Positions 1 to 64,000 of a DNA stretch of 64,000 nucleotides are shown here, one piece after another. Origin of the DNA: Hexactinellida sp. DTS-2022 (lineage: Eukaryota; Porifera; Hexactinellida); NCBI GenBank assembly GCA_028753945.1, contig JAPNXP010000003.1, forward strand, positions 5,828,001 to 5,892,000. The letters are read 5' to 3'. How positions within the stretch are numbered: the stretch's first letter is position 1; each line of letters opens with the position of its first letter. The notes beneath the pieces were generated by a model. It searched no databases. It saw nothing but the letters and a program-made list of their open reading frames with translations, and was not told the origin of the DNA. The position numbers were made by a program, and so were the translations under genes.

Positions 1-3000
1 ACTCCCGAGGTGTCCGAGATGTGCGTAGCTCTGGAGGATGTGCTCAGATACAGGATTAGGTGAGTTAGTGTGTGGAAGTATAGTAGAACCTCGTTAGTAG
101 GAACAGGGTTAATTGATTACAGTTGAAACCGGATATTTTTAACAATCGGATATATTTAACACATTTTCTTGTAAATAATTAATTATTGTTGTTGGTTGTA
201 AAATCGGGTATTTTTAACAAATTTTCGTTAAAAGAATGTGTTAAAAATATCCGGTTTCAACTGTAATTGATAAATCGCAATTAGAATACATTAGAACTTA
301 GCTTAGTTACTACGATCACGGTTAATACGAAATTTCTGGTAATATGAATACTATTTTAGTCCTCTTCAAAGTCTTTTCAATACAAATGATATTTAAGTGA
401 GTTATAATGGAATTACAGTAGAACCTCGTTAGTACGAACCTGGTTAACTAATTATTTAATTAATTAATCGAAATTAGAATACAGTAGAACTTAGTTAGTA
501 CGAACACTGCTAATACTAATTTTCGGTTATTATGAACACTATTTAGGTTCCTTTCAAAGCCAATATAAATGGCATTGGTTAATACGAATTCCAGGATAAG
601 GCGAACGCATTTACTGTACTCTGGGTTCATATTAACGAGGTTATACTGTAACTAATTTATTAATGTCAATATGAAAAATGACCTTACCAATACCAGAAAA
701 TTACAATAAAATGTATATGAAATTCCTATTTTCGCACTTGCTGAAATCTAACAAATAGAAGGCTATATAATTCGTTAATTAATCCCACGGGCTATACCAA
801 CAAATCCGTACAGTATATAAATATATCAGCAAATAGTGTTATCCTCCCTATTGAAGAAACACCTTTCTGAAATGGTTTTACTCCATTTTAGAAATGAGGA
901 AATCTAAAATTACAGCTGTACTGACAGCTTTTTCTTATGGAGGCAAATTTAAAATAAAATGATGTCGGCACAGCTGTAATTATAGATTTTTCCGTGCCCT
1001 CTCTCGTCTCTAGTAGGATTTATGATCTGCCAATACAGATACGAACTGATCTTACTACACCAGTTGTAACTTGTAACACAAGGCTTCATTAAATACAACC
1101 ACAATGTTATTGTATAGTTCTATAGTGAGTATATAATACAGTGCATAGTATAAATATTGGAGGCAATGTAACCTGCTACTTCAACTCTCTGGAACTCAAG
1201 CGCTGCGATATTATTGGAAACAATATTTTAATTAAGCAGATTACGCAATCCTCCTTTTTGCTAAAGTTTATATTTCCAAATAATTTGAGTATTATTAGCA
1301 AACCATACTGACTAGTAGTAAGACAGTACGTAGTATATAAGCTACTGTATTATGTTATATAATGGAGGCACTGTAATCTGCTACTTCTCACAATAAGGGC
1401 CTTTTGGAAAGTATTCGGTTTATGACCTAACTTGAGCAGATTACGCAATCCTCCTTTTTGAAAATTTGATAATAAACTTTCAGTCGTTAGTGCGAACAGT
1501 AAATACGGAATACGGACACTATTTAGTCCCCTTCAAAGCCTTTCCAAATTCCAATACAATTGATATTGGTTTATATGTGATTCTGGATAAGGAGAACGCA
1601 TTTTGCCCTGGTGTTCGTACTAACGAGGTTCTACTGTAAATCAAATAGTGAGGGTATAACGTAACATGTTACAAACGTAACATGTTATAAACGTAACATG
1701 TTACAAACGTAACATGTTATAAACGTAACATGTTACAAACATAACATGTTATAAACGTAACATGTTACAAACATAACATGTTATAAACGTAACATGTTAC
1801 AAACATAACATGTTACAAACGTAACATGTTACAAACATAACATGTTACAAACGTAACATGTTACAAACGTAACATGTTACAAACGTAACATGTTATAAAC
1901 GTAACATGTTACAAACATAACATGTTACAAACGTAACATGTTACAAACGTAACATGTTACAAACGTAACATGTTACAAACGTAACATGTTATAAACGTAA
2001 CATGTTACAAACATAACATGTTATAAACGTAACATGTTACAAACATAACATGTTACAAACGTAACATGTTACAAACGTAACATGTTATAAACATAACATG
2101 TTACAAACATAACATGTTACAAACGTAACATGTTACAAACGTAACATGTTACAAACGTAACATGTTATAAACGTAACATGTTACAAACATAACATGTTAT
2201 AAACGTAACATGTTACAAACATAACATGTTACAAACATAACATGTTATAAACATAACATGTTACAAACATAACATGTTACAAACATAACATGTTACAAAC
2301 ATAACATGTTACAAACGTAACATGTTATAAACATAACATGTTACAAACATAACATGTTACAAACGTAACATGTTACAAACATAACATGTTACAAACATAA
2401 CATGTTACAAACGTAACATGTTACAAACGTAACATGTTACAAACGTAACATGTTACAAACATAACATGTTACAAACGTAACATGTTACAAACGTAACATG
2501 TTACAAACGTAACATGTTATAAACGTAACATGTTACAAACATAACATGTTACAAACGTAACATGTTACAAACGTAACATGTTACAAACGTAACATGTTAC
2601 AAACGTAACATGTTATAAACGTAACATGTTACAAACATAACATGTTATAAACGTAACATGTTACAAACATAACATGTTACAAACGTAACATGTTACAAAC
2701 GTAACATGTTATAAACATAACATGTTACAAACATAACATGTTACAAACGTAACATGTTACAAACGTAACATGTTACAAACGTAACATGTTATAAACGTAA
2801 CATGTTACAAACATAACATGTTATAAACGTAACATGTTACAAACATAACATGTTACAAACATAACATGTTATAAACATAACATGTTACAAACATAACATG
2901 TTACAAACATAACATGTTACAAACATAACATGTTACAAACGTAACATGTTATAAACATAACATGTTACAAACATAACATGTTACAAACGTAACATGTTAC

Positions 3001-6000
3001 AAACATAACATGTTACAAACATAACATGTTACAAACGTAACATGTTACAAACGTAACATGTTATAAACATAACATGTTACAAACGTAACATGTTATAAAC
3101 GTAACATGTTATAAACGTAACATGTTATAAACATAACATGTTATAAACGTAACATGTTACAAACATAACATGTTATAAACGTAACATGTTACAAACATAA
3201 CATGTTACAAACATAACATGTTATAAACGTAACATGTTACAAACATAACATGTTACAAACGTAACATGTTATAAACATAACATGTTACAAACGTAACATG
3301 TTACAAACATAACATGTTATAAACGTAACATGTTACAAACATAACATGATTAATAATGTTATTACACTGGATACAGGTTATAATACCCATATTTTGGCAA
3401 CTATTAGTATTGAAAAGTATAAGCTATAATAGCATAACAAATTGGATTTATAATAAAATATAATTTTTTTCTAATTTTATATAATTCATAGTTATGAATT
3501 ACATTTACGTACATTGACCAGCACCTTTTTTCAGGCACTAACAAGGTCATTTAACTTTACAAATTCACCTTTGCAAAGCCCGGGTTTTATATGGAAAGGT
3601 GTTATGTTAGTCGTATATAAATTAAGCCCTTAATTAATATATTATAGTTTATGTTATTCTCTATAAACAATTTGTTAATATAATTCAATAAGAAATTACT
3701 TATATAGAGCTCAGCTCTAGTAGAGTTCAGTTTTTCAGTATGTGTATTCAGGCACTGAGAAAGGTCAGTTTTTCCCCAAAATTTGAAATTGACCTTTAGA
3801 AAGTAAGCCTGGGCTTTTAGTATGGGAAAAAATCTGAACTCTACAAAGCTCAGCTCTATATAAGGATTCTCATTCAATGATTCAATCTTTTTCTCATGTT
3901 TACAACTGTCTTACCACTCAGAGATCAGACTGCTTACGGAGATAACAAGGACTACTGGGACTTTATATTTGAGAGTCTGCACCACTCCACCTCCTCGCCG
4001 CGGTTCCCGCGAGTGAACAGAGCCGTTCTGTCGGTGGTGGGTCTCTCTCAGCTGGAGACCGCGGCCGGCAGGGGGCGAGCCCTCCTCAGATGGGGACTCA
4101 TGTACAAGATACTAGCCGGTACACACTTGATATAGTACCATTTGGTGCATACTATAGTCATACCTGCCAACCTATTTGAGTCGTATCCCTGTACAGAGCT
4201 CCAATTTCCCCTGTACACCCGAATTTTTTTTCTCGCTCATGTAGGGAAACACTATACGCTTGATTAGGAATTGTTACTTTAACAAAATGCTACATTTTGA
4301 GAGTAAAGACATTTTTAGGTGTATTTGACCTACAATCATTAATTTTGTCCCGACTCAAAATCCCTGTACAAATGTAATAATTCCCTGTACAGCACAGCAA
4401 AATGGCTAAAATCCCTGTACGGTTGGCAGGTATGTATAGTACACTACATGCTAATATAGTACTAGTATTTACACTGCATATTATACTGCAACTAACATGC
4501 TACATACCATATTACACTACATACTATACTACATGCTACATACCATAGTAGTGATAGTACGTACTATACTACATACAGTAGAATTCGGTTAGTACGTACC
4601 CCCTCGGGAGAGAAAATTAGTCCGTATTATCCAAGTGATGTACTAACCTACTTGACACTACATAGAGATACGTAGAGATTGACAAACTTTGTTTGTCCAA
4701 GTAGTACGTACTAAACCAGGTACGTACTAAGTACTACTAACCGAGTTCTACTGTACTATACTATACTATACACTGCATACTAATTTCATATTTGTCAATT
4801 TACACAGTATTCAATTGGGAAATACTATACTCTCGTTAGTAGCCATTACACCAGACTGTATTTATACTATTACACACACACACAATACTACAGTAGACAC
4901 TAGTTAGTACGATTGGTATATATACTATTATTATGCCCTGTAGAGATACTACAGCACGCACTGGAGGAGTACGGGTTTGTGTCTGAGTGGTACCATGAGG
5001 AGTCAGCTGTTCTAGACGAGAGTTTCTCAAATCAGCTGATTCAGTTCCTCCTGGACCTACAGGAGATTCAGTTCCACCTGCCCTCTCACGGACACAACCT
5101 GGATTCCCATTGGCCCACGCACACCAGTCACTATGACGCCATTACGGTTAATGGCGGCGTGTTGCGAATAACCACAGATATTCCGGACAGGCCGGGCACC
5201 CCGGTTCCTAAGCTAGGCGCACCCACTCACTCCAGGAGGCGAGTTCTTATAGATAATGCACTTACATAGTGTGATGTTAGTATAATAGCACTAAGGGCGT
5301 TAGTAGGGCGTTAGTATAATTACTTTCAACTCCGCTTAATATATATAGCACCTCGGGACCAGGTTGTTTTGACCCGATTAAGCGGAGAAACCGATTAACC
5401 GGTAGCTCTATTAAGCGGAGTTGACTGTAACTACAGTAACGTTAGTATAATAGCAATTTCTCTATTAGCAAGTTATTTTCAGTCCCAAGCGAGCATTTAA
5501 TATTGGTTCTGTTCCTCTAATAGCAAGTTCACTTATTAGCTAGCAAATTTCAGGGAAAATGGGATTTTCTATTACACGAACACCACTGTAACAAATATTT
5601 AAACAAATAAGCATTTTGGTACCAAAGCGACCTACGAGCGAAGCTCGCTAGTTCATATTAATCACACGAATAATTGTCACACTAAGAGACCTAACTAGAC
5701 ATGTGTATATATATATACGTGGATGTCGGTTATAAGCACATCGTCGGGAACTGCCTTAATGTTCTTATAACCGACATAAATAATACAGGGTATATGGCAA
5801 CCGTTATGCAACATAGTGTTCTTATAACCGATGTGCTTACATCCGACATCTACTGTATATACCAAATGCCATTGCACCAGTACGGTTACTAGGCTGCCTA
5901 TAGCTTCCCGTGTCTGAGTCCGGACTCGATAGAGCCGCTGGCCCCGGAGCTCAGCATTCCCTCGGAGATACGCCTCGTCTCCTCCACGCTGAGAGACCTG

Positions 6001-9000
6001 AAGCTGTTGATAGCCGCGATTAGCGAGAAGGCGCTGGCAGCTGAGGTGGATACGCCATCGCCTGTGCAGAATAAAGTCATTAGGAGGTATGTATGGTACT
6101 GTTTGCTTAGAGTATACTCTCGTTAATACATTACATCCTCGTTAGTACGGACATACAGTCAACAACCGTTAATTAGAACTTCACTAATTCGAGCAAAAAT
6201 ATTTCTTGAAATTTCTTGAATGTTCGAAATTACGGATGTTGAGACACTATTTCAGACCCCTTTCAAAGCCTTTTCAATAGAATTGTAATTGTTTAATACG
6301 AATTCCAGATTAAGCAAACGCGTTCTTCGTGTCCCATGGTGTTCCTAATATCGATGTTCAACTATATATAGTACACCAAAATATACCACTAGGTCCACTA
6401 CTACGCTATTACTGATCTTACTATAGCTTTGAAGACTTTAGTTAATTATCCTGTGTAAATTACGACATTGCTTATCTTTCTTGGCCCTCACATATTGCCT
6501 TCACATAATTCCTTGCCGGAACTCTACTGTATATTAGCTATACTGTCTATATAGGAAGTCTACTGTATATAACTCTATATGAATAAGTGTGTCTATGTAG
6601 GAAGTCTACTGTATATAACTCTATATGAATAAGTGTGTCTATATAGGAAGTCTACTGTATATAACTCTATATGAATAAGTGTGTCTATATAGGAAGTCTA
6701 CTGTATATAGCTCTATATGAATAAGTGTGTGTATATAGGAATACGTTAGCGCACGCGTCCCTCCCCTCTAAGGCTCGCTCTCAGATCCGGAGAGGGTCCG
6801 GGGGCCAGAGCGGGGTGGAGACGGCCGCTAAGCTGGAGCGCCTGGAGACCATCCTAAGCAGACTCGCCGAGAAGGAGGACACAAGAGACGAGATACATCT
6901 GCTGGAGAGAGGGCGAATGCAGCTGGAGGAGGAGAGCAGGAGGAGCAGGAACAGGAACCTGGATCTACAGCTACAGGTACATAACAACAACAATATAACA
7001 ATACAACAGTAGCAACAACAATACAATAACAACAACAACAACAATAACAACAACAATGATAATAACAAATACAACAACAAAATTCACAATATTGTAAACT
7101 CCCATTTGAATGAAGTCGGATTTAGTGAATTATCCGCTTATAACAAGGTTATGTATGTAATTCGAAAAATGTCGAAAAATGTAAAATGTTCACTGTGCCC
7201 CCTAAACACGCCACTGATTTACGTATTATACAACTTGGCTTAGAAATGCCCCTTACACCACGATTCGGGTCGGCCGCGGCCGCTGCAGTGTTGAGTTACA
7301 TCTAGGTCTCAAACCCTGACGTAGGGAGAATTCACGTAAAGTGGAATAGCTTTATTAGCAACTCGCATTTTGCATGAAATTTGGTTGCTAATAGGCGAAG
7401 TTCTATTATATTTAGAGGAACAGAAATAACATTAAAAGCTCGTTTGGGGACTTAAAATAAGTTGCTAATAGAGCAATGTTGCTAATAAGGGAGTTGCAAA
7501 TTTAGCAATTCAATTGTAATTTGCTTAGAGCTTCCCCTAATACTATCCCTCTATGTAGCTAACAGAGACGCATAACATAGAACTGCCCTAATACTATGCC
7601 CTTATATACCTCCCCTATACTATACTACACTATCCCTATCCCTATGCTATATAGCTAACTGACTAAGTCGGAACCGGTCGAACCCTGACCGGCCGGTCGA
7701 GATCTCTATATGATCTATTCGATATCATAATGTCATAATTAGTTTTGATTGAATCTGGCTCCAATAGCCCTTGAGAGCTTAGTAGTCTTAAAGGAGGCTT
7801 CCTTAAATGGTCTATGGCCATAATATTTATTCTTAAATTATATGACATGACACTACAGTAGATTCTTAATCTATTATTTATAATTATTGCTAGCTATGAT
7901 TGACCGGTCGACCGGCCGGTCGGGTCGGGTCATGTAAATCCCGACCGGTTCCATCTCTGTAACAGAGACATATAACATTATAACTTATCCCTCTCTTAGC
8001 TCACAGAGACGCTCAACGCGTCCGAGACGTCTGACGCGGAGCTGCTGCAGGAGCTGGGGGAGCTGCAGGAGGCGCTGCGACAGACGCAGGACGCAGAGCA
8101 CCTCACCCTCTCCGCATACAAGCTCCTAGAGCAGCAGCTGAACGAGAGAGAGGTGGAGTTTGAGATTAACCAGGAGCTCCTCACGCAGGCAGACACGGAG
8201 AGGTGCGACCTCAAGGAGCGCTGTCTCTATCTGCAGGAAGACCTGGAGGAGAAGTGCTATCAGCTGGACGAAGTTAGTATAGTGCTATAGTGTAGTGGTA
8301 TAGTGGTATCTATACTTACGTACTGTATACAGTCGACGCTTAATAGATCCACCGGTTAATATATTTATCCGCTTAATGGGGTCAAAATTTCACAGGATTT
8401 ATAGGACGGAATGACAGTTTGGCTTAATTATTTCGGTTAATAGATTTATTTGCTTAATCGGGTCAAAATAACCTGGTCCCGAGGTGACTCTATTAAGCGG
8501 AGTCGACTGTATGTACAATCGTGTAATTAATGTGAAAAACTTTTTATTATGAACATAAGGTTTGTATTAAGTTGAGTTCGTTTATTATGAAGTCTCTCTC
8601 TTATGAACACAATTCTTGGTTCCTTATTATTCATGCTAAGAGAACCTGAGTGTATTTATACTGTATACGTATTAAAGAGGTTCTACTGTATTGTTAATTC
8701 TATTAGTTTTATGGCTCTCCTGTATACTATATACACTGTGTACCTACACTCATTAACGGGCTATACTATATACACTGTGTACCTACACTCATTAACGGGG
8801 GCTGTGTGTAGCTGGCTGACGAGCTGAGCACTATCCGCGGAGAGGGGGAGATATGTGACGACACGGAGGTGGAGCAACTGGCTGGCAGCCAGTCAGCTGA
8901 GCGCGGAGAGCTGATACAGAGTCTGCAGGAGTCTGTCAATGAGAAGGAGGGCGAGCTGACCAGGTCACGGAGGGAGCAGCAGCAGATGAATACCGTTATT

Positions 9001-11001
9001 CAAGCCATGCGGGACGAGAGGGGGAGACTGCAGAAGGAATGTTTGGAGATGAGAGCGCAGCTCCCGAGTCTCGAGAAGAAGAATAAAGAGAAGGAGGGTG
9101 AGGGTCATGTCACAGCTGTTATCGTAGTATAGTGTTAACAGCTAATCTTTCCTAACCAAATTAATCAGTTTATATCCTTCCAAATTTCATTTTTACCGTG
9201 ATGTTACAAGTAGTTAGTTATTCTTTCCAACGTGTGGTAACAGCAAGTTAGTCAACGTCATTTTTGACTGCTCGCACTTGCACTTACTTGTTAGACATCC
9301 AAGACATATAGTATATCTCTTTCAACCCTTTTGTGATTTAAAGTCAAAATTCCTTTTCTTTATATGCAAGAATACGAATGATCAAAAAAATCAAACAGCA
9401 AAAAAAGCCAAAAGCCGAGCTGTTTCCACCCCTGAATATTAGTAATTTATTGAGAAATAATGGCTTATTTTATATCGGCCAACACCTTTTTAATATAAAA
9501 ACTCGGCTCACAAAATAATCAATGATTTTAGATGTATAAAAAATGAGATTGCCAGTGCAGGGAAATTATATTATAAAATATTTGAGTACATCCGAATTAA
9601 TTGATCTTTTTCATTTTAGGAAGATTGAGTCTGTTAGAAGCTAAACTTGTTAATTTCGAATCTTTCGAAGAACAGAAAACAGAGTTACAGCATTTACAAG
9701 GAAAATACAAAGATTTACAATCAAACTTCAATCAAACACAATCAGCTAATAACGAGAAAATATCTGCTCTCGAATTTAAGATTTCCTCTCAGAAAATTGA
9801 GTTGGAAAATATAAGAGCTAAATACACTAACAATCAGTCTCAATCAGTAACTGTACAAACCGAGTTAGACGAAGTTAGAAGCAAATTTATTGCGATTGAA
9901 ACAGAACTATTTACGAAACGCGAAGCGGTTAGAACATCCGAATTTATATCTGTTGGCTACAAAAACGAAATCTCGCATTTGAAAGAATGCAATATGAATG
10001 CTGTATCAAGCAATGCAGTCGATTTAGAGAAAGTAGCTCGCGAAAATTCTGAGTTAAAAAAACTATTTTCTCTCCTTCAAGAGGAAAATGATACTCTAAG
10101 AGATACAATTCTTAAATTTACAAAACAAAAGTTAGCTTTATTCACTCGCGCAGACGAATTAGAACACGAACTTGAAAAACTATTGCTAGCCAAATGGATT
10201 GAAGATTTATATATTAAAACTTGCTTAATTTGTCGTAAACATTTCTCAAATTCACTTCGCAAGCACCATTGCCGTTTATGTGGAAAGGTGTTATGTAACG
10301 AGTGTACGCGCGAAAAAATATTCACCCCTTCTGGCAGAGAAGCCGTGAGATGCTGTATACCGTGTGCCGACTTTAGAAACCGGTTTTTATGCAAACCCCA
10401 TTTGTCTAAGGAGATTGTTAATAACAATGTGCAGCCTATTCTCAATAGTAGGAGGAGTAGTAGGGATTCGTATCTGTCCATAACTAGCATGGGAGATACG
10501 TACGAGGTTAATATGTCGCAAAGCGGGGAATCAATTGTTTCTAACAGAACAACCCTTTCGAGATCAAGCTTCGATTTGAAATCAATTGGTTCCGAATACC
10601 ATTCGCCCCTTGATGATGTCAAGGTAATATCTTTAACTCGCGACGCGCCTTACGAATGTTTAGTGGGTGATTATTCTGAAATAATAGTTCACCCAAAACG
10701 CGCACATTGTGAAGATGTAATCGTCTCTTCTGGCATGACAATTGTTTGGGAATTCGTCACAGAACGACCGATACAATTTCGACTCACTTATAGATCAACC
10801 GCAATTTCAGGTATAGACTGCAAAGAGCACGATGTAGTTCCTTTCACGAGCTATGGGGCCACTAATAAGGACTTACCTCACATTGGACATTATGCAGTAG
10901 AAAAGCCAGGGGTTTATAGACTAGTGTTTAGTAATGAAACTAGCATTCTACAAAGTAGAAAGATATCTTATAAAGTTAAACTGACTAACACACATAAATG
11001 A
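1..11001 (+). CDS. FYCO1: FYCO1-like RUN, coiled-coil, FYVE and GOLD protein (5' partial)
   Basis: Exons read as 1-59, 3922-4118, 4944-5238, 5904-6086, 6739-6976, 8000-8272, 8812-9097 and 9620-11001; all phases join, giving 970 codons plus stop. The 5' end lies outside the window. Exons 1-3 encode a RUN domain (GDNKDYWDF motif, then an acidic EEYGFVSEWY segment). Exons 4-8 give a long heptad-rich coiled coil (about residues 270-700). A FYVE finger follows (about 703-765: WIED, RKHHCR and eight Cys/His ligands), then a GOLD-like beta domain (about 855-968) at the C-terminus. This order is that of animal FYCO1, a PI3P-binding Rab7/LC3 effector linking autophagosomes and late endosomes to kinesin; human FYCO1 is longer, mainly in the coiled coil. 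Exon 3 ends in a GC donor. Exons 2-7 are GC-rich while the last exon is AT-rich. Function is inferred from architecture; the LC3-binding motif is not certain (a DSYLSI segment after FYVE is one candidate). Confidence 0.85.
120..263. mobile_element. TA-flanked MITE with perfect inverted repeats
   Basis: About 25 bp at each end (CAGTTGAAACCGGATATTTT inward) are perfect inverted repeats, flanked by TA on both sides, as for pogo/Tc1-type elements. It has landed inside a CTCGTTAGTACGAAC-type MITE (about 81-405). A diverged relative is at about 48325-48480. Confidence 0.85.
416..648. mobile_element. Pogo-like MITE, CTCGTTAGTACGAAC family
   Basis: Begins CAGTAGAACCTCGTTAGTAC and ends with its complement, next to TA dinucleotides; interior shows the family's TTCAAAGCC and ATACGAATTCC motifs. 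Confidence 0.75.
690..1640. mobile_element. Composite non-autonomous element, inverted relative to copies in the TBC gene
   Basis: This block reads as the reverse complement of sequence at about 15330-17400 in intron 5 of the TBC1D15-like gene: CAGATTACGCAATCCTCC, ACAGCTGTAATTATAG, CACAATGTTATTG and the terminal CGTTAGTGCGAACAG part all recur in the opposite order. It contains several nested MITE-like modules. Confidence 0.65.
1661..3348. repeat. 16-bp palindromic satellite, about 105 units, with 624-bp higher-order duplication
   Basis: The unit is GTAACATGTTACAAAC, whose first 12 bases are a perfect palindrome. Register holds at 16 bp across the whole array with no indel seen (105 units from 1661 to 3341). 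Only two unit positions vary commonly: the first (G or A) and the twelfth (C or T), which form the outer base pair of the palindrome. Comparing variants shows that about 1806-2439 is repeated at 2430-3063, an offset of 39 units. It lies in intron 1 of the FYCO1-like gene. Confidence 0.95.
3690..3871. mobile_element. TATATAGAGCT MITE just upstream of FYCO1 exon 2
   Basis: Inverted ends (ACTTATATAGAGCTCAGC and its partner) are flanked by ATTCAAT duplications at 3683-3689 and 3872-3878. It ends about 50 bp before the acceptor of exon 2. The second copy, reversed, is at 13610-13787. A target duplication of 7-9 bp suggests a hAT-like origin. Confidence 0.75.
4159..4434. mobile_element. CATACCTGCCAAC MITE in FYCO1 intron 2
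   Basis: Starts CATACCTGCCAACC and ends with GGTTGGCAGGTATG; the inner edges repeat TCCCTGTAC several times. TATAGT occurs on both flanks. A fragment of the same family precedes the minisatellite at 38575. Confidence 0.75.
5445..5592. mobile_element. TTGCTAATAG-family MITE
   Basis: Ends repeat TCTATTAGCAAGTTA and its complement; the core has CCCAAGCGAGCATTTAATA. Other copies: 7345-7500, 12668-12840, 19722-19851, 20945-21075. All lie in introns of the two large + genes. Confidence 0.65.
5719..5855. mobile_element. Pogo-like MITE, GGATGCCGGTTATAAG family
   Basis: GTGGATGTCGGTTATAAGC at one end and its near complement GCTTACATCCGACATCTACTG at the other. Further copies: 24188-24327 (nested in another MITE) and 52429-52601. 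Confidence 0.75.
6548..6738. repeat. 46-bp minisatellite, about four units, ending at an exon boundary
   Basis: GAAGTCTACTG follows TATATAG or TATGTAG at 6555, 6601, 6647 and 6693, a constant 46-bp step. The next step falls at 6739, exactly the start of FYCO1 exon 5 (after GTATATAG). Confidence 0.85.
8330..8509. mobile_element. Pogo-like MITE, CAGTCGACTCCGCTTAATAG family
   Basis: Inverted ends CAGTCGACGCTTAATAGA and its complement are flanked by TA. Other members: about 5326-5431 (short), 13050-13151 (short), 18563-18736, 21948-22126, 24836-24966 (diverged), 26517-26717, 30113-30952 (interrupted), 63381-63565. Confidence 0.8.
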
Positions 11002-11303
11002 ATATTGGTTATTAATTAATTAATGCATGTTTGGTGTAACAAATCTGTTAATACTCCCTACTTGTAAATACAACGGATTTTCTATTATGTATTCTCTCAT
11101 TCGTATATGTATTTTCAATTGTGTATTTTTATTTGGTATTATAAACAAAATAATGGTAATTAGTCTGTCTATAATAATTTGTTGATTTCACTCAAATCCA
11201 CTTTGGTATATTTGAATGTTCTCAGATTTAAATTTTAATCAGAATTCTATTTTTTGTAGGTCGTTTTTTCCAATCATAAGAATAGAAAACTAGCTATATA
11301 GTA

Positions 11304-11445
11304 CAGTAAACTCCCGTTAAAACCAAAATGGGTATAACAAAATGGATATTTTCCCCCAGAGCACTAAATGCATTAATATTATTATCCGGATATAACGAAG
11401 ACATTACAGGTCCCAAGCACTTCGTTATAACGAGAGAGTTCCCTG
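11304..11445. mobile_element. CGTTATAACGAAGTGCTTGGG MITE ending 20 bp before the TBC gene start codon
   Basis: CAGTAAACTCCCGTTAAAAC at one end and TTATAACGAGAG...CCCTG at the other, with the internal GGTCCCAAGCACTTCGTTAT motif. Other copies: about 49752-49928, 50050-50220, 51869-52039, 61855-61995. Confidence 0.75.
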
Positions 11446-11465
11446 TATGTTTGTTGTGAGATTAG

Positions 11466-14400
11466 ATGGCAGAAATAGAAAGCTATCCTATAAATACAGA
11501 GTCAGACTCCTTAACAGATCATGTGCAGTCATGTCCTCAAAAGGTTTGTTTGTTTGTTTGTTGTTTGGTCGTCTGTTCGTTTGCTTGTTTGCTTGTTTGT
11601 TTGCTTGTTTGTTTGTTTGTTGGTTTGTTGTTTGTTTGTTTGCTTGTTTGTTAACTTGTTGGTTTGTTTGTTGGTTTGTTTGTTGTTTGTTTGCTTGTTT
11701 GTTTGTTTGTTGTTTATTTGTTTGTTTGTTGTTTATTTGTTTGTTTGTTTACTCTGTTTGTAGGAGATCTGTTTGTTTTCAAGTGGGAATGTGTTTCTAC
11801 ACATTCCAGCGCAGTATTCTGCTACTAAGGAAGAGATTCAGGTCAGAGGAACTCTCAAGTTGGCTCACAAAGTAAGAAATAAATAATAATTAATAAGTAT
11901 AGAAGGAATTGTTTTCATGCACTGACAAAAAAATCATTTTAACCCAAATTCACCTTTGCGATCAGAGTTTTATATTGAAAATGTCTGGCCGATATATTTG
12001 TAAGCCATAAATAGAAATTGTAAGCAAAAGAACAGAAATAATATGCAAACCAAGTTATTATACCTAACTTTGTCCATAATTAATGGGACTATTAACTTCT
12101 ATAAATGCAGTAGAACCTCGTTAGTACGAACACCAGGGGACCGTCAAAATGTATTCGCCTTATCCGGAATTCTTATTAACCAATATCATTTGTATTGAAA
12201 AGGCTTTGAAGGGGACTGAAATAGTGTTCGTATTAATCCTGTTCCTACTAACGAGGTTCTACTGTACACAAATCAATCAATTCAATCTGTCCACAAGCCT
12301 ATAATAGCTCAGAGATCCATATAAACTTATCCCTTATAACTATAACAGAGCAAGATCCGAGTGCAATGGTTCCCGAATAACATAAACGCAGAGGATCTGC
12401 TTTGTCTCTACTCACACGATCCCTCTGACGATTGGGAGGATCTCATTTCCGATCTCAATGCTACCGACTTCCCTAACGGAGATGTGCACACAGCGTCTGC
12501 TAATGCTACTGGTAACCATATAGAGATACTGTGTATGACAATGTATTATACAGCTATTTGTAAATACGCTCCTAATCTCGGTCTGATCCAATTATCATAC
12601 GCCTAAATCACAAATGAATGTTACGGTATTGGAGAAGATTTCCAAATTTTCGTGCTCCTAAATTATACAGATACAGTGTGTTATAGCAAGTCGTATTTGT
12701 AAGGAATATGATTGCTAATAGGCGAACTTGCTATTAGAGGAACTGAGTTAATATTAAATGCTCGCTTGGGGACTGAAAAATACCTTGCTAATAGAGCAAT
12801 ATTGATATTATAGCAGTTTCTATTAAGCGAACACCACTGTACATACTTGCTATGTGGCCATTCAAATGCTACTTAACGCTTCCAAGGGGAGGGTTAACCT
12901 AGCGTGACAAACCATCCTTTTTGTGTTAAAAAATTGTTAAAACTGTGACATAGGGAGAGGGTGTTTAATTTTTGTGAATTTTGCGTTACATTAACGTTTG
13001 AACAGCATTTGGTTAATTAATTAAGTAAATAAAACCTTATCATAAACTACAGTATACTCCGCTTAATAGAGCCACCGGTTAATAAATTTCTCCGCTTAAT
13101 CGGGTCAAAACAACCTGGTTCCGAGGTGACTCTATTAAGCGGAGTCGACTTTATCTTATTGCAGCTAGACTCAAGGAATTATCCATGAGCACGAGACGCT
13201 CCTTTTGGAGTATAATTTTTTGGGAAATTTTAATTAGGAGCGCGAAAATTTGGATTGTTCTCCTATACCGCAACATTAATTTGTGATTTAGAGTATGATA
13301 ATTGCATCAGACTAGGATTAGGAGCACACTATACATAATACTCATGTTACTTAGGAGGGAAGTCTGGTTCGCTTACAAGAGACCCTCTCACGCCGGTTCG
13401 CATCACTGCCCGAGAGATGTCAATCCCCGGGCCTAACGGAGACCCGACTCTGTCCATTCGCGTTAAGACGGAGACCCTGCGGCCCAACAGCCGGAGTCCC
13501 AAGACACACAACATATCTCCCGGCTTTGTTAACATAGTGGCTACGCCCATGTACGATAGCAGCGAGGGGAACTGCTATGGAGAATCCCCAACTAATTATT
13601 CTCAGTAAGGAGAATCCTTATATAGAGCTGAGCTTTGTAGAGTTCAAATTTTTCCCATACTAAAAGCCCAGGCTTGCTTTCTAAAGGTCAATTTCAAACT
13701 CTGGGAAAAACTGACCTTTCTCAATGCCGGAATACACATACTGAAAAACTGAACTCTACTAGAGCTGAGCTCTATATAAGTAATTTGCTCAGTAAGTACC
13801 TGTGTTAGAGTATAGTCACTAAGGGTCGTTGCCTTCTGAAACACCTTTCTGAAATGGTTTAACACCTTAATAGTGATGATGACATGTCGAAAAAAATCCA
13901 AAATTGCAGCCTGTGCCGACAGCATTTTCCTTTGGAGGCACTATCATTTAACCAAGCACCAAAATATAGTGCCTCCAAAGGAGCATGCGTCGACACAGCT
14001 GCAATTTTGGATTTTAAATTTGTTCGTATTTTCGTATTTCGTATTAACCGGAGTCACTTGCATGCATTCGTATAGGCTAGGGGAATTAAACCTTGTACTC
14101 CTTTTAACCGATATTTATCCTTAATTAAACTAATTCGTATTAGCGAAGTACCGTAGTTTATTAACCATTGATTATGACAGATAAATACTCAAGAATATCG
14201 TGAACTATTTAGATTTCTCCTAATTAATATACACTCACAGAATACATTATGTCCAAAATACATCGCTAATATACCATACATTTACTATACACTTACATTA
14301 CTAATAGAAATGATAAAATCAGATACATTATTACTTCTCTTAATTCAGTTATTAATCTTCCTATTTTCTAGAATTAACGTCTCCAACAATAACCTCGTCC

Positions 14401-17400
14401 CAACCGACGATATTCCTCACACCAAGTCTGCTCACATATTCGCTATTAACCAGCCCCATTCACAAGACACCACTCTAGACAATGCCATAGCTAAGTTAGG
14501 CGATTATTCCGACTTACCTTCTGACGCAGTGTTTCTAGAGAGAGATCAAGCTAAGGTCCCTGAGATGAAATCTATTATCGTTGATTTCCCATTAACAATG
14601 TTATTTTCTGTTAAAGAAGTGCCATGCAAGAATAACTGTGGCTCTAAATCTCATCCGGCTATTAGGTTCAATCTTAGGGGGTCAAAGCCAACACAGAATC
14701 TATATTTTCATTCTGGGAAGAGTACAATGCTGAGATTCTTTCATGAACTGGAACAACACATTCTCTTACACAGGTTGGTTATTCGTAGAAGCAAGGTTAC
14801 TCCAGGCGCGTAATTTTGAAAGGAAACTTTATAGGCGCGCGAAAATCGAGAGATTCTCACATATACAGTAGAACCTCGTTAGTACGAACACGGTTAATAC
14901 TAAATTCCGGTTAATATGACACTATTTCAGTCCCCTTTAAAGCCTTTCAATACGAATGATATTGGTTAATTTAATACGAATTCCGGATTAGGCGAAAGCA
15001 TTTTGACGGTCCCCTGGTGTTCGTACTAACGAGCTTTTACTATACTTCATATAAATAAAAGCAAGGGTACAACCAGTGTTTTATTCCCAATTCCACATAG
15101 CGAACAGCCAAAATTAAATCGCTAATGTTTCTTTTGTTTGTTGAATCGATTGAGAACTCGTATATAATGACGATGTAACTCTGTCAGTTTGGGAGAAAAG
15201 GAATATGCGTGTGTGTGATAGGGATAAATGCAGGAACTTTGTAGTGCTTAAGTTGTTGTTACAGTCAAGGTGTGGGGTACTCACAATACAATGGAGTAAC
15301 TGAATAATAGTCCATAGGCTGGGTGATACTATTTGATATAAAGTAGAACTCGTTAGTACGAACAATGTCAGGGGACCGTCAAAATGCGTTCGTCTTATCC
15401 AAATTCACATGCACATATAAACCAATATCAATTGTATTGGAATTTGGAAAGGCTTTGAAGGGGACTAAAGTGTCAGTATTCCGTATTTACTGTTCGCACT
15501 AACGACTGAAAGTTTACTATCAAATTATTCAATAAGGAGGATTGCGTAATCTGCTCAAGTTAGGTCATAAAACCGAATACTTGCCAAAAGGCCCTTATTG
15601 TGAGAAGTAGCAGATTACAGTGCCTCCATTATATAACATAATACAGTACCTTATATACTATGTACTGTCTTACTACTAGTCAGTATGGTTTGCTAATAAT
15701 ACTCAAATTATTTGGAATATAAACTTTAGCAAAAAGGAGGATTGCGTAATCTGCTTAATTAAAATATTGTTTCCAATAATATCGCATCGGCGGGATCCAA
15801 GAGTTGAAGTAGCAGGTTACATTGCCTCCAATATTTATACTATTGCACTGTATATATACTCACTGTAGAACTAGACAATAACATTGTGGTTGTATTTAAT
15901 GAAGAGTTGGGGACAGATTTAATTTTTTTTAATGATGCGGCACAGCTGTAATTTTAGATTTTTTTTGTGCCGTCTAGTAAGATTTAAGAACAGAATTATT
16001 TCGAGTATTAACTTTCCGATTCGTTTGACACGATGAAGACCCGACTCTCCTCATGACTGAGGGAGAAGATTTTGTTGGAAATTATAAATTTAGGCCCGCA
16101 GAAAATTGTTCCCTGAAATACAAGCAAGGTGCAAACAGTGTTTTATTCCCAATTCCACATAACGAACAGCCAAAATTAAACTTATAATGTTTTCTTTTGT
16201 TTGTTGAATCGATCGAGAACTCGTTTATAATAACGATGTAACTCTGTGTTTGGGAGAAAGGAATACGCGTGTGTGTAAGATAGGGATAAATGCAGGAACT
16301 TTGTAGTGCTTAAGTTGTTGTTACAGTTAAGGTGTGGGATAACCTTGAATGAATAGACCATACTTCTATGGCTGGGTGATACCTTCACTATTTGATTTAC
16401 AGTAGAACCCCGTTAGTACGAACACCACCGTCAAAATGCGTTGTCCTTATCCAGAATTCATATATAAAGTTATAAATCAATATCAATTGTATTGGAAAGG
16501 CTTTGTTTGAAGGAGACTGAAATAATGTCTGTAATCCGTATTCGGGTGTCTTCGGCTGTTCGCACTAACGACTGAAAGTTTATTATCAAATTATTCAAAA
16601 AGGAGGATTGCAGTTCCATATGTTCCTTAGTTACAATCAGAGATTCATTGTATTGGAACAAGATCTTATCCGCCAAAAGGCCGATTACAGTTGCCTCCAT
16701 TATATAACATACTACAGTCTACAGTAGCTTATATACTACGTACTGTCTTACTCTTAGTCAGTATGGTTTGCTAATAATACTCAAATTCTATGGAAATATA
16801 AACTTTAACAAAAAGGAGGATTGCGTAATCTGCTTTAAAAATATTTTTTCAAATAATATCGCATCGGCGGGATCCAAGAGTTGAAGTAGCAGGTTACATT
16901 GCCTCCAATATTTATACTATTGCACTGTATTATATACTCACTGTAGAACTAGACAATAACATTGTGGTTGTATTTAATGATGAGTTGTGTTACAAGTTAC
17001 AACTGGTGTAGTAAGATCAGTTCGTATCTGTATTGGCAGATCATAAATCTTACTAGAGACGAGAGAGGACACGGAAAAATCTATAATTACAGCTGTGCCG
17101 ACATCATTTTATTTTAAATTTGGCTTCATACGAAAATGCTGTCAGAACAGCTGTAATTTTATATTTTTCATCATTAAAATGAAGTATAACCTTTTCAGAA
17201 AGGTTTCTTCAATAGGGAGGTACACGATTTGCTGATATATTTATATACTGTACGGATTTGTTGGTATACCTCGTGGGATTAATTAACGAATTATATAGCC
17301 TCTATTTGTTAGATTTCAGCAAGTTTATTTACTCTAGCTATTTAAATTCTTACCAATACTTCTGCGACAATAGGAATTTCATATACCTTTTTTATTGTAA

Positions 17401-20400
17401 TTTTCTGGAACTGGTTTAGGTCATGATTCGCAGCAACAAATCTTAGTTTAATTTTGCCTTTTTTAAGAACAGAATTATTTAGAACCCGAATCGATTAATT
17501 TTTTCATGTCAAAATTCACCTTTGTGAAGCTAGGTTTTATATTAGAAGGTGTTGGACCGGCGTTGTATAAATACAGTTAATAAACCCTTTGCAATATTCC
17601 ATTTTTCGAAGATCTTAACTTGATAATTCGTTTATTTGATCAAATCTTTAGTTTAATTTCCCTTTTTAAGAACACACATGTGTATTATTAAGAGATAACT
17701 TCGAGTATTCGAGTATCCTATATACAATGTACTGTCTTACTCTTAGTCAGTATGGTTTGCTAATATTACTCAAATTATATTGAATATACATTTGAGCAAA
17801 AAGGAGGATTGCGTAATCTGCTTAAAATATTTTTCCAATCGTACTTAAGATCCACAGAGTTGAAGTAGCAGGTTACATTGCCTCCAATAGTTATACTATT
17901 GCACTGCATTATATACTCACTATAGAACTAGACAATAACATTGTGGTTGTATTTAATGAAGAGTTGTGTATAGTAAGACTACTAAGATCAATTCTAATTT
18001 GTATTGGGAGATCATTTAAATCTTACTAGACACGGAAAATCTAAAATGACAGTTGTGCCGACACCATTATATTTTAAATTTGCCTCCATAAGAAAATCCT
18101 GTCAGTACAGCTGCAATTTTAGATTTCATCATCATTAAAATGGAGTATAACCATTTCAGAAAGGTTTCTTCAATAGGGAGGTAGCACGATTTGCTGATAT
18201 ATTTATATACTGTACGGATTTGTGGTATAGCCCGTTTATGAAGTAACGAATCGTATATTTGTTAGATTTCAGCAAATTAATTTAATCTAGCTATTTAATT
18301 TATTACCAATAGTTCTACGACAATAGGAATTTCATATACAATAATACTCAATTATATTGAAATATAAACTTTAACAAAAAGGAGGATTGCGTAATCTGCT
18401 TAAAATATTTTGTTCCAATAATATCGTGCTACATGATTTCCAGAGTTGAAGTAGCAGGTTTCATTGCCTCCAATATTTATACTATTGCACTGTATATATA
18501 CTCACTGTAGAACTAGACAATAACATTGTGGTTGTATTTGATGAAGAGTTGTATAGTAACTACAGTCAACTCCGCTTTAATAGAGTCACCTCGGGACCAG
18601 GTTGTTTTGACCCGATTAAGCGGAGAACCGATTAACCGAAAATATGTGTAATTCTGTCCTATAAATCCTGTGAAATTTTGACCCGATTAAGCGGAGAAAC
18701 CGATTAACCGGTGGCTCTATTAAGCGGAATTGACTGTAGTAAGATCAGTTCTGTATTGGCAGATCCATCATTTAGAAAGGGCACGGGAAAATCTATAATT
18801 ACAGATGCCTCCATTATACAATAAAATACAGAATCTTATTTAATAATACACAAATTATATAGAAATATAAACTTTAACAAAAAGGAGGATTGCGTAATCT
18901 GCTTAAAAATATTTTTCCAATCGTACTATTGAGATCCACAGAGTTGAAGTAGCAGGTTACATTGCCTCCAATAGTTATACTATTGCTCTGTATTATATAC
19001 TCACTGTAGAACTAGTTGATAACATTGTGGTTGTATTTAATGAAGAGTTTGGGGCAAATTTAAAAGAAAATGATGCGGCACAGCTGTAATTTTAGATTTT
19101 TCCGTGCCTTCTAGTAAGATTTAAGAATATAGTTACTTCGAGTATTAACTTTTCGCTTCGTTAGACACGATGAAGACCCGACTCTCCTCATGACTGAGGG
19201 AGAAGATTTTGTTGGGAATTATAAGCACCGTAACAGTGAGCCTAAAACCTACCTTCAACTTGGCATTTCTAAAGCTACAGATATTGTCAGTGATATTTCG
19301 AATTTGCCGAGGTTTAAAGCTCTGATGAACTTCCCATTCCAAAAGACCTCTCCCGTTGTTAACCCCAGTCCCAATACAGCTCAGACTCCCAGACAGGAAG
19401 AAGCTAATGGAGATAACAATCTCTCTGAAGTCACCAAGTCTATTCCTTTCTTAGAAAAACCTAACTTCGATCCAATGGTGAGATTATTAAATTAGATTAT
19501 TGAGATTATTAAATTTAATAAATTCTAACTTTTATACCAAAAATAATACATCACATTAAATACAAAAGTTACAGTTAAACTTAGTAAATTCTCTAATCCC
19601 ATTGCCCCATAGAATATATATAACCACTTCGCTTACTAATTAGAACATAATTCGGATCCTAAAATTTATTCGCACTATCAGAATACCAAGGGCAACGGGC
19701 CGCCAGTTATCATAGTACAATAGTGTTTACGAAATTTGATTGCTAATAGGCAAACTTGCAATTAGAGGAACACAATTAACATAAAATGCTCGCTAGGGGA
19801 CTGAAATTAACTTGCAATTAGAGCAATTGTTATTATGCGACTTCATTGTATATGCACTACTTTGTAGCCTTTGTTGCAGAGCATAGCGGGTAGGAAGCGA
19901 GGACAGCCTCTCAACAGAGAAGACTGGGAACTGTTCTGTAACAGAAACGGATCTATCACGGACCCTACAGCTATAAGGAGAATGATATTTAACGGGGTTT
20001 GTAATAAGTAGTGTATTAGTGTGCTTATTAGTATATTAGTGTATTAGTGTATTAGTATATTAGTGATAACTTATTAAGTATTAGTAGTGGATTAGTATAC
20101 TAGTATTAGTAGTGTGTAATATTCGTGTTTAGTGTATTACAAAGTACAAATTAGTACAGTGTATTTAGTTGTGAGTATATTAGTATAATAATTTTAGTGT
20201 TTAGTGTATTTCAGTATTAGTAATTTGTGTATTAGAATTATTGTTGTTGTTGTTTACTGTAGGGAATCACTAATGATCTGAGACCGTTGGTCTGGCAGTA
20301 CTTGCTTGGATATTATAAGTTCTCGCATTCTGATATTGAGAGACAGAAGTTCATTTCTGAAAAAGTGTAAGCACTGAATTAACCTGTATCTTATATGCTG

Positions 20401-23400
20401 TAATAAGGGAAATGAGATTAGTATTACGAATCTTATGAGATTGTCACTATAATAACACAGGATTTACGTAATACAGTCAGGTCTGCTTATTATTGTGAAC
20501 AGTTTTCGACTGCTTAATATGAAGAACTTTTTATTATGAACAAGCCCTATGGCCCCAATTTTAAAACTTACATAGGGTTTGTATTAAGTTTAGTTCGCTT
20601 ATTATGAAGTCTCTCTATTATGAACACAATTTTGGTCCCTTGAATGTTCATATTAAAAGAACCTGACTGTTTAATTCAAGTTTGGCTTACAATATTTTCT
20701 GTTATTGTGTAAAACTACCTTTGGACCAAATTGACCCAATTAAGCGGAGTTGGCTGTATACTATACTGCTATTGTATTCTGTAGGAATGAATATCAGGTT
20801 ATGCGAAGTCAGTGGAAGACTATGTCTGATATTCAGATTCAAAGAAACAAACAATTCCATAAAGCAAAGTCTATTATTGGTATTCATATACAATATTTTA
20901 TTTGTATTTATTGAAGGGAGATATTCCAATTACAGTGATGTTCACGTAATAACAAGTCGAATCGTATTAGCACGAAATCGGTTTGCTAATATGCGAGCTT
21001 GCTATTTGAAGACAAAATTAACGTTAAATACTCGCTTGGGGACTGAAAATAACTTGCTAAATAGAGCTTGTAATAACATGTGATATTCTCGAAAATTCAC
21101 AAAAAAACTTGTCCTAAAATGGCGAAAAAAACAAAAATCGCCTAGGCTGATATTCTTATAAATATGGTATTTATATTTACAATTTGCAGTGAAAGACGTG
21201 ATTAGGACGGACAGAGATCATCCGTACTTCTCCGGAGAATCAAATGAGAATCTGGAAAGTCTGCAGAATATTCTGTTGACGCATATAATGTATGACTTCG
21301 ATCTAGGTATGTTATACAATAAATATTATCAATAAATATTTTAAACAAAAAAATTAAACAAAAGCTCTAAACTAAATAATGTACGTACTTACTATATATA
21401 AATATCTCACGTGCTCACTGTATGTAGGCTATATTCAAGGCATGAGTGATATTCTGTCTCCGATACTTATTGTGTTGGATAGAGAGGAAAATGCATTCTG
21501 GTGTTTTGCACAATATTTGGAAAAACTAGTGAGTTTTCTGATCATATTTTTGTTGTACTACTTTGTTTGTTTGTTGTTCGGTTGTTTTATTATTATCTGT
21601 CATATCTTTACTATTGTTTGTTGTTGTTTATATCTATTTACTTATTTCATTATTTTTTATCCACATATGTTTACTTATTTATTGTTTAGCGAGAAAATTT
21701 TGCGAACACAACTACAGTATTGGATTCAAAAATGAATAAATTTAAAGATCTTCTTAAATTCGTTGATCCTCCTTTCTGTGCATATCTAAGTGAGTCAATT
21801 TATTCATTATAACAATTGGAATATAGACTATTTTAATACCTTCAAAGTAACAAAGTTCAAACTATAAATTATGTTAGTCTATTATCCATAGCCCAGTTAC
21901 AGAAATAATATTTATAGTGCAACTTTTCATTTATTAAATAAGAATACAGTCCGCTTAATAGAGCCACCGGTTAATATATTTCTCCGCTTATTAATCGGAT
22001 CAAAATTTCACAGGATTTATAGGACGGAATAACATTTTGGCTTAAAATAATTCGGTTAATAGATTTCTCCGCTTAATAGAGTCAAAGCAACCTGGTCCCG
22101 AGGTGACTATTAAGCGGAGTCGACTGTATATTATTGAATTTAAATTCTAATACACTTACTGCATTTACAGGATGGTTAACACAACAATAAAATGTTTTAC
22201 TATTCCCAAACATGTTACAGCTAAGTATGTAACTATTTACACTATTAGATTGGGGATATGCATAATTAGTTTGCTAAGCTAACTACATTCCTCAAACGTC
22301 TTACAACTAACAAATGGAATTTCTGTATCTATAAGTTAACTTAATTCAATTAGCGGGGTATGTACTAAAGTATGTTTTATGCTAATTAGAGTGTAACTAT
22401 TCAATGATTTGTTGTTACATAGGTTATATTATTAGATAGTACAACCAAACTATTTCTTAGATTTATTACAAGTAATGACTTATAATTGGTTAATACTTGT
22501 TCACCCAGTTTCGCAAAGGTTAATTTTGATTTTACAGATTTTCACAATACCTGAAAATTATGTTAGAAAAGGTGTTTTAGGTAATTCCATATACAGTAGA
22601 ACCTCGTTGATATACGAATACAGGGGACCGTCAAAATGTGTTCTTCTTATCCGGAATTCGTATTAACCAATAATATTTGTATAGAAAAGGCTTTGAAGTT
22701 AACTGAAATAGTGTTCGTATTAACCGTGTTCATTATAACGAGAGTTTACTATATATATTTCTGTATTAGGAAACAACGAGGCATATGGATTCAATATATT
22801 CTTTCGTTGGTTGCTTGTTGACTTCAAAAGGGAGTTTAACATCGATGACGTATTCAAGCTATGGGAAGTCTTATGGACGGAGTTTCTAACTCCAGATTAC
22901 AATCTGTTCGTCGCTCTGTCTATGCTCTTACAGATGAGACATAAGATAATGGAGCAAGAGTTAGACGATTCTCATTTCTCGCCTTTTGATAATGTCTTCA
23001 AGGTAAGTACAGTAGACTCGTTAATACGTTCATAAGGTGAATTATCGGTTAAAGAGTACAAGGTTAATTTCCCTAGCCTATACAAATGCATGCATTTGAC
23101 TCAAATAATACGAATTCCCGATAATACGAACAAAATTCGACGGTCCCCTGGTGTCCTATTAGCCAGTGTATACTGTACTAACCGAACAATTTGTAGATAT
23201 TTGTACGAACGTTGTATAGTCTACTAACATTATAAATTAATAATTTGTCATTTGCCATAGAAAGTTAGCAACAAAATTTGATGAAATTTGACTCTGCTTA
23301 CAAATACGAACTCAGAAGTGAACTGAGACATAATTTGTTGCATGCTTGTTTGCTAATTTTATTTAATAGAATAATAGTAAACAAATTGTATACATTCCAG

Positions 23401-23899
23401 TTATTGCACTTGGTAGGTATAGTTTGTACAGCAATTTATTTCCTAAAATCAATCAGTGCAAAAAATTATTGACCCGGCGCTTATTCGGGGAAATACGATT
23501 ATTCCTACGCAATAGCCTACTAGCATACTGTATTACTACTAATGCACAAGGTTTACTGTATAACTAATGCACAAGGTTTACTGTATAACTAATGCACAAG
23601 GTTTACTGTATAACTAATGCACAAGGTTCACTGTATAACTAATGCACAAGGGCTGTCAATACAATTGTGTTTAGATGATTAACGACGCGGCCGGAGCATA
23701 CGACATAGACACAACTCTACTGCTAGCTGAGGCGCTCTTCAATAAAATGTTTAACTGTCCCAATCTCCCACACGATATAATACCTTTCTTTCCCAACTAT
23801 CGAGTGCCTAAATTGTCTACAGAAATATGTCCTATTGATTTGGACATGGAGTTTAGCCCTGATGCAAACCTTGATGTTGCTGAATATCATTTTGCTTAA
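11466..23899 (+). CDS. TBC1D15: TBC1D15/TBC1D17-like Rab GTPase-activating protein
   Basis: Fourteen exons join in phase to 801 codons: 11466-11543, 11764-11871, 12349-12511, 13355-13604, 14372-14773, 19165-19477, 19880-19996, 20263-20366, 20785-20879, 21190-21306, 21428-21528, 21690-21789, 22770-23002, 23675-23899. The N-terminal half resembles the PH-like region of TBC1D15/17/GYP7 (GNVFLHIPA, FHSGKSTMLRFF). The TBC domain spans about residues 478-727. The Arg finger IxxDxxR is present (I543, D546, R549), split across the exon 9/10 junction, and the Gln finger is YIQGM (584-588), so it should be catalytically competent. Human TBC1D15 (691 aa) is a Rab7 GAP acting on late endosomes and in mitophagy. 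The gene starts 465 bp after the FYCO1-like stop on the same strand. The exon 4 donor is overlapped by a MITE target duplication, and intron 5 (4.4 kb) is swollen by repeats. An ATTAAA polyadenylation-like signal lies near 23966. TBC1D15 versus TBC1D17 is not resolved. Confidence 0.88.
11544..11763. repeat. TTTG/TTGC low-complexity tract filling intron 1 of the TBC gene
   Basis: Nearly the whole 220-bp intron is GTTT with interspersed GCTT and GGTT steps. The donor (AAG then GTTTGT) is itself the first repeat unit, and the acceptor follows TCTGTTTGTAG. Confidence 0.85.
12108..12264. mobile_element. CTCGTTAGTACGAAC-family MITE before exon 3 of the TBC gene
   Basis: CAGTAGAACCTCGTTAGTAC start and AACGAGGTTCTACTG end, ending about 85 bp before the exon 3 acceptor. 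Other members outside introns or in them: 14866-15042, 22594-22750, 26300-26461, 52976-53151, 56017-56181, 56250-56420 (diverged), 60555-60726. Confidence 0.8.
13180..13325. mobile_element. GAGACGCTCC MITE family
   Basis: GAGCACGAGACGCTCCTTTT followed by TAGGAGCGCGAAAATTTGG; related sequences at about 12560-12660, 48945-49115 and 59485-59540 suggest a dispersed element that ends in AGGAGC. Confidence 0.5.
13610..13787. mobile_element. TATATAGAGCT MITE inserted on the exon 4 splice donor of the TBC gene
   Basis: Same family as 3690-3871 in opposite orientation. It is flanked by CTCAGTAAG at 13601-13609 and 13788-13796. The duplicated sequence contains the donor (TCA then GTAAG), so a donor exists on both sides. 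Only the upstream one keeps the frame open. Confidence 0.85.
16028..16089 (+). pseudogene. Partial duplicate of TBC gene exon 6 with lost splice acceptor
   Basis: About 60 bp here match the first part of exon 6 (19165 onward) with one difference (GGA for GGG). The preceding bases are TCGTTTG instead of TCGTTAG, so the acceptor AG is absent. Similarity extends upstream for over 100 bp of intron. Confidence 0.85.
18563..18736. mobile_element. Pogo-like MITE in intron 5 of the TBC gene
   Basis: CAGTCAACTCCGCTTTAATA end and GCGGAATTGACTG end, TA-flanked, with the ATTAAGCGGAGAA motifs of the family. Confidence 0.8.
20473..20670. mobile_element. CAGTCAGGTCTGCTTATTAT MITE in the TBC gene
   Basis: CAGTCAGGTCTGCTTATTAT start and AAAAGAACCTGACTG end. 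Further copies: about 8513-8682, 35142-35331 and 61361-61553. Confidence 0.75.
21948..22126. mobile_element. Pogo-like MITE in intron 12 of the TBC gene
   Basis: Starts CAGTCCGCTTAATAGAGCC and ends GCGGAGTCGACTG, with TA flanks, the GGATTTATAGGACGGAATAA core and the CCTGGTCCCGAGGTGAC motif. Confidence 0.8.
23541..23651. repeat. 25-bp tandem repeat, five copies, before the last exon of the TBC gene
   Basis: AATGCACAAGG starts at 23541, 23566, 23591, 23616 and 23641. It ends about 25 bp before the exon 14 acceptor. Confidence 0.9.
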
Positions 23900-24059
23900 C
23901 TTTGTACTAATTTGTATATATGTTATGTTTGTGTTGTGATATGGTGCTTTCATATTATTTTATACATTAAATCACAGGCACATCAAATAGCTTATTTATT
24001 CACTTCAGCGATCGATATATAATTAATTATACTATATTAACATTTGTATAAATACACTA

Positions 24060-24365
24060 GTCTGGTAAATATGAACACCAGGGGACCGTGTAGATTATTC
24101 GTATATCCGGAAATTCGTATTAACCGGAATCACTTGCATGCGTTAGTATAGGCTAGGAGATTTAAACCTTGTTCTCTTTTAGCAATACAGTAGATGCCGG
24201 ATATAAGAACACCGGTTATAAGAATATTAGATTGGAAAACGGTTGCCATATACCCCTATATAATTTATGTCGGTTATAAGAACTTATATGTATTTCCCGA
24301 CGATGTTTTTATAACCGGCATCCACTGTATTTCATTAACCTTGTTCCTACTAACGAGTCTACTTA
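24060..24365. mobile_element. Nested MITEs downstream of the TBC gene
   Basis: A degraded CTCGTTAGTACGAAC-family element (GAACACCAGGGGACCGT at the left, TTCCTACTAACGAG at the right) is interrupted by a GGATGCCGG-family element at 24188-24327. Confidence 0.65.
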
Positions 24366-25127
24366 ATCTATCCTTGGTTACTAGCAATAAATATAATTTA
24401 GCTCCCACCAAATACTAAACTACTTGGCTAAATTTTGTAAATATGAGAAGATTGTTTGAATTTATGCAATCTTACTTGTTATTTATTATCCACAGGATAA
24501 TTAGAGTATACTTAACAACACATATAGGGCAACAAAGGAATTTTTGATTTTAATATTATTGCTATCCTAATCGAAAAGCGTAACTAATCAATTGTACTAT
24601 TGTGGTGATTCAACGTGGATATCTTATTGTTAATTAAGTGAAATAATTAAATTTTGTTACTATACTAATTTCCGCCTCTAATTACTGATTTGATCTACAA
24701 TGTACCTTTCGTGAGTGAAAATTTTGTCTACCGAAGTATATTTGACCGATTGAATCACGAGTGTATTTGTGTCATGTCAGCTTAATATTGTATTTACCTA
24801 GAGGAATATTCATGAATGGAATATAGTTGACCCCACTTAATTCGGTCACTTTGGTTTGACCCAATTTAACCGAAAATATTATAAGCCAAACTGTAATTAT
24901 TTTTCTAATTCATCTGAAATGACCCAATTAACCTGTGGCTCTATTAAATTAAGTAAAGTCTACTGAGCTATTGTAACAAATTGAATATCGAGGCTTACTG
25001 TTTCTCTCAATGCATAACACAAATAATTAAATAGTTGCTAATCCTCTTAACACAGACTAATAATAATCACAACAACAACAAATAAATTAGATAACATATT
25101 AAGAAGTACGTAAGTATACTAGAAAGG

Positions 25128-26009
25128 TTAAAGGTTCTGTATTTGTACCGTTTTGGCCCATTTTTTGTTTTCATTCTGAGGCTCTACCATAATGTGCTGT
25201 CCCTCTCTAATCCCTGCGTCTAGCACTTGAGGTTTAGTGTCGCTAACCAATTGATAACCGTCCTTCTTCGTATAGAGACGAATATCCAGCTCTTCCGGTA
25301 TATCGAAAGTCGCTTTTATTTTAATCTTCAGAACTTGTATGGTTTGTGTTTGACTGATTGAAATCTTGAATATTTCGTCGCGTCGCGAGCGTAGGAAAAC
25401 GTAAACATCCATTTCGTATATTTCTACTCTCAATTCTTTGTCATTTCCGACTTGAATAACTTGTCTCTGGATTTCATACATTTCATCCACCATTCCATAC
25501 CAACCTAATAGCCTGAGCCATGCCTCTTCTGGTACTATTTTGTAATCAAAGTTTTCAGCTAAATTCTGTTTCAACTCGCCGTTTTCCGTTAGTAAATTTG
25601 AATTGTCGATGGGACGGAGCTCACTGTCAAAGCTCTTTTGTCCGAAAAAATTTAATTCCACCATAATCTCGCTCTCGTCAATAAAACCTGTGAAATTCTT
25701 CCAACATTTGAACCAGTCTACGCATATTAAGTACCAGGATTGTCCGTTTACTAACGGTGATTTCAAAAGCTCTGTAATTTCTTCACTCTGTTCTTCCGCT
25801 GATGGAATTATTTGTTCCTCGAAAGTAAGACTACTCCTCAGTAGCTCTCTTTTAGACGCTCCACCGATATTTATGCCAGAAATACTTGGCTCACTTTCTA
25901 AACTCATTTTGCTAGCTTTTACTGTTAATTCTCCGCACGAAGCTCCTTCACAAGTGGCTTGTGTTTCTTCTGTTTTCTGATCCAAAATTCCTTCCTGAGT
26001 TGCTTGCAT
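25128..26009 (-). CDS. DUSP-Ubl protein related to USP4/USP11/USP15, without the peptidase
   Basis: One uninterrupted 293-aa frame. Residues 1-80 are a Ser/Glu-rich unstructured leader. Residues 85-185 match the DUSP domain of USP4/11/15 (WYLI, WFKCWK, PIDNSNLL, DYKIVPEEAW, GWYG). Residues 193-280 match the following ubiquitin-like fold, ending in the DAGIREGQHIMVE segment that closes the Ubl in those enzymes. The stop follows directly, where the Cys-box peptidase domain would begin in a full USP. No peptidase-coding sequence is visible on this strand before the TBC gene. It may be a partial retrocopy or an independent adaptor/decoy that binds USP15-type partners; an exon downstream through a very long intron cannot be fully excluded. 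The intact frame and conserved aromatic core argue for a maintained protein. Recognition of the domains is by sequence pattern only. Confidence 0.75.
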   Translation of the reverse strand: MQATQEGILDQKTEETQATCEGASCGELTVKASKMSLESEPSISGINIGGASKRELLRSSLTFEEQIIPSAEEQSEEITELLKSPLVNGQSWYLICVDWFKCWKNFTGFIDESEIMVELNFFGQKSFDSELRPIDNSNLLTENGELKQNLAENFDYKIVPEEAWLRLLGWYGMVDEMYEIQRQVIQVGNDKELRVEIYEMDVYVFLRSRRDEIFKISISQTQTIQVLKIKIKATFDIPEELDIRLYTKKDGYQLVSDTKPQVLDAGIREGQHIMVEPQNENKKWAKTVQIQNL

Positions 26010-26516
26010 ATTTAATAATAACCGTTGACTTAATTTATTTTCTTATTTATTCATTTCAGCTTTCATTGTTTACTTTTTGCAATTATTCTCGATTAATGCG
26101 TTCATTGATTAGCCATTGTTATTGCCACATAATTATCTATTGTTATTAACAACGTTATTAATTAACAATTTGACCTTCTTTAGAATTTATATTTTCTAAA
26201 TTTGTAAAATACTATTTATTTCTGCGCCATTTGAAAACAATGGCTTTTCAAAACAATAACCCTTTCACCTCAATAATACAAAATACAAATACTTTAACGA
26301 CAATGGATCTCATTAAAACGTACACGGTTTTAAATAATAATTACCGGTTAATACCTACACTACGCTTATTCAATACAAACGACACCGGTTAATACAAATT
26401 TCAGATAAGAAGTACACATTTTGACGGTCCCTTGGTGTACGTATTAACAAGGTTCTACTGTTAAAGTATTGTTAGCAGAGTTGATGTAACACAATTATTG
26501 TTATGGACAGGGGATA

Positions 26517-26717
26517 CAGTCGACTCCGCTTAATAGAGCCACCTCGGGACCAGGTCGCTTTGACCCAATTAAGCGGAGAAATCTATTAACCGAAAATATT
26601 TTAAGCCAAAATGTAAATCTGTCCTATAAATCCTGTGTAATTTGACCTGATTAAACGGATAAATCTATTAACCGGATAAATCTATTAACCGGTGGCTCTA
26701 TTAAGCGGAGTCGACTG
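26517..26717. mobile_element. Pogo-like MITE, CAGTCGACTCCGCTTAATAG family
   Basis: Long inverted ends flanked by TA, with the family's CACCTCGGGACCAGG and TTGACCTGATTAA motifs and a short internal duplication of the ATCTATTAACCGG segment. Confidence 0.85.
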
Positions 26718-26719
26718 TA

Positions 26720-29700
26720 TATTAAATGGCAAAACAGTAAACTCCCCTTATAACCAGGGCATTTACTAAATCACTACCTCTACAACTCGAGTCTCAGAGT
26801 AATTTGACTCTTTACAAAATTAAAATGACTCGAGTAACTGAGTTTAACTCTTGGAGTGTGATGACTCGCGAGTCATTGAGTCAACCAGATGACTCATGAA
26901 AAGCCCTGCTTATAATGAAGTCTGTTATAAAAGAAAAGTTTAATTTGTAGCCGTAGGCTAAAGGGCGAAATACCCGTCAATTACGAAGTTATGTATATTC
27001 CCCAGACGAATAAAGTATTTGATTTTACTCCGCTTTAATCAGAGTAATAACTGGAGTTCACTGTAAAGGATACAAATTTAAATATATCTACATACACGTA
27101 TTGTTTAGAACTTTATAATGTTTATGATGATGACCTCAAATAATATTCAATCGTCACTAGCAGTAGTGCAGTCATTTTCATCGAAAAATAAATTCAAAAT
27201 TGAGACTTTCACCTTCTGTAATCTAAAATTATGAGCGATTAAATCATTTTCTAGGTAATATTTCCTGTTAATGTGTTAGTAAGCTCATTGATTATAATCT
27301 TCTTCCTGGCGAATAATAGCGAGTATTAAAGTAGTTAAACTGTATTTTATCTCTTAATTATCTGCTAAATCCCTGTTAGTTAATTATGCAATATAAGTAT
27401 TGTGTTTTAATATCCTGCCCTGATTCATTAGGGAAATTGCTTAAGTAATTAAACTCTGCTATACTTTTGAAAGCAACTATCTTCCTTACTGTGGCGTAAT
27501 AGCAATTCCAATAATACAAACATAATAATCAGCGTTGTTAGTGGAATCTAAATTTAGATTTTATGCTAATTTTTTCTTTAGTGCATTGTTGTGATTAGGA
27601 AGTTCTTTGTGTATCAATGATGAATAAATATTTAATTATTAAAGCACATTGAGCTACTTCTGATGGATGATTTTAAAATATTAATGAATAGTAGACTCAT
27701 TTTGTTGTACTTTTAAAGTCATGCAACTTGTAATTCCATTATGGTATCTGTTCTCTTGGAACCTTACTTATGCGTTTTTACTAAGTTCTGTCTTAAGTGA
27801 TTCTACATGACATAGTGCATTCTCTTGATCAAATATGATACTATTACTAATCAGGGTATTATACAGGAGTAGAATTAAACTCTCGTACTGTCCTAAGGTC
27901 ACTAGAGTATGAATTTTGTATGCCTAAAAGGTTAGTTTTGTATTACTTTATGGGGACTTTCGGCAGTTTTCGTGCTCCTGGATAAAACCATAATTAACAT
28001 GAGTTGATAATGTCCACATAATATTAAGTAAATATTATAATATGGAAATTTAAATTTAAATTTGATAATAAATGTCTTTATATATTTCACCACATTTTAA
28101 TGATAAAATCCCATAGGAACTAAGTTTAACATATTTACTTTCAGTCTCACTAAATATAATCTAGGTACTAATGCAATATCTTAATATTCCCTTTTAGAGC
28201 AATAATTTATTTTTTCAATTATTCAAATGTTTAATTATATTTATGTCCATTTGTGGATATTGAATAATTATTGTTCTATCCGCTATGAAATACAACTAAG
28301 CAAGTATAAACTTGTTCAGTGGTCATTTTCACTTTTAATGGACACTTGTAGCAAACTAATGACTTTTAATTTATAACATTTAAATACTATAGGCAAGAAA
28401 GCATTTACTAATACCCTACTCAGTCATTGAGGTTAATTGTTAGATACATGACTACATATACTGGTATATGGAATGCTATGTAGATTATTAGTTAACCAAA
28501 GTTATTAATTTACAGAAAAATACTTTATATAGTTAAATACATAAAACTAACAATGACAGAAATTAATTTATTCAAATACGTATGCTCGTTAATTCATTGT
28601 AAATTAAAATAGCTAACAAGCCATGCTTTACTAATATTTTTGTTGTCAGTAATATTATAAAGGATGTTATTACTCAATTCTTTCTCAATTAGTTATCTTA
28701 TTTTTTTGCAAAATTGTGTCTTGTATTTCAGCGTAAAATCTGATTTATAATTACTCAATAACTCGCGTTCTCAATTAACCATATTTGTATATGATTTGTA
28801 TTAGCTTATTTGTTCGGTTTATTTATTGTTTAATCATCAATTATACTTAGTAACCACTTCGCCATTTTGGAATTTGGTTTCGTAAATGTTCATCGCTGAT
28901 ATAATTATTCTAATTAGATAACCATTATTGCTGAATATTGCATGTAAAGTAATATAACATCCAACGTAGTCCACAAATCTGAATTTAAATTCATATATCG
29001 TGTTTTATATCAGCAAATACATATTTATGAGATTTGATAAATATAGAGATAATGTTAAAAGATAAGTATTGATTCGAAACCGAGATTAACTTTTATATCC
29101 AAAACTCGTTAATTATTGATTAACAACAATTAGAAAGAATTTGATGCGTATATTAACATTGAGAGTTATCAGTATTTTCACAGAATAGCTAATAGTTAAT
29201 TGAGGATTGCAAATAATTGAATTAATTATGACACTTTTGCTAATGGGAGACAGTTTCTAATAGAATTCCGCTTAATTGCATTTATTGATTAATTTGCAAT
29301 TATTGTTAAGGGTTTATATTTTAAATAGATTGGACACACAAAAGAGTATACTATATTGCATGGTTTTTCTGTGGTTATTAGTGATATCCGTTTAATTTAC
29401 CGAATTTCCTTTTAATATTTTTCTTACTGCTTCAATTCCCTGCATAAACTCATAGTGATGATAAGTAACATTTGGTATGTTGAATAACGTTACGAAGCAC
29501 TTTAATTTGCGTAGTATTATTTTGGCTTAGTTGGTCTGAGCTCATTTGAGAATGCCATGTGTCTATATGCAATCTTTTCGTGTGCCCACAAACTAAATAC
29601 GATATGTCTAGACTAGTAAAGCTAGATTCATTAATATGTAAATTGTTAATATGAATAAGATGCATGAATAATTACAGAAAACTAATTCATTTACTTATTC

Positions 29701-30112
29701 CAGTCTGATTTGTGACGAACAAGAATGCATGAAATTAGAGACTATACAAATATTTAACATAATGTTTATAATTCTAAAGTATTAAATAAAACTATATAGG
29801 AAAAGTGACTCGTCTGTAGAAAGAAGGAACTGTATGATACTTGAGAGGTTAAGATTAACTGCTGCTGTGTGAATATTATATTGCTTATGCATATTAACTA
29901 GCAATGATAATATCATAATAACCTCCACTGCTATTAGATAATTAATAGTCACATTTAAAATAAGTTCCGTTCTCTTAGAAATCACCTTAAAGAAAATTCC
30001 TATATTTATGCCAAATACAGTAGAACCTCATTACTACTGGTGTACATAAAAACGAATTTCTACTGTGTTAACTGTTAAGGGCTTACTTATATACCAAAAC
30101 CTTTTCAATATA
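26720..30112. other. Intergenic, AT-rich
   Basis: No coding region or structured RNA is visible. GAGTC/GACTC-rich stretch at about 26785-26895 (several TGACTC motifs) is the only non-random patch; a short CAGTAGAACCTC remnant lies near 30018. Confidence 0.5.
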
Positions 30113-30952
30113 CAGTCGACCCCGCTTAATAGAGTCACCTCGGGACCATGTCGCTTTGACTCGATTAAGCGGAGAAATCTATTAACCGAAAATATTTTAA
30201 GCCAAAATGTAATTCCGTCCTATATCTATATTATTAAATCTCGATTGTTGTGTGTGTGTTTGTGTGTTTGTCCGGATTGTATTAAAGTGATGGGGGAATA
30301 GAAACCACATTTATATATGAGATATAAACTAACTTTCAAATGTTATAATTGGTAAACAAGTATGCTGAAGACGAATTTCGCGTTTATAAATTTATAATAT
30401 TAATATTTGTTGTTGTTGTTTACACAAAATAGGTAAACAAATTAATGAAAATTCAAAATCAACCTAGAAGTTAGCTTCCAACGGGTATTATAGGTAAAGA
30501 AGTATGCTGAACACGAATTTCGCGTTTATAAATTTCTCAAATGAATATTTGTTTTTGTTGTTTATATAAAATAGGTAAACAAATTAATGAAAATTCAAAA
30601 TTAACCTAGATGTTAGCTTTCAACGGGTATTATAGGTAAAACAAGTATGCTGAACACGATTATCGCATTTACAAATATATAATATGAATATTTGTTGTTG
30701 TTGTTGTTTACACAAATAGGTAAACAAATTAATGAAAATTCAAAATCATAACGTCCCTTTCTACCATTTCCATGGTAGAAAGTGTGAGGAGTAAGGCCGC
30801 TTAGCGGCCGTTAACTTGAGGTGCGTAGCACCGATCTGTTGCAAAGCGACCGAGACCGAAGGGCTCGTATTAATATATAACTCCTGTGAAATTTTGACCC
30901 GATTAAGCAGTGAAATTTATTAACCGGTGGCTCTATTAAGTGGAGTCGACTG
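30113..30952. mobile_element. Pogo-like MITE split by a Helitron-like insertion
   Basis: The left half (30113 to about 30224) and right half (about 30877 to 30952) together make one CAGTCGAC-family MITE; the break falls in its GTCCTATAAATCCTG core. Confidence 0.8.
30225..30876 (+). mobile_element. Helitron-like non-autonomous element, copy A
   Basis: Begins TCTATATTATTAAATCTCG, a typical Helitron 5' end, followed by a GT-rich tract. Three diverged units of about 142 bp follow (TGCTGAACACGAATTTCGCG, then AGGTAAACAAATTAATG). The 3' part is a series of hairpins (CTTTCTACCAT/ATGGTAGAAAG, GGCCGC/GCGGCC, GGTGC/GCACC). The usual CTRR terminus is not evident, so class assignment is tentative. Inverted relative to copy B. 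Confidence 0.65.
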
Positions 30953-31942
30953 CAAATACGGTTTCCCAAAAGGGATTTTTGATCTTTAAAATGACCTTGC
31001 CAGTACCTGAAATTACATTAGAAAGTTATTAGCCAATATATAAGTAATTCCTTTATTAACATTCCTTTGATATAAGTAGTTACTATCAAATATATTTGAT
31101 GATATGTTAAACTTAACTTTTGATTTTGGGAATTAAATTAGATTAAGTTCCTACATCAACTGCTTGCAAGCATAATTCTCCAATTAATATTTTACACTTC
31201 CTATAGGGAGTGGGTCGCCCCAACAATTACCCACAGTATAACGTAATGCATTCTCTATGTATTAGAAATATTTTAAATTCTGTTAGAATATTCAAGCTAT
31301 AAGATCACTATTGAGTTCACAACAGTCATAAGATTATCTAGTTAATTAGTAAAACCAAATATGTAGTAATTAGCAGCCCTAGCCCCTAATTGTCTGGCTC
31401 TTAATTTTTGATTAATTCTTACCGATTACAATTCTATCAAAACTAAAGCATTTTCTTTCTCTTGACCTTTGTTAACCAATTAGTATTTTAATAATTCACC
31501 TAAATTTGGATTACTAAATCCAGTTTGTTTATTCTAACTTTCTTACTAAGTATGATCGCATTTATTGGATCATTGTGATCAAACCTAAAAATCTATTTAA
31601 CAAAAAGTCAAATCTTTTTTGCGCGCCTGGATGAAACCCTGTTTGAGGTCCATCAGTCCTCTTGGTAATATTATGATTCAGAAGCAAATAATAATATTTA
31701 CTATTATCCTGGATAATTATTGAATAAACTCGATTAGCAATCGCTCACAATTGGGATTTATATTCATTATATTAATTGAAATCATTACAAAAACACAATA
31801 GTTAAGAATAGTACCAATAAATAAATTAAGCCGAAACAAAAGCATTGAAAATCCCTTTATATTTTATGTAAAACATTAACGATTCAAAGTCACCGAAGTA
31901 CTTCAAAAACTTCCCTTGGAGATCCTATGGGGAAAATGGAAT

Positions 31943-34159
31943 TTAATAAACTCGAATCTTGGCATCATCTCGGGTAGTTAAGATTAAATGACCGACTTCT
32001 GACACCAACATGTAATCCGGTTCGAAGTTTATTTTCCCTCTCGTTCGGACGTTTTCCAGCGACAAGTCCATTATATAAATATGCCCGGATTGGTACACAT
32101 ATACGTTATTGAATACGTCAATGGTTAGGAGGGTTCGCGAACTCTTTGGCTTAGTAGGCGCTTGCACTTGGGCAGGAATTGTTAGGGAATTCGGTTTGTT
32201 TGAGGTCTTGCTTTTGCCTCGTAATGTTTCGGATCGCTGAAGAGGTTTAGCGTTTATAGGTACCTTTGAGGAACTTGCTACACGCACTGTTGTTTCAGTT
32301 CTGTGATCCGCAAACTTGAATTCTTTCAGTTCCTCGCCTTTCGGACTAAATCGCTTTATAATAGGCTTAGTATCAGACACGTAGTAAATCTCCCCAAATG
32401 AGTTGCATCCGATTTGAAGGTTTGAGTAGGGCTGGTGCGGTTTGGGAATATGCTCCGGGGTGATGCATTTCGGGGGAAATGAAATAAATCCGAAATTCTC
32501 CGAACTCGGATCAGGGGTAGAACATCCATGAGAACTCCGCTTTACAGTTGGCGTGTTAGGTACCGTAAGTTTTGTAGAATGGTAGATTTCAAATTGGTTT
32601 TCAAGTTTGCTATCTGATGTATAAACCTCGATCATATGTTTGTCCTTATTGTACACGATAAATCCCTCTCCTTCTCTCCCAATAACGTTGTATGGATCTA
32701 ACATTACTGAACCCATACTAGCGTCGCCTGAGATAGAGCTGTGAATGCGACCGTTGGATATGGCTTGGAATTGCTTTATGCCTCTGTCTACTATAAGCGT
32801 AGTGCCATCGGGCGTTACGTTGAAATGGGAGATATTTGTGTACTCGTCAAGTGAGGTCAGCGACTCTAGCAATTTGTTGTTCTGTAAGGGAAGAAAAAAG
32901 CTGTTTAGACGAAGAATTGAGTTTGCTTTTGAATTCTTTTTCTGCGCACTTTCGTGAAGCAATAGTTGCATATCTCCGCTAGCGGTTTTAGCCATTCCAG
33001 TTATTTGAAATTGAAATGGAAGTTTAATTTTCAAGTTTAAGTCGATGGTAAATTTCGGACTTTCAAATCCAAGCGGGAAACGAAAGGCTAGTTTTCCAAT
33101 GCGTAGAGGATCGTTCACGAATTGTGCGTCTTTGCTAAATGTGAATTCTAACGGATTCAGGTCAGTGGTAATCGTGGCTCTCACTCGCTCTAGTTTATCC
33201 ATTTTATTGCAGAGAGCGACTGCTGGGGGAAACAAATGGGTGCCTGGAAGATCGTTGAGATAGAAAGAAGACATTTCTAATAAATGGTTTGATTGTTTGG
33301 CGAAGTTATTTTGAGACTCGATTGCCTTTTCTATTTCCGTCCGTCTGTTCGCGAACACTTTTCTTATCGAATTAGTCAGCTGATTTTTTCGCTGTGTCAA
33401 CTGTTCAATGTGATCCTCAAAATCTTTGTTTATTTTATTCAAAATATCTTGTTCTTGTTTAGTTATTTCTCCAACCATTTTTTTCAAACGCTCATTTTCT
33501 GAAAATGTAGTATCGACTTTTGATTTATGTTCGCATTGTCTTTGAATTACCATTTCTCTCCTTCCATGGAACATAGAGTTCATTTCATTCGCGTAGCAGG
33601 GATCTTCCATATGGCCACCATGCGCACATTCAGTGCACAAAACTACATTACATCTATAGCAGTAGAACTGTATTAGTTTCTCCGGATGTTGTTTGCAATA
33701 GTTCATTGTATTTTCTGGGATTAGCTTGAATATGTTGTTGTAGTCTTGTAGATATTCAAGTTTGAATATTTCATGTTCGTCTTTTGTTGCTTTTTTGTGC
33801 ATTTTTGAATCGTGAGGGCAAATAATGAATTTGCATTCGCGACAGTATTCTGTTGCTGGATTCTTCTTACAGAGATCGCATTTGGAATGGCCTGGTTTTA
33901 CACTACCCATTATCGTTCTTATTTTAGCCAAATCTTCAAAACTCCCATTGCTATAATGCTGGGGCATTCCATTCGATTGAATCTCAAATTTTTCTCTACA
34001 TACAACGCATTTCGGGTCATTTCCCTTACTCATGTTTGTGATACAACTCAGACAGAATGTGTGTAGACAGTTGAGAATATACGGGTCGACATAGGGCTGA
34101 TTACAATTCCTGCAGTCTCCGACGTTAAATAAATGGTACTGATCCAATTTATCAGACAT
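31943..34159 (-). CDS. TRIM-like protein: RING, two B-boxes, coiled coil, C-terminal propeller-like region
   Basis: Single-exon 738-aa frame. RING finger C3HC4 uses C16, C19, C31, H33, C36, C39, C51 and C54. A degenerate B-box1 lies at about 91-131 (CDLCKK, CRECKFIICPHD) and B-box2 at about 155-190 (CKQHPEKLIQFYC, CTECAHGGH). A Lys/Glu-rich coiled coil follows (about 200-310). The remainder is beta-rich and resembles a degenerate NHL-type propeller, with a Ser/Lys-rich insert near residues 640-680. RING-B-box-coiled-coil proteins are usually E3 ubiquitin ligases; the substrate here is unknown. The protein is related in layout to the gene at 56917-59193, with which it shares strand, size and lack of introns, suggesting an intronless TRIM family in this genome. 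The start codon is the first Met before the RING, and no in-frame Met lies upstream within a plausible leader. Confidence 0.88.
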   Translation of the reverse strand: MSDKLDQYHLFNVGDCRNCNQPYVDPYILNCLHTFCLSCITNMSKGNDPKCVVCREKFEIQSNGMPQHYSNGSFEDLAKIRTIMGSVKPGHSKCDLCKKNPATEYCRECKFIICPHDSKMHKKATKDEHEIFKLEYLQDYNNIFKLIPENTMNYCKQHPEKLIQFYCYRCNVVLCTECAHGGHMEDPCYANEMNSMFHGRREMVIQRQCEHKSKVDTTFSENERLKKMVGEITKQEQDILNKINKDFEDHIEQLTQRKNQLTNSIRKVFANRRTEIEKAIESQNNFAKQSNHLLEMSSFYLNDLPGTHLFPPAVALCNKMDKLERVRATITTDLNPLEFTFSKDAQFVNDPLRIGKLAFRFPLGFESPKFTIDLNLKIKLPFQFQITGMAKTASGDMQLLLHESAQKKNSKANSILRLNSFFLPLQNNKLLESLTSLDEYTNISHFNVTPDGTTLIVDRGIKQFQAISNGRIHSSISGDASMGSVMLDPYNVIGREGEGFIVYNKDKHMIEVYTSDSKLENQFEIYHSTKLTVPNTPTVKRSSHGCSTPDPSSENFGFISFPPKCITPEHIPKPHQPYSNLQIGCNSFGEIYYVSDTKPIIKRFSPKGEELKEFKFADHRTETTVRVASSSKVPINAKPLQRSETLRGKSKTSNKPNSLTIPAQVQAPTKPKSSRTLLTIDVFNNVYVYQSGHIYIMDLSLENVRTRGKINFEPDYMLVSEVGHLILTTRDDAKIRVY

Positions 34160-36105
34160 TTTGAAACTTTAATATTAACTATATGGCAATTACTTCACAG
34201 TTGAATTGTATTATAAATAACTAAGCTCTATTTATACCTAACAGTTGTGATTATACACTAATGAAAAGTAACCTGATTTAAGACATTAATTAACCAAAGT
34301 ATAGATTAATATTTCTAGGTAATATAGCAACTAATTATTTTTAGTGAATTGATTAATGGAGGTGTTTCAACTAAGTTGTGTCTAATTGAATTATGATATA
34401 TTTCGTGGTTTTAATTAAAAATGATCATGGAAGTTGTATATAGAATAGTCCAAAAGTTGTATAAAATAGTTTTACTTCTACAAATGAAAACATGTGGTAC
34501 ACATTACAAGAAATATATTCAAAACATGTACGTATATTTGTTTGGAAATATGATTTGTTTATAATGAATAAATTTAATTAAGAGTTTGTTTCTGTCTCTA
34601 CCATATTTCGACAAAGCAAACATTTGTGTCGCCAACATAGCAGCAATTCGTGATTATCAACTAACTTGTTGAATTTTTATTACTTGTGAATTTCCTACCA
34701 AAAAGATTAATATACATGTGATCGCGATAACACATTTTTACCGAGAATTAAATCAGGTGCTATTAAATTAGTGTGGAGGTTTCCAGCTGTGGAGATGCTT
34801 GTTCATGTGTTCACATGCACTTGCTATTTCGTATGTATTTTGAGAGCATTTATACTGTACTATAGGTTATACTATTGAGAATATTTTATGACACAAATAA
34901 TGTTTAATTCGATCGATATTAGTTGGATCTGAATACGATTGCAAAACTTGTAACAGAATTTATTTAACATGCAATACGCATTATTTAGTTTTTAGTAAAA
35001 CTTATTTTCAAATCACTGAGGATAAATTATAGAAATACTTTATATGTAGACCGTCTATTTCTAGACCAGGTTTTCTTGACTTAAGTAGTATTACCCATAG
35101 ACGGCAGGGACTTTTGGTCTACAAAATTCTACAAATACATTCAGGTCTGCTTATAGTGAACAATTTTTCGTCTGCTTAATAGGAAGTTTTTTAATTATGA
35201 ACAATTCCTATGGTCCCAATTAGCAACTTACATAGGGTTTGTATAAAGTTGAGTTTGATTATTATGAAGTCTCTCTACTATGAACATAATTTTTGGTCTC
35301 TTGAACGTTCATAATAAAGAACCTGACTGTATTTAGCTTAGTTTGTATGGGCTTTTATAAGGCTCTAAATTATTCTAAAGTTTGTTTATAGTTATGAGTT
35401 CTGTATTAACTAGTTAAGATAACTGGTTAATTAGAATGTATTATTGATATTATACACGATTATAATTTGTATTGCCTCTTGTTCAAGACAGATTGATACC
35501 TCAATTAATTTAGACTAGTTAATCAATTGAAATTATTCGCTTGTTTTAGTTGCAATTTTTGCTCTTCAAATAGTGTTCTGCTAAGCGCTTTGAGAATAAA
35601 ATTTTATAGAATCTAGAGTCACGTTATTGAACTTATGCTGGATTCTGTTACTCAATAATCTGCTGACTGTAATAAGTCTAGCAGAATTTGAAACCTCGAG
35701 CCATTTAATGTCTCTTAATAATATTGCTTGTAATCTAATAATACACTATTCAATCTCATGGTATAACTGCTCTACATCATGAGGCGTAATCTATATTATA
35801 AGAATATTCAATTAAGTAATTATCTCCTATCGAAACATTAAAATACTGAATGGATGTGATTCTTATTCCTGAAGATGTCTTAACATATTGGAATTTAACA
35901 TACGTAAATCTAAACGCTTTTTGTGTCTGTTTGTTAATTAAACCATGGATTAGCAGGCAGAATTTCACGCAGTAGACTCTCATTTAAATAAACACGGATA
36001 AGGAGAAATATCGGTTAAGGAATTATTTATTTGTATTGTTTATTAATTATTTATGAGCTTGCTCAATAAACTAAAGGAATACGCGTTAAAGTGCTTGAGT
36101 GCAAT
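34160..36105. other. Intergenic, AT-rich
   Basis: Upstream region of the TRIM gene at 31943-34159. Apart from the MITE at 35142-35331 I see no gene or repeat. Confidence 0.5.
35142..35331. mobile_element. CAGGTCTGCTTAT-family MITE
   Basis: CAGGTCTGCTTATAGTGAAC start and AAGAACCTGACTG end; core GGTTTGTATAAAGTTGAGTT. Confidence 0.75.
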
Positions 36106-36464
36106 ATGTAAGTACGGACTAGCAGGTTGTAGTAATAAATTCATTTTTAAACACATTGTAACAAATGTATTAACGTTGAATAACCAAAGGGTTAACCCTC
36201 AAATTAAAACACCTATGCTTATGAGCTAGCACTTAATTGTTTGCATTTCCACATTGAAACTAATTTGAGAGGTAAGTTAAGACACATTGAGAGGTAAATG
36301 TCAATAAAATGCTTGTTACACCAATTAATCCCTTCATTTATTTGTCCAATTATATTGTTAATAATACTAGGTACCAAAGCTTATTTAGAGGCTTACCCCC
36401 TATGTAGTATAGCATCGAGTTAAATACTAGACGAATACTCCAATAACCTATAGTGAACATATAA

Positions 36465-36512
36465 CTAACCCATACTGAAATATTCAAAATATATTGGAGT
36501 ATATAAATAGAT
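36465..36512 (+). promoter_or_regulatory. U6-type promoter upstream of U6-derived repeat array
   Basis: Plus-strand AACCCATACTGAAATATTC, TTGGAGTATA and TATAAATA stand in the same order as at the U6 gene, with about 29 bp between TATA and the GTATAGC that opens the U6-like sequence. Confidence 0.55.
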
Positions 36513-36906
36513 TTGAATAGTTTCTATATTGTATAGCTAATCATAAAATTGGAACATTATAGAGAAGATTAGGCAGGCATCTCTATCGTAAAATTGGAAC
36601 ATTATAGAGAAGATTAGGATGGCATCTCTATCGTAAATTGGAACATTATAGAGAAGATTAGGAAGGCATCTCTATCGTAAAATTGGAACATTATAGAGAA
36701 GATTAGGCTGGCATCTCTATTGTAAAATTGGAACAGTATAGAGAAGATTAGGCTGGCATCTCTATTGTAAAATTGGAACAGTATAGAGTAGGCTGGCATC
36801 TCTATTGTAAAATTGGAACATTATAGAGAAGATTAGGCTGGCAAGCCTGGCATCTCTATCGTAAAATTGGAACAGTATAGAGAAGATTAGGCTGGCATCT
36901 CTCTTT
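36513..36906 (+). repeat. Minisatellite of about nine 46-bp units derived from U6 snRNA
   Basis: After a GTATAGC start, units containing TAAAATTGGAACATTATAG and AGAAGATTAGGCTGGC repeat about nine times, separated by a short ATCTCTATYG linker. The block corresponds to the U6 segment around the ACAGAGA box, here changed to TATAGAGA. One unit is shortened near 36785. It is a U6 pseudogene core amplified in tandem, not a working snRNA. Confidence 0.8.
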
Positions 36907-37379
36907 GTACCATTTGGTGAGTGTAGCCTCGTTGATGTTAAATAACACCAGTGACGTCCCTTCTAAGTTCTAACAGTTCTTCATTATTAGGACACGTATT
37001 TAGGTTCCCGTGTTGGATATTAAATTTTAATATATGTAAGTACGGACTAGCAGGTTGTATTAATAAATTGATTTTTTAACACATTGTAACAAATGTATTA
37101 CCGTTGAATAACCAAAGGGTTAACCCTCAAATTAAAACGCCTATGCTTATGAGCTAGCACTTAATTGTTTTCATTTCCACATTGAAACTAATTTGAGAGG
37201 TAAGTTAAGACACAGTGACGGTAAATGTCAATAAATGTTGTTACACCAATTATTCCACTCAATTTATTTTGTCCAAAAATATTGTTTATAATACTAGATA
37301 CCAAAGCTTATTTTAGAGGCTTACATTGAATTAACTAATTTTAATACTATACTCCATAACATATTGAAACATATAAATA

Positions 37380-37500
37380 ACCCATACTGAAATAATTCAA
37401 AATATATTGGAGTATAAATAAACTTGAAAAGTTTTTAGAATTGTATAGCACTTTGCTATACAAATCATAAATTGGAACATTACAGAGAAGATTAGCATCA
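37380..37500 (+). pseudogene. Truncated U6 snRNA pseudogene with promoter
   Basis: The PSE-like block and TATAAATA (30 bp before the start) precede GTATAGC-loop-GCTATAC, then ATTGGAACATTACAGAGA and AGATTAGCAT. U6 homology ends after AGCAT, so the internal stem-loop and 3' end are missing. It lies in the second copy of a roughly 430-bp segment also present at 36106-36540. Confidence 0.75.
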
Positions 37501-37740
37501 GGGCAGGAAATCTGATTTGAATTTGTCGGAATCTGTTGGCTAAATGTAGTTTGAAGCGTTGGCAGTGAAATATCCCCCGCAACAGCTGCCGTACTTCTTC
37601 AACTCTTGTTGAGTTTTTATACCAATTTGTAAGAGTGGTTAATGTTTTCAGGACCAATTCTGTCCCTTCTAAAAGTTGTTCGCTGTTTAATAGCCTCTGT
37701 CGAATTCTATTATACTCTGGCAGTATAATCCTCCATCTTG
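37490..37740 (-). pseudogene. Decayed coding fragment, probably transposon-derived
   Basis: On the minus strand a frame with regular residues (LTTLTNWYKNSTRVEEVRQL) runs for about 60 codons and is then interrupted. It joins the truncated U6 copy at its 3' side. I do not recognise the family; the frame breaks suggest a dead transposon gene. Confidence 0.4.
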
Positions 37741-37768
37741 ATGAATAGAGAAAATTAACTCTCTAGAA

Positions 37769-37840
37769 CAGTGGTTCCCAAACTGGGGTCCGCGGTCCCT
37801 TTGGGGACCGCGAGGTACTTTTTGTAGGACCGCGAGATAG
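37769..37840. mobile_element. hAT-type terminus
   Basis: CAGTGGTTCCCAAACTGGGG followed by GGTCCCTTTGGGGACCGCGA is the classic form of hAT terminal sequence. The opposite end was not located with certainty; the CTGGACCCCAATGGGG near 37985 may belong to it. A second hAT-like end, CAATGGTTCCTAACC, is at about 55350. Confidence 0.6.
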
Positions 37841-38010
37841 TTTAAACAAATTTTTTTAGTATAGATTTATGAATTAACAAAATCATTTATTGTGACTAGA
37901 AAAAGTTAGGAATACAATACTTGCTAGGTATTGGAAATTGGGCTAATAGCACTCTATTGTATCTGACTTCCAGGGACTTTGCCCCTGGACCCCAATGGGG
38001 AGCTTCCAGC

Positions 38011-38274
38011 CAGGGTGACCAGATGTCCTTCTTTTGGAAGGACAGTCCTTCTTTTAAACTAATTGCCTTCTTTTCTTTGCATCCTTTTTTGTCCTAATTG
38101 TCCTTATTTGTCCTTATTTACATTCTTAAATTAGCTAAACCTATAAATATGGCCAAAATATATCATAATACATATTTGTATCTCATAATACAAATACAAT
38201 AACAATATTATTGAACAAAAATGTTTGAATATGAAAAAGTCCTTCTTTTTGACATCGTAGATCTGGACACCCTG
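38011..38274. mobile_element. hAT-like MITE with 8-bp target duplication
   Basis: CAGGGTGACCAGATGTCC at the left and ATCTGGACACCCTG at the right are inverted. Flanks are CTTCCAGC (38003-38010) and CTTCAAGC (38275-38282), an 8-bp duplication with one change. Interior is rich in GTCCTT steps. Confidence 0.85.
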
Positions 38275-38574
38275 CTTCAAGCGCCCCCCAGATCCCCAGC
38301 TAGTGACGCGCTGTTATATACAATCACAACCCCGCTTATGAGTCATGACAAATCCTGGAACGCCCTGGATTCTTTCAACTAATTAGTTTACTAAGGTAAT
38401 AAAGTACGTATTATAGACGTCTTAATTCAGATTCAGCCCAAGGGGAGAAATAATTCTAAAATTATAGCTATACCGACATATTCAATATTCATACCTGCCA
38501 AACTATTCGAAGTAATATTCCTGTACGGGCACCAATTTTCTCTGTACATTGGTCAAAATCCCTGTACACGACGA

Positions 38575-38902
38575 AATGTCCGGGACGAAATGTCCAAGCG
38601 ACGAAATGTCCGGGACGAAATGTCCGGCGACGAAATGTCCAAGCGACGAATTGTCCAAGCGACGAAATGTCCAAGCGACGAAATGTCCGGGACGAAATGT
38701 CCGGCGACGAAATGTCCGGCGACGAAATGTCCAAGCGACGAAATGTCCGGCGACGAAATGTCCAAGCGACGAATTGTCCAAGCGACGAAATGTCCGGCGA
38801 CGAAATGTCCGGCGACGAAATGTCCGGCGACGAAATGTCCGGCGACGAAATGTCCAAGCGACGAAATGTCCGGCGACGAAATGTCCAGCGACGATGTGTC
38901 CG
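38575..38902. repeat. GACGAAATGTCC minisatellite, about 22 units of 14-16 bp
   Basis: Units share GACGAAATGTCC and differ in a short linker: AAGC, GGC or GG. Two units have GAATTGTCC. The array is CpG-rich within AT-rich DNA and open in several frames on both strands, which yields spurious frames (DEMSG repeats) that I do not annotate as genes. It starts directly after a fragment of the CATACCTGCCAAC MITE family. Confidence 0.9.
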
Positions 38903-39099
38903 ATTACCCAATTTATGTGTTGTACAAAAATATGATTTACCTAGAAATATAATGAGGATCCCGGATTGGATGTTGAATGTCGTTGCATAGGTGAATGCAT
39001 ACAGCTTCCACCAATCTACTTTTTGATGGTGACGATGCGGACATCCTGCAGATAGGAAACACCTTGAAGAATTGTACAAGTGTTAATGTCCTTCATTAT

Positions 39100-39423
39100 T
39101 TAGTAACATACTGGCAATGAAGAAGGCAAACCTTTTAACCGTTTCTATGCCTACATTACCGATGCTGGATTTGCATCGGGCAAAACAACCTGAGGTGGTC
39201 TCTTCTTCATTTGGACTTTAGCTTTATAGACCAATTGTCTCTTATCATAGTCCTTGAAGAGAGTGGTAAATTGCTCGGATTACAGCTGCCTGGAATTGGT
39301 GACAGAGATTCCCTTTAGCTTGATCAATGCTTGGGCAAGCTGATCCACTTTAATGCCCCGAGCATCAAATGATTCGTCTACACGGGATTCATCATCTACA
39401 GGAGCATCCGAATCATTGTCGTC
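39100..39423 (-). pseudogene. Decayed fragment of a transposon-associated protein
   Basis: The minus strand encodes a recognisable but broken frame: a DDNDSDAPVDDE acidic stretch, ALIKLKGISVTNSRQL, a stop, then LFKDYDKRQLVYKAKVQM and PPQVVLPDANPASV. It resembles the N-terminal half of large uncharacterised proteins that are repetitive in fish and coral genomes, probably mobile. At least two in-frame stops are visible. Confidence 0.4.
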
Positions 39424-39429
39424 TAATAA

Positions 39430-40945
39430 ACAGACAATGAATTATTTCCTAATTGAAATAACCTGTTATAAATTGGTTATTGCTAACCCCTATTATCTTC
39501 CTTCAATAATAGGGCCAATCATTTCAATTACTACTCCGTCACAAGAAAGGAATGTAAGGTCCTTCTACGTAGTCAACTTCAAATCCCTCATCTATTTCGT
39601 TGTTTAAGATCTCAACTAGTGCCTAACAATCGGGAAACACAGAAGATATAATCCTTCAATTACAATGCAACATAATAGCAATAAACTAAAACTATCACTA
39701 GTTCATTAATTATTACGTTATCGACAACTCGTTTACTCGCTGCTGCTAAGGAACTGTCTCCCTCGAACATGGCAATTGGTTCTGGCTGTAAATTAAGAGG
39801 TTACTTCATTACAAACAAATTGCAGCAATATACTGAAAACACATTCACTAACCTGATCAAATTCGATATCAGAATCTAATTGCATGGTAGTCTAACTAAT
39901 TACAATTATCAGAGATTTAATCATGGTTACGAAATCATGTGACTAGAAATAAAAAATTAAATTTCTTACCTGAGTAGGTTCTTCCGCTAAACTACAATAT
40001 GGCTGTTGTTTGGGGGAGTTACAAAAAGTAGCCTTTAAATCGCTATATCTGTTCGTTATAAGCGGATTTTTTAGTGTTGCTAGACCATGGATATGAGAAA
40101 AATCCGGCTTATGGAAATTATGGAAATTAATCTTGTCATAATTCAGCAACTACTTTGCCCTGTTATATGACAGTTTAACTACCTTGGATTAGTATAACTA
40201 TGGATATTCTAGCCATGATAGTTTAACTACCAATGACAATTCTATAACTTCTTTGTATGACTTCCTAAACTTGTAGTTCCTATTGCATGATGACGCATTC
40301 TTTCTAATAGGCTTTTATGATTGTGTTAGTTACATCATCATTTGTTTCTCAGCGATTTATAGAATGTATGAGGTATAGCGTTGATTGAAAGAATACTATT
40401 TAAACTATCATGGCTAGAATATCCATGGTTATAATAATACAAGGTAGTCAAACTGAAACTGTCATACAACAGCCCAACAATCTATAATTTACACATATCT
40501 AATGGATAGGTCGGGCTTTCAACTCACAAATTTTCAGATAAATCGGTTGATGTTGGTGAAATGGCTATGACTTGACATGGAATTCCCCTTACGTGATCAA
40601 ATGGTGACTTAGCACAATTCTGAAGGTGATATGTAATATGTATACCTTGATACCATATCCCTATCTAGTTATAATACATTTATCAGTTCTATATTTTACA
40701 AGTTAATGTGCTAAAGAAAAATACTATTTGTCAGTAGCTTTATTATGTGATCCATTGTCCATAAAATACACTCAATACTATGGCCTTAGATTTCGAAGGT
40801 CACAAACACACTTATCCTGAAATTTTAACCTAAGGCAATCAAAAAAAGGTTGTCAAATTAGATTTGGGTCTACTATATAGTAATCGGCACAGTAAAAGAC
40901 ATTTTTGAAGGTTTAGCAGTAAATATCGGTAATTGCTCAAAATTT
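39430..40945. other. Intergenic
   Basis: No supported gene. A CATGGATAT/ATATCCATGG pair near 40085 and 40420, each next to a run with ACAGTTT, may be the worn ends of one element. Confidence 0.35.
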
Positions 40946-40954
40946 TTGCAAAAA

Positions 40955-41003
40955 AAAATTAGGAACGCTTCACGATTATGCGTGTCATCCTTGCGCAGGG
41001 GCC

Positions 41004-41043
<40 letters not shown>

Positions 41044-41059
41044 ATAGCCGAAGCTATAC
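40955..41059 (-). ncRNA. U6: U6 spliceosomal snRNA
   Basis: The complement of this segment reads as U6: a 5' stem-loop (GTATAGC, TTCG loop, GCTATAC), then ATATACTAAAATTGGAACGA, the invariant ACAGAGA box followed by AGATTAGC, GGCCCCTGCGCAAGGATGAC, and a GCGTTCC 3' segment running into a T9 stretch (plus-strand A run 40950-40958) that serves as Pol III terminator. All catalytic blocks known for U6 (ACAGAGA, AGC triad, internal stem-loop) are intact. The 5' stem sequence differs from the usual animal GTGCTTGC version on both sides, so pairing is kept. About 105 nt, the normal size. This is likely a functional gene, unlike the U6 fragments at 36.5 and 37.4 kb. Confidence 0.93.
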
Positions 41060-41072
41060 AATAAATATACTT

Positions 41073-41165
41073 TTTAAAATATATTTATACCCCAACATAT
41101 TCTGAATATTAGAATATGGGTTATTAATAAGTTCAATATGTTTTGGAGTATTGTGGTTGTGTATT
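41073..41165 (-). promoter_or_regulatory. U6 type-3 Pol III promoter (PSE, TATA and upstream block)
   Basis: On the minus strand a TATAAATA box (plus-strand 41082-41089) begins 30 bp before the U6 5' G. Immediately upstream is a PSE-like block containing AACCCATATT, AATATTCAGAA and TTGGGGTATAA, and further up a conserved ACAACCACAATACTCC segment. The same blocks at the same spacing occur before the hairpin loci at 42.6 and 44.5 kb and before the U6 fragments at 36.5 and 37.4 kb. This repeated co-occurrence defines the local snRNA promoter. Confidence 0.8.
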
Positions 41166-41465
41166 GAATTGCTAACTTTAGCCAATGCTACAAAGCTAAG
41201 GCTTGCTGTAGATTCTTACTTGCATAGGCTATTACTTATATAGATGCCAATTGATGGTGTGCCTAATACGGGACGAGACAGTCCCGGAAAATCCGGATAC
41301 ATTAATTACGGGACGGGACAGTATTACAGTGCTATTTCGATTATCCGAACTTCGAATAACCGAACTCTTCAATTATCCGAACCACAGTGTACCATGGTCC
41401 ATGGGGTCGATGACTCGATGGGTCATGACTTATGACTCATGACTCATGAGGCCATGACTCATGAA

Positions 41466-41612
41466 ACAATGACCTGTCACTGGAAATTGGTCCCCGAAAA
41501 AATTGGTCTGGGGGACCAAAATTCCATGGAAAATGGTCCTAGGACCAGTTTTGCATGGAATTTTGGTCCCCCCGACCAATTTTTTCGGGGCACAATTTTC
41601 CAGTGACGGGCT
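41466..41612. mobile_element. Near-perfect palindromic MITE
   Basis: GTCACTGGAAA and TTTCCAGTGAC close a palindrome about 140 bp long. The arms carry CCCCGAAAAAATTGGTC and TTTTGGTCCCCC blocks, and the centre is GGTCCTAGGACC. A fragment of the same family is at about 42800-42855. Confidence 0.8.
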
Positions 41613-41619
41613 TATTCAT

Positions 41620-41815
41620 AAAAATCCCAAATTGCAGCTGTACCGACTCATTTCCCTCTAGTGGCACTATCTTTTGGTGGATACTGGTTGGAGTAAATGA
41701 TAGTGCCTCCAAGGAAAATGCTGTCGGCACAGCTGCAATTTTGGATTTTTTTCGCCATGTCATCATCACTATGAAGGTGTTAAATTATTTCAGAAAGGTG
41801 TTTCAGAAGGCAACG
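41620..41815. mobile_element. GCAGCTGT MITE
   Basis: AAATCCCAAATTGCAGCTGT and ACAGCTGCAATTTTGGATTT are inverted, with GGAGGCACTATC-like inner edges. Related copies: about 850-990, 13835-14010, 17060-17210 and 18030-18180. Confidence 0.65.
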
Positions 41816-42299
41816 ACCCTTAGAGTGGTGCAAGTTTTCATTTAGCTCACTTCATTTTTGAGATATTCAAGTTTCAGTAGAATATAATAGGCGATGAGTC
41901 AGCATTATTTATGCACATGTTGGGTGATCACCCAACACCAACCAACCCATTCGAATTATATATATATATTTCACAAAATTGTCAAAACACATTTTTTGAC
42001 GATGTCATCATCACCTCAAGGTGTCAACACCCATTTGTAGAGGTGTTGCGTGGCATAAGAATCAATTGATAAATTGGAAGTTTGTTTCTATCTTGTATCA
42101 TTTCTGAGATTAATGTTATTTACCAAATTAGAATCAATAATTATATAAATTATTAATAATATAACACCAATTTAAATGTCAACTTAATTAAATTTATTAA
42201 GTTTAGTTATTTGGCAGAAATAGTAAATTACAAACCTTGGTACTCGTATCTTGACTAATTTAGTAAAAAAATCCAGTTATTTACTTAAATATCATAAAA

Positions 42300-42600
42300 T
42301 AATAATATAGAAACAATTTCCAAAAAAGCGGGAGTTTGAAAAGTTTGGTGGGAGGTCGGGGGATGGGAGAAAAAAATGCAAAAAATCGGGAGACTCCCGC
42401 CAAATCGGGAGGGCAGGAAACCCTGCAAGCTAAATCTGCGTTGACGAGCTTAGAACGGAGACAACGAATAACCTCGTTTGCTAATGGGGATTTGTTTTTG
42501 ATAGGGGACAATTTCCTCCGAAAATAGTTGCTGGTATTTGTGATAGCAGCATTATTCCTTGATGCGGATCCGTACTTTTGACAACGATTTTTTCTCCACA
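42300..42600. mobile_element. Decayed DNA transposon fragment
   Basis: CGGGAGACTCCCGCC with AAATCGGGAGGG resembles a hAT-type end. The remainder is open on both strands for 60-100 codons, but I do not recognise a domain, so I do not call a gene. Confidence 0.35.
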
Positions 42601-42605
42601 ATTTT

Positions 42606-42645
42606 ATTACCTGTCACAATCACAGTACATATGTGCTCAGGTAAC
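42606..42645 (-). ncRNA. Putative U6-promoter-driven hairpin RNA (copy 1, shortened)
   Basis: The minus strand starts GTTACCTG and ends CAGGTAAT, forming an 8-bp closing stem; the interior keeps TACTGTGATTGTGA from the 3' arm of the copy at 44.5 kb, but most of the 5' arm and the loop are missing. The same promoter precedes it, with the TATA first T (plus 42675) 30 bp before the G. The first downstream T4 on the minus strand is at plus 42522-42525. This is either a derived, shortened gene or a decayed copy. Confidence 0.4.
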
Positions 42646-42654
42646 AATCTAAAT

Positions 42655-42785
42655 ACTCTTCCAAATCTTTTTATACTCCAATATTTTCTGAATATTTAAA
42701 TATTGATTATTTAGATATTTCAATAGGTTGTGGAGTACTATGGTTGTCTTACTTGTCTATGAATTTATTAATAATATCACCCGAT
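42655..42785 (-). promoter_or_regulatory. U6-like PSE+TATA promoter of hairpin copy 1
   Basis: Minus-strand TATAAAAAG at plus 42667-42675, PSE-like AATATTCAGAA and TTGGAGTATAA just upstream, and the ACAACCATAGTACTCCACAA block beyond. About 180 bp here (42600-42785) is duplicated at 44525-44720. Confidence 0.5.
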
Positions 42786-43003
42786 CCAAAAATTTCAGAT
42801 TAGGTCCATTTTCCATGGAAATATGATCCTAGGACCAATTTTTCATTGACAGATTACTATTGTTGTTACATTACAAGCTTTTCACTTTGATATTGTCTAA
42901 CGAAATTACAATTACTATTTAATATATAATTCTAGATTGTAACAATTGAGCAGCCTTGTAGTATGGTAGGCATTAATCAATGTTTACCAGTTTAGATGAA
43001 CAA

Positions 43004-43681
43004 TATATTATACGAGCCCTTCGGTCTCGGTCGCTTTGCGACAGATCGGTGCTACGCACCTCAAGTTAACGGCCGCTATGCGGCCTTACTCCTCACCCTT
43101 TCTGCCATGGAAAATGGCATGGTAGAAAGGGACGTTATATAGATCCCTATATAAGATTTCCATTTTTTTAACTTGTTTTTCATATTCTAAATTTATAAAC
43201 GCGAAATTCGTGTTCAGCATTCTTGTTTACCTATAATACCCGTTGAAAGGAAATTCTAGGTTGATTTTGAATTTCATTAATTTGTTTACCTATTTTGAGT
43301 AAACAACAACATAAAATATTCATATTATAAATTTTTAAACGCGAAAATCGTGTTCGCCATACTTGTTTACCTATAATACCCGTTGAAAGCTAACTTCTAG
43401 GTTGATTTTGAATTTCATTAATTTGTTACTTATTTTAATTTGTTTACTTATTTTGTGTAAACAATAACAACAACAACAAATATTCATATTATAAATTTAT
43501 AAACGTGAAATTCGTATTCAACATACTTGTTTACCTATTATAACATTTGTTACCAATTATAACATTTGACAGTTAGTTTATATCTCATATATTAATGCGG
43601 TTTCTATCCCCCCCGTCACTTTAATACAATCCGGACAAACAAACACACACACACACAACAATTGAGATTTAATAATATAGA
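43004..43681 (-). mobile_element. Helitron-like non-autonomous element, copy B
   Basis: Reverse complement of copy A through the same modules: TCTATATTATTAAATCTC start, GT tract, three tandem units, then the GGCCGC and CTTTCTGCCAT hairpins, ending at GGGCTCGTATAATAT. Confidence 0.65.
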
Positions 43682-43860
43682 TATGCAATTTCTAATTAGG
43701 TTTTCAATATTCCCTGCATTGATTCTGATAGCGATGCACATAATGTACCATCACCATCCAAGTTGATTAAGACCAAAAAGTGAGAATGGATAAATAGTAC
43801 TGTTTGTTTGGACTATGTTTAGTGCATCCTGTTAACAAAGTTAATTAATGCATTTATAGG

Positions 43861-44491
43861 AGGATGTTCTCACAAATCATCTTCCATTGGGATGAGGGCG
43901 AAAATGTTGAGGTTGGAATTAGAAACTGGATCTCCAAATCGCTATTTATTATGAAGGGACGTTTGAAAGATTCACTCCCTATTTTGCACTATCCACACAG
44001 AGGTAAGATACTTGTATGGTAGAAGCTTACTTCAAAAAGTTTATTCCTTTGGTTTTGATAGAACATACCAAGCAATAGAAGAGCTCTTGTTAGCACTGGC
44101 ATGGGCTACAGATTCCCTTGGAGTTCCGTTGTTAAAGGAAGAAATTAAAGAAATCTGGAAGGTGGAACAACGCCATATAAACTGTGTACAGGATCTACCT
44201 GATATACAGTTGTATACTAAAACTGGGTCTATAAAAAAAGGTGACACGATTCTGCCTGTATATCGGTGTGGAAGAGGTTCAACATCTTTAGAATCGTTCC
44301 ACCTGCACCTTCCGAGGTTCATACCGGGAAGCTCTGCAAATCTAGTCAATTTTCAGGCATACCTCCTTGATGGAATTTTTCGTTGGAATTGCGAGCGTGC
44401 TTCTGCAGCTCAGAAGATTTCTAATGCAGCAATCAGGTACACATACCTTACTTGTAAAGTTTGCAGTGAAGCAATAACGACAGAGAAGTAA
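43861..44491 (+). pseudogene. Fragment of a repetitive uncharacterised protein (RGSTSLESFHLHL family)
   Basis: The segment 44012-44491 is an open 159-codon frame with the motifs WKVEQRHINCVQDLP, YRCGRGSTSLESFHLHLPRF and FQAYLLDGIFRWN, typical of large multi-copy, probably transposon-derived proteins known in other animals. Upstream 43861-43980 continues in another frame (WDEGENVEVGIRNW). No start or rest of the protein is present, so this is a broken copy or one exon. It lies between Helitron-like copy B and hairpin copy 2. Confidence 0.5.
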
Positions 44492-44528
44492 TACAAAATT
44501 TTAAAGACAAAGAAATTCTTGAAGGTTC

Positions 44529-44591
44529 GTTACCTGTCACAATCACAGTATGCTAGCAAATGCCTAGCATACTGTGAATGTTTCAGGTAAC
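44529..44591 (-). ncRNA. Putative U6-promoter-driven hairpin RNA (copy 2)
   Basis: The segment is an inverted repeat: two 28-nt arms (GTTACCTG at the tip, CACAGTATGCTAG at the base of the loop) pair at 25 of 28 positions around a 7-nt loop. On the minus strand it is preceded by a TATAAAAAG box whose first T is exactly 30 bp before the hairpin-initial G, and by the same PSE block as the U6 gene. The first T4 run downstream on the minus strand (plus 44495-44498) would end a transcript of about 97 nt. Size and stem resemble a pre-miRNA-like hairpin, but no expression evidence exists. An alternative is a short snap-back element that landed by chance in a U6 locus copy. Confidence 0.55.
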
Positions 44592-44611
44592 AATCTTAAT
44601 ACTTCTCCAAA

Positions 44612-44705
44612 TCTTTTTATACTCCATTTTTTTCTGAATATTTAAATATGGGTTATTTATATATTTCAATAGGTTGTGGAGTACTATGGTTGTCTATGAA
44701 TTTAT
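44612..44705 (-). promoter_or_regulatory. U6-like PSE+TATA promoter of hairpin copy 2
   Basis: Minus-strand TATAAAAAG lies at plus 44613-44621. The PSE-like block upstream carries AACCCATATT, AATATTCAG and TGGAGTATAA, as in the U6 gene at 41 kb, followed upstream by an ACAACCATAGTACTCCACAA block also found at 42.7 kb. Spacing to the hairpin G is 30 bp. Confidence 0.6.
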
Positions 44706-45308
44706 TAATAACATCACATACCCCAACCAACTTCCTATTCAAGGCTAACAAGTAACAAGAATACAGTGCAATTGGTAAGGAGAGTAGTTTTTGGTGACCC
44801 TATACTTGGGTGGCGAGCTTACAATATAGAATGTTGCAGTATACTTTAGTAGTTCAGTCTAGTATAGTGAAAATGATATGTAGAAAATGACAGCATTTTC
44901 TTTGGGGGAAACATGTTAACTGTCAAACCAAAATATAATGTAGTGGCTCCAAAAAGAAACTACCGTATAATGATACATAGTACTGCATACTCATTAATTT
45001 ATATGAGAAATATTATTTTGTTGATAAATGCGGAAACGAAATTGAAGTAATGACTAGCTTACAAAAGTATAGAGGTAACTAAGTTTGTAGATTAGTAGTC
45101 TAGAAATAACTAAGTTACTAACTAAACATTTAATACGAATGAGCATTTGAAATTAACCAATAATTCCCAATATAATGCTAGGTATAATATCCTTAGTAAA
45201 TCTCATATTTGCTGACAGTACAAATAATATACTTGTGACAATAGGTAGAAACACAATCCATCTGAACAAAGGCATAATTAAATTAGAAATAATCTGTTAG
45301 TTGAGAGA

Positions 45309-46520
45309 ATGGCAGCTGTTGAGGTCGGTTTGGGTTTGGGAGGTTTTGAGAGATTCGATGCTCTCTCTCAGGAAATAGAAACGAGATTCCAAGAGCTACA
45401 CTCTCTGTTGGAAACAAGGAGAGTTCGGTTGCTGGACAGAGTAAGGGAGATGAAGGAGCTCTGCCAGAAACGCAGACACATAGACAGGTCAATAGAGCAG
45501 ATGGAAGCTGCCATGAGAGCTACGAGCGATGCTATCACTGAGAACTTAATAGCGGCGTGTAAGGAACAGGCTGTTGGATTCTGGACGGATAAGATTAGGG
45601 ATTTGAGGAGGGAAAAAGCGAACTTAGACACTGTTTGTGAACTGAGGTTTGTGCCTAATTCTGTTGAAGTGTCTGCTTGCATTGACAGAATCCATTTGAG
45701 GGATTGTGGAGACGTTGAGTTCAGCAGGAGAAGAGAGCCACTTGTTATGACAGGCAAGAGAGGGGGAAGTGAGGGGGAAATATATATAGCATACGGTATA
45801 GCTGTTGACAGGGAAATTGATATAGTGTTTGTAGCTGATTACTACAAACATTTGATTTCCATCTATTCGATGGAAGGAGACTTCATTAAGAGCTTTGGAA
45901 AGGGAAATCTGGCATCTCCTTATGGTATCTGTCTATTCGAAGAGTTTGTGTTTGTGACTGAAAGAAGTAGTAATTCTGTTGTTAAGTTCTTGAGATCCGG
46001 TGACTTTGTGTGTGCCTCAAAGTCTCAAAACAAAGATACCAAACTAGATGAACCTTCAAACTTGTGTGTACTCAATAAATCGGTCTATGTCTGTGATAGA
46101 AGAAACCACAGAATTGCGTTGTTTAATTTGGATTTATTATTCATTAGAAGTTTCGGAGAATTCACGCTTCGTTATCCAGAAGATATCAAGACCCATAAAA
46201 ATACAATATTTGTATTAACTCAAATGGATAACTCTATTCATACTTTCAACTCAGAACATCGGTTAATCTGCTCTATTCTTCTCACTGGACCTAATTACAC
46301 TAATATCTCCAATGCATTCTCCTTCGCTATAGACCTAAACGGAAACTTCGTTATTAGTGACTTAGCTAAAGGCTGCTTGAAGGTATTCTCTCCCACAGGT
46401 CGATACGTAGACTCGTTAGGAAATGGATACCTAACTATACCACAGGGAATAGCGATAGATAGGATCAATAGAATCGTGTCAATCTGTGAATCTAATTTAA
46501 ACACCTTTCAGATTTACTGA
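45309..46520 (+). CDS. Coiled-coil plus NHL-repeat propeller protein lacking RING and B-box
   Basis: Single-exon 403-aa frame. Residues about 15-115 form a charged coiled coil (FDALSQEIETRFQELHSLLE and following heptads). From about 150 to the C-terminus there are roughly six NHL-type blades, seen in recurring segments such as YGIAVDREIDIVFVADYYKH, SPYGICLFEEFVFVTERSSN, CVLNKSVYVCDRRNHRIALF and IPQGIAIDRINRIVSICESN. NHL propellers bind RNA or proteins and usually sit at the end of TRIM-NHL ligases (TRIM2/3/32/71); here the RING and B-boxes are absent and no upstream frame supplies them. It could therefore act as an adaptor or dominant partner of TRIM-NHL ligases, by inference only. An AATAAA signal is present near 46630, about 110 bp after the stop, fitting a real short transcript. 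Confidence 0.85.
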   Translation: MAAVEVGLGLGGFERFDALSQEIETRFQELHSLLETRRVRLLDRVREMKELCQKRRHIDRSIEQMEAAMRATSDAITENLIAACKEQAVGFWTDKIRDLRREKANLDTVCELRFVPNSVEVSACIDRIHLRDCGDVEFSRRREPLVMTGKRGGSEGEIYIAYGIAVDREIDIVFVADYYKHLISIYSMEGDFIKSFGKGNLASPYGICLFEEFVFVTERSSNSVVKFLRSGDFVCASKSQNKDTKLDEPSNLCVLNKSVYVCDRRNHRIALFNLDLLFIRSFGEFTLRYPEDIKTHKNTIFVLTQMDNSIHTFNSEHRLICSILLTGPNYTNISNAFSFAIDLNGNFVISDLAKGCLKVFSPTGRYVDSLGNGYLTIPQGIAIDRINRIVSICESNLNTFQIY

Positions 46521-46639
46521 ATTAATCTTGTATTTTGTTATCATTGTGAATCTTAGTTTATTCCCCATATTTTCGATATTTACCTTTCCTAAGAAGCACT
46601 ATACTGTATCCATTGTAGTATTTATTGTAATAAAATCTC

Positions 46640-49600
46640 GAATATTGACTATTCATTTGCTATAATTCATCTCATAAAGGGTCGTTTACCAAGGCAAAAA
46701 TTTCTGCGTACCTAGATTTCTTTTTCGCTCCCTTACACACGCTTAAATTACTCATTCTTTATTAAATCATAACTACATTCGATTGCTAACATCTTAAGAA
46801 TCCTTGCTTTATCCTTAAATATAGCAGAAATTCTGGTCTTTGATAATTATTGGTATAGTTTCAATGGTGTTTTTCTGAATTAATTTTACATCTTGGAAAT
46901 TTGAATTTCAAGTCTTGCAATATATTGTTCTATCTAATGTTCCACAAGTAATACACTTTTTTAATGAATATTTAATGTAAAATTAATTAATAGAAAAATA
47001 CTGCTCTTTTCTGGGATTATTCCCAATCCCAATTTAAGAGTTCCAATATTTGTCTATGAAAAAAAATGGGATAATTATTTATTAACGAAATATTTAGGTT
47101 TAATGGCCTCAAGAAAAAGTATATTATATTAATGTAAGAGCAAAAATATGCAAAATATTTTCTCAATATATTATTTTTCGAATTGTTTGTAGTTAGATAC
47201 GAGTTCACTCCTGTGTGCTTGCTCCTCAAAATGTAGGAACAACCTCCCTTTCAAAAATTCATAAAATAACCGATTTCCAGGGTTCACCCCAACTTTGGAG
47301 CACGCTACTTTATAGTTTAAAGCTCTACTAACATAATCTACTGATTAATTGAACTCTTGCATATTAAGTATTCAAGGCCGTATTGCCTGAAATAATGAAA
47401 GAAGAAAAGAAGTTTAATAAGTGAAATAATTTATACTCGTACAGGAAAAAAGTAAAAAGTAAAAATTAATCGACAAAGTGAATATTTACAGTAAAGATTA
47501 AATATATATCTACATCTAATATAATTGTTTGCTATAGGGTATAGTGTTTATATCGCTATTTTCATTATCCCTGCCTTGTATAATGATTCATGAATGATGA
47601 TATATCGCATTACCTGGACATCTGCTAGAACAGGTTTAGTTGCAACAGAGAATATTAGCCAATTCTTATAGCAATTGAATAACAATGGAACAGTTGGGGT
47701 AATGAAAATATTTGAGAACAACTATTTTCCTTATGTTCATATAATTAATTAACTAGATTATATATTTAATGTCGATTAATTGTTATTCCCCTTTTTATTA
47801 CAAATCACTTGTTTGTATGTAGTTATTTAGAAAATATATGTAGATAATTATTGGGAATATGGATATTCATTTATGGATATTTACAGAATATCTACTAGTA
47901 ATTAATTAATTTAAAGATATGATCCAACTTGCTTTCGTCCAATTTAGCTAGATAAAGTATATGCAATATCTTATCAATAAAAACAATGATAATTCACTAT
48001 AGTATACTCCGTGTGTTATTTCGTCAATTCCTAATTCTGTCTGTCCCAGGAAAAAATTTGTGTTTGTCGACAAAGAATATTCCAGTATAATCAGATTTAT
48101 CAATTGTTCATAGAGTTCAAATTGAGTCAAGAAAATACAGATTGATTAATTAAATTTTGAGTTAAATTTATACAAGAAAATATAATTAATTTGTAAGAGG
48201 ACTGGCTTTCTCAAGGCATTTTCTCTTCCCTCACATATAAAGTAATTTTACCATTTTAACTGGCTTTTCCCTTAGTATTATATCACGTGTTTATCTATTA
48301 AATTAATTAAATAAGAGTCTAGTACGGTCGAAATCGGTTTTTTCTAACCAATTTTTTGCATTTATATAATGTAAGAAAATCCGATAGTTAGAATAAACCG
48401 ATTGAAAATAAAACAAAATTGGAATTTCTTACACATTTAGAATAATTAATTACGTAGGTAGAAACCCGGTTTCGACTGTATTTGTTTGATAGTCAAAATA
48501 GGTTGATTAAATTTCCCTTAATGGTTGACGTTAGTAGATTATTCAAATAACATTTCTGAGCTATGGATTATATTTCAAGAAACTAGAAATGGGATGATTG
48601 TGACAACAATTAATTGTTGATTCATCGGCCCTATATACGTAAATCCGTTTGTATTTTGCTTTTGAAATGGTATGCCGTATATATTATACGTACACTGGAT
48701 TTAACGACACTCGTTTGGGCTAAAAAGGACACTATATCTGAAGTAGCTTCAAATACTGCTACGGACCTCTGGGCAAGAGAAAAGTCGTTATTAGTGATTT
48801 GTTACTAAAACTGATGTCGTTAAATCCAATATTTACTGTACTTTAATTCATTCAGTAGTGACTTTATTGGGCCTCATACATTTTTCGTACTTTTGATACA
48901 CAATGCAACCAATGTATTTTACGTACATCCATTTGTCAAATTGTAAATACGCTCTTAATCCTGGTCTGATTCGATTTTAATACGCCTAAATCATAAATTA
49001 ATATTACGGTATAGCAGAGGAATCCAAATTTTCGGGCTCCTAAATTCAAATTTTCCAAAAATCATACTCCCATAGGAGCGTCTCGCGCTCCTGGATAATT
49101 CCTTGAGTGCAACGTCGATTATCCGAAGTTCCGAACTTCGATTAATCGCTACGAAGACACTTGACTGCCTTCAATGTTAATTCATAAATTAGTTCAACCT
49201 TATATTATCCAAATTGTAGATTATCCTAACGCGTTTGTCTTGTAAAGAAGAGTTTGGATAATCTAAGTTGCGTTGTATTTGTTTGGGTAAATATAATTCT
49301 GTTGTTTGTATGCTAACTAGGAAATATAAGAAGCTTTGAGGACATTTCTTATGAATATTTTTCGGATTCTCTGAAAGAGACATCGATTAACTTTATCAGT
49401 TCACTGCAGTGTCTTAGGCAATTTGTGAATGATACAGAGTGTAGAGACATAGCAGCAATTTGCTACTTTCGCAATTGCTTGTGATCTGATTACGAACTTG
49501 CGTAGGAATTTAATTTCCTACAATTATGCATGAAAGTTCATTAGATCTTCAAAGTAAATTACTATATTGAGCTTGTATCTACTAAAATTACTAATTGAAC

Positions 49601-49745
49601 ATCTCATTGTAGAATAATGGTATAACAATTAAGATTTAAGCTGTGTTCATAATGAGAATTTAAACACTTATTCAACTGCTCCACAACCAATTATTCCATA
49701 TTTACATTTTGGTTGATTTTATAGCAATTGGGTTCATGTTTATTT
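46640..49745. other. Intergenic, AT-rich
   Basis: Holds the MITEs noted at about 48325-48480, 48690-48842 and 48945-49115. No coding frame shows codon-like structure. Confidence 0.5.
48690..48842. mobile_element. ATTTAACGACA MITE
   Basis: TACACTGGATTTAACGACAC at the left and GATGTCGTTAAATCCAATAT...TACTGTA at the right are inverted ends of a pogo-like element. Confidence 0.65.
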
Positions 49746-49751
49746 GGAATA

Positions 49752-50220
49752 CAATGAACTCTCGTTATGACGAAGTGCTTGGGACCTGTAAATCCCTTCG
49801 TTATATATCCGAATATTCGTTATAAGGGGATAATAATTACTGCATTTAGTGCTCTGGGGGAAAATCTCTATTTCGTTATAAGCGGTTATTTAGTTATATC
49901 CGACTTTGTTATAACTGGTGTTTACTGTATTATTTTATTTGTCAAACTATATATGCCCATCAAAATACCCTCTCGCTATATCAAGCTGAAAAACTAAATT
50001 GGTTTGTATATAAAGTACATAGACACACCACTGAATGTCTATTCCGTTAACTCCCGTTATAACCAAGTCGGACATAACGAGATAAACGCTTATAACGAAA
50101 TGGAGATTTTCCCCAGAGTACTAAATGCATTAATTATTATTCGCTTATAACGAATATCCTAATACTATAACGAAGGAATTTACAGGTTCCAAGCACTTCG
50201 TTATAACGAGAGTTCCCTGT
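49752..50220. mobile_element. Two adjacent CGTTATAACGAAG-family MITEs, inverted to each other
   Basis: 49752-49928 starts GAACTCTCGTTATGACGAAG; 50050-50220 has GGTTCCAAGCACTTCGTTAT near its right end. They lie about 120 bp apart in AT-rich intergenic DNA. Confidence 0.7.
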
Positions 50221-51868
50221 ATTTGAAGCAAAATATAACCTTCAAATACACAACTTAAAGAATCCTGTTGATATATAATTATTTTCTTACGAACGCTGTG
50301 GCCATGTGAGTAGTTTGTTTAGAGAAAATAGGAAAATAGGAAAGCACACAAGTTACGGTCCGCCCTTTATTGTCTGAGCATATATTAGCAACCTACTGTC
50401 ACACCAAAATTGTGTTCTCTAATATTTTTGAAATTGTTGATTAATTAGCTGTTTTACATAAATTAGTATTCAAGATTGTAATAGATATGTACAGAGTTCA
50501 AAATGTAATACAAACAATGTTGTTATGTAGTAGTTTAGCAAATTGTGATGTTCCCATTTCACATATTTGAAACTTTTGATTAGTTGAATAATTAATGTTT
50601 CTTGATATTCGATTTGTTTGTGCGGAATTAAATAATTATCTCAAAATACTACTTAGTTTGTATTTTATTTCTTTAATTATTTCTATATTTATTTCTTTAA
50701 TTATTTCTTTAATTATTTTCAATGTTTCGTCCACAAAATTATTAACTATAATGTACGTATTATTATTATTAAGTTACACAAATTTAATCTACTCACTAGT
50801 CGTATTAATCTTTTTAGGAGATTATGACTACAAATGTGCCCATAAACGAATCGAACGTAATTTATTTCTCACAACTTGCTTTAAAACAATTTACATTAAT
50901 TATTTATAGGGTTCATGCAACTGTGAATAATTAAATTAATAATCTATTAGTTTATAAGGAATTAACTACTTAGAATAATTATATGCAAACCTTTTAATTA
51001 TTACAATGTTTATTGATTGAAGTTCATTATTTTAGAGAATTGTGGCAAGTTTTCTATTACAATTTATCTCTAAAAGAAAGATTAAATTATATTTTGACTT
51101 GGAAATCAACTGGATTTTTCGGAATGTTAGTTCACAACACAACTATTGTTTGATGGATAATTTTTTCAGTTTTATGCGTAGACATCAAACTAGTCCTTAT
51201 GTCTATAAATTAGTCACATTTGTTTTGAAATCTGTGACTAAAATGAAAACGTAATATGTTTTGGAATTCGTGATTAAATGAAAACTTAATTTGTTTTGGT
51301 TAAATACAATAAAGCACTTCGAACTCGCCCCGATTTCTTGACAGTCACAATCACAAAATCATAACAACAATTTTACATAATTTTTATCAACTATGCGTTA
51401 AAATAACAACAAAAACAACAAAAATTAGAGTCAATATACAATTGACTCCACTCTATTTCCAGGAATATTGTGTTGCCACGGATTAACCGAAAAACTCTCA
51501 AAAGAGATGGAATATTTGTAATTTTGTATATGTAGATTGCTGGAAATAATATTATTGCTTCCTATTTACGAACTAAATCTGCAAAGATTTGATAGAATAT
51601 TTTTTATGTGGAACCTTTAAATCAGAATAATTAAATAATAAGTAGCATCTAGCTCAAGGTTTTTAGATGTGCATAAATTTAAAAGGAAATTATTCTAGGC
51701 GCGCGAAAATCGAAAGATTTTCCATAGACTTAATAATTTAGACTGCTCAAACTAAATGACTGGATTAATATCTAGTAATTTATAAACTAGTGGTAAAAAT
51801 GGGATCAGTGATTACTTGGCGTTATAAATTAATTTATAATGACTCTCCTCATTAATTAAATTAATTAC

Positions 51869-52039
51869 AGTCAAAACTCTCGTTATAACGAAGTGCTTGG
51901 GACCTGTAAATCCCTTCGTTATATCCGGATATTCGTTATAAGCGGATAATAATTCATCCATTTAGTACTCTGGGAGAAAATCTCCATTTCGTTATAAGCG
52001 GTTATTTCGTTATGCCCAAAATAACGGGAGTTCACTATA
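51869..52039. mobile_element. CGTTATAACGAAG-family MITE
   Basis: CAGTCAAAACTCTCGTTATA start, AAATCCCTTCGTTATATCCG core, and an ATAACGGGAGTTCACT end. Confidence 0.75.
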
Positions 52040-52428
52040 ACTTCATCAAAACACAATATTATCTGACCCAAACACGTGCATCAGTATCAATAACAATGTT
52101 ATAATAGCATTCCCTAATGACTTCTTGCTAGCAGAAGTATACTGCTTAACTAGTTATTGTATCGCAATACAAGCACCTGGTTACAAATGCACTTGCGCTA
52201 TAATTGCAATATTATATGTGAATAGAAATAGTTTTCTATTATAAGCAATCATATAAAATTACTTATCAATTTTCGTATGTACAAGATATCAACTAATGGA
52301 ACTTACTAGTATCACAAATTAGTTATTCTATATAAGCTACTGTGCTTTCTTAGTAATATAATCATGCTTGGAGAAATCTGGTTAATAATTGTGGTTGTTT
52401 GTCCAGAATATATTATAAATTTATAATA

Positions 52429-52601
52429 CAGTGGATGCCGGTTATAAGCACATCGTCGGGAACTGCACTAATGTGCTTTTAACCGGCATGTTCTTATAAC
52501 CGACATAAATTGTATATGGTATATGGCAACCGTTTTTCAACATAGTGTTCTTATATCCGATATGTTCTTATAACCAGTGTGCTTATATCCGACATCTACT
52601 G
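52429..52601. mobile_element. Pogo-like MITE, GGATGCCGGTTATAAG family
   Basis: CAGTGGATGCCGGTTATAAG start and a GACATCTACTG end, with internal GTTCTTATAACCGAC motifs. Confidence 0.8.
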
Positions 52602-53299
52602 TGTAGATATTTAATTGAAAATACGTTTTAAGATGAGATAGAGACTACGTACATCTACTGTTATAATTGGTAAACTGTTGTTACTCGTGTTTGTAACTTT
52701 CAAGAAAGTACAATTGTTATCATAATTGTTGTAATAGTTAGAATAAATTAAACAAATTATTAAAGCACGAAAGATCTATTTACCCTATAGACTAGTTTTA
52801 TCTATAAATAGGCTAATAAGTACGTATATTTAATGCGAATCTCCTTTGTATAACTTGCTAAAATGTATGATTACTAATTATTGCTTTGTTGTAAATAAAC
52901 GTAAAGAAAATGATTGAATTTATTCTTAATTAAGACTAACTTTCAACAGGTAAACAAGTATTAACATAATTCGAACCTCGTTGATACGAGCACCACGGAA
53001 GGTAAAAATTTGTTCGCTTTATCCGGGGTTCGTATTAACCGGAGTATAACCCATTGGAAAGCCATAGTAGGGACCTGATTTTGTGGAACTATTTGTTCGC
53101 CTTATCCGAAAATTCTTATTAACCGTGTTCGTACTAACTAGATTCTACTGTATTTATTAATTTTGTTGATATAACTGAATACAGATTTGTTGATAAGTGG
53201 TGCGAGAGTGTGTAGTATTGAGACGTAATAATAGTATTTTTATGAGTATACTTACGCAGATAAAAGCTATAATATGTGTAGAAGTTTTGTAATAAGTTC

Positions 53300-53480
53300 A
53301 GGCACTGAAAAGGTCAGCTTTCCAGTTTCTAAAAGAGTTTACTTATACAGCGATCATCGGCGTTTGTATTAAAAAACCTGGCTAGTTTCTAGCGATGGTG
53401 TTTTTTTATGTTTTTTCTAAAATTACCCTTCAGGCAAGTAAGCCTAGCTCTTTTAATATAGATTTTTTTCCAAATACAAG
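53300..53480. mobile_element. CAGGCACTGA/AAGGTC MITE family
   Basis: CAGGCACTGAAAAGGTCA and the following AATTACC...GTAAGCC part recur in short form at about 3520-3610, 9455-9560, 11905-12005, 17490-17580, 30965-31050 and 60770-60880, usually with a TTTTATATTGAAAAGGTGTT segment. Confidence 0.5.
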
Positions 53481-56016
53481 AATTCCTAATTTTATGTTAT
53501 TAATACTTCTCCCATTTGATGTTACCCAATATTACTGATCTGTTGTACCGACCAAATACAATCTGGACACATAATGTACTGAGTTAGTTACTTAGTCATA
53601 AGAAAATGTTTGTATAAACGAAGTTCAAAATCGACACATTTGTATCGTCTAGAGAACTAATTCCATTACGAGCGTCACTATGACTTTGATATTACTTGTC
53701 TACTACATTTGTTTTTATTACAAACAAATTAATATACTACGCATGTAGATTTCTTACAATTAAACACCAATCATTTGTGGGTGCATATTTATTACTATGG
53801 GATTGTATTTCAAACAAGATTATACTACGTGCATATTTGAATAAATTAACATTTCGTAATCTCTTAACATATCTGAAATTAATACTGATCCATACTTCTT
53901 TATTTAGTTAAATTCAATCACTAATTCAATTATATTAATTCAATTGAGGATGCAAGTTCGTCTATACTTATTCTATTTATTCTATACTATCAACCTTAAT
54001 AACAAAGGTATTGAATAGTAGTTTGAATCTTATCTATAAACCCACCTGGAAAAGTACACTCTTAATATTGCAAATAATACTAAATCTACGAGATATATGG
54101 TTGATAAGATAAGATCGAAAAGGGATGGTGCATTTGGGGTATTATTCTTATATATTTCATAATACAAAGTTCATCTATGTACAAATGTTACAAACAATTT
54201 ATCCTAACTAGATGAATAATACTGATAGTTTATCTGTGTAGTGGTGGCACATAAAAATACCCTCGAAAGGATGGTATCATACAATGTAATATTACTGAGC
54301 GTATATTATTCCTCTAGAGTCTAGATAGAGTAAACAAGTATAATAGGGCCACGCATGTCGTATGTAATTATGTACCAGAGTATTACCCATCCCCCAAAGC
54401 TATTACCCAACAATATCTCAAAATTCAATAGAATAACAAGACAATAGAAATACGCGCCACAATTGGGAAGGAATTTTGTTTACATTTTGTTTCACACATT
54501 GACACGAATCGCACACAATCGCAAATAAATATACTTTTGAACATTTTCTGAAATTATTTGAAAAAATCCAGAAAATAATATTTAGGTCGGTTCTAATGGT
54601 TCGACAGTATACATAGATAAGTTGCCAAAATCAATGTAATTACACTCCAGTGATCAACTAATGAGCTTAAATTTTACCATACCAATGTCATTTATATTGA
54701 CCCGGCGCTTATTCGAGGAAATACGGTATGTATCCTCATAATGACAATTAACTGTTTTAATTAGCTCATTATCAACTAGCCCATTAACGTAGTTATTATT
54801 AATCTTAAATTTCTTTATTATTATAGAATTGCAAAGACTTGTTCAATTTGTTGTCTCCATTTTATAATTTGTTCGAACTTATTTACATATATAAATGCAA
54901 AATTTTATCAATTAATTTTAATAAAAACTACCAAGGTCCCTTGATGTCTACTATAATTAATACATTAAACCCTCCAAATTAAATGAAGAAGTATACTTAC
55001 TATTTAATTGATTCTAGTTGTTTGCTTTATAAATCAATTATCTATACGTATCAATTAACAGTTTTATACATTATCAGACTCATTTAAGATGGGATTACGA
55101 TTGCAAGTCATTATAAAGCATACCTGTAGAACTCTAATTATTTGGCTACTTAGCAAATAAGAATTTACATTACATTAATGATACAGAGCTTATCAGCTAA
55201 ATTATACTTCACATTTAAAAGGGAATATATTAAGCAAGTGATATTTTAATATCCCTACCAATCAAATAATTTTTCCTTGAACGCTAGTTAATTAAAACAT
55301 ACAAGTTTAAACAAGAAATTAATATTGATAGCCATATGCTATAGAGCAATGGTTCCTAACCTTTTTCAACCGTGGACCCCCTATAGCAAATATTAAACAT
55401 TACTTTATTTAGAATATTCGTTAATTATGAACATATATTTGATCAAGGCATAGATTAAATCTTTTTCAAAAAAGGTCTAAAGCTTGTCCAAGACCTTCAT
55501 AATCCCCTTTTTCAAAGGAATTAAGTTTACATAAACTACTTTGCAGTTAAATCCATTATTTGTGAGTCCATTAACGGTGAAATATAATATTTTATTCTTC
55601 AAAAAACGATATCTCTGCTTGACTGAACTTGTAAGCAACACAGTAGTATACAATTACAACATGTACAAAGGTGGTAACAGAATAGAAATCAAGTAATTGC
55701 TTGATTGGAAAATAAACATACTATTACCTCAAAATATATCGTCATTACATATTGACTAAAATTGTATAGACTAGGTTTTGGATCCTCTAAATACGTGTGA
55801 TACATCGATTTATGGTTATAGTACAGATAACTAATTTAGTTGCAGTTCCACAATGAATTACAGTGGTTATTTTATCCAGATAATATACAATTTATTTCAT
55901 ATCCCTTATCAGATCCTTCAGGGAATGATGTCTTTGAAATTTATATAATTAAACTAGAGGGAATACTATCAATATAAACAAGTGTTCACTGTTCACACAA
56001 ATAGATTTATCAGATA

Positions 56017-56181
56017 CAGTAGAACCTCGTTAGTACGAAGGGGCGTAAAAAATTTGTCGCTTTATAGGGAAATCGTATTAACCAATATCATTTGTATTGA
56101 AATCTTTGAAGGGCACTGAAATAGTGTTTGTATTAACCTGAATTTCGTATTAACCGTGTTCGTACTAACGAGATTCTACTG
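56017..56181. mobile_element. CTCGTTAGTACGAAC-family MITE
   Basis: CAGTAGAACCTCGTTAGTAC start and ACGAGATTCTACTG end with TA flanks. Confidence 0.8.
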
Positions 56182-56916
56182 TAAGCTATTAGCCTATTAC
56201 TATTTTAACTTTTCAAGTTAGTAAAGAAAACGCCTTGTTTTTCGTACAATAGATTCTCGATAATAGAAACACCAGGGGATCGTCAAAATTTGTTCATTTA
56301 TCCGGAATTCGTATTACCCGGAAAAAATCTGAATGCATTTGTATAGGCTAGGGACATAAATTTGTTCAACTTAACCAATATTTACCTTATCCGTGATCTT
56401 ATTAACAAGAGTCAACTATATTGGAGAAACAGGTAAATCTTATAATGTGGCTATAATTTTGTCTAAAATTTGTTTGGCTCTCGGTGTTAAAATCATCATA
56501 AGTAATTTAATATTAACTTTAGACAAAATAATGGTTTTAATAAGAACTTACAAATCTATTCGACACCAATGTATGTCTACAGTTCTATTATTCTGGCTTT
56601 TGAAAACACGCCCATTTTAATATCAGTTAGTCAACATTGGTATTTCAATGTGAATGTTATGATCTAGTGATATTTAGTATTTACTATCTAGGTTTTGTTT
56701 TATTCCCATTATTAATTAATAATAATGTTAGATATTTTTAGACAAGTTATTCATTATTGTGATAAACTAATATACAAAATGAAACACCAATTTATAAATA
56801 TACTCTGCGTGCGTCATTGGAAAAGTGAATGAGAGATCTGTGAATAGATCCAAAATGCAATTTGGGATATTAGGCGTGGTATAAGCGTAGGCATAAAGTC
56901 ATTAAAAGCGATATTA

Positions 56917-59193
56917 TTATTCAAGGCTAAATCGATGGAGTTGTCCCTTACTCGAGAGAATGTAAGCTTCCCCGAATGGATTTACAGAGAATGAAACCGG
57001 GTCAATCTTTTCCTGGAGTTTTTCCTTCTTTATTAGGTTGTGTTTGTCGTCAAAAGTTAGAATCTGGTTCCGTCTACAAATGTAGATATTGTCGAGTTTG
57101 TCTGTAGTGATTAACGTGCGTTCAGTTAAAGAGCCAAGGCTAGTTTTTGGTGTCATTGATCTAGCAAGAGGTGACGAAATTCGTTTCATGCTTTGCGATC
57201 GACTTAATCCAGCAGAGCTCAAAGTAGAACTGCTCTTTGGCCTAAAACTAGCGCTATTCGTGCGGGTAATCGGCATTATTTCGCTTTCCAAATGCTTTTG
57301 GTAATCGACTTTATCCAGTTTTTTCCCATTCAGGTTATATGTGGAGAAAGCCGCTTCGTTTTCGTGGGCAATCAGGATTTGGTTTTTAGAATTAGTCGCA
57401 ACGGATTGTGATGGTTTGTTGGTGTTGGATACTTTTCTAGCGACACCAGAGGGAAAAGGCGAACTAGTTCCCGAACGAACGATCCCATTTCCGGTGCCTG
57501 TGAACACACAATCAGGTGAGTTCGTTCGACTCAATCGAGACACAGGTCTCGAATTCGGTCTCGACCCACCCCCTGACGAGTTGCTACTAGTGGAGTTGTT
57601 CCTTTGCCTAGGTGCCTGTACAGTGACATCCTGTACTTGTATTTTCCTAATATGTTCCAACTCCTTATTGTACACATGCAATTGTCCTTGTTTCTGATCG
57701 TATACGATAACGTTATCCTCATGATCGCCCTTTCCTATTAACGATATGCTCGCTGGGTCGATATTTTCATCGTCATTTGTCAACGTTTTGCATTCGTTTC
57801 CTTTCTCATTGACGATTACAACATTCTTTTGCAAACTATCGGTAACTAGGATGTTTCCAGAGGCCATTTTAACCATTTGGTTTGGTCCCCCGATGGATAA
57901 GGGAGGGCTAACTGATTCAACTTTTCGAAGCGAAGCGTCAATGACATGGACATCTTGTGAGCCAATGCTATTATCCGTATTTTTCTGCGATAAAAGCATA
58001 TTTAGATTGTTATCTTCCTGTGCAATGCAATTAAACGTAAAATCGCTTGAATATCCGAAATCGGAAGCAACAAGAACCTCAGATGCCTTACTAAAATCAG
58101 GGGCCAACATTCGGGTTATTTTACCAATCTTATTCATTTTCGATTCTAGCTCCTTAGTTTCAGAACCTGGCATTTCGAATTCGATATTATGGACTTTCAA
58201 TTCGCGTTTCGGGATGGATTCCTTCAATGTATGTAGGCGCGCGTTTATTATATTGGAAGTGGAGAAAAGGTAGTTGGTTGGAAATAGGCCTAATGAAGCG
58301 TTATAGTAATCCTTGGCATCAGCAAGTTTGCTTGTGAACACATCAATTGTTGATACGTGATTCTTAAATAAAATCTCTTGGGATTCGAAATGGTCATTAA
58401 TTTGCGTTTCAAAATGTTTCCTCCTGGCTTCAAATATGTCGGTGAGGCGTTGAAATCTCGCATTCATTTGGTTTATGATATTTTCTTTCGAAATTCGGAT
58501 TTGTTCCAACATATGGATAAGTTTTGCCCTGTTTTTTTCATTTTCGTTTCCATCTTTTTCTGCTTTTTCGAAATTAGCATTGAGAGTGTTAAGTAGCGCA
58601 TCCTCGGATTCTTGTATCTTTTTAACGTTATGGCTATTGTGTTCCAGAGTACCACACCACTCGCAACAAGCAAGGTCGCATTTCGGGCAGTAGACGGATA
58701 CATCGAGGTTCCTATGTTTGTTGCAGAAAATCGCAGGTTTAGGCGGCAGAAGTGAGCTTAGCAGACTGTAGCTTACTTCGTCAAGAGATTTAACTTGATG
58801 AGTAGTATGAAATCTCAAGTGTGCATTTTTGTCGAATTCGCAAAGGAATAATTGACAGTTAATACAATAGGCAATGGCTTTGAGGGATTTTCCATCGGTT
58901 TCTTCATACGTGCAATTCTCACAGTGAATTGAGTCCGAGTTGAGTGCGATTTGTTCCAAAGCGTTTTGTACTCGAGTAATAGTTGCGTATGGTAGATGAT
59001 TCGGTAAGCTATCAATTAACTTATGTGATAACTGATGTGATTCCCCACAGTTTTTGCATATAATTGTGTTTTCTGATTTTAGTGAATCGTGTAAACACTC
59101 ACTACAGAATACGTGCAGGCAATTCAAGGATTTGGGAGATCGATATGCATTATTGCAAATTGAACAACGATTTTCTTCAAAATGTTTTGACAT
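56917..59193 (-). CDS. TRIM-like protein: RING, two B-boxes, coiled coil, propeller-like region with Ser-rich inserts
   Basis: Single-exon 758-aa frame. The RING is at the N-terminus (C10, C13, C25, H27, C30, C33, C46, C49). A B-box1-like module lies at about 91-131 (CENC, CINCQLFLCEFD). B-box2 is at about 157-190 (CNKHRNLDVSVYC, CCEWCGTLEHNSH). A coiled coil runs from about 195 to 310. The C-terminal half is beta-rich, with repeated hydrophobic blade-like segments (for example near DNIYICRRNQILTF), broken by Ser/Pro/Arg-rich low-complexity stretches at about 535-600 and 640-690. It is a probable E3 ubiquitin ligase by family. Same layout as the gene at 31943-34159, but sequence identity is low outside the zinc ligands, so they are old paralogues at best. 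The Ser-rich inserts look like disordered, possibly phosphorylated loops. Target and localisation are unknown. Confidence 0.88.
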   Translation of the reverse strand: MSKHFEENRCSICNNAYRSPKSLNCLHVFCSECLHDSLKSENTIICKNCGESHQLSHKLIDSLPNHLPYATITRVQNALEQIALNSDSIHCENCTYEETDGKSLKAIAYCINCQLFLCEFDKNAHLRFHTTHQVKSLDEVSYSLLSSLLPPKPAIFCNKHRNLDVSVYCPKCDLACCEWCGTLEHNSHNVKKIQESEDALLNTLNANFEKAEKDGNENEKNRAKLIHMLEQIRISKENIINQMNARFQRLTDIFEARRKHFETQINDHFESQEILFKNHVSTIDVFTSKLADAKDYYNASLGLFPTNYLFSTSNIINARLHTLKESIPKRELKVHNIEFEMPGSETKELESKMNKIGKITRMLAPDFSKASEVLVASDFGYSSDFTFNCIAQEDNNLNMLLSQKNTDNSIGSQDVHVIDASLRKVESVSPPLSIGGPNQMVKMASGNILVTDSLQKNVVIVNEKGNECKTLTNDDENIDPASISLIGKGDHEDNVIVYDQKQGQLHVYNKELEHIRKIQVQDVTVQAPRQRNNSTSSNSSGGGSRPNSRPVSRLSRTNSPDCVFTGTGNGIVRSGTSSPFPSGVARKVSNTNKPSQSVATNSKNQILIAHENEAAFSTYNLNGKKLDKVDYQKHLESEIMPITRTNSASFRPKSSSTLSSAGLSRSQSMKRISSPLARSMTPKTSLGSLTERTLITTDKLDNIYICRRNQILTFDDKHNLIKKEKLQEKIDPVSFSVNPFGEAYILSSKGQLHRFSLE

Positions 59194-60554
59194 TGAAATG
59201 TTTTTGATTTTTGATTCTTAAACCGTTGTGTATTAGTATTTATACTTTTTGAATGGGCTGTTTCATTATAGGATAATAGCTTTCTGTAGACAATACACAG
59301 CCAGAATAAACTACAACAAGCTTGCGTATACAGTGTCCTTATGTCAATATAAATCTGTGTACACTTTCATAATTTGTGCTAAGGAACCTATTCTAGAAAG
59401 TAATTTAAATTGCCAAGATCCATTTTGCGTTTTTAGGTTACTGTTGTTTGTGTAAAATTAATAATTATACATTGAATCCAAGAGTTATCAAGGAGCGAAA
59501 GACGCTCCTTTTGGAGCATGATTTAGGAAAATTTGAATTTAGGACTCTTATTTCCTACTCTTATACTTCTTTATTTATTCACTTCTTTATCTACTCATCT
59601 CTTTTTTTCTGTTTCTTATTGGTACTATATTTAGTTTTTGAAGTGCCTAAGCCTTCTCAGGCAGTACTTTCTGTAATTGTACTTTTTTTCCTTGCACAAA
59701 TTATAATAATAATAATAATACAATGATTTAATCTAATTTAATGTTTGATGTAACTATTTATGTTGCATAACAAAAATAATGTATAAGGCTTACAATCTCG
59801 ATTATTATATAATAGCATCGACCTGATATATTAATAATTGTGAAAAATTCTAAATTTGTAAATATTTCATGCATCAGTTTTGATAATATAGTACAGTAAT
59901 CATGAACTAATCATATACAAATTAGTGTACAAATTTGGTTGTATATTCCTTAATTCTGGCGTAAACAATTTGAACTAAGAATCAGTAGTTGTAAATGTCA
60001 TTGCTTTCTTATTAAATTCTAGTTAAATTGAACGTAAAGTCAATCTTTCTATTCAATATACCTAAAATTAACTTAGAAAGTATGCTATAGAATTACCTAA
60101 CATTCAGGTTTAAACACAAGATTCGGTTACAGATATCCTCTAAATAAACTAATAAGTTTCTTGAATCATGTCTCACTGCAATATCTACCTAGATTTATCA
60201 GCAATAAAATATTGTATTCGCCTGTATTAAATTGTCAGGTGAATTTAGGTTCAAACACCTTTATAGAAAGGCTGAATTAGTTATAGGGTTATTATAATAT
60301 TATAGTACTTTACAGTCCATAATTATGCAAGTGTGAGTACATCGGTTCGATTTGCAGGTATTTGAAACTAATCATATTGTGTTTAGTTCGTGTGTATAAC
60401 ACATATGACTTTTAAATCTTATTATTATTGAACTTAATAATGATGCTAGTTGCACTTACTTTTATAACTTTTGACCCATAGGGTTCTTGGGTAAATTGAA
60501 TGATGAATCAAGTGATGGATCAAATGGTGCATTATTTTTAACAAGTTTCAAATA

Positions 60555-60726
60555 CAGTAGAATCTCGTTAGTACGAACACGGTTAATACGAATTTCCGGA
60601 TAAGAAGAACAAACAGTTCCACAAAATCAGGTCCCTACAATGGGTATTACTCCGGTTAATACGAACTCCGGATAAAGCGAACAAATTTTACCGTCCGTTG
60701 GTGTTAGTATTAACGAGGTTCTACAG
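60555..60726. mobile_element. CTCGTTAGTACGAAC-family MITE
   Basis: CAGTAGAATCTCGTTAGTAC start and ACGAGGTTCTACAG end; interior with two ATACGAA...CCGG blocks. Confidence 0.8.
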
Positions 60727-61854
60727 TAATTACCTATTTATTATACAAATATACTTACTCATACGAAATCGACTAACACCTTTTTGATATAAAAACCCTG
60801 CTTCGCAATGGTGAATTTTGATGTAAAAAATGAAATTGTCAGTGCCTGAAAAGTACATTAGAAAAGGTGTTAGCCGATAAATAAATAATTCATATAAAAT
60901 GGGCTATTTACAGACACACAGTAATGATACTAATTAAAGTAGGCGAATTTGCTTTGTCTCTAACAAATTGTCTAGTTAATTTAACACCTATGATGTATAA
61001 CCCTTTTTACTACGTAGTGACCCAGTATTGGAATTACGGCCTTTATTTATTTAATCGTTCGTCTCTGTAATTAGTTCTGTGAATGTAAGGAACTTCATTT
61101 GAGAAATACAGTTTCAGTACTTTTCTATGATGGAATGGCTCTGATATGATATGAGACAGTATTGCCTGCTATTTTCAATGAATATTACAATACAAAGTTT
61201 CATATTACACCACTAGCTTATCTGGTAAGTATATCACATTACTAGCTTGCAGATGCTTAAATAATAATTTGGCTGGAATTACCAATCGCAATCTGGGTCA
61301 ATAATGTGAATTAATTGATTGAACCTTGAGATTGCAAAAGTACTGGTTTAATAAATGAATATAATCAGGTCTGCTTATTGTCAACGAAATTTCGTATGCT
61401 TAATATGAAGAACTTTTCAATATGAGCAAGCCCGATGGCCCAATTTAACAACTAACCTAATGTTTATAATAAGTTGAGTTAGCATATTATGAAGTCCCCC
61501 TAAGATGAACACAATTTTTGGGCACTTGAATGTTTATAATAAAATAACCTAACTTTTATACGTATAGCCCATGAGTAATATCTTGTATATGATAAATTAA
61601 TTATGCAATGTCCTGAATTAAATTATAACTAGCCCATTCTTGCGGACTATATTGCTTATAATGACATTTCTAATATTAATACGTTATTGTATCATTTGTG
61701 TGGGTGAAGTTTTATACTTTTGTCAAGCCAGTTCGTATCCTACTAATTTTACTTCTATTCAATCAGTTATTGATAAATAATTGAATCAATATTGACTATA
61801 CTTACATGTCTAATAATTTGGCGTAACTACACCTGGTATTTATTATATAAATAC

Positions 61855-61995
61855 AGTGAACTCTATTATAACGAAGTGCTTGGGACCTGTAAATCCCTTC
61901 GTTATATCCGGATATTAGTTATAAGCGGATGATAATTAATGCATTTAGTGCTCTGTGGGAAAATCTCCATTTCGTAATAACGGGAGTTCACCGTA
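61855..61995. mobile_element. CGTTATAACGAAG-family MITE
   Basis: CAGTGAACTCTATTATAACG start and AACGGGAGTTCACCGTA end. Confidence 0.7.
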
Positions 61996-63380
61996 GTTAA
62001 TATTTACTGATACATCATACGTAGATATGATTTCAACTGTGTTTGTGTGTGTGTGTGTATTTGGTCTACGATTTGATCCAAATCGTGACTGGTACAATTA
62101 ATTAATTTCATAAAGGAATATGTGTTGTCGAAAATATTTTGAAATTTCTAAGTTTAAATTACATGCTCTGTACATAAATTTGTCCAAGAGAAAAATAAAT
62201 TCTAAAGAAATTATTCCCTAAGTTATTTCTCTGATAAAACTAAATTGTGTAAGTGTGCATCTAATTAAACATTGTTGGATTGGAAGTAAGCATTTAATAA
62301 TGTATCGATATTCCATTTATATTCAGTGTTTAATCTATTAAAAATAAAGGAATCAACATTTTACAAATGGAGACAAAACAATATTAAATTATTTTGCTAT
62401 TTATTACCAATAGAAATAAAATCTGTGTTGTTGATTAAAAAATTATTTTCCAAACAATTCTATAATTATAAGTTATAACTAAATTACGGTATTTCTGAAA
62501 CTTATACAAGCACAACACAATTATTGAGTAAGAAATGGCACCAATTTTTATCAACGAATATTAAGTAATTAATTCAGGAATAATGTAAGAATCATATGAA
62601 ATCCAATCTAGCTCTGTACAATATTCTGTCCAATTACACTTTCTCAATTCTATCCAATTACACTGAAAGCATTGTGAGATGTTGGATAAGATCTTTGCCA
62701 CCCACAGTCTGTTGTTGTTGTTGTTGTCCCATCGTTCTATTCAGAATTATTTGATGAACTATTCCCATTATTTAAAAGTTGTATAATTATCACGCATATC
62801 ATACATATTATACGTATAATACGTTATACGTTAAATCACAATCAAATGACTAGCATGTATGGCGATAACAATGTACAATAATTGGTTTATTGTGAAAGCA
62901 AACATATTTACTGTTAAATATTATTTTCTCCCGTCATGCAATAAAAAATTTCACTGTGTAAATAGCTTAATTTTTGCGTTGTTCGATTTAACACGTGCTA
63001 TAAGCTATAAGTGAGGGATAATTCACGTATTGTACAACTTTGCATCAAGATTATTAGATTAACAATTAAGTTCCCCAAAGATATTGAATTAATCGATTCT
63101 CTAATGTCTATTACCGAACAAATTAGGAAAATGCAACTTTTTAATAAGTAATTTAAGTGGTTTAATAGGAAGAGGTGTATCAAGGTATTACGCAGGATAG
63201 ATAGACACAACATGGATCACAAAAGATATACAGAATATTTGGGAATAACTTGTAAGATATTTCCCATCATACACAAGTTGATTAAAGTGTAGCTGTAGGC
63301 ATTCTTGAGTCAAATGGATTTTATAACCAAAGTTGTAATAAACCTTAGCGTTTAACTATTAGCCATTAAAAATATACTTA

Positions 63381-63565
63381 CAGTCGACTCCGCTTAATAG
63401 AACCACCGGTTAATAGATTTCTCCGCTTAATCGGGTCAAAATTTCACAGGATTTATAGGACGGAAATACATTTTGGCTTAAAATATTTTCGGTTAATAGA
63501 TTTCTCCGTTTAATCGGGTCAAAGTAACCTGGTCCCGAGGTGACTCTATTAAGTGGAGTCGACTG
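63381..63565. mobile_element. Pogo-like MITE, CAGTCGACTCCGCTTAATAG family
   Basis: 185 bp, TA on both sides, near-complete inverted ends; the best preserved member of the family in the window. Confidence 0.85.
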
Positions 63566-64000
63566 TATTTTCTAGTTGGGACAAATTGATAGCTAAAATC
63601 CTTGTATAATCCAGATTGAATAACTGTATTGAATATCAAATTTCCAAAGTATGACAGTGATCAATAGACTCCCGGATTTGAGGTTGTAATTTGAATCTTA
63701 GGGAAGCTCAATTGATATCTCACCATAAGATAATATAAGAACACACCTTAAATTTGATTAGATTAGAATCATTAGATCAACATGTAATATATACTATTTA
63801 TCTCAATCAGAATATTTGGTCCAAACTTACTTACTTCCTTCTCGAGGCAAAAGTACAAACTTGAGATAATATACTGTCAGTAATATCAACTAGCAAGGTT
63901 GTATTATGGCACTGAACTTTCTCATTAGTGATCTTTTTTACATGATACACTCACAATAGAGTAGCTATAATGCACATGAATCATATTACATTTAAAGTGT

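Follow-up and report, generated by a model that had tools for sequence, protein, structure and literature searches.

Probable endogenous Pol III short-hairpin RNA genes behind U6-type promoters in an animal-like genome

What kind of RNA would come from a gene whose U6 promoter is so placed that the transcript should begin with the base of a hairpin, as in laboratory gene-silencing constructs? The window, by which we mean the whole 64,000-nt stretch of DNA that was analysed, includes a locus with this layout (copy 2 in Table 1), and the original prediction was that it specifies a small structured RNA, possibly a Dicer substrate made by Pol III. The first part of that prediction, a structured RNA under a U6-type promoter, is now well supported by five loci that keep hairpin and promoter at the same spacing. 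We conclude that these are probably endogenous Pol III short-hairpin RNA genes, which probably, though not demonstrably, feed Dicer.

Table 1. Features of the two hairpin loci and of the U6 gene used as promoter reference (positions in the window)
Feature	Positions	Strand	Remarks
Hairpin of copy 2	44529..44591	-	5' G at 44591 = predicted +1
3' tail of copy 2, to first T4 run (+94 to +97)	44495..44528	-	predicted Pol III transcript end
TATA box of copy 2 (-30 to -23)	44614..44621	-	
PSE-like element of copy 2 (-65 to -43)	44634..44656	-	20-21/23 identical to both U6 genes
Upstream part of shared promoter (-104 to -66)	44657..44695	-	includes AACCATAGTACTCC
Hairpin of copy 1, shortened, 40 nt	42606..42645	-	stem ends and 21-nt stretch of 3' arm kept; z -2.2
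TATA box of copy 1 (-30 to -23)	42668..42675	-	
PSE-like element of copy 1 (-65 to -43)	42688..42710	-	
U6 snRNA gene, promoter reference	40954..41059	-	RF00026, 114.8 bits
TATA box of window's U6 gene (-30 to -23)	41082..41089	-	
PSE-like element of window's U6 gene (-65 to -43)	41102..41124	-	

The hairpin of copy 2 and its promoter

The geometry first proposed for copy 2, including a TATA box 30 bp before the hairpin, is correct in its coordinates and numbers. Two arms of 28 nt, with 25 of 28 positions paired (89% complementary), enclose a 7-nt loop, 63 nt in all, and there is no large internal loop. The minimum free energy is -38.8 kcal/mol over 63 nt (z -9.59), and none of 200 shuffles was as good. 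Of 20,000 stretches of 63 nt drawn at random from the 64 kb, 2 reach a fold as good, and the draws may include the locus itself or other inverted repeats. The TATA-like box TATAAAAA has its first T at 44621, which is -30 relative to the G that starts the hairpin. The first T4 run is at +94, where it had been expected, so the transcript would be about 97 nt long if Pol III stops there, and in a fold of 102 nt the tail is unpaired.

The stretch of promoter shared before the copy 2 hairpin is about 105 bp long. The nearby gene to which it had been likened is indeed a U6 gene (Table 1), and the match to its promoter holds at 78.1% over 114 columns (E 9e-21); the promoter of a second U6 gene, on contig C15, gives 84.9% over 106 columns. 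Four promoter strings had been quoted as common to copy 2 and the nearby gene, of which two stand and two are only approximate in the window's U6, which has GGGGTATAA for GGAGTATAA and ACAACCACAATACTCC for ACAACCATAGTACTCC. The name PSE for the element at -65 to -43 is carried over from snRNA promoters generally. Over this stretch copies 1 and 2 and the two further copies on contigs C3 and C1 agree with either U6 gene at 18-21 of 23 positions, and in the TATA box at 7 of 8; for the copy on C4 the figures are 19 of 23 and 5 of 8. The hairpin family has in this way both the upstream PSE and the TATA near -30 that characterise type 3 (snRNA-type) promoters. The copy 2 promoter contains an inverted pair at 44620-44683 (-), made up of TACTCCA, near -90, and TGGAGTA, which overlaps the TATA box; of seven aligned promoters four have both parts intact, those of copies 1 and 2, the C3 copy and the C15 U6 gene.

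U6 and vault RNAs are both made by Pol III, and the promoter of the hairpins was also found before U6 genes and vault-like genes. A genome-wide PSE pattern allowing up to 3 mismatches had 36 matches against 10 for the reversed control. Thirty of the 36 were examined, and TATA is directly behind the PSE in nine. Four of these are hairpins, the C4 hairpin being the one with a degenerate box; two are U6 genes, two are truncated U6 units and one is a new locus. Two units already known, at window 37350 and in a fragment on contig C11, escape the pattern with their shifted spacing, so this listing is incomplete. The new locus is a tandem pair of vault-like RNA genes on contig C12, about 16 kb beyond the window (L084 1520-1860), scoring 26.0 and 22.6 bits against the Rfam Vault model, below its 34-bit cut-off. 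Each gene of the pair stands behind the PSE and TATA of the hairpins and has a T run right after its closing stem.

In the case of the two U1 genes the upstream element is different from that of the hairpins and U6, and at -30 there is AATAAATA, one letter off the TATA box, so that the contrast between TATA and no TATA for Pol III and Pol II is weak here. The presence or absence of TATA as polymerase selector at SNAPc-dependent promoters is the topic of PMC6004067, to judge from the portion available. The two U1 genes are divergent, about 0.9 kb apart at C7:726263-727447, and by eye have the same body and the same 140 bp upstream.

There are other U6-derived units in the window. At 36436-36902 (+) some eight 45-bp units from mid-U6 (ATTGGAACATTATAGAGAAGATTAGG..GGCATCTCTAT), each with a short self-complementary stretch, stand in tandem behind a U6-type promoter, the array being a U6-derived satellite under its own promoter. 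Truncated U6 units with PSE and TATA are at window 37350-37498 (+) and at C3:3269944-3270005 (-), and by eye they have a 5' stem-loop unlike that of U6 yet able to pair. The window also has a tandem array of 15-bp units of the CGACGAAATGTCCGG type (38569-38902), and long single frames for TRIM-like proteins with RING and B-box, one with NHL repeats, at 31943-34168 (-), 56917-59217 (-) and 45282-46520 (+).

A family of five loci

The genome searched is a 112-Mb assembly of 18 contigs, with the window on C12, and the queries were the whole unit, the promoter and each arm (22-mers with up to 3 mismatches). A search for further loci with PSE, TATA and hairpin, which had been proposed as a check, found five hairpin loci on four contigs: copies 1 and 2 on C12, and C3:4986271(+), C1:16138440(-) and C4:4161141(+), referred to here by their contigs. 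The searches score the best candidates and a more diverged copy could escape. Hairpin and promoter are at constant spacing in each locus. Counted from the conserved G, the TATA-like box has its T at -30 in all five, the box being TATAAAAA in four and TGTAAGAA on C4, and by this spacing the foot of the hairpin is at the predicted +1 in five of five.

The arm searches gave 5 and 4 matches, all inside the five loci, with 0 for the reversed controls, and at up to 3 mismatches in the arms no hairpin without the promoter was found in the 112 Mb. A MITE or other dispersed repeat, which had been named as one finding that would overturn the prediction, is rejected on this count of five loci in the genome at up to 3 mismatches, each with its promoter. 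A pattern requiring the exact stem matched C3 alone, as its spacer limit was 45 where copy 2 has 46, and the other copies have differing stem ends or are interrupted. An exact 21-mer had 0 matches in viral contigs. A strong inverted repeat at window 41473-41610, with 50-nt arms that are 92% complementary, a 15-nt spacer and several sub-threshold matches to Rfam miRNA families, is probably a MITE.

C3 and C1 are 92% identical from -103 to +52, and in some 1.5 kb of sequence to either side nothing else aligns at E up to 1e-3, so that the unit they share is promoter plus hairpin. Copy 2 and C4 share the tail as well, to +91. An insert of 163 bp, which has short inverted ends CAGTGGCGGC and is bordered by the 8-bp direct repeat ACAGTATA, interrupts the C4 hairpin. 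On C11 there is a bare promoter fragment without a hairpin. One hairpin copy and one bare promoter fragment (L004 and L007) both adjoin the same palindromic element, ATCATCGGCGTTTGTATTAAAAAACCTC.

The three long and uninterrupted hairpins, those of copy 2, C3 and C1, fold better than all 200 of their shuffles; C3 and C1 are hairpins of 50 nt with z of -5.6 and -3.7. With its insert left out C4 is a 62-nt hairpin (z -5.1), and copy 1 has 15 base pairs, with 5 of 200 shuffles as good. At gathering score the hairpins match no Rfam family, those for miRNA, U6, 7SK, RNase P/MRP, Y and vault RNAs included. The best sub-threshold scores are 21.9 bits for RF04170 (cut-off 200, opposite strand) and 20.2 for RF03350 (cut-off 106) with copy 2, and 31.1 for RF04010 (cut-off 70) with C3.

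Across four copies (copy 1 left out and C4 without its insert) 20 of 23 positions in the 5' arm and 15 of 17 in the 3' arm are identical. The loop region is variable in sequence and length among these four, and tails are unrelated except in the pair of copy 2 and C4. Conserved arms with a mostly unconserved loop and tail is, as far as these alignments indicate, the pattern of small-RNA precursors. However copy 2, C3 and C1 compared in pairs agree at 21/23 positions of the 5' arm, 15-16/17 of the 3' arm and 83-88/95 of the promoter. Arms and promoter are thus conserved to about the same degree, and duplication in the recent past could be enough to account for the arms without selection on the hairpin. 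On the 15 lower-stem pairs there are no compensatory changes across the four copies; 55 of 60 cells are paired and 5 unpaired, and shuffled 3' letters do as well. The inner stems of copy 2 and of C3 and C1 differ in sequence and length with pairing kept.

The first run of four or more T is at +94 in copy 2, +122 in copy 1, +110 in C3 and +74 in C1. The runs are 23-81 nt past the hairpin in these four uninterrupted copies and none follows it directly. In none of the four would the terminator set the 3' end of the hairpin, in contrast to Pol III pre-miRNAs and shRNAs, and a tail would therefore have to be removed.

What the RNA may be

With regard to small-RNA machinery, the genome encodes a Drosha-like protein, for which the best five chains are named Ribonuclease 3 or Drosha (E 8e-72 to 3e-68, the best Dicer chain being at 1e-17), and a Dicer-like protein in which helicase, Dicer-dimer and two RNase III stretches were recognised, while its PAZ match falls slightly short of the cut-off. 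There are 15 Piwi-domain matches in the genome. Two of the proteins were compared; one is closest to human-type Argonautes and the other to Piwi-like proteins, with 930.8 bits against a Piwi-like protein 1 chain and 846.1 against the Piwi-A chain 7kx7, presumably of a freshwater sponge. It is from the Drosha-, Piwi- and TRIM-like proteins that the genome is taken to be an animal's; no COX1 was found in the assembly. The genes for the Drosha-, Dicer-, Argonaute- and Piwi-like proteins look intron-poor, with reading frames that run on for 802 and 1562 aa and, in six Piwi-domain cases, for 895-1052 aa.

Hairpins of 50-63 nt at the predicted +1, in a genome that encodes Drosha-, Dicer- and Argonaute-like proteins, make a role as Dicer substrate plausible. 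We put at about even chances the fuller proposal that copy 2, as a member of a five-locus type 3 Pol III family, is a natural U6-shRNA-like cassette feeding Dicer. SNAPc and TBP/Brf2 would bind the PSE and TATA, and Pol III would initiate at the G and halt at the first T run, and the product would be a hairpin that carries a triphosphate at its 5' end and a tail at its 3' end. This tail would be trimmed, Dicer would cut about 22 nt from the open end without help from Drosha, and the resulting small-RNA duplex would be loaded into an Argonaute. Copy 1, with its 15 base pairs, is too short to dice. Searched as 22-mers with up to 3 mismatches, the arms showed no near-perfect targets in the genome outside the hairpin loci.

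In a canonical pri-miRNA, Drosha/DGCR8 acts on a stem of about 33 bp that is flanked by single-stranded RNA. In the hairpin family there is no such 5' flank before the predicted +1 and the arms are 28 nt at most, and if the start is as predicted a Drosha cut some 11 bp into the stem would leave too little of it for Dicer. The canonical microRNA path, with Drosha acting first and Dicer second, is therefore unlikely.

The known RNAs from type 3 Pol III genes are for the most part structural, and it would fit with this if the hairpins were stable Pol III RNAs that act by binding protein in an RNP, in the manner of Y or vault RNAs, and not as small-RNA precursors. The same promoter type precedes the vault-like pair, and the lateness of the T runs is in keeping with a transcript of about 77-125 nt. 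However the loop and, outside copy 2 and C4, the tail, in which binding sites might be looked for, are the variable parts, and the hairpin has no large internal loop. The absence of Rfam matches, Y and vault families included, also speaks against this reading, while still being compatible with an undescribed RNA. We give it perhaps one chance in four.

A little less probable, and in our estimate unlikely, is that the family is in decay: U6-promoter units would have been duplicated and have gained an inverted repeat, and would now be mostly non-functional, transcribed or not. Two of the five copies are damaged, copy 1 being shortened and C4 interrupted and with an altered TATA box, and truncated U6 units stand behind U6 promoters in the window and on C3, and C11 has the bare promoter fragment; the lack of covariation is also as expected from decay. 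Against this, three copies on three contigs keep hairpin, TATA and +1 spacing, with flanks that do not align in the closest pair, C3 and C1, and the inner stems of copy 2 still pair where their sequence and length differ from those of C3 and C1.

The stem-loop I of spliced-leader RNAs has a comparable pairing of the leader with a splice-donor-like sequence, and a spliced leader supplies a cap. A spliced-leader-like RNA or U1 mimic was considered here on account of UUACCUG, which is common to U1 and four of the five copies, the 5' end GUUACCUG resembling that of U1 (the genome's U1 match starts UAACUUACCUGG) and pairing with the splice-donor-like CAG|GUAAC, of which CAGGUA is present in all five; but the resemblance was noticed after the fact, C1 has UUACCUA, the middle of the would-be leader varies in length, the conserved leader and shared downstream Sm-type site of such RNAs were not seen by eye, the tails are unrelated except for copy 2 and C4, and a Pol III RNA would be without the cap, so that we regard this as very improbable.

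Relation to known systems

In animals, microRNAs normally come from Pol II transcripts and need Drosha. An animal nuclear genome may here have evolved, independently of plants, a Drosha-independent family of small-RNA genes in which hairpins stand under duplicated U6 promoters and Pol III initiation sets the 5' end; this wider claim we make tentatively, putting it at little more than one chance in three. Were it true, the laboratory shRNA design would also arise in nature, new small-RNA genes could come into being without recourse to Drosha, and the loci would offer a compact system for how a tailed, triphosphorylated Pol III hairpin enters Dicer.

Artificial U6-shRNA cassettes have PSE and TATA, a hairpin from +1 with a stem of about 20-28 bp, and a terminator directly after it. 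The present loci are like them in promoter, in the predicted start of the hairpin at +1 and in stem size, and differ in that the terminator is not adjacent. The metazoan type 3 Pol III genes are those for U6, 7SK, RNase P/MRP and Y RNAs; promoter class and spacing are alike, but the hairpins match none of these in Rfam at gathering score.

Six sequence strings had no match in the literature, and among the literature matches listed, in a coverage that leaves out most subscription journals, none describes a family of hairpins behind U6-type promoters in the nuclear genome of an animal. In the part seen of a table of sponge miRNAs no mature sequence was taken, by eye, as a relative of the arms; xte-mir-temp-46 has a 9-nt run, ACUGUGAUU, in common with the 3' arm of copy 2, which we take as chance.

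Pol III hairpin precedents, as far as the sources extend, are viral, fungal and from a parasitic plant. The view that such a gene would be unusual for animal miRNAs is accordingly fair for animals and needs qualification beyond them, as there are precedents in the U6-like MIRNA promoters of Cuscuta and in the Pol III pre-miRNAs of bovine leukemia virus. A review, in the extract available, names snaR, vault and tRNA genes among the sources of small RNAs derived from Pol III transcripts (PMC10498592).

The pre-miRNAs of bovine leukemia virus, in the text available to us, are Pol III transcripts of compact type II (internal-promoter) genes, and Dicer processes the 5'-triphosphorylated hairpins (PMC4267658). 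The likeness is that the Pol III start sets the 5' end of a short hairpin independently of Drosha, which for our loci is a prediction. The viral genes have an internal promoter and termination sets the 3' end, whereas the loci described here are cellular, with an external U6-type promoter and a tail of 23-81 nt. In Neurospora, again from a partial text, milRNAs rely on Pol III (PMC3547838), and there is the predicted similarity of miRNA-like precursors from Pol III in a cellular genome; the Neurospora case is fungal, with a tRNA-containing transcript and a non-conventional Pol III promoter (PMC3547838).

The interface-induced MIRNA loci of Cuscuta campestris (Hudzik et al. 2023) have a U6-like snRNA promoter. 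There are 156 annotated MIRNA loci with one promoter element common to 93%, and in the portions available transcripts with a 5' triphosphate and poly-T termination are reported, small RNAs and Pol III features being established by experiment (PMC10745700, PMC10226582). Cuscuta is a plant with 156 loci and proof at the RNA level, whereas we have five predicted loci in an animal-like genome. The two systems are alike in being natural hairpin-RNA genes behind an snRNA upstream element, with Pol III spacing and with many loci under one element.
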